Assembly: GCA_003134765.1 (NCBI GenBank)
Contig: PLCM01000040.1
Location: 1 to 64,000, forward strand
Origin: Spartobacteria bacterium
GTDB taxonomy: Bacteria; Verrucomicrobiota; Verrucomicrobiia; Chthoniobacterales; UBA10450
DNA length: 64,000 bases
Direction of reading: 5' to 3'
Notes under the pieces: generated by a model
What the model was told of the DNA's origin: nothing
The model's input: only the letters and a program-made list of their open reading frames with translations
The model's database searches: none
Shown: positions 1-64,000 of the stretch, in pieces
How the letters are laid out: each line of letters opens with the position of its first letter
Numbering within the stretch: position 1 is the first letter of the stretch
Program-made: the position numbers and the translations under genes

Positions 1-1119
1 GTCGTCAGTGCCGGACAGACACTGAGCAATATTAGCCTCCGGGCGCAACAGCCGACCCGGCACGTCATTCTGCATCTGATCGATAACACCGGCGCCGTTT
101 ATGAGGGCGCGCGGATCAAGATCACCACTACGGCCGGCGGTACGACCTATACGGCTTATGCTTTCACGGACGTGAATGGCGAAGCGAACCTCCCCGCTTT
201 TGATGGCATCTGGACACTCATCGGGAATGGACCTGAGCTGTTTGCGGGCGGCTTCCGCCAGCTAACGCAGCAAACTATTACCGTCAGCGGCAGCGATGTT
301 AATCTCTCGCTGCAATTGCAATTGCTGCCTGCGACCGGAAACACGCTGGTCAACCTCTCCACCCGGGGCACGGTGCAAACCGGCGACAATGTGCTCATCG
401 GCGGCTTCATTGTTCCCGGTGTTGCTCCAAAGAAAGTCCTGGTCCGCGCGATCGGACCATCGCTCTCTGGTTCGGGAGTTAACGGCGCGTTAGCCGATCC
501 CACGCTCACACTTTTCGACGGCGGCGCGCACCAAATCGGCTTCAACGACAACTGGGTCGATAGCCCGGACAAGCAGGCCATCATCGACACTACCGCTCCG
601 CCGACCAACGACAAGGAATCTGCGATCATCGCCACCCTGGCGCCGGGGAATTACACGGCGAAAGTCGCCGGGGCCGGTAGCGCCACCGGGGTCGCCCTGG
701 TCGAGCTCTACGACCTGGACTCATTTTCCAGCTCCACGCTGGCGAACATCTCCACACGCGGTCGCATCAACCAGGGCGAAAATGTATTGATTGCCGGTTA
801 CATCGTCGGCGGCTACAAGCCCCAGCGTGTCGTCGTTCGTGCCATCGGGCCTTCGTTGACCCAGTTTGGCGTAAGCGACGCCCTGGCCGATCCGTTCCTC
901 GAGCTGCACAACGCGCAGGGAACCATCATCATGTCCAACAACGACTGGCAAGACACGCAGAAACAGGAGTTGATCGATACGACGATTCCACCTTCCGATC
1001 CGAAAGAATCAGCCCTCGTCACCAATCTGACGCCCGGTAATTATACGGCGGTTGTTTCTGGAGTTGGAGGCAGCACCGGAGTTGGCCTCGCCGAGGTTTA
1101 CAACATCACCGGGAATTAG
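1..1119 (+). CDS. Secreted protein with two 'IGPSL' beta repeats, 5'-truncated
   Basis: The reading frame is open from the first base, so the true start lies upstream; 372 codons are visible. After an N-terminal beta-sandwich-like stretch containing DVNGEANLPAFDG come two copies of a repeat of about 125 residues (roughly 117-239 and 246-372). Each runs LSTRG - G.NVLIGGFI - PK.VLVRAIGPSL - ALADP - NDNW - KESAI - LAPGNYTA - G.ALVELYD. The same repeat occurs twice in the gene starting at 8048. There are no catalytic motifs, and it looks like an extracellular beta-rich scaffold. Such repeats are common in soil Verrucomicrobiota proteins, but I know no defined function. The downstream neighbour is a broken nuclease gene on the other strand. 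Confidence 0.8.
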   Translation, partial: VVSAGQTLSNISLRAQQPTRHVILHLIDNTGAVYEGARIKITTTAGGTTYTAYAFTDVNGEANLPAFDGIWTLIGNGPELFAGGFRQLTQQTITVSGSDVNLSLQLQLLPATGNTLVNLSTRGTVQTGDNVLIGGFIVPGVAPKKVLVRAIGPSLSGSGVNGALADPTLTLFDGGAHQIGFNDNWVDSPDKQAIIDTTAPPTNDKESAIIATLAPGNYTAKVAGAGSATGVALVELYDLDSFSSSTLANISTRGRINQGENVLIAGYIVGGYKPQRVVVRAIGPSLTQFGVSDALADPFLELHNAQGTIIMSNNDWQDTQKQELIDTTIPPSDPKESALVTNLTPGNYTAVVSGVGGSTGVGLAEVYNITGN

Positions 1120-1146
1120 GCGCTACCTCGAATCGAACGGGCCCAC

Positions 1147-1394
1147 TCAGAATCGCTTTTTGACAAACGCTCTGCTTGAAGCCGATTTCAGGTAACGCTC
1201 GAGGGTGACGGCGCGGGTCAGGTCAGAGAGCGCCACAGATGTCTTGAGGCGCCATGGCTTCCATTTTGAGGTATATCGAACCTGACCCGAATTGTGCCGC
1301 AATATTCGGGCGCGAAGGTCTCGAGTCCGGCCAATGTAGAACCGGTCGAGTCAGCCTCGCTTTGAAGGATGTAGACGTAAACGAATCGATTCAT
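1147..1394 (-). pseudogene. GIY-YIG family endonuclease, single frameshift
   Basis: Read on the minus strand from ATG at 1394, the product begins MNRFVYVYILQSEADST and then loses frame near 1342-1344. Moving one frame restores FYIGRTRDLRARILRHNSGQ, then YTSKWKPWRLK and LTRAVTLERYLKSASS, ending KKRF-stop at 1147. This is the whole short YhbQ/UvrC-like GIY-YIG domain: Y-I then F-Y-I-G, Arg in RTRDLRAR, HNSGQ and a late Glu in LERYLKS. The length of 248 bases is one short of 83 codons, so one deleted base explains it. It could be real decay or an assembly error. In an intact family member the product is a small standalone nuclease-like protein of unclear role. Confidence 0.8.
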
Positions 1395-1765
1395 TTGTTC
1401 TGGGGAAATCGCAGTTTTCGCTTTGCGCCATTCGGCAAGGCAAAAAGAATTCACCGATATCTGGCCTGCCGAGTCGAAGCTCGCCGCCTAACGCGTCGCA
1501 ACGTTCATAGTCGTCCGCCTTCGCTAAAGCACCCGGTTCCGCCCAGAGTATGTGCCAGCAAAATGGCCAGTAAACAGCAATGAAAGAGCCCGCGCGAGTA
1601 GTCACAGATTGCGCTAGATTACCCAGGTATAAACTGTTTCTATTGAGCTAAATACAGGGGAAAACAGCGCCGAATCCTACCTCTGGAGCCATTCGCGGGG
1701 CACGACGACCTGTCGGCGGATCAGCGAAATCCGCCGCCATTGACGGAATCGCTCGCAACCTCTAC
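1395..1765. other. Gene-free stretch before the permease
   Basis: This region of about 370 bases lies between the broken GIY-YIG gene and the APC permease. Short open frames run on both strands, but none resembles a protein I recognise or has a convincing ribosome binding site. It probably holds the promoter of the permease and the upstream region of the decayed nuclease gene. I see no clear hairpin or repeat. Confidence 0.4.
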
Positions 1766-3103
1766 ATGAGTCGCCGAATGGCTGTTGTCGCAGAAGGAAA
1801 ACACACAATTTCGCCGTTCACGGCCACCTGCATCGTCGTCGCAAACATGGTGGGGACCGGGATTTTCACCAGCCTCGGGTTCCAGGTCGCCGGGCTGCCC
1901 ACCGGCTTCGCCATTCTCGCGCTTTGGATCGCGGGAGGCATCTGCGCGCTTTGCGGGGCGCTCTCTTACGCCGAGATTGGCGCGGCGCTTCCCCGTTCCG
2001 GTGGCGAATATCATTTTCTAGGCGTGATTTATCATCCGGCCCTCGGGTTTCTTGCCGGTTGGATCTCGGCCACAGTCGGTTTCGCGGCCCCGGTCGCCAT
2101 CGCAGCGATCGCGTTCGGTACCTATTTTGCCGACGTTGTTCCGGGGTTGAACCCGATCATTTTGTCGATCGCGGTCGTGACGATTTGCACGGTTGTGCTC
2201 CTGCGCGATCTCCAGCTCGGCAGTGCCTTTCAAAACGGATCCACGATTTTGAAAATCGCCCTCATTGTTATCATCATCGCCGCCGGCTGCTGGGTAAAAT
2301 CATCGCAACCCATCTCGTTCCTTCCCGCCAGGAACGATGGCGCCTTGATTTTGAGCGCGCCGTTCGCGGTCAGTCTTTACTGGGTCATGTATGCCTACTC
2401 CGGCTGGAATGCTTCGACCTACATCGTGGGAGAACTGCGGAATCCCGCGCGCACCATTCCGCTTTCAGTCGGCCTGGGGACCATTCTGGTCATGGCGCTT
2501 TATCTGGCGATGAACGCCGTTTTCCTCCGCACGACCCCGGTCGCCGAGATGGCCGGCAAACAACAGGTCGCGATCATCGCCGGCGCTCATATTTTCGGGA
2601 CCGCGGGCGCCAAGATCATGGGCCTCTTTATTTGTCTCGGCCTGGTTTCCACGGTGAGCGGAATGATGTGGATCGGTCCCCGCATCACCGCCGCCATGGG
2701 CGAAGATCTGCGCCCCCTTAACTGGCTGGCCCGGCGCAACCCGCACGGCGTTCCCACCAGCGCCATCCTCACGCAATTCGCCATTGTCATGGTCCTTCTG
2801 CTCACGGCCACGTTTGAAACCGCGGTCAATTACGTCCAGTTCAGTCTCACCCTTTGTTCCACTCTGACCGTCCTGGGTGTGTTCGTTCTGCGCTGGCGAA
2901 GGCCCGATCTCCTGCGGCCCTACCGGACGTGGGGATATCCGGTTACGCCGCTCATTTTTCTGGGAATCAGTATCTGGATGCTGGAACACCTGCTGGCCGA
3001 TTCTTCGACCCGGGCGCCCTCACTCTGGGGACTTGCCACCATGGCGTTAGGGTTGATCGTCTATTTTCTTTCTCCGAAAACCAGGGTGGCACGACCGTCA
3101 TAA
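1766..3103 (+). CDS. APC-superfamily amino acid permease
   Basis: This is a 445-residue polytopic membrane protein that probably carries amino acids across the inner membrane. Near residues 28-38 it shows the APC hallmark ANMVGTGIF in the first membrane helix, followed by LWIAGGICALCGALSYAEIG and PRSGGEYHFL, which are typical of the family. A dozen or so hydrophobic segments fill the rest, and the length is normal for the family. Met1 has no obvious Shine-Dalgarno sequence, so ATG at 1778 is an alternative start. The stop lies 8 bases before the next gene, so the permease and the two secreted proteins that follow may be one transcript. Substrate cannot be read from sequence. Confidence 0.85.
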   Translation: MSRRMAVVAEGKHTISPFTATCIVVANMVGTGIFTSLGFQVAGLPTGFAILALWIAGGICALCGALSYAEIGAALPRSGGEYHFLGVIYHPALGFLAGWISATVGFAAPVAIAAIAFGTYFADVVPGLNPIILSIAVVTICTVVLLRDLQLGSAFQNGSTILKIALIVIIIAAGCWVKSSQPISFLPARNDGALILSAPFAVSLYWVMYAYSGWNASTYIVGELRNPARTIPLSVGLGTILVMALYLAMNAVFLRTTPVAEMAGKQQVAIIAGAHIFGTAGAKIMGLFICLGLVSTVSGMMWIGPRITAAMGEDLRPLNWLARRNPHGVPTSAILTQFAIVMVLLLTATFETAVNYVQFSLTLCSTLTVLGVFVLRWRRPDLLRPYRTWGYPVTPLIFLGISIWMLEHLLADSSTRAPSLWGLATMALGLIVYFLSPKTRVARPS

Positions 3104-3111
3104 GCGCATTC

Positions 3112-4128
3112 ATGAAACGATTTCTGCTTATTTTGCTGGCCGCCCTGTCCACCAGCCCCATTTTCGCGCAACGCGCCACCCTTGATGATACGGCGCGCTT
3201 TCTGGCCGGAATTCCGGTGAGCGGCCCGCTCGCGCCACTTACCCACGATCCCGCCTGGCTCGACCATGCGCGCAACCTCGACAGCGCCTGGTTCAAGAAA
3301 GATTACTTTCAGATCCGGCCGATTCGCGCCTGGATGCTGGCGAATGCCAGTGAGTATTACTCGAGCACCAATCCGGTCTACTACATGTTTGGCGGCCCGG
3401 ATTTTCTTTACGCGAACCTCTTTTTCCCGCAGGCCAAGACCTACATTCTCGCCGGCCTCGAACCGGTGGGGCAAGTGCCCGATCTGAATCGAATGGATCC
3501 GGCGGCGCTGCGCACCGACTTGAATGCCTTGCGCGACTCGATGCACACGGTTCTGCAAACCCACTACTTCATTACCAAGGACATGCGGACCGACCTGACC
3601 CGTGCCAATCTCGGCGGCACGCTCCCCATCCTCTACGTCTTTCTGGCCCGCATGAATTGCACCGTTCTGGATACGACCTACGTAAAGAGTCCCGCCGAAG
3701 GCGTGAAGATCAACTTCACGCGCGACGGAAACCAGCAGACTCTCTATTACTTCAAGACCGATCTCTCCGGCGGGCCAAGTCCCTTCTTGAAGTGGTGCGC
3801 GGGACACGGAGCCGGACTTAGTCTTCTAAAGGCGGCCTCGTACCTTATGCATACCGAAGGTTTTTCCGGTGTGCGCAATTTTCTTCTGAACAACAGCCGT
3901 GTCATTATCCAGGACGATTCCGGTATTCCGTTGCGAGCTTTTCCCAAGACCTGGAAGGTCGATTGCTACGGGCGCTATGTGCCTCATGCGGAAATGTTCG
4001 GCAAATACCATCAGCCGGATCTGGCCGCGATCTACAATCAGCAACCGCCGCCGGCGGAGCTTGGGTTTGCCTTTGGTTACCATTGGCAAAAAGAACGCGG
4101 CCTCCTTATGATGGCGACGCGAAAGTAG
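3112..4128 (+). CDS. Secreted protein of unknown family (paralogue A)
   Basis: The product has 338 residues with a clear signal peptide (MKRFLLILLAALSTSPIFAQ), which fixes the start at this ATG even though the frame is open upstream inside the permease gene. I do not recognise the domain. Conserved blocks shared with the next gene are D.AWLDH.. near residue 45, YYMFGGPDFLYANLFFP near 88, TYILAGLEPVG, FITKDMRTDL, LPILYVFLARMNC, TLYYF.TDL, LKAASYLMH and IIQDDSGIP. The two genes are therefore tandem duplicates over their full length. The strongly conserved YYMF.GPDFLYAN and QDDSGIP stretches could be a binding or catalytic site. Export to the periplasm or beyond is expected. Confidence 0.75.
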   Translation: MKRFLLILLAALSTSPIFAQRATLDDTARFLAGIPVSGPLAPLTHDPAWLDHARNLDSAWFKKDYFQIRPIRAWMLANASEYYSSTNPVYYMFGGPDFLYANLFFPQAKTYILAGLEPVGQVPDLNRMDPAALRTDLNALRDSMHTVLQTHYFITKDMRTDLTRANLGGTLPILYVFLARMNCTVLDTTYVKSPAEGVKINFTRDGNQQTLYYFKTDLSGGPSPFLKWCAGHGAGLSLLKAASYLMHTEGFSGVRNFLLNNSRVIIQDDSGIPLRAFPKTWKVDCYGRYVPHAEMFGKYHQPDLAAIYNQQPPPAELGFAFGYHWQKERGLLMMATRK

Positions 4129-4167
4129 ATTTTGCGGCTCCCATAATTCAACCCCACTCGTAGCACC

Positions 4168-5241
4168 TTGTCTCTCCGCACCCTTTTTGTCTTTGGTTGG
4201 TTAAGCGTGTCCTTGCCCCTATTCGGCGCGGACCCGGCGGCGGATGTGACCGCGAAATTTCTTGCTGGCCTGCCGGTGAATGGGACACCACTGGAAAGCT
4301 ACGCGAACGCCCCGGGCTACAAGAGCCATGTGAGCGATCTGGATCGCGCCTGGAAACAGTTCGACGAACGACAGCTCGCCCGGATCCGCGAGTGGGCGCC
4401 ACAAGCTCTGGGGCCGGCGTATCAGGATAGCGGACCGATGTATTACATGTTCAGTGGCCCTGACTTTCTTTATGCCAACGCATTCTTTCCCAACGCCAGC
4501 ACCTACATCCTTTGTGGCACCGAACCGGTCGGGCCAATCCCGGACATTTCCAGGATTTCTCCTCACGTCCTGCCATCCGCGCTGGCGAATCTGCGCAAAT
4601 CTCTCGACTCGGTCCTGAGCTGGAGCTTTTTCATTACCAAGAACATGAAGGTCGACCTGCGGCAGACGCAGTTGAACGGCACCCTCCCAGTTCTCTACGT
4701 TTTCCTCGCCCGCGCGAGCTGCACGATTGACCAGGTTGAGACCGTTGCCCTCGATAAAACGGGAGCCTTTGTTCCTGAAGGAAAAGGGACCACCCCTGGG
4801 GTTAAAATAACTTTCACCGGACCCGCGGGCCGTCCGCAGACGCTCTACTATTTCACCACGGATCTGGCTGATTGGGGTATCAGGCTAAACCCGAACTTTG
4901 GGAAGTTTTGCGAACAGCAAGGCCAGGGCGTTACCCTTCTGAAAGCGGCCTCCTATCTCATGCACTCGGATAACTTTTCGCAAGTGCGCGGCTATCTTCT
5001 AGCGCACAGCAAAATCATTCTTCAGGACGACTCCGGCATTCCCTATCGATTCTTTGCGAAGGACAAATGGAACGTCCGATCTTACGGACGTTATCCCGGA
5101 CCCATCAGGCGGTTCCTCAAGAACGCGCAGCCCGAACTGGCGAGGGAGAATGCCGCCAGCGCGCCGCCGCCTTTGCCGTTTAGCTTTGGTTATCAGTGGC
5201 AACCCAGTCGCTCGTCTCTGATCGTCGCAACGCCGAAATAG
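4168..5241 (+). CDS. Secreted protein of unknown family (paralogue B)
   Basis: This 357-residue protein is homologous along its whole length to the product just upstream, sharing YYMFSGPDFLYANAFFP, TYILCGTEPVGPIPDI, FITKNMKVDL, LPVLYVFLARASC, LLKAASYLMH and IILQDDSGIP. It carries an insertion of about 20 residues after VETVALDKTG that its sister lacks. The frame is closed by a stop at 4144, and TTG at 4168 is the first usable start; it gives a plausible signal peptide ending near LPLFGA. The gap to the upstream gene is 39 bases, so co-transcription is likely. Function is unknown. Confidence 0.75.
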   Translation: MSLRTLFVFGWLSVSLPLFGADPAADVTAKFLAGLPVNGTPLESYANAPGYKSHVSDLDRAWKQFDERQLARIREWAPQALGPAYQDSGPMYYMFSGPDFLYANAFFPNASTYILCGTEPVGPIPDISRISPHVLPSALANLRKSLDSVLSWSFFITKNMKVDLRQTQLNGTLPVLYVFLARASCTIDQVETVALDKTGAFVPEGKGTTPGVKITFTGPAGRPQTLYYFTTDLADWGIRLNPNFGKFCEQQGQGVTLLKAASYLMHSDNFSQVRGYLLAHSKIILQDDSGIPYRFFAKDKWNVRSYGRYPGPIRRFLKNAQPELARENAASAPPPLPFSFGYQWQPSRSSLIVATPK

Positions 5242-5423
5242 TATCTAACCTTTCTTTGGCAGGGCGAGACTCTGTTTGTTTCTGTAGCCGTCGCCCTGTG
5301 GGCGACGTCATCGCTTCCGGAGGCGCGACCCCCCGCACGCTTGTCGAGCCGCGGAGGGTTACGACGGACTGCACCTGCTCAAAGTAACGACCTTCCCCGG
5401 GATTCAAAGCGACGTCAGAATGG

Positions 5424-5482
5424 CCCTCATCCTAACCTTCTCCCAATCGGGAGAAGGAACTACCTCTCCCCGTGGGAGAGGG
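5424..5482. repeat. Double-hairpin intergenic repeat (CCTTCTCCC type)
   Basis: Two adjacent inverted repeats, CCTTCTCCC-aatc-GGGAGAAGG and CCTCTCCC-cgt-GGGAGAGG, sit between convergent genes. Similar CCCTCATCC..TTCTCCC palindromes are widespread in proteobacterial and soil-bacterial intergenic DNA. It could act as a bidirectional terminator for the secreted-protein gene and the serine hydrolase, but it lacks a T-run. A separate small hairpin (GTCGCCC-tgt-GGGCGAC) lies at about 5291-5307. Confidence 0.6.
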
Positions 5483-5516
5483 TTCGCCGGAAGCTGCAAT
5501 CGCGTTGAGTTAGTTC

Positions 5517-6503
5517 TTACTTGCCGACAAGTAACCGCAGGAAGTTCGCGTCCGAAAAACGCGCTCCGGAACCGTGTCGTACCACGACCAGGTTCATCGA
5601 AGGGATAACGTAAAGTCGTTGATAACCTGAACCGATACACGCGACCAGGTCGCTTGGAGCATTGCGACAGAGAACGGTCCCTCCCCAACTCTGGCGCTGC
5701 CACTTCGGAATCAACATCGACTCGATATCGAACTCACGCCCGCCTGGCGCCTGGCGGTTGTTCCACCAGCCTAACGAAAAGGCACGGTTCGCGCCCGATC
5801 CACGCCAGCATTGAGACATGGACCCGGGGCTGACGATGGGCGCGCCACCGCTGAGCACGACTTCACCGAGTTTGGCCCACTGCCGCGCACTGAGGAGCCA
5901 GCCGGCCGCAAGAAGAGGGTTTCCCGCGCTGTCCGTCAAATAGCGTTGCGACCCGAGCCCCAGCTTGTGCAGAACGCGTCGCTCCAAATAATGAGTCGGC
6001 GATTCTCCATGAAGTTTTTCTTTTAGCACAGCGTGAAAAACCTGGAGCGCGCTCGGCCCGTAGATAAACGCATTTCCCGGACTGGCCACCAGCGGCGCGC
6101 GGATTGCGATGCTATCGCGATCGCCCGGATCGTTGTTGTGCAGGTAAAAGACAGGCTCGAGTCCGGACGAGAAATCGAGCAGTTGCCGGATTGTGACGCG
6201 CGCTTTGCGTGGATCGGCATTCCAGGACGAAATCGTGTCGGCCACCCGCTCATCCAGGCTGAGCAACCCATCCTCTGCGGCCGCCAGTGCCGCCAAGCCC
6301 CAGAACGCTTTCGTCCCGCTATAGATTTTGTGCGGTTCGCCCGCCGATTGCTCCAGCAACGTTTGCCCATTTTGCAACGCCAGGAACGACGTTCCGCCCG
6401 CGCTTGAGGAATAGGCGGCGGCGGCCCGAATCGAAGCCGGATTAACCGGACTGGCCACGGCTGTGGCCGCAGCGAGGAACAAAATGATCATTCCTTTCTT
6501 CAT
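5517..6503 (-). CDS. Secreted serine hydrolase, class C beta-lactamase-like fold
   Basis: The 328-residue product begins at ATG 6503 with a signal peptide (MKKGMIILFLAAATAVASP). The frame is open further upstream only because it runs through an intergenic palindrome. The active-site tetrad SGTK (SxxK) follows KIY, and the next helix WGLAALAAAEDGLLSLDERV plus TIRQLLDFSSGL is typical of the beta-lactamase/DD-peptidase/esterase group. A Tyr motif appears as YGPS (YxS). The third motif of the family is not obvious, so it may be an esterase or peptidase rather than a true beta-lactamase. It probably acts in the periplasm on a peptide or ester substrate. Confidence 0.75.
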   Translation of the reverse strand: MKKGMIILFLAAATAVASPVNPASIRAAAAYSSSAGGTSFLALQNGQTLLEQSAGEPHKIYSGTKAFWGLAALAAAEDGLLSLDERVADTISSWNADPRKARVTIRQLLDFSSGLEPVFYLHNNDPGDRDSIAIRAPLVASPGNAFIYGPSALQVFHAVLKEKLHGESPTHYLERRVLHKLGLGSQRYLTDSAGNPLLAAGWLLSARQWAKLGEVVLSGGAPIVSPGSMSQCWRGSGANRAFSLGWWNNRQAPGGREFDIESMLIPKWQRQSWGGTVLCRNAPSDLVACIGSGYQRLYVIPSMNLVVVRHGSGARFSDANFLRLLVGK

Positions 6504-6595
6504 CGCACTCACATTTTGCCCATCGCGTCCGCAATTGCCAGCGGTTCTCTTGTCCGAACGTTTGCAATCCGGTTTTCGAGACGTCTGCCGAAATT

Positions 6596-6678
6596 GGTAG
6601 GGCGAGACTTCGTCGAGCCGCTGCTTCTTCCCGCACCATATGGGAACCGCTTTCGGCTCGACAGAGTCTCGCCCTACC
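6596..6678. repeat. REP-type inverted element, family B (GTAGGGCGAGAC)
   Basis: The arms GGTAGGGCGAGACttcgTCGAGCCG and the inverted CGGCTCGACagaGTCTCGCCCTACC enclose a short spacer. Each arm is GTAG followed by an imperfect palindrome, the layout of REP sequences recognised by RAYT transposases. The element lies between the serine hydrolase and the small secreted gene. Related arms occur at 44046-44138 and 49976-50073, with a single degraded arm near 5258. Translated in one frame it gives the peptide VGRDSVEP, which can be added falsely to gene starts. Confidence 0.75.
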
Positions 6679-6698
6679 AAAATGTTCGTTCTGCCTGG

Positions 6699-7109
6699 CT
6701 ATGGCAATCCCGCGACGGATTCCCTGACAACGACTTTCCCATCGCGATCTTTGAAGACAAGAAAATGATCGACCGAAATCTCAACGGAAAGACCCGTCGC
6801 TGGCTCAAGCAGCCGGTCGATGAAAAGGACCCAGGCGTGTTTGTCGGGCTGATGATAATAAACGTGGAGGTAACAGGCAGCCCGACCGGAATACGGCAGG
6901 TACCAAAAAGCGATCAACTCGCGCCCCGCGGTTGTAAACTCCCATTTCTCGACATGTCCAAACCCGATCGTGGTGCCGAAATGATTCACCAATTCTTCGC
7001 GTGTTGTGGCTGACTTGAGCGGGTTCCCGAAGTCCGCGCCATTCGAATTGGCGGCAACAAGAAACAAGACAAGGCAAACGCCCGCGACTAATGGCTTTGA
7101 CGTTCCCAT
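6699..7109 (-). CDS. Small secreted protein, unknown
   Basis: The 136-residue protein has an N-terminal signal sequence (about MGTSKPLVAGVCLVLFLVAA, cleavage near NSNGA). The mature part is soluble and rich in aromatic residues (WEFTTAGREL, FWYLPYSG, YLHVYYHQPDKHAWVLFIDR), suggesting a compact beta-sheet domain. I do not recognise a family. Its start overlaps the end of the upstream methyltransferase gene by 22 bases on the same strand, so the two are probably transcribed together and translationally coupled. Confidence 0.6.
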   Translation of the reverse strand: MGTSKPLVAGVCLVLFLVAANSNGADFGNPLKSATTREELVNHFGTTIGFGHVEKWEFTTAGRELIAFWYLPYSGRAACYLHVYYHQPDKHAWVLFIDRLLEPATGLSVEISVDHFLVFKDRDGKVVVRESVAGLP

Positions 7110-7810
7110 TTTTGCAGGACGAACTGAATGCGGGGATTCTCATCGTTTGGGCGGGTCGCAGCGTCGAAGTCCGTGCAAGCGATGGTCACGCGTAGTCCGA
7201 TCGATTCGGCCATCGAGCGCATTTCCAAAGGCGTAAACAATTGCCACTCGAAGTCCTCGCCCCCACCGCCCTCGTAATCCAGTCTTACGAAGAGGCGCCT
7301 GTCTTCAACCCGCTTTGTTTCCCGCACGATTCCGCCGGTTGCCTCAAGGGTTCGCGCTCCCTGATGTTGCTCAAAGAATTCCGGGTTCCAGAGATCTAAA
7401 ATGATCCGGCCGCCGTCCCGGACACCGCTTGCCAGCCGCCCGAGCAGTTCGCGGTTCGTCGCCGCATCGAAGTAACCGAAGCTCTGCGACATGATAATAA
7501 CAACATCGTAAACGGCAGGCGCCGGTTGAAAGTCGCGGAGATCAGCCTCGATGTAAACGGGCCCGCGCGCCAACTCACGCGCTCCCGTTATGGCGCCCAC
7601 GTCGCGTTCAACACCCGTCACTGAATAACCGCGGTTCGCGAGGGCGCGCGCATGCCGACCCATTCCACAACACAGATCCAGAACTTTCCTGAAGTCGGGC
7701 AAAGGCGCGCACGTGCAGACGAATTCAACCTCTTCGTTCGTGCGTTCCTCAGCGATGCCAACGTGGAACAAACTAAACCAATGCCCCGAGTACAAATTCG
7801 TCTGAACCAT
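7088..7810 (-). CDS. Class I SAM-dependent methyltransferase
   Basis: The 240-residue cytoplasmic enzyme carries SAM-binding motif I VLDLCCGMGRHARALA near residues 43-58, an acidic residue at the end of strand 2 (VTGVERD), motif II-like YIEADLRDF and motif IV-like YDVVIIMSQSFGYF. That is the Rossmann methyltransferase pattern (Methyltransf_25/11 type). The N-terminus YSGHWFSLFHVGIAEERTNEEVEFV is commonly seen in small-molecule methyltransferases of this subgroup. The substrate cannot be told. The small secreted protein gene overlaps its 3' end. Confidence 0.8.
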   Translation of the reverse strand: MVQTNLYSGHWFSLFHVGIAEERTNEEVEFVCTCAPLPDFRKVLDLCCGMGRHARALANRGYSVTGVERDVGAITGARELARGPVYIEADLRDFQPAPAVYDVVIIMSQSFGYFDAATNRELLGRLASGVRDGGRIILDLWNPEFFEQHQGARTLEATGGIVRETKRVEDRRLFVRLDYEGGGGEDFEWQLFTPLEMRSMAESIGLRVTIACTDFDAATRPNDENPRIQFVLQKWERQSH

Positions 7811-8047
7811 TGAGCGCCGGCGAGGGTGTCCCGATGAGACACCAGATCACCTAAGCCCCAGGAGGACGAGGATAAACACACCACGGCGACGCGAGGTCTC
7901 CCGCCGAGCATAAGACGTTACGGCGGAGGGCGTGATCGGCGTTGCGGGCAAACGAAAGAGATTGCCAATGTAATTCAGAATGACAGAACCCGTTAGAAGC
8001 ATTACGATAATGCTTCAGGCGTCGAATCAGAGTTGAAAGGTCACATT

Positions 8048-9790
8048 ATGTTTCGCCCAAAAATTGCCACGGCCATCGGCCTTCTTTCTCTCCTCATCGT
8101 CTCTGCCCCAGCCAGCCAAAACCTTTCCACCCGGATGCAGGTGCTCACGGGCGAAAACATCGGCATCGGGGGCTTTATCATTACTGGGAACATCCCGAAG
8201 CACGTTGTCATTCGGGCTTTGGGACCAACCCTGACGTCGTTCGGTTTCACTGCCGCTCAGGTCTTGATCGACCCCATCCTGGAAGTGCAAGGTCCCGGCT
8301 CCTTTGGCTCGATCAAGAATGATAACTGGAGAGATTCCCAGGAAGCGCAGATCAACGCCGATGGCCTCGCGCCGGCTAACGATTCCGAGTCCGCCATCGA
8401 CGCCACCTTACCGCCCGGAAATTACACCGCCCTGGTGAGCGGAAAGAACAACACCACCGGCCTCGCCTTGATCGAAGTCTACGACGTCGATCCCTCCGAC
8501 CCGTCACGCCTCGCGAATCTTAGCACCCGGGCCCTGGTGGGCACGGGCAATAATGTTGTCATTGGCGGTTTCATTCTCGGCAACAGCAATTCCAGCGACA
8601 AAGTCGTCGTTCGTGGTCTCGGTCCCAGTCTCGCAAGTTCCGGAGTCGCAAGCCCATTGGCTGATCCCACTCTGGAGCTGCACGACAGCAACGGCGCGCT
8701 GATCCGAGCCGACAACGACTGGCAGGACGACGCGGCGCAGGCTGCCGAGATCAGCGCCGACGGTCTCGCGCCGACAAACCCGAAGGAAGCCGCCATCGTC
8801 GCCTCCCTTGCTCCTGGCGCGTATACCGCCATTCTCGCGGGGGCCAACAACACTACCGGCGTTGGGCTGGTCGAAGTTTACGATGCCAACGGGCCGTCGT
8901 TCTTCCCGCAGCACCTCTACGTCGGTAACGACAACACACCGGGACAGGTCCTCCAGTTCACGTTGCCCCTCACTTCAAGCTCGACTTCAAACTTTGCGAT
9001 CGCTTCCAATGACGTGGTCGCCGTCGCGACGGATTCGAATGGAAACCTCGCGGTCGGCGATAACGCGGGCCACTTACAGTTCTTCACCGCGCCGCTCTCC
9101 GGTTCGAGCACGCCCGCCGCGGCGTTCAAAAATGGCGCGGCATCGAACAACGGTCAGATCGCCTTCATGAATACGGGCGACTTCTGGGCGGCGACGGTGT
9201 CGAACCGCGTGAACCGGTTCAACGCGCCGTTCAGCAACGCGAGCCTTCCGGCGGCGTTCGTCACCGATCCGGGAATGGTGTCGGATATCGGCACTGCGAT
9301 TGACCCCGCGCAGAACCTCTACATCGCGAACGCCGGCACCGGGAATGCCGCCGCCTGCGCCGGCACCTCCTCGCCGGGAGGCGGCTGCGGAAGCAACCTC
9401 TACGTCTACGCGCCGCCGTACACCGGTGCACCGATCATCACGCCGAACGTGATCAACTACCCGTTCGGGTCCGCCAGCACCGCATATCGCAAGATCGCGG
9501 TGAATGCGACGCGCTTGTACGCGGCCTCGGTGGCGAACGCGCCGGGACGCGTTGACGTGTACAACCTGCCGATCACGGCGGCAAGCACTCCGGCGTTCAA
9601 CCTCCAGACCGGCGTGAACACGCCCGAAGGGCTCGCGCTCGATCCGGCCGGAAACCTCTACATCGGCAACCTCAGCGATGCGACCATCACGGTCTACACC
9701 GCACCGATCACCGCCTCGAGCGTGCCGTCGTCCATCTTCAAGGTCAGCAACGGTGCCTTCGCCATCTTCGGGATTGCGATTGGGAAGTAA
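8048..9790 (+). CDS. Secreted protein: two IGPSL repeats plus beta-propeller-like domain
   Basis: ATG at 8048 is chosen because GAAAGG lies 8 bases upstream; the resulting 580-residue product starts MFRPKIATAIGLLSLLIVSAPAS, a signal peptide. Residues about 24-285 hold two copies of the repeat also found in the gene at the window's left edge (LSTR.., VVIRALGPTL / VVVRGLGPSL, NDNW / DNDW, PPGNYTALVSG, GLVEVYD). The remainder is a different module of short beta repeats such as VATDSNGNLAVGD, IDPAQNLYIANAGTG and LDPAGNLYIGNLSD, resembling NHL/SMP-30-like propeller blades. It is probably an extracellular binding or scaffold protein; no catalytic residues are evident. Confidence 0.8.
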   Translation: MFRPKIATAIGLLSLLIVSAPASQNLSTRMQVLTGENIGIGGFIITGNIPKHVVIRALGPTLTSFGFTAAQVLIDPILEVQGPGSFGSIKNDNWRDSQEAQINADGLAPANDSESAIDATLPPGNYTALVSGKNNTTGLALIEVYDVDPSDPSRLANLSTRALVGTGNNVVIGGFILGNSNSSDKVVVRGLGPSLASSGVASPLADPTLELHDSNGALIRADNDWQDDAAQAAEISADGLAPTNPKEAAIVASLAPGAYTAILAGANNTTGVGLVEVYDANGPSFFPQHLYVGNDNTPGQVLQFTLPLTSSSTSNFAIASNDVVAVATDSNGNLAVGDNAGHLQFFTAPLSGSSTPAAAFKNGAASNNGQIAFMNTGDFWAATVSNRVNRFNAPFSNASLPAAFVTDPGMVSDIGTAIDPAQNLYIANAGTGNAAACAGTSSPGGGCGSNLYVYAPPYTGAPIITPNVINYPFGSASTAYRKIAVNATRLYAASVANAPGRVDVYNLPITAASTPAFNLQTGVNTPEGLALDPAGNLYIGNLSDATITVYTAPITASSVPSSIFKVSNGAFAIFGIAIGK

Positions 9791-9816
9791 GTATAATCGC
9801 AACCACCGTTTCTGCT

Positions 9817-9880
9817 GTCATCCTGAGTCCGGCAGCTCCCGGACCTCTAATTCTTGCGAGCGAAGCGAGAATCAAGAACT
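9817..9880. repeat. Partial GTCATCCTGAG intergenic repeat
   Basis: GTCATCCTGAGTCCGGCAGC here matches one end of the element at 41050-41168 (identical GTCATCCTGAGTCCGGCAGC followed by CCTCTAATT). The opposite arm is missing, so this looks like a decayed or solo copy downstream of the propeller protein gene. Confidence 0.5.
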
Positions 9881-9923
9881 TACGCGTTAAACTTCACACC
9901 ACCGTAAACCCAACGCGAGCGAG

Positions 9924-10277
9924 CTAGCTATTAGTAATATCTGCCTTCGGTCGCCCCGCGTATATCGCCGCCAACAGAAGAGCGTAGATGAGAGCGTGCA
10001 GCACGGAACCCACGATGCCGAACGCGGTAAACGCCCACATTCGGCTTGCCCGCTGTCCGTTCTCTATCACCCACTGCTGAAGCATCGTCTGCGCTAGAGG
10101 CATGAGGAAACAGAGGACGAGGACAAGCCCGAAACCAAGGAGCGCCCAAAGCGAAGCACTGGATGCCTCCCGCCATCGGCCGAGGATCACCACGCCGGCC
10201 ACAAAACAAATGAGGAGCGTCGGCACGTTCACCGCAAACATGGAAAGGAATATCTTCAGCTGGTCAGTGTGTTCCAT
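9924..10277 (-). CDS. Small integral membrane protein, unknown
   Basis: The protein has about 117 residues from ATG 10277 (MEHTDQLKIFL), or 122 from 10292, and four hydrophobic segments: FAVNVPTLLICFVAGVVIL, LWALLGFGLVLVLCFLMPLA, AFTAFGIVGSVLHALIYA and LLLAAIYAG. A basic loop, GRWREASSA, follows the first helix. I do not recognise a family. Steady hydrophobic periodicity and absence of frame breaks support a real gene; neighbours give no clue. Confidence 0.55.
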   Translation of the reverse strand: MEHTDQLKIFLSMFAVNVPTLLICFVAGVVILGRWREASSASLWALLGFGLVLVLCFLMPLAQTMLQQWVIENGQRASRMWAFTAFGIVGSVLHALIYALLLAAIYAGRPKADITNS

Positions 10278-10537
10278 AGATCTGCTCAGCAAATGATGAG
10301 TTGCCGCCGAAAGCGAGCCGAATCAGCCTGCCAAGCCGGAGCCTTGGCGACGGCTGGAGGGCGTGAGGTCAGAAGTCTGCTGAGAACGGCAGTCGGAGGT
10401 CAGCGGACGGAGATCGATGTCATCCCGAGGCGCGTAGACGCCGAGGGACCTCCCAGTCAGTCTAAGTTCACCCAAACCAGAACCGAGACCGCCGTCCGCT
10501 TTAGCCTCCGCCCTTGCGAAAGCCTTCTGTAGCCTAG
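10278..10537. other. Gene-free stretch with part of a GTCATCCCGAG element
   Basis: No gene is recognised. From about 10419 the sequence GTCATCCCGAGGCGCGTAGA..GAGGGACCTC matches the left arm of the inverted-repeat family found at 42985, 47252, 48668, 59046 and 61913, but the right arm is absent. The remainder appears to be decayed DNA leading into the broken domain that follows. Confidence 0.45.
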
Positions 10538-10698
10538 TGGCGCGCCGGTTGGACCGATTACTACCCCTTCAGCGGCTCCCGCAACATCATCCTCCGCGGC
10601 CTCCCCGTGCCAAAGACATTTGGGTCCGCGTCCGCGCCATCGGCCCCCACCACACCAAAAGCGCCTGGAGCGATCCCGCAACGATCTTGGTGAACTAA
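10538..10698 (+). pseudogene. Remnant of a fibronectin type III domain protein C-terminus
   Basis: In one frame the DNA reads GWTDYYPFSGSRNIILRGLP. One frame away, after about 10605, it continues KDIWVRVRAIGPHHTKSAWS and DPATILVN, then stops. Joined, this is the last half of an FN3-like domain (W.RVRAIGP..., WSDPA). A stop codon sits just before it at 10535 and a single missing base explains the shift, so this is a degraded gene end. No upstream body of the gene remains in the window. Confidence 0.6.
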
Positions 10699-10793
10699 GG
10701 CAAAGCAAACGCCGAGATTCACAGACTGATTCCTTCCTCTTCTCCTTCAACCTTTATCCAGCGCGGGCGCTTCCAGAGGAGAACAGTGCGCCC

Positions 10794-12503
10794 TCAACGG
10801 ATGAAGTTCAACCCATTGGGAATGAATTGCGGAAAAATGTAGGCATACAGCATCACGATGATCCCGACGATGGCCGCAAGCGCCACCGAGTGCCAGAACA
10901 GGTAGCGGAAAATGGAGCCTTCGTTCCCGACTTGATTGGTGGCGGCCGTCGCAATGCATATCGATTGCGCGTCAACCATCTTGCCCATCACGCCCCCGGC
11001 GCTATTCGTGGCGCACATCAGAATGGGACTGAGATGGAGCTGCTGCGCAGTGATTCGTTGCAGATTTCCAAAAAGCGCGTTCGACGAAGTGTCGCTGCCG
11101 GTCAGCGCGACGCCGAGCCATCCGATGTAGGCGCCGAAGAACGGAAAGAGCCAGCCAGTCCGCGTGAAGGCCAGACCCAGCACGGCGTCCATGCCCGAGT
11201 AGCGCGTCACGTAACCTATCCCTAGCATGCAAGTCATCGCGATGATGGCGAATCGCAAGCGCACGAGAGTCTTGACGAAGATGCCGAACATCCGGCCGAA
11301 GCTGAGCCTGAGAAGAAGTCCAGCAAGGATGGCGGCCAGGAAACAACCGGTGCCGGTAGCAGTCAGCCAGTTGAAATCGAAGCGGGCGGCTTCCGGTGTT
11401 GGTTTGGCAGCGACAGGCATCGTTCGCAAAACTTTTCCGTGGAGCCAGGGCCAGTCCCAACCGGCTGGACCGGGGCGCGGCTTGCCATCGGCCATTACTA
11501 CTTTGAACGAAGGAGTCGTGGCTTCGTTGAGGGCGTTCTTGATCGAGGGAAGTCCCCAGCAAAGAACGAAGATCGACAGGATCAGGAAAGGCATCCACGC
11601 CTTCGCGGTTTGTCCGGCGGAGTAATGTTTGCCGGAGCTTGTCGCGGAGGATGCGCTCACGGCCGCTTCGTCGGGGAACCGCCAGATGTTTTTCGGTTGC
11701 CAGACGCGCAGAAAGAGCATCGTTACAACGAGCGACACGATCCCCGCGGAAATATCCACGAGGTTGCTGTCCATATGATTGGACCAGAACCACTGCGTCG
11801 CCGCGAAAGAACCGCCGACGACCAGGATCGCGGGAAAGACCTGGAGTGTTTCTTTCCAACTCACCATGGACCGCACCAGCCAGAAAGGAACGACCACGGC
11901 GGTGATCGGAAGGATGCGCCCGATCATCGCGTTGAGATCGCTCTCATTCAGCGCGGTCACAGCCGCCAGGGTGTGCACGGGCGTGCCGATGGCGCCCCAT
12001 GCCACCGGCGAAGTGTTGGCAATCAGATTGAGGGCCGCGGCCTGGAACGGCTTGAAACCAAGTCCGATCATGAATGCACCCGCGATGGCCACCGGCGCGC
12101 CGAACCCCGCGCAGCCTTCAATGAACGCGCCGAAGCAGAACGCCACGAGCAAGAGTTGCAAACGCCGATCCGGCGTGATGGCCGCGACCGACTGCTTCAT
12201 GATTTCGAACTGGCCGGTCTCGACCGAAATATCGTAGAGAAAAACCGCGGCGATCACGATCCAGACGATTTTCAGCAGCCCGAAAGCCGCCCCGTAAAAG
12301 AAGCTGCTGACTGCGAGCAAGGCGGGCATCTGGAAAACGATCATCGCCACGAGCACCGCGGTCGCCGCCCCCGCGATAGCACACAGGTGTGGCCGCACCT
12401 TCAACCCCGCCAAGAGCCCCAAGAGAACAACGATCGGCAACGCGGCCAGCAGCGTCGAGAGCCACCAATGCCCCAAAGGATCATAAACTTGTGTCCAGGT
12501 CAC
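10794..12503 (-). CDS. lctP: L-lactate permease family transporter
   Basis: The 569-residue polytopic inner-membrane protein belongs to the LctP/LldP family, which imports L-lactate and related 2-hydroxy acids by proton symport. Diagnostic stretches are GAFIEGCAGFGAPVAIAGAF, NTSPVAWGAIGTPVHTLA and, near the C-terminus, NSAGGVMGKMVDAQSI and ATNQVGNEGSIFRYLFWHS. The length matches the family (about 550). The start MTWTQVYDPLGHWWLSTLLA is typical for it. No lactate dehydrogenase gene lies next to it, so the physiological substrate remains inferred. Confidence 0.92.
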   Translation of the reverse strand: MTWTQVYDPLGHWWLSTLLAALPIVVLLGLLAGLKVRPHLCAIAGAATAVLVAMIVFQMPALLAVSSFFYGAAFGLLKIVWIVIAAVFLYDISVETGQFEIMKQSVAAITPDRRLQLLLVAFCFGAFIEGCAGFGAPVAIAGAFMIGLGFKPFQAAALNLIANTSPVAWGAIGTPVHTLAAVTALNESDLNAMIGRILPITAVVVPFWLVRSMVSWKETLQVFPAILVVGGSFAATQWFWSNHMDSNLVDISAGIVSLVVTMLFLRVWQPKNIWRFPDEAAVSASSATSSGKHYSAGQTAKAWMPFLILSIFVLCWGLPSIKNALNEATTPSFKVVMADGKPRPGPAGWDWPWLHGKVLRTMPVAAKPTPEAARFDFNWLTATGTGCFLAAILAGLLLRLSFGRMFGIFVKTLVRLRFAIIAMTCMLGIGYVTRYSGMDAVLGLAFTRTGWLFPFFGAYIGWLGVALTGSDTSSNALFGNLQRITAQQLHLSPILMCATNSAGGVMGKMVDAQSICIATAATNQVGNEGSIFRYLFWHSVALAAIVGIIVMLYAYIFPQFIPNGLNFIR

Positions 12504-12537
12504 AAGAACGAGAAATCTGTTTTCTACCTTCTAACTC

Positions 12538-13059
12538 TCAAACCGGGTAGCTAGGCTGCTCGCGAATACCTTCGGAGTTCGCTGCGTCGCTTGGAAGATC
12601 TGGCGGCGCCGCACGGCAAATGGCGTAAGACCGTACATCAGATGGGAGTGGCTGAAGAGTAGTAAAATAGATCCCATCAACCGTTCGATAAATGCCATGT
12701 TGTTCGTAGAGCTCGCGTTCGAATGCCGTGCGCGGTGGACGAAGAATCAGAGAACCCGAGAGAAGCTGGTAGAGCGCATGCTGTTCGCGCTCGTCAATCG
12801 GGGGCGGTGGTGGTGGAAAGTAATTGCGGCACACAAAGCCTTCATCCGAATCTCCCCAAGGAGTTGAGTCCGCCCAATCTTCGGGCAAACTCTCTCGTCG
12901 TGTAATAGGAAAAATGAAATACTCCGGATAGCCCACGTATGCTTCTTCGCTCAGTTCGGCTGCGATTTCGCGTGCGCGCTTTTCGTCTGTCTCCGCTACG
13001 ATCGTCGACGCGGAACGCATCTTAACAATGTGGAATAGTGTCATATTGGGCTTGTCCAT
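12538..13059 (-). CDS. Hypothetical protein with poly-proline tract
   Basis: The 173-residue soluble protein begins MDKPNMTLFHIVKMRSAST, and its N-terminal half resembles a small alpha/beta fold (IVAETDEKRAREIAAEL). A run of seven prolines (NYFPPPPPPIDER) separates it from an acidic C-terminal half. I do not recognise a family. It lies 81 bases downstream of the GNAT gene on the same strand and could be co-transcribed with it. There is no signal peptide or membrane segment. Confidence 0.5.
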   Translation of the reverse strand: MDKPNMTLFHIVKMRSASTIVAETDEKRAREIAAELSEEAYVGYPEYFIFPITRRESLPEDWADSTPWGDSDEGFVCRNYFPPPPPPIDEREQHALYQLLSGSLILRPPRTAFERELYEQHGIYRTVDGIYFTTLQPLPSDVRSYAICRAAPPDLPSDAANSEGIREQPSYPV

Positions 13060-13140
13060 ACGCAGCGCGATCTAAGCACTGACGAGACCAAGCAGCGACG
13101 GCTGGCGAAGGCGATCGTGGCTGCTGATTGAATGTGGAAG

Positions 13141-13593
13141 TCATCCTAGAAAGCGGTACATGTAAGGGGTGAGGATCTGCGGGGCGGCGGGCTTGAGTTC
13201 TCGAAATCCTCTTCGCGAATACCACGATATATTCCGGTCGCGCGCGGCGTAACGATCACCGCAACCCCACCAGCCGACGCGCAAGAATGCAATCCACGCA
13301 CCCTCAGCACGTGCGTAAGCAAAGAACTGATCGAGTGCGGTGCTTCCGAGGCCGCGCCTTCGAAACACCTTGTAAATCTCGAGGTCCAAAAGCGCGGCAA
13401 TAGGCCACACGACGGCAGGCGAGATCTGTTCCGCGTGCGGCGCGAAACCTCCAGCCGGCTTACTGAAGCCGATACAGCTGTCGAGATCGGCTTCGTCGTG
13501 GCAGATGCGACCTTTGATGCAACCAACGATCTCACCGGCTGAGTCGCACTGTTGTCTATGCCATGTGCCTAATGTTGCCGAGGAGTCTGGCAT
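13141..13593 (-). CDS. GNAT-family N-acetyltransferase-like protein
   Basis: The 150-residue protein has a GNAT acetyl-CoA-binding core: a beta strand LLDLEIYKVF, then RRRGLGSTALDQFFAYAR (motif A, R-x-x-G-x-G/S), the following strand AWIAFLRVG, and RNISWYSRRGF, the usual A..FY.R.GF element. The N-terminal part is less typical, with two Cys and a His-rich start, so the start codon may be too far upstream. Family members transfer acetyl groups to small molecules or protein N-termini; the acceptor is unknown. Confidence 0.65.
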   Translation of the reverse strand: MPDSSATLGTWHRQQCDSAGEIVGCIKGRICHDEADLDSCIGFSKPAGGFAPHAEQISPAVVWPIAALLDLEIYKVFRRRGLGSTALDQFFAYARAEGAWIAFLRVGWWGCGDRYAARDRNISWYSRRGFRELKPAAPQILTPYMYRFLG

Positions 13594-13774
13594 CTAGACC
13601 TTATGGCTGCAGACGCGTGGTGAGCGTGCGAGCGCGGCGTTGAAAAAAGCGGTGTGTTTGCCGTTCATATTAAACGCGGGCTACTCCGGTGAGGGAGCAG
13701 AGGCGCACGAACGGCCGGGACAAAGTGTTCCGGAAACGTTCCAATTGTAACAACTCGAACAAACAAACACCCCG

Positions 13775-14050
13775 ATGAAAATTACACTCTATCTTGGACT
13801 GGATGTCCACAAAGACTCGATCACAATCGCGATCGCCGTGGGCGGGAGGAATGGGGAAGTACGCCTATATGGAACGATCAGCAACGACCTGAATGCGCTG
13901 GAAAAGGCGCTCCGGAAGATCCGTCGGGCCCATGGCGGGGCAGGTTTGGAAGTCGGCTACGAAGCCGGCCCCTGCGGGTTCGGGATCGCGCGACGACTGG
14001 CGCAATTGAAGGTTGCGTGCCAGGTGGTCGCGCCGTCGATGACGCCGACG
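13775..14050 (+). mobile_element. Truncated IS110-family transposase
   Basis: From ATG at 13775 about 90 codons match the N-terminal RuvC-like DEDD domain of IS110 transposases: YLGLDVHKDSITIAIA (first catalytic Asp), GLEVGYEAGPCGFGIARRLA (Glu) and ACQVVAPSM. After that the homology ends near 14040. The open frame then runs through unrelated sequence to 14170, so about three quarters of the usual ~340-residue protein, including the C-terminal Ser domain, is missing. The copy cannot be active. No second end of the element is visible. Confidence 0.75.
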
Positions 14051-14172
14051 CGCTCACGCAGGGGGGAATGGGGGGTCAGTCTTAGAATCTCGGCATTCTG
14101 TGGCGGGGCATTGCAGGCTTGCGCTGGCGGTTGCGCCTGTTCTAACTGGTGCGCGCTTGTTCGCGCATAATC

Positions 14173-14541
14173 ATGAAACTTTTTCCGAGGTTCCTGCTCG
14201 CTTTGGCTGCGTTGATTTTAGCCGGAGGCGCTCTCCTCCATGCTTCCGCGTTCAACAAAGTGACCGCGGCGCTGGCGGCATCTAATCTGGTTCCGTTCGC
14301 GACCGGTTCTTTGAAAGGACTTTGGCTCGCGGACTCCGCTACCTGCCTGCTTCTGGCGATTCTTTTTGCAACGGTCGCGGTGCGGCCAGGTGCGGCCTCA
14401 AGGTTTGTCGTTTTTCTGCTGGCTTTGATCCCGGCGGCTACGGCGGTTTTTGTCTACACGTTCCTGGGCAGTTTCATCGGAGGCCATGTGTTGCTTACGG
14501 CGGCGGTCGCCGCGGGCGTGGCCGCTCTTTTTAGGCGTTAG
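14173..14541 (+). CDS. Small four-helix membrane protein, unknown
   Basis: ATG 14173 gives a 122-residue protein with four predicted membrane helices: FLLALAALILAGGALLHAS, LWLADSATCLLLAILFATVA, FVVFLLALIPAATAVFVYTF and HVLLTAAVAAGVAALF. The layout, with a conserved-looking GSLKGLWLADS before helix 2, resembles small DoxX/DUF4345-like membrane proteins, but I cannot assign it firmly. It begins just after the truncated transposase. Confidence 0.6.
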   Translation: MKLFPRFLLALAALILAGGALLHASAFNKVTAALAASNLVPFATGSLKGLWLADSATCLLLAILFATVAVRPGAASRFVVFLLALIPAATAVFVYTFLGSFIGGHVLLTAAVAAGVAALFRR

Positions 14542-14591
14542 GCAGATCGGAGGTCGGCATCGGCGGCAACGGAGTTGCTGGGACAAGGGCG

Positions 14592-14646
14592 TTCCCAAAC
14601 GGAGTTTGGGAACGAGGAAATGGGACCGGCGTCTGGCACAGACGCC
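14592..14646. repeat. Two adjacent small hairpins
   Basis: GTTCCCAAAC-gga-GTTTGGGAAC and, 15 bases on, GGCGTCT-ggcac-AGACGCC form two perfect stems between genes. The sequence just before (GCAAC.GAGTTGC.GGGACAAG) recurs at about 15726-15747, so this is another copied intergenic palindrome. It may also terminate transcription of the membrane protein gene. Confidence 0.5.
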
Positions 14647-14721
14647 CTACACGGCCGGGGCAAAAGATTGCAACAACCGCATCCCGGCCTCGGCGCGATT
14701 CCTTTTCAGGGGGAATTGCTT

Positions 14722-15240
14722 ATGAAAATTGTTCATGGATTGCTGATCACCTTGGCGCTGAGTGGCGCTGTCCTGGCGGCGGAGAAAACGACGCACATGT
14801 CCGGCCAGGAAAATAAGGTCCCGGGGCACCCGGGTTATCTCAACGTGGCGGATAACGACAAGGCGATGGACGGGGCGGTGTCGCACGCTCAAAAGTCGCT
14901 CGGGTTTTTTATCGCGGCGTTCAAGGCGAAAAAGCCCGGCGATTCCACCTTTGAAATCAAGAAAGGCTTCGTGGACGGTGACAAGGTGGAACATCTCTGG
15001 ATCGATCGCCTGACGTTCGACGGCAAGAATTTCCGCGGCCGGATCAATAATCGGCCGCTCGACGTGAAGAACGTGCAGATGAACGAGACGGTGATCGTGG
15101 CGCCGCGCGATGTCTCGGACTGGATGTTTGTGAAGGGGGGAAAGTTGATGGGCGGCTACACGACGCGCGTGCTCTACAAACGGCTTTCGGCCGGGGACAA
15201 GGCGCAATTCGATAAGGAAGCGAAGTTCACCATCCAATGA
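14722..15240 (+). CDS. Secreted DUF2314 (YegJ-like) protein
   Basis: The protein has 172 residues and a signal peptide (MKIVHGLLITLALSGAVLAA), with AGGGGGAATTG just upstream of the chosen ATG. The mature domain matches DUF2314: DKAMDGAVSHAQKSLGFFI near residue 50, then FEIKKGFVDGDKVEHLWIDR, GRINNRPLDVKNV and VSDWMFVKGGKLMGGYTTRV. DUF2314 proteins are secreted or cytoplasmic proteins of unknown biochemical function. The stop overlaps the next start as ATGA, so the lipoprotein that follows is probably translationally coupled. Confidence 0.8.
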   Translation: MKIVHGLLITLALSGAVLAAEKTTHMSGQENKVPGHPGYLNVADNDKAMDGAVSHAQKSLGFFIAAFKAKKPGDSTFEIKKGFVDGDKVEHLWIDRLTFDGKNFRGRINNRPLDVKNVQMNETVIVAPRDVSDWMFVKGGKLMGGYTTRVLYKRLSAGDKAQFDKEAKFTIQ

Positions 15241-15659
15241 AAGGGCGTCATCGCATGAAAACGACAATGGATATTTCGAAAAGCGGAGGTGCGGATCGCG
15301 GCGCGGTGGGAATCGAACGGCGCCAGCGGATGTTGATGGTGTTCTCGCTCGTTTGCGGGAGCGTGGCGGCGTTTTTCCTCGGAGGATGCGCGGTGGCGCC
15401 TTACTCCACGGCTTATTACGCGCCTGATTACGGCCCGTACTATAGCGATTACGGATATGGCGGCGATCCCTACTACTACGGATACGATCCGGGCTACTAC
15501 GGCGGTTATGTCACCGGCAGCACGCGTCACAGTCGCTATTATGGGAGCCATCATTTCGCGCATGATTTTAGGACGTCGCGCACCTCAACCATGCGTTCAG
15601 CTCCGCGCACCTCTACTCAGACTGTGGCGCCCGCGCCTCGGGCGCCTTCGCGGCGGTAG
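15237..15659 (+). CDS. Tyr/Gly-rich lipoprotein
   Basis: The 140-residue product overlaps the DUF2314 gene by 4 bases (ATGA). An alternative start is the Met at 15255. After a charged leader it has a hydrophobic segment MVFSLVCGSVAAFFLGGC with a lipobox-like LGGC, then a low-complexity tract rich in Tyr, Gly and Asp (for example YYSDYGYGGDPYYYGYDPGY). The tail is rich in Ser, Thr, Arg and Pro. Such tracts occur in surface or outer-membrane lipoproteins of Verrucomicrobiota. No enzymatic motif is seen. Confidence 0.65.
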   Translation: MKGRHRMKTTMDISKSGGADRGAVGIERRQRMLMVFSLVCGSVAAFFLGGCAVAPYSTAYYAPDYGPYYSDYGYGGDPYYYGYDPGYYGGYVTGSTRHSRYYGSHHFAHDFRTSRTSTMRSAPRTSTQTVAPAPRAPSRR

Positions 15660-15853
15660 GTCGGAGGACGGCGGAGGCGCTAGGCAGCAGGAGCGCGCCC
15701 TCTGGCGCGGCCTGCGATCTGAACAGGCAACAGAGTTGCCGGGACAAGTGCGTTTTGGGTCGCGCTTGCCCGAGCGCTCACGCTTCGGGCTTCGGCTATC
15801 TCGCGCTGCCTCCCGCGGGGTCGACTCAAACGGAGTCGGAACGGGATCGATAG

Positions 15854-15882
15854 TCGGACGTGCGGAAGCACGTCCCTCCGAG
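15854..15882. repeat. Solo GGACGTG..CACGTCC palindrome
   Basis: TCGGACGTGCggaaGCACGTCCCTCCGA is an imperfect palindrome. It closely matches one half of the element at 36829-36891 (GGACGTGaagaaTCACGTCCCTCCGA). It lies in the roughly 290-base leader between the lipoprotein gene and the first radical-SAM gene, where I recognise no gene. Confidence 0.5.
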
Positions 15883-15953
15883 AGCGGAATTGCCGGGCGA
15901 GAATTTACTGTCGGGGGCGGGAATATTGTGTATAACGTGCGGTTCAGAACTCG

Positions 15954-17765
15954 ATGCAGACCCAGACCATGTCCAACGGCCACCGGCCGGGATCGATGAT
16001 CCCGGCTACAGCAGCAGCGAAGAAGAGCTTTTGCCTCATTCTCGTCAAGCCGTCGCATTACGATGACGACGGGTATGTGATCCAGTGGTTTCGCTCCACG
16101 ATTCCGTCGAATTCGCTGGCGGCGGTTTATGGGCTGGCGCGGGATTGTCAGCAGCGGCATGTGCTGGGCGAAGATGTGGAGATCGAGATTCATCCGTTCG
16201 ATGAAACGAACACGCGGATCCGGCCGGAAAAACTGGCGCGCATGATCGAGCAGGCGGGCGCGGGCATGGTGATGATGATCGGGGTGCAATCGAACCAATT
16301 CCCGCATGCGCTCGACCTCGCGCGGCCGCTCCGGCAGCGCGGAATCCAGGTGGGGATCGGCGGGTTCCATGCCTCGGGGATCCTGAGCATGATGGGCGGG
16401 AACGACGTCGATCTGCACAAGGCGAAGGCGATGGGAGTGATGATTTTCGCCGGGGAAGCGGAAGGGCGCATGGAGCTGGTGCTCCGGGATGCGTTCGAGA
16501 ACAAGCTGAAGCCGCTCTATAATTTCATGGCGGACCTGCCGAACATCGAGGGCGAGCCGCTGCCTCTCATTCCGGCAATTCGCGCGGCGCGGACGGCGGG
16601 CGCGGTGACGAGCTTCGATGCGGGACGCGGTTGCCCGTTCCAATGTTCGTTCTGCACGATCATCAATGTCCAGGGACGGAAGTCGCGCCGGCGCTCGGCG
16701 GACGACGTCGAACGGCTCATCCGCGAGAACGTGGCGCAGGGGTTGAATCGCTTCTTTATTACGGACGACAATTTCGCCCGGAACAAGGATTGGGAAAAAA
16801 TCCTCGACCGGCTGATTCATCTGCGGCTGAACCAGAAGATCAAGCTGTCGTTTCTAATCCAGGTGGACACGCTCTGTCATAAGCTCCCGAATTTTATCGA
16901 GAAATGCGCGGCGGCTGGAGTGAAGCGGGTCTACATCGGGCTGGAGAATATCAACCCGGACAGCCTGGCGGGCGCGCACAAGCGGCAGAACAAAATCACC
17001 GAATATCGCAAGATGCTCCAGGCCTGGAAGAAGGAGCGGATCATCACCTATTGCGGCTACATCCTCGGGTTCCCGAACGACACACCGGAATCGATCATCC
17101 GCGACGTGGAGATCGTGAAGAAAGAATTGCCGCTCGATATTCTCGAGTTCTTTTTCCTGACGCCGCTCCCCGGATCGGAGGATCACCAGACGCTGGTGAA
17201 TTCCGGCGTGGTGGTGGATCCCGACCTGAACAAGTATGATCTCAACCACGTCTGCGCGCCGCATCCGAAAATGTCGCGAGACGACTGGGAGAAAGTTTAC
17301 CGCAAAGCCTGGGAAACGTACTACACGAACGACCACATGGAGGCAGTGATCCGCCGGCTCGTCTCGAGGCAGGCGCCCGCGAGCAACGCCATCATGCTGA
17401 TCGCCTGGTTCTGGGGCGCAATTCAGATTGAGAAAATCCATCCGCTCGAGACCGGGTTGTTCCGCTACAAATTCCGGCGCGATCGCCGGCCGGGCCTCCC
17501 GATCGAGCCGATCTGGAAGTTTTATCCGAAATACGCCGTGGAATCGGTGGTGAAGCTGGCGAAATGGGGCGCGCTTTATTCACGCCTGCGCGCCATTTAC
17601 GTCCGGGTGAAGAAAGACCCGAACAAGCTTGCCTACATGGATCTCGCGATGACTCCGGTGACGGACGACGAGGATCTGGAAATGTTTCACACGCCCTCCG
17701 CGCCCGCGTTCATCGAGCAGGAGCATCGGCGACAGCATGCGCACGAGCACGCAGCGGTAGCGTAA
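15954..17765 (+). CDS. B12-binding-type radical SAM protein (tandem copy 1)
   Basis: The 603-residue enzyme has an N-terminal Rossmann-like region of the B12-binding type (FCLILVKPSHYDDDGYVIQW..GVQSNQFPH..GIGGFHASG). A radical SAM core follows with the 4Fe-4S motif CPFQCSFC (Cx3Cx2C) near residue 228, then RRRSADDVERLI, FFITDDNFARN and YIGLENINPDSL, typical of BchE/MiaB-like cores. A canonical DxHxxG cobalamin motif is not visible, so cobalamin use is uncertain. The C-terminal domain ends in a His-rich tail (HRRQHAHEHAA). Radical SAM enzymes cleave SAM to start difficult methylation or rearrangement reactions; the substrate is unknown. A near-identical paralogue follows directly. Confidence 0.85.
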   Translation: MQTQTMSNGHRPGSMIPATAAAKKSFCLILVKPSHYDDDGYVIQWFRSTIPSNSLAAVYGLARDCQQRHVLGEDVEIEIHPFDETNTRIRPEKLARMIEQAGAGMVMMIGVQSNQFPHALDLARPLRQRGIQVGIGGFHASGILSMMGGNDVDLHKAKAMGVMIFAGEAEGRMELVLRDAFENKLKPLYNFMADLPNIEGEPLPLIPAIRAARTAGAVTSFDAGRGCPFQCSFCTIINVQGRKSRRRSADDVERLIRENVAQGLNRFFITDDNFARNKDWEKILDRLIHLRLNQKIKLSFLIQVDTLCHKLPNFIEKCAAAGVKRVYIGLENINPDSLAGAHKRQNKITEYRKMLQAWKKERIITYCGYILGFPNDTPESIIRDVEIVKKELPLDILEFFFLTPLPGSEDHQTLVNSGVVVDPDLNKYDLNHVCAPHPKMSRDDWEKVYRKAWETYYTNDHMEAVIRRLVSRQAPASNAIMLIAWFWGAIQIEKIHPLETGLFRYKFRRDRRPGLPIEPIWKFYPKYAVESVVKLAKWGALYSRLRAIYVRVKKDPNKLAYMDLAMTPVTDDEDLEMFHTPSAPAFIEQEHRRQHAHEHAAVA

Positions 17766-17770
17766 GTCTC

Positions 17771-17923
17771 TGGGGAGCGCAGGCTGCCAGCCTGCACTTC
17801 GCGGCAGCTTGCCGCGAAGCCGCGTTACCCAGTTTGAGATTGCTCATCGACGGGCGCGACCTTGTCGCGCACATACGTCCGGCAAGCTGCCGGACGCGGC
17901 AGGCTGGCAGCCTGCGCTCCCCA
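17771..17923. repeat. Long-arm inverted-repeat element, family E, copy 1
   Basis: Terminal arms TGGGGAGCGCAGGCTGCCAG and their inverse at the right end frame two inner palindromes (TTCGCGGCAGCTTGCCGCGAA and CCGGCAAGCTGCCGG). Total length is about 153 bases. A second copy with the same arms and inner palindromes but a different middle lies at 19779-19934, so each radical-SAM paralogue is followed by one. It is non-coding and may be a MITE or serve as a transcriptional boundary. Confidence 0.75.
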
Positions 17924-17989
17924 GAGTAAGCAACGGCAGTTTTCACTGTCGGAGCGGGGCAGGTTGTGTATGATGCGCCTTCGAAAGCC

Positions 17990-19765
17990 ATGCCCGCCCC
18001 TGCCCTATCCACTGCAACGAAGAAGTTCTGCCTGATTCTTCTCAAGCCGTCGCACTACGACGACGACGGCTACGTGATCCAATGGTTGCGCTCGACAATC
18101 CCGTCTAACTCGCTCGCGGCGCTCTATGGCCTGGCGCGCGATTGCCGGCAGCGCCATGTCCTCGGCGAGGACGTCGAGATCGAAATCCATCCGTTCGACG
18201 AAACGAATACGCGCATTCGGCCGGAACAATTGGCGCGCATGATCGAGAATGCCGGCGCTGGCGTGGTGATGTTCGTCGGTGTGCAATCGAACCAATTTCC
18301 GCACACGCTTGATTTGGCGAAACCGCTGCTGGCGCGCGGCGTGCAAGTGGCCATCGGCGGATTTCATGTCTCAGGCACGATGAGCATGCTGGGCGGGAAC
18401 GATCCGGATATTCATCGCGCGAGGGCAATGGGCATCTCGCTTTTCGCCGGCGAAGCGGAAGGGCGCCTCGAGCAGGTATTGCAGGACGCTTACGCAAAGA
18501 AACTGAAGCCACTCTATAACTACATGGCGGACCTGCCGGGAATCGAAGGGGCTCCCATTCCCCTGATCAGCTCAGTGCGCGCCGCCCGCACAGCCGGACA
18601 CGTGACCAGTTTCGATGCCGGGCGCGGTTGCCCGTTCCAGTGTTCCTTCTGCACCATCATTAATGTTCAGGGAAGAAAATCGCGACGGCGATCGCCGGAT
18701 GACGTGGAAACGATCATCCGCGAAAACGTGGCGCAGGGATTGCGCAGCTTTTTTATTACCGACGACAATTTCGCCCGCAACAAGGATTGGGAAGTGATCC
18801 TCGATCGGATCATTCGCCTGCGCGAGGTCGACAAGCTGAAGCTGTCGTTCATCATCCAGGTGGACACGCTTTGTCATAAGCTGCCGAACTTCATCGAGAA
18901 ATGCGCGGCGGCGGGCGTGCGGCGCGTCTTCATCGGCCTGGAGAATATCAATCCGGACAGCCTGGCCGGCGCGCACAAGCGGCAGAACAAGATCACCGAG
19001 TATCGCAAAATGTTGCTGGCCTGGAAGGCCGCGAAGATCATTACCTATTGCGGTTACATCACCGGCTTCCCGAATGACACGGTCGAATCGATCAAGCGCG
19101 ATGTGGAGATCGTGAAGAAGGAATTGCCGCTCGATATCCTCGAGTTCTTTTACCTGACGCCGCTCCCAGGATCGGAGGATCACCAGAAGCTCGTCAATGC
19201 CGGGGTGCAGATCGATCCGGATTTGAATCGCTACGATCTGAACCATGTCTGTGCGCCACACCCGAAGATGTCACGCGCGGAATGGGAGCGGGCTTACCTC
19301 ACCGCATGGGAGACGTACTACACCATGGAGCACATGGAGACGGTGTTGAAGCGGCTGGTGGCAAAGAAAGGCAGAGCCAACAACGCCCTCGTGCTCATCA
19401 CCTGGTTCATGGGCTCGATTCACATCGAGAAAGTGCATCCCCTGGAGAGCGGAGTGATTCGGTTGAAATTCCGGCGCGACCGGCGGCCGGGACTAAAGCG
19501 GGAGCCGATCTGGAAGTTTTATCCGAAATTCTGGGTGGAATCGGCGTCGAAGATCTACAAACTGACAACGCTCTATTTCCGACTGCGCGGCATCTACAAA
19601 CGGATCAAGGTAGACCCGAAGAGGTTCAAATATATGGACGTCGCTCTGACGCCGGTGACCGATCACGATACGGAAGACTTGGAGATGTTTCACACGCCAT
19701 CGGCGCCGGCGTTCGTGGCGCAGGAGCAACGGCGGCAGCATGCCCACGAGCATGCGGCGGCGTAG
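17990..19765 (+). CDS. B12-binding-type radical SAM protein (tandem copy 2)
   Basis: This is a paralogue of the preceding enzyme, identical at most positions by eye, with the same CPFQCSFC cluster motif, FFITDDNFARNKDWE, IGLENINPDSLAGAHKRQNK and the same His-rich tail (EQRRQHAHEHAAA). ATG 17990 (MPAPALSTATKKF) is preferred over a GTG 24 bases upstream. Sequence just upstream of both paralogues is alike (ACTGTCGG.GCGGG..A..TTGTGTAT), so the duplication included the promoter region. Copy 2 differs mainly in the linker after the N-terminus and in the C-terminal third. A shared but diverging substrate range is plausible. Confidence 0.85.
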   Translation: MPAPALSTATKKFCLILLKPSHYDDDGYVIQWLRSTIPSNSLAALYGLARDCRQRHVLGEDVEIEIHPFDETNTRIRPEQLARMIENAGAGVVMFVGVQSNQFPHTLDLAKPLLARGVQVAIGGFHVSGTMSMLGGNDPDIHRARAMGISLFAGEAEGRLEQVLQDAYAKKLKPLYNYMADLPGIEGAPIPLISSVRAARTAGHVTSFDAGRGCPFQCSFCTIINVQGRKSRRRSPDDVETIIRENVAQGLRSFFITDDNFARNKDWEVILDRIIRLREVDKLKLSFIIQVDTLCHKLPNFIEKCAAAGVRRVFIGLENINPDSLAGAHKRQNKITEYRKMLLAWKAAKIITYCGYITGFPNDTVESIKRDVEIVKKELPLDILEFFYLTPLPGSEDHQKLVNAGVQIDPDLNRYDLNHVCAPHPKMSRAEWERAYLTAWETYYTMEHMETVLKRLVAKKGRANNALVLITWFMGSIHIEKVHPLESGVIRLKFRRDRRPGLKREPIWKFYPKFWVESASKIYKLTTLYFRLRGIYKRIKVDPKRFKYMDVALTPVTDHDTEDLEMFHTPSAPAFVAQEQRRQHAHEHAAA

Positions 19766-19778
19766 CCTTTTTTGCTGA

Positions 19779-19934
19779 TGGGGAGCGCAGGCAGCCTGCC
19801 TGCACTTCGCGGCAGCTTGCCGCGAAGGACTTGAGAGTGGCTCACAACCTTGGGGGTCTCATTGCCGCGCCGCTTCGCAGAGGATGCGTCCGGCAAGCTG
19901 CCGGACGGGGCAGGCTGGCAGCCTGCGCTCCCCA
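19779..19934. repeat. Long-arm inverted-repeat element, family E, copy 2
   Basis: Same arms (GGGGAGCGCAGGC.. / ..GCAGCCTGCGCTCCCC) and inner palindromes (TTCGCGGCAGCTTGCCGCGAA, CCGGCAAGCTGCCGG) as the copy at 17771-17923. The central 60 or so bases are unrelated between the copies. Its left arm reads GCAGCCTGCC where the other has GCTGCCAGCC, so the arms have drifted. Confidence 0.75.
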
Positions 19935-20010
19935 TTACCGGCACAAGCGGGCAAGAAGGTTGAACAAAGTTCTTGCAACGGCAGGGCTGGTTAGAAACCA
20001 ATAGTCGCTG

Positions 20011-20424
20011 ATGCACAATTTCCACACGTTAGCGGCGGCGCTTCATATCATGCAGGTTCTGGCGGCTGCCTTCCTCGCGATTTTGTTTCTCCAATCAGGC
20101 ATCGACAAGATCGTAGACCGGCGTGGAAATCTCGATTGGCTGAAAGGACATTTCTCGAAAAGCCCGCTGGCTGGCCTGGTGCCGCTCATGGTGACCGTCA
20201 TCACCATTCTCGAAATCGCGGCCGGCGCTTTGAGTGCGATCGGGTGCGTGATGATCCTTGTCACGCGTGATTCCAGCCTCGCGTTCTACGGCGCGGTTAT
20301 TGCCGCGATCTCGATCGTCGCGCTCTTCTTCGGCCAACGGATGGCCAAAGATTATCCGGGAGCGGCTACGCTGGTGCCCTATTTCCTCCTGACGCTGGCG
20401 GCGATCTACCTTCTGGCACTCTAA
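20011..20424 (+). CDS. DoxX-like membrane protein
   Basis: The 137-residue inner-membrane protein has four helices. The family signature is in helix 1 and its loop: FLAILFLQSGIDKIVDRRGN then WLKGHFSKSPLAG. It continues with VTVITILEIAAGALSAIGC and a final pair of helices. DoxX-family proteins are small four-helix proteins, some linked to quinone-dependent redox or oxidative-stress complexes. No partner is adjacent here. It begins about 245 bases after the second radical-SAM gene and is probably independently expressed. Confidence 0.75.
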   Translation: MHNFHTLAAALHIMQVLAAAFLAILFLQSGIDKIVDRRGNLDWLKGHFSKSPLAGLVPLMVTVITILEIAAGALSAIGCVMILVTRDSSLAFYGAVIAAISIVALFFGQRMAKDYPGAATLVPYFLLTLAAIYLLAL

Positions 20425-20436
20425 CTTCTGGAGGGT

Positions 20437-20531
20437 TTTGGAGACGGCACGCCCTCGTGCCGTAGAAACTTCGCGTGGCGCAACTAGCAGCCAAACCTGG
20501 TCCCACGGCACGAGGGCGTGCCGTCTCCAAA
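20437..20531. repeat. Perfect-arm inverted element (GGAGACGGCACGCC)
   Basis: The left end TTTGGAGACGGCACGCCCTC and GTGCCG are exactly inverted at the right end, about 45 bases apart. Each arm itself folds (CGGCACGcccTCGTGCCG). It lies between the convergent DoxX and decarboxylase genes, so it may also stop transcription from both sides. Only one copy is in the window. Confidence 0.65.
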
Positions 20532-20576
20532 GTTAGTCCGACGAATAATGGGACCGGACAGCGCCCGTCCCTCCAA

Positions 20577-21977
20577 TCAAGCGGCGGCAAATTTTTCCAG
20601 GCGATCGATCGTCTCGATGATGTCCGCTTCCGTCGTGCGTGGATTGATCGTGCAAAGACGAAGCGCGGTGATGCCTTTCAACGTCGTCGAGGTCAGGAAC
20701 GCGAAGCCGTCGCTGAGCATGTTCTCCACGAGTCTCGTCTGAACTTCATCATTCTTTCCAAAGCGGAAAGCGACGATCGCCATCTCGGCGGAAGAAAGGA
20801 TTTCGCAGTCGCGACGGCCGCGTAGTTCCTTCTCGGCAAACTCCGCCAGCTCGAAACCCCGCGTGACCGCTTCGCGAAACGCAGCCAGCCCAAAGGTATT
20901 TATCGAAAGCCAGACTTTGAGCGCGCGAAATCCGCGGGAGAGCTGAATACCGTAATCAGCGGGATTGGTTTCCGCCGTGTGGCGGTGGACGTCGCGCATA
21001 TACTCGGGCATCAGCTGGAAGGCCGATTTCAAATATGCCGCATCGCGCGCGAGGACGCACCCGCATTCGAAAGGTTGAAAGAGCCATTTGTGAGGATCGA
21101 GAGAGAGCGAATCGACTCGATCCAGGCCGGTCAATTTCGCCCGCCCGCGTTCGCAGATCACCGACGCGGCTCCATACGCACCATCGGCGTGAAGCCAAAG
21201 ATTCTCAGCCGCGCAGAGGTCCGCGAGTTCGGACAGCGGATCGACGGCGCCTGTATTTGTGGTCCCGGCATTTGCGACAATGCAAAATGGACGAAGGCCG
21301 GCCCTCTTGTCGGAAAGAATCGCGGCCCGCAAGGGTTCCAGCGGCAGGCGGAAGCGATCGTCCGACGGAATTTTCCGAAATTGCTCCCGAGCGAAGCCGA
21401 TGACGTGCAACGCCCGCTCGACCGAGTAATGGGTTTGGTCGGAGAAATAAATCGTGGCGCCTTCGAGTCGGCCACCCAGTTTTGCGCAGCGCGCGGCATG
21501 AAGCGCAGTCAGGTTCGCCGCCGACCCGCCACTGACAAAAAGTCCTCCCGCTGTTTCAGGAAAACCACAAAAGCGCCGGAACCAGTCGATCACGATCAAC
21601 TCGATCGCCGCCGCTGCCGAACCACCCAGCCAGGTGCCATTGAAAACGTTGAAGCCGGAGGCAAGGGCGTCCGCCATGGTGCTGACGAAATTTCCGGGCC
21701 CGGGAACGAAAGCAAAGAAGCGCCGATGATCGACGTGCAGGTTGTTCGGGAAAACGTCTTTTTCCAAACGCGCCAGGAGCGCGTGTGGATCTGTCGGCAT
21801 TTCGGATGGAGGCCCTGACAAGCGCGCCATCAATTCGCCGGGTTCGCCCTTGGCCCCCACCGGGCCGTCGCGCATGGCGACGAAATGCTGAACGAGAAGA
21901 TCGACGACGCGATAACCGAGCCGCTGCATTTCGTTCGGTGAAAGTTCGAGGGACGCGGGATTTCGTTTCTCGCTCAC
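20577..21977 (-). CDS. PLP-dependent group II amino acid decarboxylase
   Basis: The 466-residue enzyme belongs to the aromatic-L-amino-acid/glutamate/histidine decarboxylase family. Key residues are visible: the PLP Lys at about position 297 in SLDPHKW, the Asp in HADGAYG (about 265) that pairs with the pyridine nitrogen, and the stacking His in SDQTHYSV (about 183). VSGGSAANLTALHAAR near 148-163 is the phosphate-binding segment. FNGTWLGGSAAAAIEL also matches. The length is right for a full subunit. It removes the carboxyl group from an amino acid; tryptophan, tyrosine or related substrates are likely but cannot be fixed by eye. The aromatic amino acid hydroxylase at the far end of the window is not linked to it. 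Confidence 0.88.
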   Translation of the reverse strand: MSEKRNPASLELSPNEMQRLGYRVVDLLVQHFVAMRDGPVGAKGEPGELMARLSGPPSEMPTDPHALLARLEKDVFPNNLHVDHRRFFAFVPGPGNFVSTMADALASGFNVFNGTWLGGSAAAAIELIVIDWFRRFCGFPETAGGLFVSGGSAANLTALHAARCAKLGGRLEGATIYFSDQTHYSVERALHVIGFAREQFRKIPSDDRFRLPLEPLRAAILSDKRAGLRPFCIVANAGTTNTGAVDPLSELADLCAAENLWLHADGAYGAASVICERGRAKLTGLDRVDSLSLDPHKWLFQPFECGCVLARDAAYLKSAFQLMPEYMRDVHRHTAETNPADYGIQLSRGFRALKVWLSINTFGLAAFREAVTRGFELAEFAEKELRGRRDCEILSSAEMAIVAFRFGKNDEVQTRLVENMLSDGFAFLTSTTLKGITALRLCTINPRTTEADIIETIDRLEKFAAA

Positions 21978-22020
21978 GCAGGCAATTGTAGGGCGTTTCT
22001 GTGAAACGCCAATCCGGCCG

Positions 22021-22323
22021 TCACGGACCCAGGTCGATCGTTTCCCCGGTGCTGTCGATCTTCACGATCAGTTTCGAATAAGTCCATTCGCCGGCTGACT
22101 TGGTCGCGACCGCGTACATCGTCCCCTTTCCTTTTGGTCCGGAGATGGGAATGCTCAGATCGGCATTCCCCGAGGCACCGTTCACATTTGTGTTACCGGA
22201 CAAATACCAGCCTTCGGTGATCGGAGTGCCGAGTGCACTCGTGACGCGCGAGTCCGCCTTCGCCCGCGCCACGGCCATTTTGTAGGCATCCGACTGTTTC
22301 ATCGCGCCAAAAACAACGAGCAC
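22021..22323 (-). CDS. Coa1-like membrane-anchored protein (start unresolved)
   Basis: From the GTG at 22323 the product is 100 residues: MLVVFGAMKQSDAYKMAVAR, then LGTPITEGWYLSGNTNVNG, SGNADLSIPISGPKGKGTMY and VATKSAGEWTYSKLIV. This is the cytochrome oxidase assembly factor 1 (Coa1/TIM21-like) domain. The frame stays open upstream to about 22466 and encodes FDWKWFVPAGCCLTPLVLGG, which looks like the family's cytosolic WKWFVP and membrane anchor. No ATG, GTG or TTG is found there, so either a rare start is used or the 5' end is damaged. The protein is probably inner-membrane anchored with the domain outside. Confidence 0.65.
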   Translation of the reverse strand: MLVVFGAMKQSDAYKMAVARAKADSRVTSALGTPITEGWYLSGNTNVNGASGNADLSIPISGPKGKGTMYAVATKSAGEWTYSKLIVKIDSTGETIDLGP

Positions 22324-22592
22324 GATGAACGCGACGAAAGCCCCGCCCAGGACGAGTGGCGTGAGACAGCAACCGGCGGGGACAAACCATTTCCAGTCAA
22401 AACCAGGCCGAAAGCGTAGGCTGTAAATAAAGCAAAAACAAAGCTCGACAATCTTTCGAGAGCTTTATAAAAACGCCTTCGATTACGTCACCCGACGTTT
22501 CAACGCATCTTCGGCCGGGCTGAAAAGTTCGTGGGGCTGCACCTTCGCTGAGACACCGCTTAACGCGATCTCCAGATCCAGTTGAAGCGAAT

Positions 22593-25500
22593 GTGAAAGT
22601 TCCCCTTTATTTTCGACCCGCGTTTCTTGCGGTGATGTCTGCAGCATTTTTCCTACTAGCTGCTCCATCGTTTCTATTTGCTCAATCCAATTCTGGCAAC
22701 ACGAGTCGTTCGTTTGACGAAACCCATAGCCATCGCAAGAAACCGGAGCCAACGCCAACTCCGGTTCCAAATGTTGATGCAGAAAGGGATTGGGCGAACA
22801 CGGCTGGGCATACTGATTTTAACACGACCACTAGTTGGGCAGGAGGGACTGTTCCGACGGCTGGTGACGTCGCGTGGTTCAAAGCTGCTGAAGTAGTCAA
22901 TCCGAATCTAAGTGCTTCGAAATCGATTGCTGGATTCTATTTTGGCAACAAGGCCGGCGGAACGAGCTCATCTGGCTACGATATTACAAGTTCAAGCACG
23001 GCCATTAAGTTCACGCTTACTGGAACCGCCGCCAGCACCACCGGTACTGAAATTGGCAACACGACCGCGGCCGCGATTGGTGCGGATAACACATCGGGCA
23101 CGAACACAATCGACGCTCCTATCATTCTCGGTGCTGTCGCCAGTTCAACCCAGACATTCGCGCAGGCCACTGGCGGTACACTCGTCATCAACGGAGTGAT
23201 CTCGAATACCAACTCCAACGTTACGCTGAATTTAGCTGGCGGCGGGATCTTTCAATTCAAGGGTGCAAACACCTACACCGGTGCGACGACAGTTACTGCC
23301 GGCATTCTAAGTATTCAAAACGCGACCGCCTTGGGCACAACTACCAACGGCACTACGGTCAGCAGCGGTGCCACGCTGCAGATTCAGAATAATATAACGG
23401 TGGGCGCTGAAGCGTTGACCATCAGCGGCACCGGAGCAAGCGGCACCACAGGCGCGTTAGAAAGCGTAAGTGGAACGAACTCTTACGGCGGCTTACTTAA
23501 GCTTGGTGCAGCAAGCACGATCTCCTCAGATCTTGGCAGCACCCTCAATTTGACCAACACAGGCATTATCACGGGATCTACTTTTGGTCTGACCCTAACC
23601 GGCGCTGGCAACGGGAGCGTCTCGAGCATTATCGGTACAACTACCGGCACGTTGACTATGAATGGCACCGGCACCTGGACGCTCTTGGGCCCGAATACCT
23701 ATACGGGTGCGACGACGATTAACAGCGGCATTCTAAATATTCAAAACGCAACGGCCTTAGGCACGACTGCCAACGGTACGACGGTGAACAGCGGCGGCAC
23801 CTTGCAGATTCAGGGCGGCATCACCGTGGGAGCTGAGCCACTCACCATCAGTGGCAGTGGAGCAAGCGGAGGGACGGGCGCCTTGGAAAATGTGAGTGGA
23901 ACAAACAACTATGGCGGCTTGGTGACACTTGGGGCCGACAGCTCGATCTCTTCAGATTCGGGTACATTAAATCTGACCAACGCAGGCGCGATTACTGGGG
24001 CCGGTTTTGGCTTAACCTTAAAAGGCGCGGGCAACGGCAGCATTTCGAGCATCCTCGGCATGACCGGGGGCGGCTTGAGCATAGACGGATCCGGTACTTG
24101 GACGCTCTCCGGCGTGAACAGTTACACGGGCGGCACCTCTATTGCCGGTGGCACTGGTGGCGTCCTGAAACTGAGTGGCGCCGGTACCTTGGGTAACACT
24201 AGCAATGAGCTCTTCATCGGCACCGGTGGTGTCCTTGACTTGAACGGCACGTCTCAGGGTGTGGGTTATCTGGAAGATTTTGGTGCTGGTGGTGGCACTA
24301 TTGTCAACAATGGTGGGGGCGCGGTGACCCTTACAATTGGCAATGGCAACGGCAGCAACTCTGACTTCGCCGGAGTGATCGCGAATCACACGAGCGGGCT
24401 GGGCACCATCGCCTTAACCAAAACCGGTACTGGAACAATCACCCTTTCTGGTCCGAACACCTACAGTGGCGGCACAACCATCAATAGTGGCACTCTGCAA
24501 CTGAGCGGCGCGGGTACTTTGGGTAGCACCAGCGATAGCCTAACTGTCAACACTGGCGGCATCCTTGACTTGAACGCCACTTCTCAAAGTGTAGGGAACC
24601 TTACCGGGAGTGGGGGGACTATCGTCAACAACATCGGCGTCGCTGTCACCCTTACAATTGGCAACGGCAATACCAGTGGAGGCAACTATGCCGGAGTGAT
24701 CGCTGACAATAACAATTCGAGCAATGGCACTGTCGCCTTAACGAAGACCGGCACGGGAACAATTACGCTTTCTGGTCCGAACACTTACAGTGGACTGACG
24801 ACGATTAGCGGTGGCATTTTAAATATCCAGAACGCAACAGCCTTGGGTTCGACGACCGCCGGTACGACGGTGAACAGTGGCGCAACTTTGCAGCTTCAGA
24901 ACAACATCACCGTTGGATCTGAAGCTCTTACCATCAGCGGCACGGGAGCAAGCGGCGCGACGGGGGCGTTGGAAAACGTGAGTGGGACAAACAGCTACGG
25001 TGGCTTACTAACGCTAGGCGCGTCGAGCACGATTTCGTCGGATGCTGGCACGCTCAATCTGACTAACTTCGGCACAATCACCGGAGGCGCCCTGACGCTC
25101 ACTGGCGCTGGCAATGGCGATATTTTGAGCAACATCGGTACAGGCGGGTTGACTATGAATGGCAGCGGTACCTGGACGCTTGAAGAAGCTGACACCTACA
25201 CCGGCGGCACGACTATCAATAGTGGCACGTTGCAACTGAACGGTGGAGGTACACTGGGTAGCATCTTCAATACTTTAACTATTAACACCGGTGGTATCCT
25301 TGATTTACACGGAACCCCTCAGAGCGTAGGAAACCTAACCGGCAGTGGCGGCACTATTGTCAACAATCAAGGTGGTTTGGTCACACTCACAATTGGTAAC
25401 GGTAACGCCGGTGGTGGTAACTACGCGGGGGTGATCGCGAACCACACGAGCGGCTCCGGCCTCATCGCTTTGGCCAAAACCGGTACGGGAACAATCACCC

Positions 25501-28500
25501 TGTCGGGCACGAATACCTATACGGGCGGTACCACAATCAGCGGCGGCGTATTGTCGCTCGGCAGCTCAGGCGCACTCGGCACCACGGGCACCATCACATT
25601 AAACGGGGGGACGCTGCAATACAGCGCCAGTAACACTACCGATTACTCCAACCGCTTCGGCGCGGCCGCGAGCCAGGTTTACAATATCGACACGAACGCC
25701 CAGAACGTTACCTTCGCCTCGGCACTAACAAGTTTAGGGGGCAGTCTTACTAAAATCGGCGCTGGTACGCTGGCTCTCGGCGCCGCAAACACCTACACTG
25801 GCGGCACGACCGTCAATAGTGGCCTCTTGCAACTGAGCGGCGCGGGTACATTGGGCAGCACCAGCGGTAGCTTGACAGTTAACACTGGCGGCACTCTTGA
25901 TTTGAACGCCACCTCTCAGAGTGTAGGGAACCTGACCGGTAGTGGAGGCACTATTGTTAATAACGGTGGGGGTGCGGTTACCCTCACAATTGGTAACGGT
26001 AATGGTGGTGGGGGCAACTACGCCGGGGTGATCGCTGACAACAACAATTCAACTGCCGGTACTATTGCCCTAACCAAAACCGGTACTGGAACGATCACGC
26101 TTTCGGGCGCCAACACCTACAGTGGACTGACGACGATTAGCGGCGGCGTTTTAAATATCCAGAACGCGACGGCTTTGGGTTCAACGGCCGCCGGCACGAC
26201 CGTGAGCAGTGGCGCGACGTTGCAGCTTCAAAACAATATCACTGTCGGAGCCGAAGCGCTGACTGTCAGTGGCACCGGAGCGAGCGGGGCGACTGGGGCT
26301 TTGGAAAATGTTAGTGGAACAAACACCTACGGTGGCTTGCTGACGCTCGGCGGTCCGAGCACGATTTCTTCAGATGCGGGTACGCTGAGCCTGACTAACG
26401 CCGGAATAATCACTGGCGCGACCTTTGGGTTGGCGCTCACCGGTGCGGGCAACGGAAGCATTTCGAGCATTATCGGTACAACCAGCGGCGCACTGATCGA
26501 GAGTGGTACTGGCACCTGGACGCTTTCGGGTGCCAACACTTACACCGGCGGCACGACCGTCAATAGTGGCGCGTTGCAACTGAGCGGCGCGGGTACATTG
26601 GGCAGCACCAGCGGTAGCTTGACAGTTAACACTGGCGGCACTCTTGATTTGAACGCCACCTCTCAGAGTGTAGGGAACCTGACTGGCAGTGGCGGCACTA
26701 TTGTCAATAACGGTGGGGGTGCGGTTACCCTCACAATTGGTAACAGTAATGGCGGTGGGGGCAACTACGCCGGGGTGATCGCTGACAACAACAATTCAAC
26801 TACCGGTACTATTGCCCTAATCAAGACCGGCACGGGGACAATCACCCTTTCAGGAAGTAACACTTACACTGGACTGACGACGATTAGCGGCGGCATTCTC
26901 AATATTCAGAATGCAACGGCGCTGGGCAGCACACTCAGCACAGGCGGCAGCAGTGTGGCCGCCGGTACGATCGTGAATAGCGGTGCAACCTTGCAGATAC
27001 AAGGTGGCATCACTGTAGGACTTGAAAACCTGACTATTAGCGGAACTGGAGCGAGTGGAGCGACGGGCGCCTTGGAGAATGTCAGTGGAACAAACAACTA
27101 CACGGGCTTCCTAGAGCTGGGCGCTAGCAGCACGATCTCTTCGGATGCGGGCACCCTAAATCTGACTAACAATGGAGCGATCAGTGGAGGCAATCTGACG
27201 CTGGCAGGTGCGGGTAATGGAAGTATTTCGACCAGCATCGCCTCGGGCAGCAATGGGCTGACCATGAATGGTACAGGCACGTGGATACTCTCGGGACAAA
27301 ACAGCTACACTGGCGGCACGACAATTAATAGTGGCAAGTTGCAACTCAGCGGCACGGGCAGATTGAGCGGCACCGGCGGTAGCTTAACAGTTAACACTGG
27401 CGGCACTCTTGATTTGAACGCCACCTCTCAGAGTGTAGGGAACCTGACCGGTAGTGGAGGCACTATTGTCAATAACGGTGGGGGTGCGGTTACCCTCACA
27501 ATTGGTAACGGTAATGGCGGTGGGGGCAACTACGCCGGGGTGATCGCTGACAACAACAATTCAACTGCCGGTACTATTGCCCTAACCAAAACCGGTACTG
27601 GAACGATCACGCTTTCGGGCGCCAACACCTACAGTGGACTGACGACGATTAGCGGCGGCATTCTAAATATACAGAATGGAAGCGCCCTCGGCGCGGCGAG
27701 CGGCCCAACAACGATAAACAACGGTGCCACGTTGCAACTTCAGGGCGGCATCACAGTGGGGTCTGAAGCGCTCACTATCAGTGGCACCGGAGCAAGCGGG
27801 GCGACGGGCGCATTAGAAAACGTGAGTGGGACCAACAACTACGGCGGCTTGCTGACACTCGCTGGGAACAGCACGATCTCTTCGGATGCAGGCACGCTAA
27901 ATCTGACTAATACCGGCACGATCGCCGGGTCCAATTTCCAGACCCTGACGCTCGCCGGCGCGGGCAATGGCACTATTTCGAGCATCATCGGTACAGGCGC
28001 CGGCACTCCTCTGACCATGAATGGCACCGGCACCTGGACGCTTTTAGGCGCGAACACCTACACGGGCACAACGTCTATTAACGGCGGTACACTCCAACTC
28101 GGCAACGGTGGCACGACCGGATCGCTTTCAAGTAGCAGCGCGATTGTTGATAACGCAAATCTAACGATCGATCGCAGCAACGCGGTGACTCAAGGGACCG
28201 ACTTCAGCGCCAGTGCGATCACGGGAAGTGGTTCATTCACCCAAGCCGGCAGTGGTACGACGACCTTAACTGCAGCCAACAGTTACACGGGTTCGACATT
28301 TGTTAACGCCGGTATTCTAAATATTCAGAACGCCACGGCTCTGGGCACGACGGCGAACGGCACCACCGTGAGTAGCGGCGCCACTTTGCAAATACAAGGT
28401 GGCATCACCGTGGGAGCTGAAGCGCTGACTACTAGTGGGACAGGAGCAAGCGGGACGACTGGCGCTTTGGAAAACGTGAGCGGGACGAACAACTATGGCG

Positions 28501-31500
28501 GCTTACTAACGCTTGGCGCGGCGAGCACGATCTCTTCAGATGCGGGCACACTGAATCTGACTAACTCCGGTACGATCACGGGTAATAATTTTAATCTGAC
28601 GCTCACAGGAGCTGGCAATGGGAGTATCGCGGGCAGTATTAATTCAACCAACGGCACACTGACCAAGAGTGGCACCGGCACCTGGACCCTTTTAGGAGCA
28701 AACACCTACCAAGGGTTAACGACAATTAGCGGTGGTATTCTCAATATACAGAACGGAGGGGCTTTGGGCGCCCCATTCGCCCTCGACACCACGATCAGCA
28801 GCGGAGCCACTTTGCAAATTCAAGGTGGCATCACCGTGGTCGCCAACACGCTCACCATCAGTGGCGCTGGAGCGGGTGGCACGACTGGCGCGTTGGAGAA
28901 CGTAAGCGGAGCGAACACCTATTCCAACGCCACCATAACGCTCGGCGCTGACAGCACGATTTCTTCGGATGCAGGCACGCTAAATCTGAGCTTTGACACG
29001 ATCACAGCAATTAACTTTGGGTTGACCCTAACCGGGGCAGGCAATGGAACTATTTCCGGCCCCATCAATACGAACAACGGCACACTGACCAAGACCGGCA
29101 CCGGCACGTGGACACTCTCTGGAGCTAACACCTATACCGGATTAACGACAATCAGCGCTGGCATTCTAAATATACAGAATGGAAGCGCCCTAGGCACGAC
29201 TAATTTCGGCACCGTCGTAAGCAGCGGCGCTACTTTGCAAATACAAGGCGGCTTCACTGTAGGAGCTGAAGCGCTCACCATCAGTGGGACTGGAGCAAGC
29301 GGAGCGACAGGCGCTTTGGAAAACGTGAGCGGGACGAACAACTATGGCGGCTTACTAACGCTGGGCGCTAGCAGCACGATCTCTTCGGACGCGGGGACCC
29401 TCAATCTGACTAATGGCGGCACGATCGGGGGTAATAATTTTAGTCTGACGCTCACCGGCGCCGGTAACGGCAGCATCGCCGGCGGAATCAGTACGGGCAG
29501 CGGCGCATTGACCATGAACGGCACCGGCACGTGGACTCTCTCCGGTAATAACCAGTATACCGGCGGCACGACCGTCAACAGTGGCACCCTGCAACTGACC
29601 GGATCAAGTCAGTACACGGGCGGCACGACTATTAACGGTGGCCTCTTGCAACTGAGCGGCTCAGGGACATTGGGCAACACCAACAACGCCCTAACCGTTA
29701 ACACTGGTGGCACCCTTGATTTGAACGCCACCTCTCAAACCGTGGGGAACCTGACTGGCACTGGCGGCACGATTGTCAATAACAGTAGCTTCAGCGCGGT
29801 CACGCTCGCGATTGGTGGCGGCAACTACCCCGGTGTCATCGCGGATCACACGAGCGGTTCCGGCACCATCGCCTTAACCAAAACCGGTACGGGGGGAACA
29901 CTCACACTCTCGGGCGTCAACACCTACAGCGGGCTGACAACGGTCAGCGCTGGCATTCTCAATATACAGAATGGCAGCGCCCTTGGCGCGACGAGCGGGC
30001 CGACAACAGTAAGCAGCGGCGCCACCTTGCAAATTCAGGGCGGCATCACCGTGGGAGCTGAGGCCCTTACGATTAATGGCAGTCGTGGGCTGGCGGGCGC
30101 CTTGGAGAACGTGAGTGGGACAAACAACTACGGCGGCTTACTAACGCTTGGCTCGGCTAGCGCGATCTCTTCGGATGCGGGCACGCTGAATCTAACCAAC
30201 ACGGGCACGATCACCGGAACCCAGACCCTGACGCTGACCGGCGCAGGCAATGGTAGTATTTCGAGCATCATCGGCACGGGCGGCGCGCAGCTGTTCATGA
30301 ATGGCACGGGCACGTGGACGCTTTTAGGTGCGAACACGTACACCGGCACGACGTCTATTAACAGCGGGACTCTCCAGCTTGGTGGCGGAGGCACGACAGG
30401 ATCGCTTTCAAGTAGCAGCGCGATTGTTGATAACGCAAATCTAACGATCGATCGCGGCAACGCAGTGACTCAAGGCACCGACTTCAGCACCAGTGCGATC
30501 ACGGGAAGTGGTTCATTTACGCAAGCTGGCAGTGGCACGACCACCTTAACTGCAGCCAACACTTACACGGGTTCGACCTTTGTTAACGCCGGCATTCTAA
30601 ACATACAGAACGCAACGGCTTTGGGCACGACGGCTAGCGGCACGACCGTAAGCAGCGGCGCTACTTTGCAAATACAAGGTGGCATCACTGTAGGAGCTGA
30701 AGCGCTGACCATCAGTGGGACGGGAGCGAGCGGGGCGACAGGCGCTTTGGAAAATGTCAGTGGAACAAACAACTACGGCGGCTTGCTAACACTGGGCGCG
30801 GCGAGCACGATTTCCTCGGATGCGGGCACACTGAATTTAACGAATACCGGCACGATCACCGGGGCGACCTTTGGGTTGACGCTCACAGGAGCTGGCAATG
30901 GGAGTATCACCGGCAGTATTAATACGGGCAGTGGCACACTGACCAAGAGTGGCACCGGCGTCTGGACGCTCTTAGGCGCGAATAACTACACCGGTTTGAC
31001 GACAATTAACGCCGGCATTCTAAATATCCAGAATGGAAGCGCCCTGGGCGCGACGAATGGCTCAACAACAGTGAGCAGCGGCGCTACTTTGCAAATACAA
31101 GGCGGTATCAGCGTGTTTTCTGAAAACCTCACCATCAGCGGGACTGGAGCAAGTGGGGCCACTGGCGTGTTGGAGAATGTGAGCGGAACAAACGGTTTCT
31201 CCTCCGCCACGATAACGCTCGGAGCCGACAGCACGGTCTCATCGGATGCGGGCACGCTTACTCTTTCGGACACAATCACAGGGAATAACTTCGCTCTAAA
31301 TCTAACCGGTGCGGGCAATGGAAGTATTTCCGGCGCCATCAATACGAACAACGGCAGCGTGACAAAGAGTGGCACCGGAACCTGGACCCTTTCTGGAGCT
31401 AACTCCTATACCGGTTTGACGACAGTTAGCGCTGGCATTCTCAATATTCAGAACGCGACGGCCTTAGGCACGACTAACTTCGGCACGGTCGTAAGCAGCG

Positions 31501-33731
31501 GCGCCACTTTGCAGATTCAGGGCGGCATCACCGTCGGAGCTGAAGCGCTGACCATCAGTGGCACCGGAGCGAGTGGGGCGACGGGGGTCTTGGAAAACGT
31601 GAGCGTGTCCAACATCTACGGTGGCTTACTAACGCTGGGCGCGAGCAGCACGATCTCTTCGGATGCGGGGAACCTGATTCTGACAAACACAGGGATAATC
31701 ACCGGTTTCGGGGTCGGCTTAACACTCACCGGTGCAGGGAACGGCAGTATCGCCGGGAGCATCAGTACGGGCAGCGGCGCACTGACTATGAACGGCACCG
31801 GCACGTGGATTCTCTCCGGTAATAGCCAATATGGCGGCGGCGCGACCGTCAACAGTGGCACTTTGCAATTAAGTGCGTTTAACAACTACACTGGCGGCAC
31901 GACAATTAATGGTGGCCTCTTGCAACTGAGCGGCACGGGCACATTGGGCAACACCAACAACGCCCTTACCGTTAATACCGGTGGCACCCTTGATTTAAAC
32001 GCCACCTCTCAAACCGTAGGGAACCTGACCGGCACTGGCGGCACTATTGTCAATAACGGCGGCAGCGCGGTCACGCTCACGATTGGTAATGGCAACAGCG
32101 GTGGCGGCAACTACGCTGGTATCATCGCGGATCACCTGTTCGGCCATGCCGGCACCATCGCCTTAACCAAGACCGGCACGGGAACAATCACACTCTCGGG
32201 CGCCACCAGTTACACTGGGCTGACAACGATTGGCGCTGGCATTCTAAATATACAGAATGGGGGCGCCCTCGGTGCGACGAACGGTCCAGCAACAGTGAGC
32301 AACGGCGCCACCTTGCAGATTCAAGGTGGCAGCACCCTGGGATATACAGCGCTTACTATCAGTGGCAGCGGAGCAAGCGGAGCGACAGGCGCTTTAGAAA
32401 ACGTTAGTGGAACGAACACCTACGGAGGCCTGGTGACACTTAGTGGGAACAGCACGATCTCTTCGGATGCGGGCACGCTAAATTTGACTAACACAGGCAC
32501 GATCACCGGAGGAGCCTTCCTGACGCTCACTGGCGCAGGCAATGGCACTATTTCGAGCATCATCGGTACGGGCAACTTCGTGACCATGAATGGCACGGGC
32601 ACGTGGACGCTTTTAGGCGCGAACACTTACACAGGCACGACGTTTATTAGCGGCGGAACACTCCAGCTCGGCAGCGGCAGCACGACCGGATCGCTTTCAA
32701 CTAGCGGCGCGATTGTTGATAACGCAAACTTAACGATTAATCGCAGCAACGCAGTGACTCAAGGCACCGACTTCAGCGCTAGTGCGATCACGGGAAGTGG
32801 TTCATTCACCCAAGCTGGTACTGGCACGACTACCTTAACTGCAGCCAACAGTTACACGGGCACAACGTTTATTAACGGCGGTAAACTCCAGCTTGGTAAC
32901 GGCGGCACGACAGGATCGCTTTCAACTAGCAGCGCGATTGTTGATAACGCAAATCTAACGATCAATCGCAGCAACGCGGTGACTCAAGGGACCGACTTCT
33001 GCGCCAGCGCGATTACGGGAAGCGGTTCATTTACCCAAGCGGGCAGTGGCACGACCGCCTTAAATGCAGTGAACACTTACACGGGTGCGACAACCGTGAA
33101 TGGCGGCTCCCTTTTTGTGAACGGCTCTATTGCTTCAGCGAGCGCGGTCACCGTAAATAATTCCGGCAGTAAACTCGGCGGGAGTGGTACGATTAACGGC
33201 TCGGTTAATGTGGCGTCGGCTGGCGCGAACTTATCTCCCGGCGCGAGCGGTGTTGGTAGCACCGGCATTCTTCACACTGGCGCACTCACACTGGCTTCCG
33301 GCTCCAATTTTAATGTCGATCTAAACAACACAACGGCTGGTTCAGGATATGATCAGGTGATTTCTCTTGGTGCGATCACGATAAACGGATCGAATCTTCT
33401 CATCACCGCGGGCAGCGGCCTGACTCTAGGCAGCAAATTCTTCATTCTAGAGGACAGCAGTAATACTGCGAACACTTACGGCACTTTTGCCAACGCTGTA
33501 GGGGGAACTGTCATCACGGCTACCAACAATGGTGATACTTTCCTGATTAACTATGCAGATAACGGCGACGGCGGACTCTTAGCCAACGACATCTCGCTTA
33601 CCCTCACCGCCGTTCCTGAGCCAGGCACTTACATTGCCGGCCTCCTCTCGGTATCCGCGCTCTTGTGGAGTCAGCGAAGACGATTGCGCTTGCGACCTTT
33701 GAATCACATCGTGATTACGAGATTCGGATAA
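22593..33731 (+). CDS. Giant autotransporter-type beta-strand repeat protein with PEP-CTERM signal
   Basis: The protein has 3,712 residues. The GTG start gives a good signal peptide (MKVPLYFRPAFLAVMSAAFF.. ending near FAQ); ATG 22635 is an alternative. The body is almost wholly autotransporter-associated beta-strand repeat (PF12951/TIGR02601 type), with about 30 copies of GTxTLxGxNxYxG by my count. These are arranged as 14 larger modules containing ILNIQN.xALG and SGTGASGATGALENVSGTN, eight modules with LDLNATSQSVGNLTGSGGTI, and four with AIVDNANLTI. The C-terminus VPEPGTYIAGLLSVSALLWS followed by QRRRLRLR is a PEP-CTERM sorting signal, normally removed by exosortase. No exosortase or autotransporter barrel is present here. 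It is Thr/Ser/Gly/Asn-rich, with a single Cys in the repeats, and AT-richer than its neighbours. It is probably an extracellular beta-helix adhesin or matrix protein. Confidence 0.9.
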   Translation: MKVPLYFRPAFLAVMSAAFFLLAAPSFLFAQSNSGNTSRSFDETHSHRKKPEPTPTPVPNVDAERDWANTAGHTDFNTTTSWAGGTVPTAGDVAWFKAAEVVNPNLSASKSIAGFYFGNKAGGTSSSGYDITSSSTAIKFTLTGTAASTTGTEIGNTTAAAIGADNTSGTNTIDAPIILGAVASSTQTFAQATGGTLVINGVISNTNSNVTLNLAGGGIFQFKGANTYTGATTVTAGILSIQNATALGTTTNGTTVSSGATLQIQNNITVGAEALTISGTGASGTTGALESVSGTNSYGGLLKLGAASTISSDLGSTLNLTNTGIITGSTFGLTLTGAGNGSVSSIIGTTTGTLTMNGTGTWTLLGPNTYTGATTINSGILNIQNATALGTTANGTTVNSGGTLQIQGGITVGAEPLTISGSGASGGTGALENVSGTNNYGGLVTLGADSSISSDSGTLNLTNAGAITGAGFGLTLKGAGNGSISSILGMTGGGLSIDGSGTWTLSGVNSYTGGTSIAGGTGGVLKLSGAGTLGNTSNELFIGTGGVLDLNGTSQGVGYLEDFGAGGGTIVNNGGGAVTLTIGNGNGSNSDFAGVIANHTSGLGTIALTKTGTGTITLSGPNTYSGGTTINSGTLQLSGAGTLGSTSDSLTVNTGGILDLNATSQSVGNLTGSGGTIVNNIGVAVTLTIGNGNTSGGNYAGVIADNNNSSNGTVALTKTGTGTITLSGPNTYSGLTTISGGILNIQNATALGSTTAGTTVNSGATLQLQNNITVGSEALTISGTGASGATGALENVSGTNSYGGLLTLGASSTISSDAGTLNLTNFGTITGGALTLTGAGNGDILSNIGTGGLTMNGSGTWTLEEADTYTGGTTINSGTLQLNGGGTLGSIFNTLTINTGGILDLHGTPQSVGNLTGSGGTIVNNQGGLVTLTIGNGNAGGGNYAGVIANHTSGSGLIALAKTGTGTITLSGTNTYTGGTTISGGVLSLGSSGALGTTGTITLNGGTLQYSASNTTDYSNRFGAAASQVYNIDTNAQNVTFASALTSLGGSLTKIGAGTLALGAANTYTGGTTVNSGLLQLSGAGTLGSTSGSLTVNTGGTLDLNATSQSVGNLTGSGGTIVNNGGGAVTLTIGNGNGGGGNYAGVIADNNNSTAGTIALTKTGTGTITLSGANTYSGLTTISGGVLNIQNATALGSTAAGTTVSSGATLQLQNNITVGAEALTVSGTGASGATGALENVSGTNTYGGLLTLGGPSTISSDAGTLSLTNAGIITGATFGLALTGAGNGSISSIIGTTSGALIESGTGTWTLSGANTYTGGTTVNSGALQLSGAGTLGSTSGSLTVNTGGTLDLNATSQSVGNLTGSGGTIVNNGGGAVTLTIGNSNGGGGNYAGVIADNNNSTTGTIALIKTGTGTITLSGSNTYTGLTTISGGILNIQNATALGSTLSTGGSSVAAGTIVNSGATLQIQGGITVGLENLTISGTGASGATGALENVSGTNNYTGFLELGASSTISSDAGTLNLTNNGAISGGNLTLAGAGNGSISTSIASGSNGLTMNGTGTWILSGQNSYTGGTTINSGKLQLSGTGRLSGTGGSLTVNTGGTLDLNATSQSVGNLTGSGGTIVNNGGGAVTLTIGNGNGGGGNYAGVIADNNNSTAGTIALTKTGTGTITLSGANTYSGLTTISGGILNIQNGSALGAASGPTTINNGATLQLQGGITVGSEALTISGTGASGATGALENVSGTNNYGGLLTLAGNSTISSDAGTLNLTNTGTIAGSNFQTLTLAGAGNGTISSIIGTGAGTPLTMNGTGTWTLLGANTYTGTTSINGGTLQLGNGGTTGSLSSSSAIVDNANLTIDRSNAVTQGTDFSASAITGSGSFTQAGSGTTTLTAANSYTGSTFVNAGILNIQNATALGTTANGTTVSSGATLQIQGGITVGAEALTTSGTGASGTTGALENVSGTNNYGGLLTLGAASTISSDAGTLNLTNSGTITGNNFNLTLTGAGNGSIAGSINSTNGTLTKSGTGTWTLLGANTYQGLTTISGGILNIQNGGALGAPFALDTTISSGATLQIQGGITVVANTLTISGAGAGGTTGALENVSGANTYSNATITLGADSTISSDAGTLNLSFDTITAINFGLTLTGAGNGTISGPINTNNGTLTKTGTGTWTLSGANTYTGLTTISAGILNIQNGSALGTTNFGTVVSSGATLQIQGGFTVGAEALTISGTGASGATGALENVSGTNNYGGLLTLGASSTISSDAGTLNLTNGGTIGGNNFSLTLTGAGNGSIAGGISTGSGALTMNGTGTWTLSGNNQYTGGTTVNSGTLQLTGSSQYTGGTTINGGLLQLSGSGTLGNTNNALTVNTGGTLDLNATSQTVGNLTGTGGTIVNNSSFSAVTLAIGGGNYPGVIADHTSGSGTIALTKTGTGGTLTLSGVNTYSGLTTVSAGILNIQNGSALGATSGPTTVSSGATLQIQGGITVGAEALTINGSRGLAGALENVSGTNNYGGLLTLGSASAISSDAGTLNLTNTGTITGTQTLTLTGAGNGSISSIIGTGGAQLFMNGTGTWTLLGANTYTGTTSINSGTLQLGGGGTTGSLSSSSAIVDNANLTIDRGNAVTQGTDFSTSAITGSGSFTQAGSGTTTLTAANTYTGSTFVNAGILNIQNATALGTTASGTTVSSGATLQIQGGITVGAEALTISGTGASGATGALENVSGTNNYGGLLTLGAASTISSDAGTLNLTNTGTITGATFGLTLTGAGNGSITGSINTGSGTLTKSGTGVWTLLGANNYTGLTTINAGILNIQNGSALGATNGSTTVSSGATLQIQGGISVFSENLTISGTGASGATGVLENVSGTNGFSSATITLGADSTVSSDAGTLTLSDTITGNNFALNLTGAGNGSISGAINTNNGSVTKSGTGTWTLSGANSYTGLTTVSAGILNIQNATALGTTNFGTVVSSGATLQIQGGITVGAEALTISGTGASGATGVLENVSVSNIYGGLLTLGASSTISSDAGNLILTNTGIITGFGVGLTLTGAGNGSIAGSISTGSGALTMNGTGTWILSGNSQYGGGATVNSGTLQLSAFNNYTGGTTINGGLLQLSGTGTLGNTNNALTVNTGGTLDLNATSQTVGNLTGTGGTIVNNGGSAVTLTIGNGNSGGGNYAGIIADHLFGHAGTIALTKTGTGTITLSGATSYTGLTTIGAGILNIQNGGALGATNGPATVSNGATLQIQGGSTLGYTALTISGSGASGATGALENVSGTNTYGGLVTLSGNSTISSDAGTLNLTNTGTITGGAFLTLTGAGNGTISSIIGTGNFVTMNGTGTWTLLGANTYTGTTFISGGTLQLGSGSTTGSLSTSGAIVDNANLTINRSNAVTQGTDFSASAITGSGSFTQAGTGTTTLTAANSYTGTTFINGGKLQLGNGGTTGSLSTSSAIVDNANLTINRSNAVTQGTDFCASAITGSGSFTQAGSGTTALNAVNTYTGATTVNGGSLFVNGSIASASAVTVNNSGSKLGGSGTINGSVNVASAGANLSPGASGVGSTGILHTGALTLASGSNFNVDLNNTTAGSGYDQVISLGAITINGSNLLITAGSGLTLGSKFFILEDSSNTANTYGTFANAVGGTVITATNNGDTFLINYADNGDGGLLANDISLTLTAVPEPGTYIAGLLSVSALLWSQRRRLRLRPLNHIVITRFG

Positions 33732-33844
33732 ATGAAATAATCCGCAAACTGCTGTTGCAGAAAGCATTAACTGCGCGATTTCGTGGGGATACAAATACTG
33801 GTCTCTTGCAACTGCATGTGGCAATGAGGCAGGCAGAATGACTT

Positions 33845-34202
33845 TGGTCCACTTCCGCCGCTTTTCCCAGATGCGTTGGATGTCGCTGTAAAGTTGCTCG
33901 CGGGTCAGCGCATCGAGGGCCGCGAACGGCTCATCCATCAGCAGCACCCGCGGGTTCGGCGCCAGGGCCCGGGCGAGCGCGACGCGCTGCTTCATTCCAC
34001 CGGACAATTCATGAACATGCGCATGCGAGAACTTTTCCAAACCGACGAGTTGGATGAAGAACTTCGCTACCTCGAGCCGCTCCTTGTTCTTTAATCCGGA
34101 TTCTAGTTTCAGACCGAACATCACGTTGCCGGTAACGTCGAGCCACGGAAAAAGCGCCGCTTCCTGAAACATCACAAGCCGGTGCCGGCCGGGATTCCAA
34201 AC
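33845..34202 (-). pseudogene. ABC transporter ATPase (nitrate/taurine type), truncated at both ends
   Basis: The minus strand encodes PGRHRLVMFQEAALFPWLDV (Q-loop), then LSGGMKQRVALARALAPNPR (signature) and VLLMDEPFAALDALTREQLY (Walker B and D-loop), the middle of an SsuB/TauB/NrtD-like ATPase. The Walker A third is missing upstream. Downstream the expected H-loop (THD..EA) is replaced after QRIWEKRRK by KVILPASLP, a motif more typical of the partner permease. The fragment therefore looks like an internal deletion that joined ATPase to permease, followed by loss of the rest. It cannot hydrolyse ATP. It ends about 110 bases from the giant repeat gene. Confidence 0.75.
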
Positions 34203-34260
34203 AATTACGCGTAAAGAATTAAATCACAAGCAAAGTGTTACTTTGTTATAGTTTACACAC

Positions 34261-35445
34261 CTAGCTCATGAACTCTGCGATCGGTTCCATCGGTTCGATA
34301 TGGTCGCAGAAGATCTTGAAGGTCGCGAGAATCGGGACGGCCAAAATCATCCCGGAAATCCCCCACATCCAGCCCCAGAAAGCGAGCGAGATCAAGATGA
34401 TCACCGGATTAAGGGTGAGCGATCGCCCGAGCACCATCGGCGTGATGAAGTTCCCTTCCAGGATTGCGATGAGCATGTAAGTGGCCGGGAAGATCATCGC
34501 GTAGCCCAGGCTGTCGAAGCTCAATACCGCCCCCAGCGTCATGCAAATTATGCCGGTTAACGCCCCCAGGTAGGGCACGAAGTTCAGGATCGCGACCATG
34601 ACGCCCCACATGACCGGGTTGCGCAAGCCGAGAAAATGGACGGTGGTTCCCACCGCGACGCCGAGACAAATATTGATACAGGTGATCGTCAGCAGGTAGC
34701 GCGAAATCTGGGTTTCGATCTCGCGCATGATCGAGACCGCGCGCTTCTTATCGCCCAACCGGGGCATTATCCGGATGATTTTCGTCAGGAAAACCCCGTC
34801 GTAGGCGAGGAGGAAATAGAGCAGGATGACCATCACGACAGTGCTGGCCACGAACTCCGGTCCCTGAGTGAAAAAGGCTTCGGCAATGGCACTTCGCTTC
34901 ACTACGACAGTTTGCGGTTTGGCCTGGGGTTCCTCCGGCGAAGTGAGTTTATCGATTTCTCCGGTCGCCTGCGCCACTTTCTCGATCGGCTTCTTGAGCG
35001 GAAGCAGTTTCTGCCGCAGTTGATGCAGGCTATAAGGCGCTTTTTCGATCCAATCGGAGGCTGGCTCAGAGAGACGGGAGACGCCGTACCCGATGCCGCC
35101 GATCAGGGCCAGCAGGACGATGCCGGCACCGAAAAGGGGCCGGATTCTAATCTTCGCGAGCCCGCGCACCAGCGGAACCAGCAGATAGCTCAGGAGCAAC
35201 GCCAGAACGAGCGGCAGCAGCATCGCCCGCATAAAATACATGGTGTAAAATATCGCCAGGACAAACAGGCCGGTCAGCGCGACTGATTTGATATCAAACG
35301 GTCGCCGCAACACATCCGTCAGGCGAAGTCGTCGGACCACCGGCTTTTCCGCCGCCCCAGTTTCCTCGCGATCGTCAAATGCCATTGCTGTTGAATCGCG
35401 ACTGGCGCCCGATTTGCGCGCTCGTCTTTCTGCTTCTATGGCCAT
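34261..35445 (-). CDS. AI-2E family transporter (PerM-like)
   Basis: ATG 35445 (MAIEAERRARKSGAS) gives about 394 residues. ATG 35385 is an alternative, and the frame is open up to 35565, but that would overlap the divergent neighbour. Family features include LFVLAIFYTMYFMRAMLLPLV at the start of the membrane part, a large soluble loop (residues about 115-200) and the conserved second half with GVMVAILNFVPYLGALTG, LEGNFITPMVLGRSLTLNPV and FWGWMWGISGMILAVP. Members form inner-membrane exporters for autoinducer-2, ions or unknown solutes. Substrate is unknown here. Confidence 0.85.
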   Translation of the reverse strand: MAIEAERRARKSGASRDSTAMAFDDREETGAAEKPVVRRLRLTDVLRRPFDIKSVALTGLFVLAIFYTMYFMRAMLLPLVLALLLSYLLVPLVRGLAKIRIRPLFGAGIVLLALIGGIGYGVSRLSEPASDWIEKAPYSLHQLRQKLLPLKKPIEKVAQATGEIDKLTSPEEPQAKPQTVVVKRSAIAEAFFTQGPEFVASTVVMVILLYFLLAYDGVFLTKIIRIMPRLGDKKRAVSIMREIETQISRYLLTITCINICLGVAVGTTVHFLGLRNPVMWGVMVAILNFVPYLGALTGIICMTLGAVLSFDSLGYAMIFPATYMLIAILEGNFITPMVLGRSLTLNPVIILISLAFWGWMWGISGMILAVPILATFKIFCDHIEPMEPIAEFMS

Positions 35446-35470
35446 CCCGACTTGTGGTATATTCAGAGCG

Positions 35471-36067
35471 ATGATGCGTTGGATCGCATTCGCATTTTGC
35501 CTCGTCTTCGCGGCGACATTGCCGGCGCAGGAGGATCTGCCGAAAGATCCTGAACCGATGGACATCGAACCTCCGCTGCTGATCCAGGAATCGCCGAACC
35601 AGAATATTGTTTACACCACGGCGCTCGACCAAAAGCTGCCAGCGGATCCCGACCAGCTCGCAGCGGCGCTGGAGAAGGCCAGGAAAAGCGCTGCCTCGGG
35701 CGAGCGGCTCTTTAGGAGTGGCATCATCGCAAAAGTGGACGCCGAAAATCGCGCCCTGAAGGTGATCCGCCTCGAGGCCGAACTCGCCGACGCCAAACTC
35801 GAACTCGCAAAACAGAATGTAGCGGTGCAACAAGCCCGCCTTGAAGCCGGGGAGGTTTCCGAAACGGAAGCCGCGGCGGCACAGGCGATGGCCGTGGCAG
35901 CAATGAAGGAAGCCGAGTCGGCGATGGCGAGGAAGGAGAAGGCGGAGTTCGACGCGGCTGTGCTCAACCTGCATCGCCAGCAGAAGCTTCTCGCCATGGG
36001 GAGCGGTCGGAAATCGGAGGTCAATCGGGCGCAGGAAAAAGTCAGCGCTCTGCAGCAGAAGAATTGA
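35471..36067 (+). CDS. Periplasmic coiled-coil protein, unknown
   Basis: The double ATG at 35471/35474 gives about 198 residues with a signal peptide (MMRWIAFAFCLVFAATLPAQ). The mature chain is mostly helical and Ala/Glu/Lys-rich, with heptad-like stretches (ALKVIRLEAELADAKLELAK, AAAAQAMAVAAMKEAESAMA, RKSEVNRAQEKVSALQQ). This resembles the hairpin of TolC or of membrane-fusion proteins, but no barrel or lipoyl domain is present. It is divergent from the transporter gene, whose start is only about 25 bases away, so the two may share a promoter region. Confidence 0.65.
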   Translation: MMRWIAFAFCLVFAATLPAQEDLPKDPEPMDIEPPLLIQESPNQNIVYTTALDQKLPADPDQLAAALEKARKSAASGERLFRSGIIAKVDAENRALKVIRLEAELADAKLELAKQNVAVQQARLEAGEVSETEAAAAQAMAVAAMKEAESAMARKEKAEFDAAVLNLHRQQKLLAMGSGRKSEVNRAQEKVSALQQKN

Positions 36068-36130
36068 GATCGCGCCGGTTGACTTCGAGAACCGCTCGCG
36101 GTATTAGGCGCGGCCCTCTCCCCTGACCTC

Positions 36131-36197
36131 TCAAGGAGCGGCGGTTTACAAACCGCCGACCCAATAAAACGGCGGTTTGTAAACCGCCGCTCCTTGA
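36131..36197. repeat. Perfect-arm inverted element (CGGCGGTTTGTAAACCGCCG)
   Basis: The left arm TCAAGGAGCGGCGGTTTACA..CGCCG and its exact inverse flank an 11-base centre. Each arm is itself a palindrome (CGGCGGTTTacAAACCGCCG). It lies in the roughly 215-base gap between two co-directional genes. A long perfect stem of this kind could block or terminate transcription of the upstream coiled-coil gene. Confidence 0.7.
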
Positions 36198-36282
36198 TGG
36201 GTTGCGACGAAAATTGTGCTTGTCTGCCGCAGCAATTTTTTGAATAACCGATGGCAGAATAAACGCTGAATTGAGGTATTTC

Positions 36283-36807
36283 GTGAATCTTGATGTTCGA
36301 AAATTGTTTGTTTGTGCGGTGCTGAGTATGGGCGCGGCCTTGGTAAGCCGCGGCGGTTCATTTCCTTTGACCGGGCCGACCACTCCGGGGAACGCGGCGC
36401 TCTTGCGCAACGGCCTGGCCCTGGCGCCAGTCAATGCGCCCGTGTCGGTCAAACGGGCGATCTGGGCGGCGAACCAACTTCACACGAAACCGTATCGTTA
36501 CGGCGGCGGCCACAAGACATTTCATGACAGTGCCTACGATTGCTCCGGCACAGTCTCTTACGCGCTGGCTGGCGCCGGCCTCGTCCGGGTCCCGCTGAGT
36601 TCGACGGAATTTCGGGCTTATGGAAGTCGCGGTCCCGGAAGGTGGATCACGGTTTATGCGCGGAACGGACACACCTTCGCGGTCATCGCGGGACTTCGTC
36701 TCGATACGACCTCGCCGCACAATCCCTCGCGTCGATGGGCGCCCCGCTGGCAGCCCACCGAGCGCATGCCGAAGGGGTTCGAGGCTCGCCATCCGGACGG
36801 TTTGTAG
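36283..36807 (+). CDS. NlpC/P60-like cysteine hydrolase, secreted
   Basis: GTG 36283 is preferred because TTGAGG lies just upstream; TTG 36271 is in frame too. The product is about 174 residues with a signal peptide (MNLDVRKLFVCAVLSMGAAL). NlpC/P60 features are KPYRYGGGHKTFHDSAYDCS, with the catalytic Cys in YDCSGTVSYAL, and a later His in ARNGHTFAVIAGLRLDTT. The polar third residue of the triad is less certain. Such enzymes usually cut cell-wall peptides in the periplasm. The RRWAPRWQP tail also occurs in homologues of this short form that I recall. Confidence 0.75.
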   Translation: MNLDVRKLFVCAVLSMGAALVSRGGSFPLTGPTTPGNAALLRNGLALAPVNAPVSVKRAIWAANQLHTKPYRYGGGHKTFHDSAYDCSGTVSYALAGAGLVRVPLSSTEFRAYGSRGPGRWITVYARNGHTFAVIAGLRLDTTSPHNPSRRWAPRWQPTERMPKGFEARHPDGL

Positions 36808-36828
36808 ATCTTTCTCTCCTGTACTTCC

Positions 36829-36891
36829 TCGGAGAGACGAGCTTCTGCTCGTCCGACTATTTTGGGACGTGAAGAATCACGTCCCTCCGAA
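36829..36891. repeat. Two-hairpin element (GACGAGC / GGACGTG)
   Basis: TCGGAGaGACGAGCttctGCTCGTC is followed after 12 bases by GGACGTGaagaaTCACGTCCCTCCGA. The outer ends (TCGGAG / CTCCGA) are inverted. The second half recurs alone at 15854-15882. It sits between the NlpC/P60-like gene and peptidase S46 and contains no gene. Confidence 0.55.
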
Positions 36892-36950
36892 CCAAAGGAA
36901 GAGTGAATAATCGGTGGCGCACACGCGGCCCTGTCTTAAGGTGCCGATCT

Positions 36951-39059
36951 ATGGCTTATCCGACTTTTCGCCAGTCGCTCGTCACTCTGATCGCTGCGGG
37001 CGCCACGTTTTCTTCCGCCCGCGCCGACGAAGGAATGTGGCTCTTCAATAATCCACCGCTGAAACAGCTGAAGGAGAAGTATCATTTCGAGCCGACGCCG
37101 CAGTGGCTCGAACATCTCCAGAAGTCGAGCGTCCGCTTCAACTCCGGCGGGAGCGGCTCCTTCATTTCCTCCAACGGACTGGTGATCACGAATCACCATG
37201 TCGGACTCGATACCCTCCAGAAGCTCAGCAGCGAAAAGAACAACTACGTTCGCGACGGTTTCTATGCGAAGACCCGGGCGGAAGAGCCGCGCGCCACCGA
37301 TCTCGAACTCAACGTCCTGATGTCGATCGAGGATGTGACGCCACGCGTCACGGCCGCGTTAAAGCCCGGATTGACCGCCGAGCAATCAGCGGCCGCGCGG
37401 CAGAAGGCGATCGCCGAAATTGAAAAGGAGAGCAAAGAGAAAACGGGACTGCGTTCCGATGTCGTTACGCTTTATCAGGGCGGCGCGTATCACCTCTATC
37501 GCTTCAAACGCTACGACGATGTCCGAATTGTCTTCGCTCCCGAACAACAGGCCGCGTTCTACGGCGGCGATCCGGATAACTTCGAATATCCGCGCTTCGA
37601 TCTCGATATCTGCATCTTTCGCGCCTACGAAAACGGCCAGCCGGCGAAGATCGAGCATTTCCTGAAATGGAATCCGGAAGGACCGAAGGATGGCGAGATG
37701 ACCTTTGTGAGCGGTCATCCGGGCAAGACGGACCGCCAGCTGACGCTCGATGAGCTCGGGGACATGCGCGACCACGAAGCGCCCTATCTGCTCAATATGT
37801 TTAACCGGCGCGAAGTTTTCTTCACCGCGTTCGCCGCCCGCAGTTTTGAGAACGCGCGCCGGGTCCGCGAAGATTTGTTCGGCATCCAGAACAACCGGAA
37901 ACGTTACGACGGCTACCTGGCGGCTTTGCTCGATCCCGATATCGATCGCTCTCTCAAGGCGCGCGAACAAAAGCTGCGCGACGCGATGAGCAAGGACGCA
38001 AAGTGGAAAGGGACGCTGGCCGCCTACGACAGGATCAAGAAGGCGCAGGACGAAACCGCCAAAATCCTGCCGGTCTACAATTATTATGAGGCTTTTCGCG
38101 GCAAACAGGGCGCGAGCTATCGCGCACCGCGCGGTTTCTACAGCAACCTTTTCAAGTATGCGCGCCGGCTCTTGCGCGCCGGCGACGAACGACCGAAACC
38201 GAACGGCGAACGCTTTCCGGAATTTCGCGACAGCAACAAGGAATCGCTCGAGCTCGATCTCTTTTCCACCGAGCCGGTCTATGACGACATGGAGCTGGTC
38301 ATGCTCACCGATTCGCTGACGGATCTCGCCAGCCGCTTCGGTTACAACGACCCGCTCATTCAGAAAGTTCTCGCTGGAAAATCGCCCACGGCCCGCGCCG
38401 CCGAATTGATCAAGGGGACAAAGGTAAAAGATCCCGCCGTGCGGAAGCAGCTTTATGCAGGAGGAGCCGCCGCCGTCAAGGCCGCGAACGATCCGATGAT
38501 CGAGCTGGCGCGCGAGATCGATGGGCCGGCCCGCGCGGCACGGAAGGTGTTCGAAACGCAGGACGAAACGAAACAGCAGGCTTATGGCGATATCGCGAAA
38601 GCGCGTTTCGCGATTGAAGGGACCAGCAATTATCCCGATGCCACTTTCACGCTGCGCCTTTCCTACGGAACGGTGCGCGGCTACGAGGAGAACGGAAAAC
38701 CGATCGCCGCGTTCACCGACGTCGCCGGCCTTTACGCACGCTCAGCCGAGCACAATAATCAGCCTCCGTTCGATCTCCCCCAGCGCTGGATCGACAAGAA
38801 AGCGACGGTCAACCCGGCGACGAAGTTCAATTTCGTTTCGGATGCCGACATTATCGGCGGCAACAGCGGCAGTCCGGTCGTGAACCAGGCGAACGAATTC
38901 GTCGGCATCATCTTCGACGGCAACATTCAATCGCTCGTGCTCGACTGCATTTTTGCCGACAAACAAGCGCGCGCCGTGAGCGTCGATTCCGCGGCCATCA
39001 CTGAAGCGCTGCGAAAAGTTTACGACGCGAACGCGCTGGCGGACGAGATTGGGAAATAG
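36951..39059 (+). CDS. Peptidase S46 family dipeptidyl-peptidase (DPP7-like)
   Basis: ATG 36951, with TTAAGG about 9 bases upstream, gives 702 residues; an in-frame GTG lies 48 bases earlier. A signal peptide (MAYPTFRQSLVTLIAAGATF..ARA) precedes DEGMWLFNNPP, the conserved mature start of this family. The chymotrypsin-fold triad is visible: His in TNHHVG (about 82), Asp in GGDPDNFEYPRFD and Ser in GGNSGSPV. Eighteen residues after the Ser is Gly (IIFDGN), as in DPP7, where DPP11 has Arg. It should therefore release dipeptides with hydrophobic P1 residues from peptide N-termini in the periplasm, feeding amino-acid uptake. Size matches the family (about 700). Confidence 0.9.
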   Translation: MAYPTFRQSLVTLIAAGATFSSARADEGMWLFNNPPLKQLKEKYHFEPTPQWLEHLQKSSVRFNSGGSGSFISSNGLVITNHHVGLDTLQKLSSEKNNYVRDGFYAKTRAEEPRATDLELNVLMSIEDVTPRVTAALKPGLTAEQSAAARQKAIAEIEKESKEKTGLRSDVVTLYQGGAYHLYRFKRYDDVRIVFAPEQQAAFYGGDPDNFEYPRFDLDICIFRAYENGQPAKIEHFLKWNPEGPKDGEMTFVSGHPGKTDRQLTLDELGDMRDHEAPYLLNMFNRREVFFTAFAARSFENARRVREDLFGIQNNRKRYDGYLAALLDPDIDRSLKAREQKLRDAMSKDAKWKGTLAAYDRIKKAQDETAKILPVYNYYEAFRGKQGASYRAPRGFYSNLFKYARRLLRAGDERPKPNGERFPEFRDSNKESLELDLFSTEPVYDDMELVMLTDSLTDLASRFGYNDPLIQKVLAGKSPTARAAELIKGTKVKDPAVRKQLYAGGAAAVKAANDPMIELAREIDGPARAARKVFETQDETKQQAYGDIAKARFAIEGTSNYPDATFTLRLSYGTVRGYEENGKPIAAFTDVAGLYARSAEHNNQPPFDLPQRWIDKKATVNPATKFNFVSDADIIGGNSGSPVVNQANEFVGIIFDGNIQSLVLDCIFADKQARAVSVDSAAITEALRKVYDANALADEIGK

Positions 39060-39071
39060 TGGTAGACCATT

Positions 39072-39155
39072 GGTAGGGACGCCGCGCTGCGGCGTCCGGG
39101 ATTGTTATCCTGCGCTGCGGACATGCGGCGGACGGCGCAGCGCGCCGTCCCTACC
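39072..39155. repeat. REP family A pair (REPIN) left of the transposase remnant
   Basis: GGTAGGGACGCCGCgctGCGGCGTCC opens the element and GGACGGCGCagcGCGCCGTCCCTACC closes it in inverted orientation, giving an 84-base REP doublet. Each half is GTAG plus a palindrome, the classic RAYT substrate. The right end overlaps the last codons of the transposase remnant. A sister copy lies on the transposase's other side. Confidence 0.8.
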
Positions 39156-39598
39156 ACGGATCTGCGATGAAGACGTAAGGCCACTCGTCTGCCGTCCTCA
39201 CCAGTCCAGCGCGCACTGGGTTCGCAAGAATATAATCCGCTTCTGGCGCCAACTTTCATCCTTCCGCAGTCGATGCTCGAAGAAGTCGCGTTGCCATTCG
39301 ATCTTCAGCGACTTCGCAGTCCATTCCTTCCATTTGCTGATGATGGTTTGAACGCGCTTACCGACGTCCGGAAATGTCAGTATCAGATGGATGTGATCTG
39401 GCATAAGGAGTGCGAGATGCGCGTGCCAGACACCTCGCGCATGTCTGTGCTTAATGGTCTCCAATAGCGGATGACCCACATTTGGAATGCCAATAAATTT
39501 CGGCCGCGCTGCTCACAACAGACGGTGACAAAATAACGTTCCCTGCCTGGATCGACCCAAAGCGGCACGTGATGCGGCAGCCGCTTGCGAACTCGCCT
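39151..39598 (-). pseudogene. REP-associated tyrosine transposase (RAYT), two frameshifts
   Basis: Minus-strand segments in three frames join into one Y1 (HUH) transposase. They are RRVRKRLPHHVPLWVDPGRE..FVTVCCEQRGRNL, then NVGHPLLETIKHRHARGVWH with MPDHIHLIL (the HUH His pair) and GKRVQTIISKWKEWTAKSLK, and finally ADYILANPVRAGLVRTADEW, which carries the nucleophilic Tyr, before a stop at 39151. Frame breaks lie near 39490 and 39238. In RAYTs the enzyme nicks and mobilises REP hairpins. This copy is dead but sits exactly between two REP doublets. I recognise the family clearly; the break positions are by eye. Confidence 0.85.
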
Positions 39599-39683
39599 GG
39601 TAGGGACGCCGCGCTGCGGCGTCCGGGTATGACTATGACGTCTGGGGGACATCCGGCGGACGGCGCAGCGCGCCGTCTCTACC
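39599..39683. repeat. REP family A pair (REPIN) right of the transposase remnant
   Basis: Same construction as the left copy: GGTAGGGACGCCGCgctGCGGCGTCC, a variable centre, then GGACGGCGCagcGCGCCGTCTCTACC with one base changed in the last arm. It separates the transposase remnant from the dienelactone hydrolase gene. Confidence 0.8.
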
Positions 39684-39689
39684 AGCTCG

Positions 39690-40466
39690 CTAGAGCTGCT
39701 TTAGCAGCGTCTTCCACCGTACCCAGGCATCGTCGCGCGCTTTCTTGTTCGCGTCGTTCGCGGTCGGCATTTCGCCTTCGCGCATGAAGCCGTGGCCGGC
39801 GCCTTTGTAAGTTACGGGCTCGTATTTTTTCCCGGCGGCCTTCATGAGCTCCTCGCCTTTTGGAATCGTCGCATCCACACGCGCGTCGTTTTCGCCGTAG
39901 AAGCCGTAGACCGGGCACGCGATTTTCGAGGCGTCCTCCGCATTGTCGACAGCCGTTCCATAGAACGAATAGGCAGCCTTGAGTTTCGGATTCATGCTCG
40001 CGTATTGGAAAGCCCATCCCCCGCCCCAGCAAAACCCGCAGACCGCCAGCGATCCGTTCGCTGCCGGGATCTTCGTGAGCGCATACTCCGAAGTCGCGTC
40101 GAGATCCGCCTTCACCTGCTCCTTGGGTAACGCCGAGATTGCTTTCCGCGCACCGTCGATATCCGCATAGGTCTGCCCGCTCAGGAGATCAGGCGCAATC
40201 GCGATGACGCCATTCTCGGCCAGTTGGTCGCAGACGCCGCGCACCCAGTCGGTCAGTCCGAAAATTTCATGAATGACCAGGACCACGGGTGCCTTGTCTT
40301 TGCGCTCGGGGTAAACGACGAATGCTTTGATCGTGCGCTCGCCCGACTTGAACTCGACCCATTCGCCGTGCCGCGAGGATTTTTCCAATCGGGCCTTGGC
40401 CCAGTCCTGAGCCGAAGCCGACAGGGCCACGCAAAAGAAAACCGTCGCAAAGACTACACTTCTCAT
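39690..40466 (-). CDS. Secreted dienelactone hydrolase family protein
   Basis: The 258-residue protein has a signal peptide (MRSVVFATVFFCVALSASAQ), so it is periplasmic rather than cytosolic. The alpha/beta-hydrolase triad of the family is present: Cys146 in CGFCWGG, Asp194 in GENDARV and His225 in GAGHGFMRE, with VVLVIHEIFGL forming the oxyanion-side strand. Known members hydrolyse dienelactone; many secreted relatives act on other esters or lactones. It follows a DoxX gene after only 22 bases on the same strand, so the pair is probably an operon. Confidence 0.87.
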   Translation of the reverse strand: MRSVVFATVFFCVALSASAQDWAKARLEKSSRHGEWVEFKSGERTIKAFVVYPERKDKAPVVLVIHEIFGLTDWVRGVCDQLAENGVIAIAPDLLSGQTYADIDGARKAISALPKEQVKADLDATSEYALTKIPAANGSLAVCGFCWGGGWAFQYASMNPKLKAAYSFYGTAVDNAEDASKIACPVYGFYGENDARVDATIPKGEELMKAAGKKYEPVTYKGAGHGFMREGEMPTANDANKKARDDAWVRWKTLLKQL

Positions 40467-40488
40467 GGGATGACTCCTTATTGTTGCG

Positions 40489-40938
40489 TCAAACCTCTGT
40501 CGCGGGAACAGCAGCGGCGGAACGGCGACCGAAGATCATTGCATCGAGACTCCAGAGCCCGGCGCCATAGAAGAAAATGAAGAGGAATATCCAGCAGTAC
40601 AAAACCGCGGGTTCGCCCCCATTCAGAATGGGAAAGAAATGTTCCGGTGGCGTGATCGGCGGCGGATGCTTGATCGTTTTTCCCGCGAAGTGAACGGTGA
40701 AAAAGGCCCACGCCATCCCACCGCTGGCGAGAAAGGCAAAGACCCGGGTGAACAGGCCTATCGCAATCAGGAGCCCGCCCAGTTCAACGATTCCCATGAT
40801 AATCATCTTGCCTTGCGCAACACCTTGTCCGCCGAACATGCCGAGCATTTTTTGGGCGCCATGGCAGGCGAACAAAAGACCGACTAAGAGCCGCATGATG
40901 CAATAAACCGGATCCGCAAAGCGCTTCAGTGAGTTCAT
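40489..40938 (-). CDS. DoxX family membrane protein
   Basis: ATG 40938 (MNSLKRFADPVYCIMRLLVG) gives 149 residues; the frame is open further upstream through an intergenic repeat, which I reject as coding. Four membrane helices are seen, with the DoxX signature RLLVGLLFACHGAQKMLGMF in helix 1 and GIVELGGLLIAIGLFTRVFA in helix 2. A loop KTIKHPPPITPPEHFFPILN precedes helix 4. In some bacteria DoxX proteins work with thiol-redox enzymes. Here it is paired with a secreted dienelactone hydrolase. Confidence 0.83.
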   Translation of the reverse strand: MNSLKRFADPVYCIMRLLVGLLFACHGAQKMLGMFGGQGVAQGKMIIMGIVELGGLLIAIGLFTRVFAFLASGGMAWAFFTVHFAGKTIKHPPPITPPEHFFPILNGGEPAVLYCWIFLFIFFYGAGLWSLDAMIFGRRSAAAVPATEV

Positions 40939-41049
40939 GAGCGCAGGCTGTTCGGACGTGATAATAATGTCAAGATTCTTGCTAACGAGCGGCGTTCCAA
41001 AGCCGCGCCACCCTAGGCATCTTGATTTGTGGCGGCCATCTCGAAAATT

Positions 41050-41168
41050 GTCATCCTGAGTCCGGCAGCTGCCGGATCGAAGGACCTCTAATTTTTCGGC
41101 CTTCTGATCGCGTTCAACACTGTTACGAGAAAGCAAATTGAGAGATCCTTCGACAAGCTCAGGATGAC
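41050..41168. repeat. Inverted-repeat element (GTCATCCTGAG..CTCAGGATGAC)
   Basis: The ends GTCATCCTGAG and CTCAGGATGAC are exact inverses, with inner GATCGAAGGA and GATCCTTCGA also inverted; total length is about 119 bases. A partial copy is at 9817. It fills most of the roughly 340-base gene-free gap before the flavoprotein gene. The ends differ from the GTCATCCCGAG family by one base, so both may descend from one element. Confidence 0.65.
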
Positions 41169-41282
41169 AACCAGGGGATCTACCGCTCCTTGATTGGCAA
41201 ATCAGGTCGCCTGCGTGACCGTGCACCGGGCAGATCCACTTCGGTTGCTCCAGAGCGACCTCGCCCACACAGTGATCTAGTG

Positions 41283-42503
41283 GTGCCGAAAAAAATTGCG
41301 ATCGCAGGCGGTGGCGCCGCCGGGTTCTTCGCCGCGATCGCTTGTGCCCGGGCGAATCCTGCCAACCAGGTTTCGATTTACGAACGCGGCCCGGACTTCC
41401 TGACCAAGGTGCGCATCTCCGGCGGAGGACGTTGCAACGTCACCCATGCCTGCTTTGACCCCCGCGCCATGAGCGAGCGCTATCCGCGCGGCGAGCGTCC
41501 CCTCATTTCGCCGCTCCATCGCTTTTCGTCGAGCGATACCGTCGCCTGGTTTGAGGAACGCGAAGTGAAGCTGAAGATCGAGGCCGACGGCCGCATCTTT
41601 CCGGTGACGGATTCCTCTCAGACTATCATCGATTGTTTGGTGAATGAAGCGGAGGCCGCCGGCGTGCGACTTTTTTCCCGCAAAGGAATCGAGACTGTCG
41701 GGAGAACGGCGGACAGTTTTGAACTGCACTTCGCCAGGGGTGAGACGACAATCTGCGATCGTTTGCTTCTTGCGACCGGCGGAACCCGCTCAACCAGCGG
41801 CGAACGGATCGCGCAATCTCTGGGACACACCCTTCTCCCGGCGGTGCCTTCGCTCTTTTCGTTTCATGTGGCGAATCCGTGGCTGCGTTTGCTGCCGGGC
41901 GTTTCCGTGACGGACGTCGAAGTATCAATTCCGCGCACCGCTCTGCGAGAACGCGGCGCGCTCCTGGTCACGCATCAAGGATTAAGCGGCCCAGCCATCC
42001 TGCGCCTTTCGGCCTGGGGCGCGCGAGTTCTGCATGGCCTCGAGTATGAATTTACCCTCCGTCTCAATTGGCTGCCGGATCTGAGTGAAGAGGAAATTCG
42101 CGAACGGCTGCGATCGCTGCGTGAATCCAATCCAAACCGGCGGGTCCACAATTCACCGATCGCCTCTCTGCCAGTTCGTTTGTGGGAACAGCTCGCGCTT
42201 GCGGTCGGCATTGGGCCTGAAACACGTTGGACAACGCTTTCGCGCGGGCAAGCCCATGCCTTCGCCTCTCTTCTGCGGCGAACCGAGCTGCCCGTGAACG
42301 GCAAGTCGCTCAACAAGGAAGAATTCGTAACCTGTGGCGGCGTGAATCTCCGCGAAGTGAATTTCAAGACGATGGAGAGCCGGGTCACGCCCGGCCTTTA
42401 TTTCGCCGGCGAACTGCTCGACGTCGATGGCATCACAGGTGGATTCAATTTTCAGGCGGCCTGGACCACCGGCTGGATCGCCGGTCATGCGATGGCTCGG
42501 TAG
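41283..42503 (+). CDS. HI0933/YhiN-family NAD(P)/FAD-dependent oxidoreductase
   Basis: A GTG at 41283 (or 41280) places the Rossmann motif KIAIAGGGAAGFFAAIACAR at the very N-terminus, as expected; the product is about 406 residues. Family hallmarks follow: KVRISGGGRCNVTH, GRIFPVTDSSQTIID, LLLATGG, LLVTHQGLSGPAILRLS and the C-terminal GLYFAGELLDVDGITGGFNF, the second FAD contact. The biochemical reaction of the HI0933 family is not established. The start region has no strong ribosome binding site. Confidence 0.88.
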   Translation: MPKKIAIAGGGAAGFFAAIACARANPANQVSIYERGPDFLTKVRISGGGRCNVTHACFDPRAMSERYPRGERPLISPLHRFSSSDTVAWFEEREVKLKIEADGRIFPVTDSSQTIIDCLVNEAEAAGVRLFSRKGIETVGRTADSFELHFARGETTICDRLLLATGGTRSTSGERIAQSLGHTLLPAVPSLFSFHVANPWLRLLPGVSVTDVEVSIPRTALRERGALLVTHQGLSGPAILRLSAWGARVLHGLEYEFTLRLNWLPDLSEEEIRERLRSLRESNPNRRVHNSPIASLPVRLWEQLALAVGIGPETRWTTLSRGQAHAFASLLRRTELPVNGKSLNKEEFVTCGGVNLREVNFKTMESRVTPGLYFAGELLDVDGITGGFNFQAAWTTGWIAGHAMAR

Positions 42504-42550
42504 AAACAGCGCTGTGGCCGGGATCGGCGACCCCGGCTACAATCGAGCCA

Positions 42551-42973
42551 GTGAAGACGGCTCTCGATGAAGTTCGAAAAATCTACGCTGATCTCGCCGC
42601 ACGGCCGGTCGATCGCAATTGCGTGCGGTTGAAGGAATGCTGCCATTTCAAACTCACCGGCCGCACGCCTTACCTGACCAAAGGCGAAGCATTGCTTGCC
42701 GCCAGCGCGTTGCGGGCGACGGGACGAAGAGCATTGCCGGAAAACCCTTCTGGCGCGTGCCCGTTGCTCGAGAACGAAACCGGCAATTGCCTCATCTATG
42801 ATTCGCGACCCTTCGGTTGCCGCACCCATTTCTGCGCCGCGGCCGGCGGGCCGTATTCGCGCCGGGAAGTGATCGACCTGATTCGCCGGCTGGAAGCGAT
42901 CGATGAATCACTCGGCGGGACTGGGCCGCGCTTGTTGCAGAATGCGATCGCTGACGCATTGGGGGACTTGTAA
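42551..42973 (+). CDS. YkgJ-family cysteine cluster protein
   Basis: GTG 42551 gives 140 residues. The metal-binding Cys pattern is CVRLKECCHF near residue 24, then GACPLLENETGNCLIYDSRP and FGCRTHFC, typical of the YkgJ/UPF0153 family, thought to bind Fe-S or zinc. The start lies 47 bases after the flavoprotein gene and on the same strand, so the two may share a transcript. Function of the family is not established. Confidence 0.8.
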   Translation: MKTALDEVRKIYADLAARPVDRNCVRLKECCHFKLTGRTPYLTKGEALLAASALRATGRRALPENPSGACPLLENETGNCLIYDSRPFGCRTHFCAAAGGPYSRREVIDLIRRLEAIDESLGGTGPRLLQNAIADALGDL

Positions 42974-42984
42974 TAAAAGCGGCT

Positions 42985-43139
42985 GTCATCCCGAGCCGCG
43001 GAGACGGCGAAGGACCTCACGAGCGCTGAATCGCTATCGCGAACATTCAAAGCGTCTTCGTCGGGTCACGCCCGGCTTTTCTTGTGTGACACATATTGCG
43101 ACTGTGGGAGTCCCTCGCGTCTCCGCGGCTCGGGATGAT
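42985..43139. repeat. Family C inverted-repeat element (GTCATCCCGAG)
   Basis: GTCATCCCGAGCCGCGGAGAC opens and GTCTCCGCGGCTCGGGATGA closes the element as an inverted pair, with CCTCAC../..GTCCCTCG inside. It is about 155 bases long and lies between convergent YkgJ-type and Ku genes. Members at 59046, 61913, 47252 and 48668 share the outer arms and differ in the centre. Confidence 0.75.
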
Positions 43140-43160
43140 ATCGCAAAGACGCGCAGGCTG

Positions 43161-43997
43161 CTACGCCGCTTTCTTCACGTGGTGCTTCGCTTTCTTCGGC
43201 GCGCTCTTTTTCTTCCTTCCTCCACTCTGCGCCTTGAGGCTCTCCTGAAGCACGGCGACGAGATCAATCACTTTCGTCGAGGGCTTTTTCTCCTTTGGTT
43301 TCTCTTCGATCTCTTTTCCGCCCGACTCCACCTTTTCCTCGATCACTTCCAGGAGCGCGTCGCGGTAATCGTCCTTGTATTTCTCGGGGTCCCATTTCGA
43401 AGTCATGCTTTTGACCAGCGCTTCGGCCATCTCCTTTTCGCGTTTTCCCACTTCGAGTTTCTTCGGGACATTGAGCTTCTCCGCATCGGCCAGTTCCTCG
43501 GCGAAATGCATCAGCTCGAGAACGAGCGCGTGCTTTAACGCCTTCACCCCGGCGAGATATTGCCGCGTCTTGATGACGACCTTGGCGATGCCGACCTTTT
43601 TTCCGTCCGCCAGGGCTTCGCGCAGCAACACGTACGCTTTATCGCCGCCTTTCTGCGGCTCCAGGTAATACGGCTTGTAGAAATACATCGGGTCGATTTC
43701 GTCGAGATCGACGAAGTCTTTGATATCGACGGTCTGGGTGGCCTCGAGATCGACGCGTTGAAAATCCTTTTCGTTCAGGACAACAAACTTTCCTTTTTCG
43801 TATTCGTAGCCCTTCACGATGTCGCCCCACGGAACTTCCCTGCCGTCTTTTTCGGCGACGCGTTTGTAGTTTACCGGGCTGAGGTCTTTGGCCCGGAGGA
43901 GGCGAAATTTCAGCTCCTCCTTTCGGGTCGCTGGATAAAGAGCGATCGGAATATTGACGAGACCGAAACTGATACTGCCTTTCCAGATTGCACGCAT
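43161..43997 (-). CDS. ku: Ku protein (non-homologous end joining)
   Basis: ATG 43997 starts the classic MRAIWKGSISFGLVNIPIAL. The frame is open to 44183, but that extension is translated intergenic repeat (VGRDSVEP..) and is rejected. The 278-residue core shows PVNYKRVAEKDGREVPWGDI, KGYEYEKGKFVVLNEKDFQR, ALVLELMHFAEEL and a Lys-rich tail (GGRKKKSAPKKAKHHVKKAA). Bacterial Ku dimers encircle broken DNA ends and recruit ligase D. No ligD gene lies in the window, so its partner must be elsewhere. Confidence 0.93.
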   Translation of the reverse strand: MRAIWKGSISFGLVNIPIALYPATRKEELKFRLLRAKDLSPVNYKRVAEKDGREVPWGDIVKGYEYEKGKFVVLNEKDFQRVDLEATQTVDIKDFVDLDEIDPMYFYKPYYLEPQKGGDKAYVLLREALADGKKVGIAKVVIKTRQYLAGVKALKHALVLELMHFAEELADAEKLNVPKKLEVGKREKEMAEALVKSMTSKWDPEKYKDDYRDALLEVIEEKVESGGKEIEEKPKEKKPSTKVIDLVAVLQESLKAQSGGRKKKSAPKKAKHHVKKAA

Positions 43998-44045
43998 TCT
44001 GAAAGGACTTCGCGGCTCGGGGCTTGATCGCGCGTCTCTTCCCAA

Positions 44046-44138
44046 GGTAGGGACGGCGCGCTGCGCCGTCCGTTGCGATCTCAACGGCTCGACGGAGTCT
44101 CGCCCTACCAACGGACGCCGCGGCGCGGCGTCCCTCCC
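44046..44138. repeat. Composite of REP families A and B
   Basis: GGTAGGGACGGCGCgctGCGCCGTCC (family A) is followed by inverted family B (CGGCTCGACggaGTCTCGCCCTACC) and then an inverted family A arm GGACGCCGCggcGCGGCGTCCCTCCC. Two REP families joined in one cluster suggests nested insertion or recombination. It lies between ispH and ku. Confidence 0.75.
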
Positions 44139-44145
44139 AAGGAAA

Positions 44146-45384
44146 CTACGCCGCGGCTTCGAGCTGGTCGCGGTTGATTCCACGCAGCTCGTAGAGGCGC
44201 ACCAGGGTTTCCTCGATCAGATTGTTCGGGCAGGAGGCGCCGGCGGTAATGCCCACCATGATGGGTCCCGGCGGAAGCCAATCTTTTGCGATCACTTCCT
44301 GACGTTCGTGCAAATTGTAATGGAGGATTTCCCTGTCCGATACCAGGCGCGACGCGTTTCGGACAAAATAGGTCGGCAACTTCTCTTCACCCATCTCCGC
44401 GAGGTGCGAGGTATTCGAGCTGTTGTAGCCGCCCACCACCAGGAGCAGGTCCATCGGGACGTCGAGCAGCTCGCGCAAGGCATCCTGACGTTCCTGGGTC
44501 GCCCCACAGATGGTGTCGAAGAAGCGGAAATTTTTCGTCGCGCCATCGGGTCCATCCCGATCCACGATGGCCTGGCGGATGCGACGCTGAACCTCCTCGG
44601 TTTCGCCTCGCAACATCGTCGTCTGGTTCGCCACCCCAACCGTCTTGAGATGCTGGTCGGGATCGAACCCTGGCGAGTGCGCGTTGCGAAATCGCTTGAG
44701 AAACGCCTGTTTGTCGCCCCCGCGCCGAATGTATTCACAAACGTAATCGGTATCCGTCAGGGTAAGCACGACGAGATATTGTCCCTTGCCATCCCCGAGC
44801 GCGCGCGAGCTGGTGGCCTTCGTTTCTTCGTGTTCCGCCTTGCCGTGAATGATCGAAGTCGCCGACTCGCTGGCGTACTTGCGGACCCGTTTCCAGACGC
44901 TCATCACGTCGCCACAAGTCGTGTCGACAATCTGGCAGCCGCGATCCTTGATCTGTTGCTGGATGGAAAGCTCGGTGCCGAAAGCCGGGACGATGACGAC
45001 GTCATCCGGTCCAAGCTCGCTGATGTCCGCCTGTTTGTTTGCCCCCATCAGGTTTTTGATGCCTAACGAAGAGATTTGCTCGTTGACCTCGGGGTTGTGA
45101 ATGATCTCGCCGACGATGAAAAGACGGCGATCCTTGAAAACTTTGCGCGCGGCGTAGGCCAGATCGATCGCGCGCTCGACACCGTAGCAAAAGCCAAACT
45201 GTTTCGCCAGCCGTACCGTGATATCGCCGCACTGGAGAATGCCCCCGGCCCGCCGCACCTTGTCCACGATGTCGCTGCGGTAATGCGATTCGACCTGCTC
45301 CTGCACGGCGGTCATCACTTCCGGCGTGCGCAGATTCACTTTCTCGCGTGCCGTCGTCCCGCTGGAAATAAGGTTCGTGCTCAT
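44146..45384 (-). CDS. ispH: 4-hydroxy-3-methylbut-2-enyl diphosphate reductase
   Basis: The 412-residue enzyme catalyses the last step of the MEP pathway, reducing HMBPP to IPP and DMAPP in the cytoplasm with a 4Fe-4S cluster. Cluster ligands are visible as Cys66 in QFGFCYGVERA, Cys157 in VDTTCGDV and Cys293 in DTICGATQERQ. Substrate-binding stretches are GEIIHNPEVN, SNTSHLAE and TAGASCPNNLIEE. It is about 100 residues longer than the E. coli type, with an N-terminal extension and an insertion after IIHGKAEHEETKATSS, as in the long cyanobacterial-type forms. Confidence 0.94.
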   Translation of the reverse strand: MSTNLISSGTTAREKVNLRTPEVMTAVQEQVESHYRSDIVDKVRRAGGILQCGDITVRLAKQFGFCYGVERAIDLAYAARKVFKDRRLFIVGEIIHNPEVNEQISSLGIKNLMGANKQADISELGPDDVVIVPAFGTELSIQQQIKDRGCQIVDTTCGDVMSVWKRVRKYASESATSIIHGKAEHEETKATSSRALGDGKGQYLVVLTLTDTDYVCEYIRRGGDKQAFLKRFRNAHSPGFDPDQHLKTVGVANQTTMLRGETEEVQRRIRQAIVDRDGPDGATKNFRFFDTICGATQERQDALRELLDVPMDLLLVVGGYNSSNTSHLAEMGEEKLPTYFVRNASRLVSDREILHYNLHERQEVIAKDWLPPGPIMVGITAGASCPNNLIEETLVRLYELRGINRDQLEAAA

Positions 45385-45471
45385 GGGTGCTTGCGTTAAA
45401 GACCAGTACGGTCTCGCGGCATCATCGTGATGCCCGGCCGACTACAGAACCAATTTAGCTGCGAATCCAGA

Positions 45472-46089
45472 TCAGTCTATCAACAGCGGTCCGGGAGGAT
45501 CTTTGAACCAGGCCTCCGACAGCATGAAAGAACGGGGCGGGTCGGGATCTCTACTTTGATCCAGCCTGCGGACCTCGCTGCCCCATTTCTTGTCTTCAGG
45601 AAGAGAGTTAGCGATATGCACCTTGGTGCCGATCCTGACCAGCGCGAAAAGACGGGCCGCAGCTTCGCGGTGCAAGCGAACACAACCGTGGGTATGCGGA
45701 ACAGGGTGAACAAAGCCTTCGTGGAACCCATACGCGGGCTTGAACTCGCACCAATAAGCCATCGGATAACCACGATCCGGCTCGCTGGCGCGACGGCGAT
45801 GTTTGTCCTTGTTGTAGATGGTGAAATCGCCCGTCGGAGTCGGGTCTCCGGGCTTCCCGACGTTGCCCTGGACCGCCATCAGGAGACGATCGCCTTCCTT
45901 CTCGGGTTCGATCACGTAAAGGTTCTGCGTCGCAAGAGAAAGTTTCACTTCGACCTTCGAAGGATCGTGCGGCTTATGCGCAACGACGTGGTAGCTGCCG
46001 GATGAAACCGTGCTCATGGTCCCACAGCTCGTCAGGAAAAGAGCGGCCGCGGCGCACAGGCAGAAAAAGAGGCGGGAAAGATGATTCAT
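45472..46089 (-). CDS. L,D-transpeptidase (YkuD) lipoprotein
   Basis: ATG 46089 yields 205 residues with a lipoprotein signal (MNHLSRLFFCLCAAAALFLT then SC). A single YkuD catalytic domain follows: VKLSLATQNLYVIE, GDPTPTGDFTIYNKDK and the active-site stretch HPVPHTHGCVRLHREAAARL, where the usual SHGC is THGC with the nucleophilic Cys intact. Such enzymes make 3-3 peptidoglycan cross-links or attach proteins to it in the periplasm. No LysM is present, unlike the second transpeptidase near 58 kb. Confidence 0.86.
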   Translation of the reverse strand: MNHLSRLFFCLCAAAALFLTSCGTMSTVSSGSYHVVAHKPHDPSKVEVKLSLATQNLYVIEPEKEGDRLLMAVQGNVGKPGDPTPTGDFTIYNKDKHRRRASEPDRGYPMAYWCEFKPAYGFHEGFVHPVPHTHGCVRLHREAAARLFALVRIGTKVHIANSLPEDKKWGSEVRRLDQSRDPDPPRSFMLSEAWFKDPPGPLLID

Positions 46090-46177
46090 AGTTGTCCATT
46101 GCAAGAGCGCATTGCGCGGGTTTTGTCAATACAGCTCTTCGGTTTTGCGCACGGAAATCCGCGGCGCTCCCCCTTTT

Positions 46178-47200
46178 CTACGGCAGAATCCCGGGGGGAA
46201 GCACGACCGTCGAAGTCATCGGCGGAAGGGCCCGCGCGCGTTCATCCAGGCGGCGTTCGAAATCCTGCGAAATGTTCGCGTAGAATGGATACGACGCCGG
46301 ATCGGCCGCCAACGGCCGATAACGCCAGTGCTTGTACATCCAGAGCCACGGCGCCGGATTCGCCAGGACGAACGGCTCAAATCGGTCCCAGCAGGCCTGG
46401 GCCATTGCCTGATACGATGCGTCCGCGGGAAATTCGATTCGCGGATGAAAAACAATTCGGTAACGACCTCCGGGAAGAGGTTCGCAATGGACATTGATAA
46501 TCGTCGCGCCGGCGCGCCGGTGTGCCCAGGCGTGGGCGAAGGTCACGCTCGTTTTCAAACCGAAGCAATCGATGACCACGGTCGGCAACTGCGCGGGGAT
46601 GGTCAGGTCGGTCAGGATCGCCACGTGTTCTCCGCGTTGGATGGTTTTGAAAAGGCGAAGCACCCCGCCGTCCCGCGGTATGACCCGTTGCCCGCTACTT
46701 TCCCGGAGACTCACGAAAATTTCGTCGAGTAATGGATTCTTAAACTCCTGCGCGATCAGGGCGCTCTGCACACCGAAAAAATTAGCGGCAATCGCCACCC
46801 ATTCGAAGTTGCTGTAATGGAAACAGGCAAAGATGATCCCGTTTCTCGCTTTCATGGCTTCCTGAACGACCGCGAGATTCACCACGTCGATATAGCGGGA
46901 ATAATTCCGGCGCGTCAGGCTGGGGCTCCAGAAGAGATCGACAACCGTCCGAGCAAACTGCTGGTAGGATTCGCGCGCCAGCTTGGCCCGCTGGGCCGGT
47001 GAGAAGGCGTCGCCGAACGCTGCCTCGAGATTGCTCAAGGCCACCTGACGGTTACGCCGGTCGAACCGGGCGGCGAGAGCCCCGATGGCTTGCGCGAGCC
47101 GGTAACAGGCTTTTCGGGAAAGAAGCGGGATGAGCGTGGCGACGGCCTTGAGGGCCAGCCATTCGAACCGATAACGAAATTTCTTCCAGGCCGCGCGCAC
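46178..47200 (-). CDS. Lysophospholipid acyltransferase (LpxL/HtrB family)
   Basis: The 340-residue protein starts MRAAWKKFRYRFEWLALKAV and shows the LpxL-type N-terminal helix region, NRQVALSNLEAAFGD, then the acyltransferase motif FACFHYSNFEW (HX4E, catalytic His and Glu) near residue 128. NPLLDEIFVSLRESSGQRVI, ILTDLT and the C-terminal APWLWMYKHWRYRP also match. Family members add acyl chains to lipid A precursors or similar lipids at the inner membrane. No other lipid A gene is adjacent, so lipid A as the acceptor is an inference. Confidence 0.85.
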   Translation of the reverse strand: MRAAWKKFRYRFEWLALKAVATLIPLLSRKACYRLAQAIGALAARFDRRNRQVALSNLEAAFGDAFSPAQRAKLARESYQQFARTVVDLFWSPSLTRRNYSRYIDVVNLAVVQEAMKARNGIIFACFHYSNFEWVAIAANFFGVQSALIAQEFKNPLLDEIFVSLRESSGQRVIPRDGGVLRLFKTIQRGEHVAILTDLTIPAQLPTVVIDCFGLKTSVTFAHAWAHRRAGATIINVHCEPLPGGRYRIVFHPRIEFPADASYQAMAQACWDRFEPFVLANPAPWLWMYKHWRYRPLAADPASYPFYANISQDFERRLDERARALPPMTSTVVLPPGILP

Positions 47201-47251
47201 CGGACGAGTGTAAGCACGCTTCGCGAAGGCCGCGAGTACCTACAAAGCGTC

Positions 47252-47341
47252 GTCATCCCGAGCGGAGCGAAGCGGAGTCGAGGGATTCCGGGGAACGTCG
47301 AGCGACGGTCATCGGGGTCCCTCGACTTCGCTCGGGATGAC
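47252..47341. repeat. Family C inverted-repeat element, short form
   Basis: GTCATCCCGAGCGgaGCGAAG and TTCGCTCGGGATGAC are inverted ends, with CGAGGGATTCCGG and GGTCCCTCG inside; length is about 90 bases. It lies between the divergent acyltransferase and MFS genes, so their promoters must be close to it. Confidence 0.75.
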
Positions 47342-47381
47342 GCTGCTTTCTTTCGTTGCCGGGCATGGTTCAATTGCTGCA

Positions 47382-48599
47382 ATGCCTTCCGATCAAAAAT
47401 GCGTGCCTGTTTGGACACGCGCCATCGAATTCTTCGGGCTGAAGCGCAATCTCGTCCTGCTCCTCATCGCCACGTTCGTCATCGGTGCGGGAGAAGAGCT
47501 CTGGATGCGCTTCCTTCCGAAATACCTGCAGGTTCTCGGCGCGACTGTTTTCATCATCGGCCTTTTCGATGCCCTCCGGACATTGCTCGGCGCAATCTAT
47601 GCCTATCCGGGCGGCGTTCTCGTTGATCGCTGGGGGCATCGGCGGGCTTTTCTCGCCTTCAACCTCTTTTCGATCGCCGGATACGCGCTTGTCCTTCTAG
47701 TGCCGCATTGGGGGGCAGTCATCGCAGGCATGTTTCTCTTCCTGTCCTGGACCTGCTTTTCGTTGCCCGCAACCTTCTCACTTATTGGCGCATCTCTCGG
47801 GGCTAACCGGCACGCCATGGGCGTTGGGATGCAGTCGGTCATCAAGCGGTTGCCGATCATGGTCGCGCCCATCCTGGGTGGATTTCTGATCGATCGGTTT
47901 GGCTTGATTACCGGCGTCCGGATCGGCCTGTCCGTTTCGATCATTCTTTCCGGCGCGACTCTCCTCGTCCAACTTCAATTGCGCGAAACGCCGCCGGAAG
48001 CGATTGCCGTGACCGAGCGCTGGAATTTTTGGCAAAGCCTGCGCGCCTTCCATGCGCCCCTGCGCCGCCTTCTGCTGAGCGACATTCTCGTGCGATTTTG
48101 CGAGCGAATCCCGTTCGCCTGGGTCGTGATCTACGCCATGGACAACGTGGGTGTGAATGCAAAAGAGATTGGCGTTCTGACGAGCGTTGAGGTGATCGTC
48201 GCCAGCCTTTGCATCATTCCGGTTTCACATTTTGCCGATAAGCACGTCCGCGAGCCGTTCGTTCTGGCGACGTTTGGATTCTTCACCCTCTTCCCGTTAG
48301 TGCTCTGGCTCTCCGGCAGTTTCACGATGCTCGTGGTCGCGTTCGCCATTCGGGGCCTGAAAGAATTCGGCGACACCTCGCGCAAGGCGTTGATCATCGG
48401 CTATTGCACCCCCGAGCGTCGGGGACAGATGATTGGTGCGTATTACCTCGTGCGCGATCTTCTCGTCAGCACCGGCGCGATTCTGGGCGCGTGGCTCTGG
48501 AAGCTGGGCCCGGGCGTCAACTTCATCGGCGCAGCCGCCTTCGGGCTTTGTGGCACGGTCGTTTACCTGATCGCGCTTCGCCGCCAACCGTCGTCGTAG
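47382..48599 (+). CDS. MFS transporter
   Basis: ATG 47382 (MPSDQKCVPVWTRAIEFFGL) gives 405 residues; an upstream ATG lies inside the intergenic repeat and is rejected. About 12 membrane helices are present, with the MFS loop 2-3 signature GGVLVDRWGHRRAFL (G-x3-D-R-x-G-R-R form) and a matching half-repeat region SHFADKHVREPFVLATFGFF in the second half. PERRGQMIGAYYLVRDLLVS is typical of drug/solute exporters. Substrate is unknown. Confidence 0.85.
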   Translation: MPSDQKCVPVWTRAIEFFGLKRNLVLLLIATFVIGAGEELWMRFLPKYLQVLGATVFIIGLFDALRTLLGAIYAYPGGVLVDRWGHRRAFLAFNLFSIAGYALVLLVPHWGAVIAGMFLFLSWTCFSLPATFSLIGASLGANRHAMGVGMQSVIKRLPIMVAPILGGFLIDRFGLITGVRIGLSVSIILSGATLLVQLQLRETPPEAIAVTERWNFWQSLRAFHAPLRRLLLSDILVRFCERIPFAWVVIYAMDNVGVNAKEIGVLTSVEVIVASLCIIPVSHFADKHVREPFVLATFGFFTLFPLVLWLSGSFTMLVVAFAIRGLKEFGDTSRKALIIGYCTPERRGQMIGAYYLVRDLLVSTGAILGAWLWKLGPGVNFIGAAAFGLCGTVVYLIALRRQPSS

Positions 48600-48667
48600 G
48601 GCGTCCGCCGCGGCGGACGCCGCCGGGTCTGCTCTTGCGAGCGCAGCGAGAAGGGGCCGCCCCGCGT

Positions 48668-48757
48668 GTCATCCCGAGCGCAGTCGAGGGATCCCGTTGT
48701 GCGTCGAGTGACACGCGACGGGGTCCCTCGACTCCGCTTCGCGCCGCTCGGGATGAC
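48668..48757. repeat. Family C inverted-repeat element, short form
   Basis: GTCATCCCGAGCGCAGTCGAG opens and CTCGACTCCGC..GCTCGGGATGAC closes; GAGGGATCCCG and GGGGTCCCTC are inner inverted arms. A GC-rich palindrome (GGCGTCCGCCGCGGCGGACGCC, split about its centre) lies just upstream at about 48600-48623. Together they fill most of the gap between the MFS and bactofilin genes. Confidence 0.75.
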
Positions 48758-48849
48758 CCCTAAGGCAGCGCGCTTCGCAGAAACCCCCGACAAACGGTTG
48801 ACCTTTGTGAATAACTGCCCCATGATCATCCGGAAGGAGACCAAGCCAG

Positions 48850-49308
48850 ATGCAGATGTTTTCAAGCAGCCGAAAAGTGGAACCCGCGATGCCGATGACG
48901 GCCACGCCGCCGGCTCCACCACCCGCCAAAACCGAGCCCACCCCGAACGGTGCGCCGGAAACTGCCCGTGGCGGCGGCACCTTATCCAGCGGCGTCTCCA
49001 TTAAAGGCACCGTCAAATTTCAGAAAGAGCTGTTGATCGACTGCCAGGTGGAGGGCACGATTGATTCCAATGGCCGGCTCACCGTCGGCAAACAGGCCCA
49101 GATCAAAGGCGATATCAAAACGCGCTCCGTTATCGTTGACGGAACGGTCAATGGGAATATCACCGCCGCGGAACGCTGCGAATTGCGCGCCGGCTGCACG
49201 GTGAACGGCGATATCGAAGCGCCACGTTTGGTGGTCGACGAAGCCGCCAGCTTCATCGGCAGCGCCAAGATCGCCACGCAGAAACCGGCCCCGTCCCCCT
49301 CCGCCTAG
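48850..49308 (+). CDS. Bactofilin family polymer-forming protein
   Basis: The 152-residue protein has a flexible Pro-rich N-terminus (TATPPAPPPAKTEPTPNG) and a central bactofilin domain of short beta-helix rungs: GVSIKGTVKFQKELLID, CQVEGTIDSNGRLTVGKQA, IKGDIKTRSVIVDGTVNG and GCTVNGDIEAPRLVVDE. Bactofilins self-assemble without nucleotide into membrane-linked filaments used for cell shape or stalk formation. GGAAGGAG lies about 10 bases before the ATG, a strong ribosome binding site. Confidence 0.92.
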   Translation: MQMFSSSRKVEPAMPMTATPPAPPPAKTEPTPNGAPETARGGGTLSSGVSIKGTVKFQKELLIDCQVEGTIDSNGRLTVGKQAQIKGDIKTRSVIVDGTVNGNITAAERCELRAGCTVNGDIEAPRLVVDEAASFIGSAKIATQKPAPSPSA

Positions 49309-49348
49309 GCCGATCTGGCCGGGCGTGTCTGCGGGGGCGCGGATACAG

Positions 49349-50041
49349 TTAGCCCGTTCCGAAATACCTATCCCCGGCGTCGCCAAGACCCGGCACAATG
49401 TAGGCGTGATCATTTAGCTCCCGATCGATCGCGGCGGCGATGATCGGAACGTCCGGATGCGCGCGCTGAAATTGTTCGATGCCAACGGTGCTCGCCACAA
49501 CGGAAAGAAACTGGATGCTGCGCGCGCCCCGGGCTTTCAGGATTGCAGCGGCTTCGCAGGCGCTGTTTCCCGTCGCCAGCATTGGATCGAGGAGCAGTAC
49601 TTCGGCGACGCCAATGTTTCCGGGAACGCGTTCGTAATAACTCACCGGGCGAAGCGTTTCGGCGTCGCGGTAAACACCGATGTGTCCGATGGCGGCATCG
49701 GGAGCGATGCGCTGAATCCCGTCGAGCATCCCGAGGCCGGCCCGAAGAATGGGCACGAGCACGATCGGCCGGGCGAGAATTGCGCCATCGCAGGGGCCCA
49801 ACGGGGTTTCCACCGGGATCGATCTGAGGTCCCAGGCGCGCGAAGCCTCGACGAAAAGGAAAACGGAAATCTCCTGAAGATGGCGGCGAAACAAATCCGG
49901 CGCCGTTTTTTTTGAGCGGAGAATCGACAAACCGGCTGCGACAACCGGATGATCGATGACGTGGCACCGCGCCTTGGGAGGGCGAGACGTGCTTGCCCTG
50001 AGCGACGCCGAATGGGTCGAGCCGCCGGGTTTCTTAGCCAT
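49349..50041 (-). CDS. upp: Uracil phosphoribosyltransferase
   Basis: It converts uracil and PRPP to UMP in pyrimidine salvage. The PRPP loop VLLLDPMLATGNSACEA and the uracil site PGLGDAGDRYFGTG at the C-terminus are unmistakable, as is HVIDHPVV near the start and LRAGLGMLDGIQ. The natural start would be a few residues before HVIDHP, but no start codon exists there. The only in-frame ATG (50041) lies inside a REP family B element, so about 24 residues of the 230-residue product come from repeat DNA (GGSTHSASLRASTSRPP). Confidence 0.92.
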   Translation of the reverse strand: MAKKPGGSTHSASLRASTSRPPKARCHVIDHPVVAAGLSILRSKKTAPDLFRRHLQEISVFLFVEASRAWDLRSIPVETPLGPCDGAILARPIVLVPILRAGLGMLDGIQRIAPDAAIGHIGVYRDAETLRPVSYYERVPGNIGVAEVLLLDPMLATGNSACEAAAILKARGARSIQFLSVVASTVGIEQFQRAHPDVPIIAAAIDRELNDHAYIVPGLGDAGDRYFGTG

Positions 50042-50073
50042 TCGTTTTCCGCTCCACAGAGTGTCGCCCTACC
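49976..50073. repeat. REP family B element overlapping the upp start
   Basis: GGGAGGGCGAGACGTGC at one side and the inverted GTGTCGCCCTACC at the other delimit about 98 bases, with GGGTCGAGCCG inside. It overlaps the 5' end of upp and runs almost up to the end of the upstream flavoprotein gene. The arms are more decayed than in the copy at 6596. Confidence 0.6.
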
Positions 50074-50080
50074 ATAACGC

Positions 50081-52465
50081 TCACGCGGCTCCCTCGCGCA
50101 TCCGCACGGGCGAGGCGGGAAGTTTATCGAGCACGATCCGGCGCTCGCCATCGTAATGTCCGAACGCCAGGACGCCGGTCGGGCATTGCTGCACGCAAGC
50201 CGAGCAGCGCACGCATTCCGGGTCCTGCATCGGCACGCCTTTGTTCGCAAAATTCATGATGTCGATCCCCTGGTGGCAGACCGAAGTACAGATGTTGCAC
50301 GAGATGCATTTCGATTTCTCCGGAAAAATCCGGAAACGTGAGAAGCGCGCATAGATGTGCATGAGCGCGGCCAGCGGACAAAAGAACCGGCACCAGACGC
50401 GGCCGGAATACTTGAAGTAAAGGCCCACCCCAATGATTCCGCCGAGGAAAACATCCACGAGCCATTTGTAATTGGTGTAGGTGACCAGCTGGCCGTTCCC
50501 GTTTTTCCCCTCGAGCAACAAATGAAAAACCGACGCGAAAACGGATTGCGGCCAGATCCAGCCCAGGACGCGGATGAGAAGAAGGAGAAACGAAATCGCG
50601 AGGATCACCTGTCCCGCCATGTTCAAACGGTTCCAGAACGGGCCGTGCGGCATTTTGTGGCGCTGTTTGTCCCCCATCGTTTCCGCGAGCGCGCCGCAGG
50701 AACAAATCCATCCACAATACGCACCCTTGCCCCAGCGCCAGATGATGGCCGGGATGAGGACGAATGTCTGAAGGAACCCGATCGCGAGCCACCACGTCAG
50801 CGGCGCGTCGGTGAAAATGTTATAAACCATGAGTGGCCAGGCGAGGATAAATCCGTAGGCCCGCCAGTAGGCGCGCGGATGTCCCCAAACCGGCCATTGG
50901 TGCGCGGCATATTGGGCGTCCGGGATGTAAGACTCGAACAGATGATCGGCAATCGTCCTGCCGAAACCCTGGTCGAACCAGCCATTGTATCCGAGCCAGG
51001 GGAGGATGATCTCCGGGAGCAGGAATAATGGAACGACCTGCACGAGCATGAGCACGATCGTCTGGAGCGTGACGTAAGGAGTCTTGCGCCGGCGAATCCG
51101 CGCGATGCCGAAACCGACGATCAGGCTGCTGTAAAGGAAGGTGTAATAAAAAGAACGACTCTTCAGGGAAACGGCCAGCGTTCCGAGCAGCGTCGAGCGG
51201 TCAGCAACCTGGGATTGAAACCATCCACCCAGCGAGCTGACGATCGCCGGCATGTTTTCCGGCCAGGGATTGAGCCAGGTCTCGGCGAAGCCGCCGGATT
51301 TCCAGGCGTAAACGAAAGTGCAGAACGCGAGGAAAAGCCCGAGAGCTATCCAGCCGCGCGAGGTCCCCTCACCCGCAATGGGGATGCCCGAGCGTCGAAA
51401 GAAATCGAGCGGTGCTTCGCGCCCCAGCATCGTGAAGACGACGTCGTTAGGCAGCGTCGTCTCGTTTCCATTTTTCAAAAATATCTGCTCCCTTTCGATC
51501 CGCGTTACCTCGGTTCCAAGCGCCAGCGTCAGCGACCCGGGCGATTTCTGTCCGCGCATACCGGAGGTCACGGCGGTGTTGACCCGTTCCGAAGTCGGTT
51601 TCTCGATTTGCACGTCCGCCGCCGCGTCGTGGACGAGCATCTCAATTTTCCCGATATTCTCCGGTTTCGCGCGCGAAAGTTCCTTCCGGCGATAACTGAG
51701 CGTGACGTGCGCGCCGCAAGTGGCGAGCGCGATCGCCGTTTCCAACGCCGAATCGCCGCCGCCCACAACGAGTGCGTTTTGCCCGGCAAATTCCTTGGGA
51801 TCGAAAAGCCGATTGTAAACCTTGTCGAGATCCTCGCCCGGCACTCCGAGCTTCCGGAAATTTCCACTCCGCCCGATGGCGACGATCGCGCGCCTTGCCG
51901 TCACCGTCTTCTTATCGGCCATGTGCAACGTCACCGAATCACGGCTTCGCGATTCGATCCGTTCCACGCGTGCCGGCGTAACTTCGATTCCCGCCGCCCG
52001 CCGCTGCGCTTCCATCTCCTCCACCAGAGCTTCCTTGATGTCGGCGGAGAATTGCAGACCACCGTCGAGTTTCATCTCCGTCGGATAGGTGTAGATCGGC
52101 TTCGCTTTCGGGAAATTGACAACGGTGGAAAAAATCTCGGTGGCTTCAAAGACCACGAAATTCAATCCCGCCTTCTTGGCTTCGATCGCCGCCGAAATCC
52201 CAGCTACACCCGCTCCAACGATGGCCAGATCCAGGATTCCCCTTTCCGCCTTCATCACTCCGCCCTCCTTCACGATGGCCCGCACGGCCTCCGCTCCGGT
52301 GTGCGACGAAAACTTCAGGAGCGGAATCCCGGTCAGATCGCCGACAATTCTCACGCCGGGCTGGGACGTGATTCCCGCGGGGCCAGAAATCGGAAGTGGC
52401 TCCACGGTCCCGGCGGGCCACTGCGTATGCAGCCATTTGGTGTAACGTTCGATGAGTCCGGCCAT
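50081..52465 (-). CDS. Flavoprotein / membrane polyferredoxin fusion
   Basis: The product has 794 residues. Residues about 78-370 form a two-dinucleotide-binding flavoprotein: LDLAIVGAGVAGISAAIEA (FAD) and QNALVVGGGDSALETAIALA (NAD(P)H), like YpdA/thioredoxin reductase but without the CxxC pair. A membrane half follows with about seven helices, then NapH/CcoG-like CGWICSCGALAE and CRFFCPLAALM, and two 4Fe-4S sites: CISCNICTSVC near 720 and CVRCSACVQQCPTG near 752. The flavoprotein's final FAD motif appears instead near residue 40 (VRIVGDLTGIPLLKFSSHTG), as if circularly permuted. It probably moves electrons from NAD(P)H through FAD and Fe-S clusters at the inner membrane. Acceptor unknown. 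Confidence 0.82.
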   Translation of the reverse strand: MAGLIERYTKWLHTQWPAGTVEPLPISGPAGITSQPGVRIVGDLTGIPLLKFSSHTGAEAVRAIVKEGGVMKAERGILDLAIVGAGVAGISAAIEAKKAGLNFVVFEATEIFSTVVNFPKAKPIYTYPTEMKLDGGLQFSADIKEALVEEMEAQRRAAGIEVTPARVERIESRSRDSVTLHMADKKTVTARRAIVAIGRSGNFRKLGVPGEDLDKVYNRLFDPKEFAGQNALVVGGGDSALETAIALATCGAHVTLSYRRKELSRAKPENIGKIEMLVHDAAADVQIEKPTSERVNTAVTSGMRGQKSPGSLTLALGTEVTRIEREQIFLKNGNETTLPNDVVFTMLGREAPLDFFRRSGIPIAGEGTSRGWIALGLFLAFCTFVYAWKSGGFAETWLNPWPENMPAIVSSLGGWFQSQVADRSTLLGTLAVSLKSRSFYYTFLYSSLIVGFGIARIRRRKTPYVTLQTIVLMLVQVVPLFLLPEIILPWLGYNGWFDQGFGRTIADHLFESYIPDAQYAAHQWPVWGHPRAYWRAYGFILAWPLMVYNIFTDAPLTWWLAIGFLQTFVLIPAIIWRWGKGAYCGWICSCGALAETMGDKQRHKMPHGPFWNRLNMAGQVILAISFLLLLIRVLGWIWPQSVFASVFHLLLEGKNGNGQLVTYTNYKWLVDVFLGGIIGVGLYFKYSGRVWCRFFCPLAALMHIYARFSRFRIFPEKSKCISCNICTSVCHQGIDIMNFANKGVPMQDPECVRCSACVQQCPTGVLAFGHYDGERRIVLDKLPASPVRMREGAA

Positions 52466-52560
52466 CGTTAACTCCGCGCTATCTTTCTAGCGTTGCGATG
52501 TTGCAGGCGAAAAGAGAAATCATGCACAACCGCAATACCAGGGCCGACCGAAGCCGGGGA

Positions 52561-54549
52561 ATGACGGAGACAGAAACCACGCGCCGCTATCCGATCGGGG
52601 CAGAGTTGGTGGCAAACGGACGGGCGCATTTTCGAGTCTGGGCACCGAAAGCCAGGCGCCTGGACGTGGTGCTGGAAGGCGAGTTGGGAAAAGATCGGGA
52701 CGCAAACCCGCCTCCGCCGTGGACGGGCTCCGCCGTGGCGAGGGTCCCTCCCACCTTTGTGGAACTGGAGCGAGAGCCAACAGGGTATTTTTCCGGATCG
52801 CTCAACGCCGGCCCCGGAGCGCTTTACCGGTTTCGAATCGATGGAAACGAGAATTTTCATCCCGATCCTGCCTCGCGCTTCCAGCCGGAAGGACCGCACG
52901 GGCCGTCCTGCATCGTGGATCCCGCCCAGTTCAAATGGACGGATGCCGCCTGGCCGGGAATCAAGATGCCGGGACAGATCATGTACGAGATCCATCTCGG
53001 GACGTTCACCCCGGAAGGAACGTGGCGGGCGGCAAGGAAGGAATTGGCGGAGCTGGCCCGAATCGGGATCACGGTCATCGAGATGATGCCGATCGCCGAT
53101 TTTCCGGGCGAATTCGGCTGGGGTTATGATGGTGTCGACCTTTTCGCTCCCACCCGCCTGTACGGAACTCCCGACGATTTGCGCGCGTTTGTGAACGAAG
53201 CCCACTCGTTAGGCCTGGGCGTGATTCTCGACGTCGTTTACAACCACTTCGGCCCCGACGGGAATTATCTCGGCGTTTATTCAGACGATTATCTTCACCG
53301 GGGGCGGGTCAACGATTGGGGCGATTCCATCAACTTCGATGGGAAAAACTCCGGACCGGTCCGGGAGTTCTTCATCACCAACGGCCGGTACTGGATCGAG
53401 GAATTCCATTTCGATGGGTTTCGCTTCGACGCGACCCAGAGCATTCACGACGAGTCGGACGAATATATCGTCGGTGCGATCGGGCGCGCCGCCCGCCTAG
53501 CCGCCGCTGGGCGGTCCATCATTCTCGTTGCCGAAAACGAGTCGCAGGAAGCAAAGCTCCTTTGGCCGCGGAGCAAAGGCGGCGACGATCTCGATGCCGT
53601 CTGGAATGACGATTTGCACCACAGCGCCTACGTCGCCCTGACCGGACGGCATGAGGCCTACTACTCCGATTACCGCGGCCGGCCGCAGGAATTCGTTTCG
53701 GCTGCGAAGTACGGCTATCTCTTTCAAGGTCAGTTCTACTGGTGGCAGGATGCGGAACGCGGAATGCCGGCTCTGGGAGCGCATCCGGCCGCGTTTGTTT
53801 CGTTCCTGGAGAATCACGATCAAGTCGCCAACAGTGCGCTGGGCTCCCGAATGCGCTGTGAAAGTTCCCCCGGCGTTTATCGAGCGATGACCGCGCTGCT
53901 CCTGCTCGGCCCCTGGACGCCGCTGCTTTTCCAGGGCGAGGAATTTGGCGCGACCTCGCCGTTTGTTTTCTTTGCGGACATCGGCGACGACAATTTGCGC
54001 GAAGCGATTCGCGCCGGGCGCTTCGAGTTTCTCGCCCAATTTCCATCGATCGCGGGCGCCGAAGCGCAATGTGCTCTGCCTGTGCCGACGCAGCGGGATA
54101 CCTTCGAGCGTTGCAAATTGAACCTGGCAGAGCGCCAGACCGAACGGCCCTTTTACGATCTCCACCGCGACCTGATCCGGCTCCGCCGCGACGATTCGCG
54201 CTTCCACAAGCAAATCCCCGGCGGGGTGGACGGCGCCGTGTTAGGCGAGCAAAGTTTTCTGCTTCGTTATTTCGGCGAAGCGAACAACGAACGATTGCTC
54301 ATCGTGAATCTTGGACCTGCTCAATCATTGATTCCCGGGCCCGAGCCGCTGCTCGCGCCGCCGTATGGTTTTGAGTGGGACATGATTTGGTCGAGTGACG
54401 ATGAGCGTTACGGTGGCCCCGGCGCTGCGAAACCCATTTCGGATGAAGGCTGGTCGCTGCCGGCCGAAGCGACGATCGCGTTGCGCGCCATTCCCCGGAC
54501 GAAACCGCCCCGCAAACCGATAGAGAGGCATGCCCGAAAAACCAAGTAA
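52561..54549 (+). CDS. treZ: Malto-oligosyltrehalose trehalohydrolase-like GH13 enzyme
   Basis: ATG 52561 (MTETETTRRYPIGAELVANG) places the CBM48-like domain (AHFRVWAPKARRLDVVLEG) at the N-terminus; ATGs at 52498 and 52522 are possible. The 662-residue protein then shows the GH13 barrel: GWGYDGVDLFAPTRLYGTPD, ILDVVYNHFGPDGNY, the nucleophile Asp in FHFDGFRFDATQSI, acid Glu in ILVAENES and FLENHDQVANSALG. These match TreZ, which releases trehalose from maltooligosyl-trehalose. No TreY is present in the window. The next gene overlaps its end by 20 bases, so the two are coupled. Confidence 0.85.
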   Translation: MTETETTRRYPIGAELVANGRAHFRVWAPKARRLDVVLEGELGKDRDANPPPPWTGSAVARVPPTFVELEREPTGYFSGSLNAGPGALYRFRIDGNENFHPDPASRFQPEGPHGPSCIVDPAQFKWTDAAWPGIKMPGQIMYEIHLGTFTPEGTWRAARKELAELARIGITVIEMMPIADFPGEFGWGYDGVDLFAPTRLYGTPDDLRAFVNEAHSLGLGVILDVVYNHFGPDGNYLGVYSDDYLHRGRVNDWGDSINFDGKNSGPVREFFITNGRYWIEEFHFDGFRFDATQSIHDESDEYIVGAIGRAARLAAAGRSIILVAENESQEAKLLWPRSKGGDDLDAVWNDDLHHSAYVALTGRHEAYYSDYRGRPQEFVSAAKYGYLFQGQFYWWQDAERGMPALGAHPAAFVSFLENHDQVANSALGSRMRCESSPGVYRAMTALLLLGPWTPLLFQGEEFGATSPFVFFADIGDDNLREAIRAGRFEFLAQFPSIAGAEAQCALPVPTQRDTFERCKLNLAERQTERPFYDLHRDLIRLRRDDSRFHKQIPGGVDGAVLGEQSFLLRYFGEANNERLLIVNLGPAQSLIPGPEPLLAPPYGFEWDMIWSSDDERYGGPGAAKPISDEGWSLPAEATIALRAIPRTKPPRKPIERHARKTK

Positions 54550-56593
54550 TACGCCGGTCGTGTTGCGATCGATGATCTGGGATCCCGCGCATCCTTCGCG
54601 CGAGGTCCTGCTCAACCGTGAGTGGCTCGTCACTAATGGCCTCGGCGGCTACGCGTCGGGCACCGTCTCCGGTGCCATCACCCGGAAATATCATGGCATT
54701 TTGGTGGCCGCATTGCCAGCGCCGCTGGGCCGCGTGGTAATGTGGAACCATGTCTCGGAGTTTCTGCACTTCGACGGCGATGAAGTTGTGTCGTTAGGCG
54801 CGGAGGAACGCGCCGGAGGCCAGCTCGATTTGAAAAGCGCGGAGTATTTGCGCGAATTCCGCCTCGAAGACGGAATGCCGGTCTGGATTTATCACGTCCG
54901 CGACCTTGTCGTCGAGAAGCGCATCTCGATGCCTCATTTGCAAAACACGGTCCACGTCAGCTACCGGATCACCGGTGCAGGAAAACCGCCGCGGCTCGAG
55001 CTGCGGCCCGCGTTTCACTTCCGACATCACGAAGAGGCGGTGGACCTGCCCCTCGCGGAACCTTACAAGCTGAGTGCGACCGGCGATCGCTACGAGATCG
55101 TCTCGGCTCGCCGGAAATATGGGGCATTGCGGATGCGGCTGTGTGGTCATGCCACGGCGTTCACGATCGCGACGGCGAGAATTCAACAAGTTGTCTATCG
55201 GATCGAACAGGCCCGCGGTTATTCCTTCGAAGGCCAACTGTGGAGCCCGGGCTTTTTCCAGGTCGATCTCGCGGATGAAGGAACTGCCACCCTGATCGGT
55301 TCGACCGAGCCGTGGGATATTATCGATGTGTTAAGTCCAGCGGAGGTGCTCGCCTCGGAGCGGGAACGGCGGGCGCGGCTGCTGGAAGACGCCGAGCCCG
55401 AGGCGCAGACGGGCGTGGCCGCGGAACTCGTTTTCGCAGGGGATCAGTTCGTCATCACTCCAGCGGGCCGCGCCCAGGAGGCGGCGCGCGCGCATGCGGC
55501 CGGAGATGAAGTTCGCACGGTGATCGCGGGCTACCACTGGTTCACCGACTGGGGGCGAGACACGATGATCAGCCTGGAGGGATTAACGCTCGTGACCGGA
55601 CGAAGCCTGGAAGCGGGATACATCCTGCGGACCTTCGCGCATTACGTCCGCGATGGACTGATCCCAAACATGTTTCCGGACCGGCAGAAGGACGGACTGT
55701 ATCACACGGCGGACGCAACCCTCTGGTTCTTTCATGCGCTCGGGCGTTACCTGAAAAAAGCGGAAGACCACATTACCCGGCGGCTTCTCTTGCCGATTCT
55801 GGTCGACATCGCGGAGCATCATCTGCGCGGAACGAAATTTAACATTCACGTCGATCCGGAGGACGGACTGCTCGCGCAAGGCCAGGAAGGTTATCAGCTC
55901 ACCTGGATGGATGCGAAGATGGGCGATTGGGTGGTGACACCGCGGCGAGGGAAGGCCGTGGAGCTAAACGCGCTTTGGTTTAATGCGCTGAAGCTCCTTG
56001 AAGGGTGGCTAATCGACAATGGCGACAGCGACGCCGCGCAGCGATACGCGCAACATGCGGATCTCACCCGCGAGTCTTTCAACCGGCGGTTTTGGTTTGA
56101 AGAGGGCGGCCATCTTTACGACGTCGTGGACGTGGACGGCGGAGGTGAGAACGATCCGTCCTGCCGCCCCAACCAGTTATTTGCGATCTCGCTCGACCAT
56201 CCGGTGCTGGACCGGGCGCGCTGGAAATCGGTGGTCGATGTCGCGGAGCGGGAATTACTCACACCCGTCGGACTTCGGTCGCTCTCGCCGAAACATCCGG
56301 ATTACAAACCGATTTACGGGGGCGATCTTCGATCAAGGGATGGCGCCTATCACCAGGGCACGGTTTGGGCGTGGCTGATCGGGCCATTCGTTGACGCGTG
56401 GTTGAAAGTGCATCCCGGGGAAAATGCGAAGGCGCGGACGTTCCTGGAGCGCTTCCCGGAAAGCATGAACGAAAACGGAATCGGCACGATCAGCGAGGTG
56501 TTCGATGCGCGCGAACCCCACACCGCCGGAGGCTGCATCGCACAGGCCTGGAGCGTGGCGGAGGTCCTTCGTTCCTGGGTCAAGACGGCCTAG
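54530..56593 (+). CDS. Glycogen debranching enzyme (amylo-alpha-1,6-glucosidase, GH133)
   Basis: The protein has 687 residues. The N-terminal GDE_N domain begins REWLVTNGLGGYASGTVSGA then TRKYHGILVAALPAP, and the C-terminal alpha/alpha barrel carries AGYHWFTDWGRDTMISLEGL, PNMFPDRQKDGLYHTADATL, QLTWMDAKMGDWVVTPR and GLRSLSPKHPDYKPIYGGD. This is the archaeal/bacterial GDE type that trims alpha-1,6 branches of glycogen. The start overlaps the treZ end by 20 bases, suggesting glycogen is debranched and partly routed to trehalose. The stop overlaps the end of the disrupted gene on the other strand. Confidence 0.9.
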   Translation: MPEKPSNTPVVLRSMIWDPAHPSREVLLNREWLVTNGLGGYASGTVSGAITRKYHGILVAALPAPLGRVVMWNHVSEFLHFDGDEVVSLGAEERAGGQLDLKSAEYLREFRLEDGMPVWIYHVRDLVVEKRISMPHLQNTVHVSYRITGAGKPPRLELRPAFHFRHHEEAVDLPLAEPYKLSATGDRYEIVSARRKYGALRMRLCGHATAFTIATARIQQVVYRIEQARGYSFEGQLWSPGFFQVDLADEGTATLIGSTEPWDIIDVLSPAEVLASERERRARLLEDAEPEAQTGVAAELVFAGDQFVITPAGRAQEAARAHAAGDEVRTVIAGYHWFTDWGRDTMISLEGLTLVTGRSLEAGYILRTFAHYVRDGLIPNMFPDRQKDGLYHTADATLWFFHALGRYLKKAEDHITRRLLLPILVDIAEHHLRGTKFNIHVDPEDGLLAQGQEGYQLTWMDAKMGDWVVTPRRGKAVELNALWFNALKLLEGWLIDNGDSDAAQRYAQHADLTRESFNRRFWFEEGGHLYDVVDVDGGGENDPSCRPNQLFAISLDHPVLDRARWKSVVDVAERELLTPVGLRSLSPKHPDYKPIYGGDLRSRDGAYHQGTVWAWLIGPFVDAWLKVHPGENAKARTFLERFPESMNENGIGTISEVFDAREPHTAGGCIAQAWSVAEVLRSWVKTA

Positions 56594-56831
56594 GATTGCT
56601 GGCCGAACATGCCGCCGAGCTTGCCTTTGAGAAGCTCGCCCGCTTCGGCCTCGAGCGCGCCGAGCGTTCCCTCCGTTCCACCGGTCATCAGGGCATCAGG
56701 GCATCGAGATGGGAGGCAATCGGTGGGGGCAGCTTGGTTTTCAAAAAGTCGATTACGGCGGTGACGGCCTTTTGGGCGTCTTCCTGGCTCATGCCCGTTT
56801 TCTGGGCAACAACGTTAACGAGTTCGTTCAT
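56590..56831 (-). pseudogene. Small helical protein broken by an 8-base tandem duplication
   Basis: From ATG 56831 the frame reads MNELVNVVAQKTGMSQEDAQ, then KAVTAVIDFLKTKLPPPIAS and HLDALMP-stop. The stop is caused by a tandem CCCTGATG-CCCTGATG. Removing one copy restores DALMTGGTEGTLGALEAEAG and ELLKGKLGGMFGQQS-stop at 56590, a natural Gly-rich end. The restored roughly 78-residue protein resembles DUF2267/DUF937-like small helical proteins. The duplication could be reversible by slippage, be a fixed lesion, or be an assembly error. Its stop overlaps that of the debranching enzyme gene on the other strand. Confidence 0.7.
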
Positions 56832-56935
56832 AAGCACCACCCTGAGAGGTCGGTAGCAAATTGGCGATAGCCCAATTTTCAAGCAACGGGCACTGATTTG
56901 CGCCCAATCCCCGCCCCGGCTTCGAACTAGTCTTG

Positions 56936-57976
56936 ATGCCTGAAACCGTCGTCGAGTTAACGCAAAAGACCGAGGTGCGCGAAGCGCTCGCCCAAACCGG
57001 GGGAAAGCCGAAGATCAAGGCGCAGACCACGGACAAGTTCTGGTTTGCCACCCATGTCTTCGTCCTGCTGGGAAGCACGGCAGTTTGGCTGTTGCTCGGA
57101 TGGAACCTCATCCCCCTTCCGCAACCCCATCTCGATCTGCTTCAGCGCGCGACTCGGGCCACCGTCTTCATCGTCGTCGTTCTCGCCATCGCGAAGGCGG
57201 TTTCGGTTTACGCGATCGGTCGCATCTCGGATGCCTCCACCTGTTTCACGCTGCGCCGCATTCTTCACCTCGTGGTCGGCATCGTCATCGTGCTTATCGG
57301 CCTCTCGATCTTTTTTGCGAATTGGTACACGGCCTTGATTTCGGTTGGGGTTATTTCGGTCATCGTCGGACTTTCCGTCCAGACGCCGATGTCGAGTTTC
57401 ATCGGCTGGATTTACATCCTGGTCCGCCGGCCCTATCGGGTAGGCGATCGGATCAAAATCGGCGACGCCACCGGAGACGTGATCGACGTTAGCTACATCG
57501 ACACAACGCTCTGGGAATTCGGAGGTTCATTTCTCTCGACCGATCATCCCAGCGGCCGCGTGATCAAGTTCCCGAATGCGAAAGTCCTCGGCGAAATGGT
57601 CTACAATTATTCCTGGCCGCTCTTCCCCTATATTTGGAACGAGATCAAATTCCAGATCGCGTACCAGAGCGATTTGCAGTTTGTGGCGAGCACGATGGAA
57701 CGCATCGTGGAGGAGGAAATTGGAGATGAAATGGAGGATCGCGTCACCGTCTATCGCGACCTGCTGGCCAAGACTCCGGTGAACGAACTCGAAGTGCGCG
57801 CGCATCCGCGCGTCTTCTTCCGGGTGGATGAAGTGACGTGGATCGACGCGATCGTTCGTTACGTCGTCCCGCCCCGGGAGGCGGGCGCGGTCAAGACCCG
57901 GCTCATTCCGAAATTGCTCGCGGCCCTGAACGCCGAGCCGGAAAAAGTAATGTTCCCGGCCGGCACGAATCGGTGA
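56936..57976 (+). CDS. MscS-family mechanosensitive channel
   Basis: ATG 56936 gives 346 residues. After a short cytosolic N-terminus there are about four membrane helices; the last carries the pore-lining YTALISVGVISVIVGLSVQT and is followed by PMSSFIGWIYILVRRPYRVG and DRIKIGDATGDVIDVSYIDT, the MscS beta domain. The C-terminal alpha/beta vestibule domain follows (VIKFPNAKVLGEMVYNYSWP). Such channels open under membrane tension and release solutes on osmotic downshock. Nothing suggests an operon. Confidence 0.88.
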   Translation: MPETVVELTQKTEVREALAQTGGKPKIKAQTTDKFWFATHVFVLLGSTAVWLLLGWNLIPLPQPHLDLLQRATRATVFIVVVLAIAKAVSVYAIGRISDASTCFTLRRILHLVVGIVIVLIGLSIFFANWYTALISVGVISVIVGLSVQTPMSSFIGWIYILVRRPYRVGDRIKIGDATGDVIDVSYIDTTLWEFGGSFLSTDHPSGRVIKFPNAKVLGEMVYNYSWPLFPYIWNEIKFQIAYQSDLQFVASTMERIVEEEIGDEMEDRVTVYRDLLAKTPVNELEVRAHPRVFFRVDEVTWIDAIVRYVVPPREAGAVKTRLIPKLLAALNAEPEKVMFPAGTNR

Positions 57977-58019
57977 GTCGTGTTTGCTTGAGTCGCGATT
58001 ACAGCCGATTACTTCGCCG

Positions 58020-59036
58020 ATGCATTTCCGAGTTCTCGTTCTTCTGTTCGCGTTTGCCACTGTCGCCGCGAAACCTGTCGTCAAAAAAGCAGAAACGGCC
58101 GGGCCAAACCCGTCGCCGAAACCAAAAGCATCGGTGTCGAAGACGATCCCCGTCGCCCTGCCGAATTACGACGAAGAAACCAGTGTAAAGCTCCAGATTT
58201 TTCTCGACAACAACGACTTCGGTCCCGGCAAAATCGACGGCCGAATGGGCGAGTTTTTCGGGAAGGCCCTCGTTCATTACAAGCGCGCCCATGGCATGGC
58301 GGAAACCGGCGCGGTCGATTCCTGGCTGCTCGATCAGGTGCCCGAGACTTATACGACCTTCACCATCCCGCCGGAGGCGCTGAACTTCGTTGGGCAGACG
58401 GCAAGCAAACCGTCGGAGCAGGCGAAGCTCAAGAAGTTGAACTACGGCTCATTGCTCGAGCTGGTCGCAGAGCGGTATCATTCCGCGGAGGATTTTCTCA
58501 AGAAAATCAATCCGGGAATGAAACTCGAGAATTTGAAACCAGGGGACACGGTGAAAGTGCCAAACGTGCTGCCATTCAAGATCGAGGATTTGCACGAAGG
58601 TTTCGCCGAAAAGAACCCCGCGTTCGCCAATCGTAAGATCTATATCGACACGAAAGATCGCTTTCTTCTCATTTACGACGACAAGCAGCTCGTCGCGGAG
58701 TTTCCGATCACGCCCGGCTCAACGACCCTGCCCGCGCCGATGGGTCTCTGGAAAATTCTCGGCATTGCGACGCTTCCTGTTTTCCGGCACGACGAAGGCG
58801 TCCTCCAGCACGGTCAAAAATCAGACGTGTTCTATAACCTTCCCCCGGGTCCCAATAATCCGGTGGGCATTCTCTGGATGGGTTTGAACAAACCGCACGT
58901 TGGCATTCACGGGACGAACAATCCGGAGACGATTGGCCGGGCCGCCAGCCACGGCTGCATTCGGACGGCGAACTGGGACGCCGCGCGCGTGAAAGAGCTG
59001 GTCACGGTCGGCAACGCGGTCTCGATCTTCCGGTAG
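58020..59036 (+). CDS. L,D-transpeptidase with peptidoglycan-binding and LysM-like domains
   Basis: ATG 58020 (MHFRVLVLLFAFATVAAKPV) gives a signal peptide and 338 residues; the frame is open 36 bases further upstream. Domains in order are a PG_binding_1-like helix bundle (SVKLQIFLDNNDFGPGKIDG..), a LysM-like segment (NYGSLLELVAERYHSAEDFL..INPGMKLENLKPGDTVKVPN) and a YkuD catalytic domain with HVGIHGTNNPETIGRAASHG and CIRTANWDA (His and Cys of the active site). It probably forms 3-3 cross-links in the periplasm. Its architecture differs from the lipoprotein form at 45.5-46.1 kb. Confidence 0.88.
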   Translation: MHFRVLVLLFAFATVAAKPVVKKAETAGPNPSPKPKASVSKTIPVALPNYDEETSVKLQIFLDNNDFGPGKIDGRMGEFFGKALVHYKRAHGMAETGAVDSWLLDQVPETYTTFTIPPEALNFVGQTASKPSEQAKLKKLNYGSLLELVAERYHSAEDFLKKINPGMKLENLKPGDTVKVPNVLPFKIEDLHEGFAEKNPAFANRKIYIDTKDRFLLIYDDKQLVAEFPITPGSTTLPAPMGLWKILGIATLPVFRHDEGVLQHGQKSDVFYNLPPGPNNPVGILWMGLNKPHVGIHGTNNPETIGRAASHGCIRTANWDAARVKELVTVGNAVSIFR

Positions 59037-59045
59037 CGCAGCACC

Positions 59046-59205
59046 GTCATCCCGAGGCAGGCGAAGCGCGCCGAGGGACCCCGCAAGCGCTCAATCGCTC
59101 CCGCGAAACGAGAGGCCCACTCCGTCATCCCACGCTTCCCGTTTGGCGGTAGCCGATATTGCAACTGTGAGGTCCGTCGGCGCGCCACGCCAGCCTCGGG
59201 ATGAC
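59046..59205. repeat. Family C inverted-repeat element, long form
   Basis: GTCATCCCGAGGCaggCGAAG and the inverted GCCTCGGGATGAC mark its ends, with GCGCCGAGGGACC and GGTCCGTCGGCGCG as inner arms and ATTGCAACTGTGAGG near the right. About 160 bases. The copy at 61913 shares the same arms and the GAGGGACCTCACAGTTGCAA stretch, so the two flank the sigma/anti-sigma pair. Confidence 0.75.
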
Positions 59206-59226
59206 AGGTCGTTCGATCGTTCCTGA

Positions 59227-59262
59227 AGAAATTTCGCGCGGATTGGGCAGTTCGTGCGTCTA
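59227..59262 (+). promoter_or_regulatory. Possible ECF-type promoter of the sigma gene
   Basis: Upstream of the sigma gene lies GAAATTTCGCG.. and, further on, TGCGTCTAG. CGTCTA-like -10 boxes are typical of promoters read by ECF sigma factors, many of which activate their own genes. The -35 box is not clear and the spacing is long, so this is a weak call. Confidence 0.25.
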
Positions 59263-59282
59263 GGCTGGTAGATCGACAAAAA

Positions 59283-59825
59283 ATGGACTCATCCGAACAC
59301 GCAATTTACCGCGCCGCCATCCAGGGGGATCGCGACGCTTTCGAAATCGTGATCCGCTCGGTCAGCCGGAACCTGTTCGCGATCGCCTACGGGATTCTGC
59401 AGAACCGCGAGGAAGCGGAAGATGTCGTCCAGGACACTTTGGTGAAGGCCTGGAAATCGCGCTGGCGGGTGCGGGACTCGGACAAGCTTCCGGCGTGGCT
59501 TTCGAGCGTGGCGCGGCATCGCGCCCGCGACCTGGCGAGGAAGCGCCGCCCGGAGCCGTTGCCGGAAGCTTTTGAAGCAGACGAGGTGGTTGAGTTCGAA
59601 AGCGCAGGACAAAAAGCGGACCTCGATGGCGAGGTCCGCTCGGCCCTGGCGCAACTCCCCGAGCTGCACCGGGTGGCGCTGACCCTCCGATATTTTGAAG
59701 AGCTCGACTACGGGACGATCGAAAAAACCCTCGGCCTGACGAACGGCGCCTTACGCGGAATTCTCGGCCGAGCTCTCGGCCTCATGCGGAAACGGCTGAA
59801 GCCGGCCCTCGCCTCAACCGGATAA
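59283..59825 (+). CDS. ECF-type RNA polymerase sigma factor
   Basis: The 180-residue protein has sigma region 2 (FEIVIRSVSRNLFAIAYGIL then NREEAEDVVQDTLVKAWKSR, the -10 recognition part) and region 4 (LPELHRVALTLRYFEELDYG then TIEKTLGLTNGALRGILGRA, a helix-turn-helix for -35 recognition). An acidic linker (EAFEADEVVEFESAGQKADL) joins them. It redirects RNA polymerase under an unknown, probably envelope, signal. The anti-sigma/DUF4349 gene begins 4 bases after its stop. Confidence 0.92.
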   Translation: MDSSEHAIYRAAIQGDRDAFEIVIRSVSRNLFAIAYGILQNREEAEDVVQDTLVKAWKSRWRVRDSDKLPAWLSSVARHRARDLARKRRPEPLPEAFEADEVVEFESAGQKADLDGEVRSALAQLPELHRVALTLRYFEELDYGTIEKTLGLTNGALRGILGRALGLMRKRLKPALASTG

Positions 59826-59829
59826 TCCT

Positions 59830-61893
59830 ATGGCAACGACCCACGAACAAATTGACGAAATGCTGGCGGCCGATCTCCACGACGAGCTGACGGCCACCGA
59901 ACGCGTTGAATTCCACGCCCACCTGGTTGAGTGCGCGGAATGCCGTCAGGCTTTTCAGGAAGGAAAAAATATGAACAGAATTCTTAACGAAATAATGGCC
60001 GACAAAAGGGCAGACGCCGGTTTCGAGCAGCGCATGGTCTCGCGCTTTCGCGATCGCGTTCCAAAACGAGCAGGGCTAATCGGCCTGGTTACCGATCTTC
60101 TGCGGGTGCGCGCGGTCCAGTTGACGGCGGCCGCCGCGATCCTGCTGGCTCTCGCGCAGATGGGAAGAATGATCACGGGCGAATCCGCGAGCCCGAAACT
60201 GCGCGACGAGGATTCGGCAACGATGTTGGAAAACGCGAGTGGCGTCGATAAGGCAGGAGCCACTCGGGATGCGGGAGTATTTGCCAAAACGGACGACCGT
60301 TTGAAAGCCCTGAGCCCCGTAACCCAAAATGCTCCACCGCCGTCGCCCCCGCTCGATGCTGTCACTTCCACGGTGCCGAAGCCGCGGACAGAAATGGTCG
60401 CGGGCCTGACCAAAACAAAAAAATCCGAATTCAAAGACGAAAAAGCGCCGGCTTCAGCGGCCGAAACGACCGCTGAAACACCGGCGGAGCCTTCCGCCTC
60501 CCCCTCGTCAGTTGGGCCCACGGCAAACCGGAAATTGATTCGCAATGCGACGGCGGAGCTGGAGGTTGCCAGCTTCGACGACTCGATCCAGAAGGTCACG
60601 GCCTTCGCCTCGGAAGAGAAAGGTTACGTGGCCACGACCAGCTCGGAGAAACAGGAAAACGGGAAACTGCGCGGCGAAATCGTCGTGAAAGTTCTGCCGG
60701 ATAACCTGGACCGCTTTCTCGGAAAGCTCCGCGGGATTGGCGACCTGAAGAACCAGGCGCTCACGACCGAGGACGTAACGAAGGCCTACTTCGACACGGA
60801 ATCACGATTGAAGAACGCGCGCCTCATGGAGCAGCGTCTCATCGAGATCCTGAAGACCAAGAGCAAGGATGTCGCCGATCTGCTCGAAGTGGAAAAAGAA
60901 CTGGGGCGCGTCCGCGAACAGATCGAGACGATGCAGGGCGAACTCAAGTTCATGGATTCGCAGGTGGCGTTCGCGACCGTGACGATCACCCTGGCCGAAA
61001 AGAACATGAATATTCCGGCGGCGTTCCTCTTGAAGGAAAAGGCGCAGCTCTCGCTCTACGCGACGGAAGTTGAGAAGACTTACAACGAGATCAAGGCGCT
61101 CGCGTCACCGAAAGTCCAGATCACGAATGCGCAGATCGACCGGGACAATACCGGCCGCGTCTCCGCGCGGTTGAGCCTGTTGCTGGCGCCGGAGGAAAGC
61201 GAAGCCGTCATCGCCAGGATCAAAGGCATGGCGCGGGTCGAGAATTTCCAGGTGCAAACCGACCGCGTCTCGCAGGGCGGCGACGGGCTCGGAGAAAACG
61301 CAAAGACAGAACGCGACAAGGTGGAGCTGAACATCACCCTCTCGCGCGACGAACAGGAAATCGCGTTGCAGCAAACGTCGTTGCGCATCCAGACCCCGGA
61401 AGTGAACGACAAAGCGAAACAACTGCGGGCCATCGCCGAGCAACAGAATGGCCGGATCCGCAGCTCTTCGTTTTCACGCGACACCAATGGGCGCGAATAC
61501 GCGAACGTTTCGCTGCGCGTCCCAATGAAGAATTACAACGCACTGATCCAGTCGTTGAACGGGCTGGGCAACGTAGAAAACGTCAGCGTGCGGCGCGACG
61601 ATCGCCCGGACTCGCAGGTCGACGAAGCGAATGCTCCGGCGGATGTTTCGATCCAGGTTTACAGTCAGGGAAACATCGTTTCGGAGGAAACCGGAATCTG
61701 GGCGACCCTGCGCCGGACCATTGGCCAGGGCGCAGCTGCGTTGATGTGGAGCGTGCGGATGATTGGGGTGGCGGTCGCGTTTCTCGCGCCGTGGGCATTG
61801 ATCATCGGCGCGGTCGGCTGGGTCGCGCGGCGGGTGTCGCGGGCGCGCACGGCGCGGAAGCAGGCGGCGGATCAGGAAGCCGGACGGAGTTAG
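59830..61893 (+). CDS. Anti-sigma factor fused to DUF4349 repeats
   Basis: The protein has 687 residues. The N-terminus carries an anti-sigma zinc motif, HLVECAEC (Hx3Cx2C), about residues 31-38, followed by a membrane helix (VQLTAAAAILLALAQM), so the sigma-binding part is cytosolic. A disordered Pro/Ser/Thr linker leads to a DUF4349 domain (RKLIRNATAELEVASFDDSI.., YFDTESRLKNARLMEQRLIE coiled coil). Two more similar alpha/beta units follow (around RVSARLSLLLAPEESEAVIA and EYANVSLRVPMKNYNALIQS). It ends with a second membrane helix (VAVAFLAPWALIIGAVGWVA) and a basic tail. The DUF4349 part would sense or act in the periplasm and control the sigma factor. Confidence 0.85.
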   Translation: MATTHEQIDEMLAADLHDELTATERVEFHAHLVECAECRQAFQEGKNMNRILNEIMADKRADAGFEQRMVSRFRDRVPKRAGLIGLVTDLLRVRAVQLTAAAAILLALAQMGRMITGESASPKLRDEDSATMLENASGVDKAGATRDAGVFAKTDDRLKALSPVTQNAPPPSPPLDAVTSTVPKPRTEMVAGLTKTKKSEFKDEKAPASAAETTAETPAEPSASPSSVGPTANRKLIRNATAELEVASFDDSIQKVTAFASEEKGYVATTSSEKQENGKLRGEIVVKVLPDNLDRFLGKLRGIGDLKNQALTTEDVTKAYFDTESRLKNARLMEQRLIEILKTKSKDVADLLEVEKELGRVREQIETMQGELKFMDSQVAFATVTITLAEKNMNIPAAFLLKEKAQLSLYATEVEKTYNEIKALASPKVQITNAQIDRDNTGRVSARLSLLLAPEESEAVIARIKGMARVENFQVQTDRVSQGGDGLGENAKTERDKVELNITLSRDEQEIALQQTSLRIQTPEVNDKAKQLRAIAEQQNGRIRSSSFSRDTNGREYANVSLRVPMKNYNALIQSLNGLGNVENVSVRRDDRPDSQVDEANAPADVSIQVYSQGNIVSEETGIWATLRRTIGQGAAALMWSVRMIGVAVAFLAPWALIIGAVGWVARRVSRARTARKQAADQEAGRS

Positions 61894-61912
61894 ACAGCGC
61901 AATCGAAACGGG

Positions 61913-62067
61913 GTCATCCCGAGGCTGGCGAAGCGCGCCGAGGGACCTCACAGTTGCAAATTGCGCTCTCGCGAAGCATCCGGCGTCATCCAACGCCCAC
62001 GCCGAATCTTTCGCGGTAGCGGTTGAGCGCTTGTGAGGTCCCTCGCCGTCTGCGCGGCTCGGATGAC
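61913..62067. repeat. Family C inverted-repeat element, long form
   Basis: GTCATCCCGAGGCTGGCGAAG and GGTCCCTCG..GCGCGGCTCGGATGAC delimit about 155 bases; GAGGGACCTCACAGTTGCAA is shared in inverted order with the copy at 59046. It separates the DUF4349 gene from the convergent methyltransferase gene. Confidence 0.75.
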
Positions 62068-62082
62068 CCGTGAGAAACGCGG

Positions 62083-62724
62083 TTAGAAATCTCGTCGCCA
62101 GAGCTCCGATTTCAGCATCCCTTGCTGAAAAAAGTGTTGCCTCGTCAACGCGAATCCCGCAGCGCGCAAAAACGGAGACGGATCGATCAACTCTCCCGCC
62201 TCGATCTTGGCCGCGGATCGAAAGAATCGATACATGATTGCGAGCCAGAGGCGGGCGTGCCATTGCCGAAGCCCGCTAGGCGGAATGCAGAAATCCGCGA
62301 GCAGCCAGACGGCATCGGCCGTCGTCGAATGAGAGAGTGTTGTGATGACGTTCACGATCTGATCTGCCGGAAAGCAATCGAGGAAGAAGTGCGTGACGAT
62401 CAGGTCGTATCTAAATTCGGGCACCCAGAGCGCGATATCGCGGTGAAGAAAGCGAACACGACTGGTATCAGCCGCCAAACGGCGCTCGACCCGCCGCCGC
62501 GCCAGCTCCAGCATTCGCCCGCTCGCGTCCACGCAATCGACCTCAATCGTCGGGTACGCGTGGACTAATTCGCACAGGAACCTGCCGTTCCCCTCCCCTA
62601 TGATAAGCGCGCGGCGCGGCGTGACGATTTCTCCAAGCCAGGCGATCCGAGCCCGCTGCAAGTCGTTACCGAAGGCAATCGTTTCGAGCGTTCGATACCA
62701 GGGCGCGATGGCATCGAAACTCAC
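62083..62724 (-). CDS. Class I SAM-dependent methyltransferase
   Basis: A GTG at 62724 overlaps the stop of the upstream gene as GTGA and gives 213 residues; the longer open frame upstream lies inside that neighbour and is rejected. SAM-binding motifs are RALIIGEGNGRFLCELV (motif I), VDCVDASGRMLELARRRV (motif II with acidic residue), FLHRDIALWVPEFRYDLIVT and HFFLDCFP (motif IV). The C-terminal WHARLWLAIMYRFFRSAAKI is compatible with membrane association. It is probably coupled to the UbiA-like gene, so a prenylated or lipid substrate is possible. Confidence 0.8.
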   Translation of the reverse strand: MSFDAIAPWYRTLETIAFGNDLQRARIAWLGEIVTPRRALIIGEGNGRFLCELVHAYPTIEVDCVDASGRMLELARRRVERRLAADTSRVRFLHRDIALWVPEFRYDLIVTHFFLDCFPADQIVNVITTLSHSTTADAVWLLADFCIPPSGLRQWHARLWLAIMYRFFRSAAKIEAGELIDPSPFLRAAGFALTRQHFFQQGMLKSELWRRDF

Positions 62725-63635
62725 AGCGTCATGACGAGGAGTGGAACGATTGGCGTCAGCAAAACCAAATCGGCCAGGGCCGTGCGCTGATCGTTCCTGT
62801 CCGACCGGGGCCACGCATTTAGCCAGACGAGCCCGAAGGCGCTGGCGCCAGCACAAATAAGGACCGGCGACGCCGTCGGGAATCCGATCGCGGATGCGAA
62901 CGAAGCCAGGGCCAGAAGAAAGCAAATTTTCCCCGCCGCGCGGACGACTCGAGGATGCCGCGTCGCCACGGAGACTTTCCGCTGCGCGCGATCCAACTCG
63001 CTTTCCCAACCGGCAATGCTGATGCAGTTCAAGGCGCAAAGGGCGGCAAAAGCCAGGGCCGAGGCGGCAAAAGGCATCGTCACCCACGGGATCGCTGGCA
63101 TCAAGGCAACGAGGGTGCCGGCGGTAAAAAGAACGCCAATCGCCAGTTCTTTTGCGGGAAGCGAGCGCCAGATGAGACCAAGCGGATGGTTAAGAACAAG
63201 GTAAACCAACGCGAGCAGGCCAACCACAGCGCCGACCAAAAATGTTTGCACCGCGGTCGTGCGCCAAATCACATAAGCGTCAAACCCGCCGACAAGCAGG
63301 ACCATCGTGATCCAAATCTCGCGATGGCGTTGACAAAATTCCTGGCGAAGCGAGCCGGAAATACCGGGCTTCAACGAAGTGGAATCTGCCAGCCGATCGG
63401 CCAGATAAATCAGCCACGCGGTCAGGAAGAGCGCCACGCAATTTCCAATCTGAAGGGAGATCCGGAAGGTCCGGGCGAAGAGCCAGAGCCAGGCAATGGC
63501 CACGAGCGGCGCGTCGAGGCAAACGAGGTTCAGCCAGACGGTAGGGACGCCGCGCTCCGCTGTCCACGGACGCCGCAGCGCGGCGTCCCTACCATCGTCT
63601 TCCAGAGAAGGTGAATGGGCTTGCTCCGTTTCCAA
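62721..63635 (-). CDS. UbiA-like integral membrane protein (tentative)
   Basis: The 304-residue protein has about eight hydrophobic helices. The first loop has FLTAWLIYLADRLADS, a DxxxD arrangement reminiscent of UbiA prenyltransferases, and LPAKELAIGVLFTAGTL and CISIAGWESELDRAQ occupy places where the family has its second acidic motif; both are degenerate. UbiA enzymes attach prenyl chains to aromatic or polar acceptors. The first roughly 32 residues include GRDAALRRPWTAERGVPT, which is translated REP family A sequence, so the natural start may have been near VWLNLVCLDAP. The methyltransferase gene overlaps its stop by 4 bases. Confidence 0.6.
   Translation of the reverse strand: METEQAHSPSLEDDGRDAALRRPWTAERGVPTVWLNLVCLDAPLVAIAWLWLFARTFRISLQIGNCVALFLTAWLIYLADRLADSTSLKPGISGSLRQEFCQRHREIWITMVLLVGGFDAYVIWRTTAVQTFLVGAVVGLLALVYLVLNHPLGLIWRSLPAKELAIGVLFTAGTLVALMPAIPWVTMPFAASALAFAALCALNCISIAGWESELDRAQRKVSVATRHPRVVRAAGKICFLLALASFASAIGFPTASPVLICAGASAFGLVWLNAWPRSDRNDQRTALADLVLLTPIVPLLVMTL
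63540..63593. repeat. REP family A doublet inside the UbiA-like gene's 5' end
   Basis: GGTAGGGACGCCGCgctCCGC and the inverted GCGGCGTCCCTACC span about 54 bases with almost no spacer. It is the most compact of the family A copies (others at 39072, 39599, 44046). It lies in frame within the N-terminal codons of the membrane protein gene, replacing its normal start region. Confidence 0.75.
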
Positions 63636-63672
63636 TCAATCCTATTTTAAACTGCGTCGGGCCCGAGAGCCA

Positions 63673-64000
63673 ATGTCCATGAAATCAAACGCCATTTCGA
63701 TGAACAACAAAGCGGTCGCCGCGCTGCCGAAGCATCTCCTTCAATTCGCCGTCGACCAGCGCTACGACGACTACACCCCGGTCGATCACGCCGTCTGGCG
63801 TTTCATCATGCGGCAGAATACTTTCTTTCTCCGCGAATACGCCCACAAGCTTTACTTCCAGGGTCTCCTCGATACCGGAATCTCGTTCGACCGGATTCCA
63901 CGGATCGAGGAGATGAACGAAATCCTTGGAAAGATCGGGTGGGGCGGCGTGGCCGTGGACGGGTTTATTCCCCCGGCCGCGTTCATGGAATTCCAGGCCT
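63673..64000 (+). CDS. Aromatic amino acid hydroxylase, 3'-truncated by window edge
   Basis: ATG 63673 (63679 also possible) opens a frame that runs off the window: MSMKSNAISMNNKAVAALPK, then HLLQFAVDQRYDDYTPVDHA, VWRFIMRQNTFFLREYAHKL and IGWGGVAVDGFIPPAAFMEF. These are the N-terminal features of a bacterial phenylalanine-4-hydroxylase-like enzyme (biopterin-dependent, non-haem iron). The iron ligands (HxxxxH and Glu) would lie beyond the edge, so activity cannot be judged. The intact protein would make tyrosine from phenylalanine or a related product. Confidence 0.85.
   Translation, partial: MSMKSNAISMNNKAVAALPKHLLQFAVDQRYDDYTPVDHAVWRFIMRQNTFFLREYAHKLYFQGLLDTGISFDRIPRIEEMNEILGKIGWGGVAVDGFIPPAAFMEFQA

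Follow-up and report, generated by a model that had tools for sequence, protein, structure and literature searches.

A circularly permuted YpdA/thioredoxin reductase-like flavoprotein module in a predicted membrane-bound iron-sulfur oxidoreductase

Organization of the locus and of the encoded protein

The window, by which we mean the whole analyzed stretch of 64,000 nucleotides from the Spartobacteria contig PLCM01000040.1, carries on its reverse strand (50081..52465) a gene whose open reading frame runs without interruption between these coordinates and codes for a protein of 794 amino acids; all features described below lie on this strand. Based on the translation, the Pfam matches (Pyr_redox_3 at residues 82-362, Fer4_5 with its best stretch at 567-600 and Fer4_10 at 716-762) and the full-length conservation, we interpret this protein as a permuted FAD/NAD(P) module joined in one chain to six predicted membrane helices, NapH/NosR-like cysteine motifs and two 4Fe-4S motifs. 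Downstream of it lies a gene for uracil phosphoribosyltransferase (49349-50041), and divergent alpha-amylase-family and glycogen-debranching genes face it; these neighbors give no functional clue. Elsewhere in the window, an MFS transporter gene (47337-48599) is flanked by two dispersed palindromic repeats of 90 nt each (47252-47341 and 48668-48757), which are about 80% alike and of the GTCATCCCGAGC..GTCGAGGGAT type.

The protein begins with an amphipathic helix (residues 1-25; 52391..52465) bearing the signature RYT.WLHTxWPAGTVEKLP, of which Y8, W11, L12, H13, P17 and G19 are identical in all 65 homologues aligned; both the alignment and the structural model place it ahead of the segment spanning residues 18-68 (52262..52414), which profiles, alignment and model alike identify as the relocated closing segment of the FAD domain, comprising a strand, the GD motif and a helix. 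In the GD motif itself, GDLTGIPLLKF (residues 42-52; 52310..52342), G42, D43, G46, P48, L49, L50, K51 and F52 (GD..G.PLLKF) are identical in 65 of 65 full-length homologues. A variable, gapped stretch at residues 69-77 (52235..52261) would link the former C-terminus to the former N-terminus, and is followed by the FAD and NAD(P) Rossmann core (residues 78-366; 51368..52234), which by Pfam, NCBIfam and structure searches is equivalent to residues 1 to about 270 of YpdA/TrxR-like proteins. An initial annotation had described two Rossmann motifs, the lack of a CxxC redox pair and a displaced closing motif, and all three are recovered in the translation: the Rossmann motifs are GAGVAG (residues 84-89) and GGGDSA (235-240; 51746..51763); C250 is the sole cysteine in residues 1-366; and no closing motif follows the end of the module at about LDFFRRSGIPI (residue 363), the sequence PGVRIVGDLTGIPLLKF occurring instead at residues 36-52, ahead of the first Rossmann fold. 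Downstream of the second Rossmann motif, R259, R265 and K267 are invariant in the 65-homologue alignment. We take these residues to resemble the 2'-phosphate site of TrxR, and they suggest a likely 2'-phosphate site in the present protein, pointing to NADPH as the substrate.

Evidence for a circular permutation of the flavoprotein module

The central proposal of the initial annotation, that the flavoprotein is circularly permuted, is supported by the homology of the moved segment, by the retention of the same order across many phyla and by the structural prediction, in which a strand (38-40) and a helix (50-67) come in the right order. An HMM of the moved segment matches the C-terminal closing segments of two relatives with ordinary domain order, L119 (residues 272-312, iE 3.6e-9; core ending at 265) and L123 (266-308, 7e-9; core ending at 258), and a tail HMM built from the 65 fusion proteins alone matches the same two proteins at 2e-5 and 8e-7, respectively. 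Furthermore, relative to a reversed-tail control, an un-permuted profile gained about 3-40 bits on each of 11 ordinary flavoproteins that possess a closing segment, TrxR proteins and dihydrolipoamide-dehydrogenase-like ones among them. When the N-terminal segment is restored to the end, the resulting profile aligns over almost the entire length of solved TrxR and YpdA chains, and the moved segment falls in register with the closing motif of solved TrxRs (stnvpGvyvvGdL versus STSLPGVFAAGDL). Scans of a single un-permuted sequence against NCBIfam gave almost no gain (129.7 bits with the YpdA model versus 130.4-132.1 with shuffled tails), the lipoamide dehydrogenase model scoring 41.4 versus 34 bits with shuffled tails; as GVI stands in place of GD at the closing-motif position of solved YpdA chains, such single-sequence scans are too weak and the profiles were decisive instead.

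Structural comparisons are consistent with this picture. With sequential aligners, residues 75-366 correspond to the YpdA/TrxR stretch from residue 1 to about 270, and no sensible match is found for the last 50 residues of these proteins. An AlphaFold model computed from a 65-row alignment (mean pLDDT 82) places the strand at 38-40 and the helix at 50-67 (block pLDDT 70-89) before the first Rossmann strand at 78-83; the linker at about 69-77 is short and variable, and the new chain break comes after residue 363, ahead of the position of the closing segment. Because the old termini lie near enough for such a short linker to join them, we infer that the moved segment sits in its usual place against FAD. 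The same strand and helix could alternatively be swapped between subunits, each N-terminal segment completing the FAD site of its partner in a dimer, as might be entertained from the homodimeric state of related TrxR-like enzymes (PMC10294844) and the shortness and variability of the linker; we consider this very unlikely, given that the elements already fold in the right order, and at good confidence, when the monomer is predicted alone.

As the tail profile finds ordinary C-terminal ends, and restoration of the segment raises the scores while the reversed control does not, the permutation is genuine. At the level of sequence, the module can accordingly be described as a naturally circularly permuted YpdA/TrxR-like fold, in which the strand-GD-helix element of the FAD domain is encoded first, followed by the FAD and NAD(P) Rossmann folds, with about 50 residues of the ordinary relatives missing from the end of the module; all its segments are homologous to those of the ordinary TrxR/YpdA fold, their order being rotated. 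We found no report of a permutation of a TrxR/YpdA-like fold in the open-access papers searched. Few redox folds are as common as the TrxR-like one, whose GD closing motif has been regarded as fixed at the C-terminus; a permutation that is both natural and conserved shows that this fold can be rewired and offers a clear test of which chain breaks it tolerates. In the flavin module, the new C-terminus runs directly into the membrane relay, and in the sister families (see below) a ferredoxin precedes the new N-terminus, which together suggest that the permutation allowed direct fusion to Fe-S modules.

The membrane and iron-sulfur half

Hydropathy and the model concur on membrane helices at residues 369-389 (51299..51361), 463-493 (50987..51079), 557-578 (50732..50797), 615-637 (50555..50623) and 666-687 (50405..50470), to which is added a helix at 437-460 (51086..51157) with a weak hydropathy peak that is helical in the model. 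The cysteine motifs described by the initial annotation are present at this end of the protein: CGWICSCG (residues 584-591; 50693..50716), which lies in the Fer4_5 match and combines the first CX3C motif with a further invariant cysteine, C590; CRFFCPL (692-698; 50372..50392), the second, CX3CP, motif; and two 4Fe-4S motifs within the Fer4_10 match, C720/723/726/730 (50276..50308) and C751/754/757/761 (50183..50215). The 13 cysteines of this C-terminal half are invariant in the 65 homologues, save C757 (64 of 65), and thus both C584-x3-C588 and C692-x3-C696-P are retained throughout; in the protein from the window C588 is followed by serine rather than proline. Together, hydropathy and the model give six helices, and an N-in/C-in arrangement would place the flavin module, the CX3C motifs and the 4Fe-4S domain on one side of the membrane, presumably the cytoplasmic one; the helix number being even, all 13 conserved cysteines would then lie on the flavin side. 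Over the two 4Fe-4S motifs the pLDDT is low (40-56), and in comparisons of the membrane half with solved structures the best Z-score was 4.7, with no structural relative above that value.

Phyletic distribution and the wider permuted family

A scan of GTDB species genomes recovered 395 relatives, of which the best 80 span essentially the whole protein; the titles of these 80 name Verrucomicrobia, Acidobacteria, Planctomycetes, Myxococcales, Deltaproteobacteria/Desulfobacterota, Gemmatimonadetes, Latescibacteria, Eisenbacteria, Sumerlaeia, Caldithrix, Chlorobi and Proteobacteria, these labels being taken from MAG titles that may be wrong in places. The full-length order is kept in 65 aligned genomes from at least 10 phyla, and the single chain is conserved at 56-86% identity, homologues of 58-86% identity spanning the whole length with the same domain order. 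The homologue from Pseudoalteromonas sp. Bsw20308 (WP_007378779.1), also full-length and 55% identical, is annotated only as “NAD(P)-binding domain-containing protein” and is flanked by glycosyltransferase genes. This distribution bears on the concern, raised with the initial annotation, that two separate genes had been joined in error: the chain is conserved as one, and on these sequences a fusion produced by sequencing error is excluded. Taken more broadly, the notion that an assembly or frameshift error joined two genes, or that the GD-like motif arose by chance, has only the general rarity of permutations in its favor; it is scarcely conceivable in the face of a single open frame, of a chain kept at full length by 65 genomes of 10 or more phyla and of a tail HMM that finds the true closing segment at E ~1e-9. 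As a separate matter, in a 93% identical relative (L009/L027; G006:C25:11116-13397) the gene is split over two frames close to where the FAD part ends, reflecting a frameshift in the genome or in the assembly.

A census of the core over other genomes yielded 201 distinct cores, several near-duplicate loci included: 124 are permuted with a NapH-like half, 44 have a ferredoxin ahead of the permuted core (in some, an extra membrane domain follows at the C-terminus) and 4 are permuted but partial or plain, the others being ordinary-order YpdA-like (22), ordinary-order with C-terminal Fe-S (4) or unclear in order (3). The permuted module is found with at least three kinds of fusion partner, namely NapH/NosR-like, N-terminal ferredoxin, and ferredoxin together with a further C-terminal membrane domain. 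The sister family combining a transmembrane segment, two 4Fe-4S motifs and the permuted flavoprotein occurs at L102, L116, L115, L118 and L122. Its representative on plasmid pEMTOL02 of Emticicia oligotrophica (L102:7617-8939; WP_015031197.1) has the same permuted order, with 35% identity to residues 33-363, and differs from the protein studied here in that its ferredoxin is N-terminal and the NapH module is lacking; genes of the cytochrome c3 family adjoin it. The extra C-terminal membrane domain of some sister-family members contains histidines and is possibly cytochrome-b-like. The ordinary-order proteins with C-terminal 4Fe-4S motifs (L119, L123, L142 and L214) branch near or inside the permuted set, and in L119 and L123 these motifs are preceded by two cyclic-nucleotide-binding-like (cNMP) domains.

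In a free tree of 73 rows, computed from the core only with the moved segment left out, domain order needs two changes, the four cNMP-type ordinary-order proteins falling inside the permuted set. Constraining all 54 permuted rows to group together gives a tree of higher likelihood, which the test does not reject (p-AU 0.585), such that polyphyly of these rows is not supported and a single permutation is compatible with the data, short of being proven. On balance we favor a scenario in which one ancient permutation gave rise to a superfamily of NAD(P)H dehydrogenases wired to the membrane, spanning at least 10 phyla and fused to at least three electron-transfer modules, that has been hidden under the label “NAD(P)-binding domain-containing protein”.

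Functional predictions

This anatomy would suit the reading of the initial annotation, in which an NAD(P)H dehydrogenase module is connected to an Fe-S relay in the membrane. We propose that the protein is probably a membrane-bound Fe-S flavoprotein acting, through its permuted module, as an NAD(P)H:membrane-acceptor oxidoreductase, with quinone as the likeliest acceptor. NADPH or NADH would reduce FAD by hydride transfer on the cytoplasmic side; as the module has no disulphide, FADH2 would pass its electrons singly to the C-terminal 4Fe-4S clusters, in a manner comparable to TrxR-like ferredoxin reductases with their separate partners; and the membrane helices with the two CX3C motifs could then deliver them either to quinone or, through the membrane, to an acceptor outside the cytoplasm. 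The simplest path would hence run from NAD(P)H via FAD, the 4Fe-4S clusters and the membrane CX3C site to quinone. If this function holds, it would represent a single-chain entry point of NAD(P)H electrons to the membrane, unrecognised thus far, in hundreds of little-studied genomes.

We sought a conserved operon across the loci and found none: DUF547, GT2, Msr and TlpA genes recur and none is universal. The most frequent neighbor is DUF547, found adjacent on the same strand in several phyla (L059, L087, L131-L140, L148, L235 and L239), and GT2-family glycosyltransferases are near the gene in 9 loci. Some of these associations could be read as signs that the true acceptor of the same permuted relay is extracytoplasmic, with NADPH electrons reaching a periplasmic thiol, Msr or metal site in repair or cofactor maturation, comparable to CcdA-like or CcoG-like systems: in five loci from three phyla (L015, L069, L080, L089 and L121) the adjacent gene upstream on the same strand encodes MsrA or a fused MsrAB, two loci (L063 and L082) have a TlpA-like WCAPC thioredoxin downstream, and in 16 a same-strand DUF547 gene is no more than 500 bp away. 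However, each of these neighbors is present in a minority of loci only, all conserved cysteines map to the flavin side with no invariant periplasmic cysteine, and the CcoG model matches only 2 of 52 members, in light of which we regard this destination as rather unlikely.

The relay might also run in reverse, a quinol or low-potential membrane donor reducing NADP+ via the Fe-S centers in an energy-driven or bifurcating reaction. Quinol oxidation has been proposed for NapH modules (PMC5928378), NAD(P)H production has been proposed for anammox Rieske/cytochrome b complexes to which an NAD(P) oxidoreductase is attached (PMC12954380), and the ferredoxin-type permuted relatives in L126, L127 and L129 adjoin cytochromes with 20-31 CxxCH motifs. 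Nevertheless, quinol is not a strong enough reductant unless energy is supplied, and next to the window gene there is no gene for an ion-pumping or cytochrome b partner, so that we deem NADP+ reduction decidedly unlikely and retain NAD(P)H oxidation towards a membrane acceptor as the working prediction.

Comparison with known systems

By both sequence and fold (Z ~19), the closest flavoprotein is the bacillithiol disulfide reductase YpdA/Bdr (PDB 7a76, 7a7b, 7apr), which shares the two Rossmann folds and the absence of a CxxC pair; unlike the protein from the window it is soluble, has no Fe-S centers and carries the closing FAD segment at its C-terminus. The YpdA model (TIGR04018) is also the best match in NCBIfam, with 125.7 bits, below its cut-off of 339.9, while thioredoxin reductase (TIGR01292) scores 75.6 bits against a cut-off of 343, and its defining redox-active CxxC is absent here. 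The best working analogue is provided by the TrxR-like FNRs (PDB 3ab1, 5ygq, 6gar), which have the TrxR fold without CxxC and move electrons between NAD(P)H and partners that carry Fe-S or FMN (PMC10294844); these differ from the present protein in their ordinary order, homodimeric state and placement of the partner on a separate protein.

For the membrane half, NapH, NosR and RdhC are described as having a common module of four helices and two CX3CP motifs, that of NapH being proposed to oxidise quinol, with cysteine mutants losing function (PMC5928378). Like the window protein, they possess membrane helices with two CX3C(P) motifs, which in NapH and NosR are followed by two 4Fe-4S motifs, and PceC/RdhC is also predicted to have six helices. 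The NapH model (TIGR02163) matches 52 of 52 relatives at E <= 1e-5, with the window protein scoring 48.3 bits against a cut-off of 213; the NosR match (NF046105; 28.9 bits against a cut-off of 1000) is confined to the C-terminal part. Identity with CcoG/RdxA/FixG (TIGR02745) was considered and rejected, that model matching 2 of the 52 members (best E 1.2e-6), with the window protein not among them. In place of the periplasmic FMN domain of NosR, the protein has an N-terminal cytoplasmic FAD/NAD(P) module, and FMN_bind is absent from the 25 Pfam families listed for it. Characterised NapH-type modules take electrons from quinol, the direction opposite to the one proposed here. Set against these systems, the 794-residue protein is made of known parts, and what is new in it is their topology and wiring.
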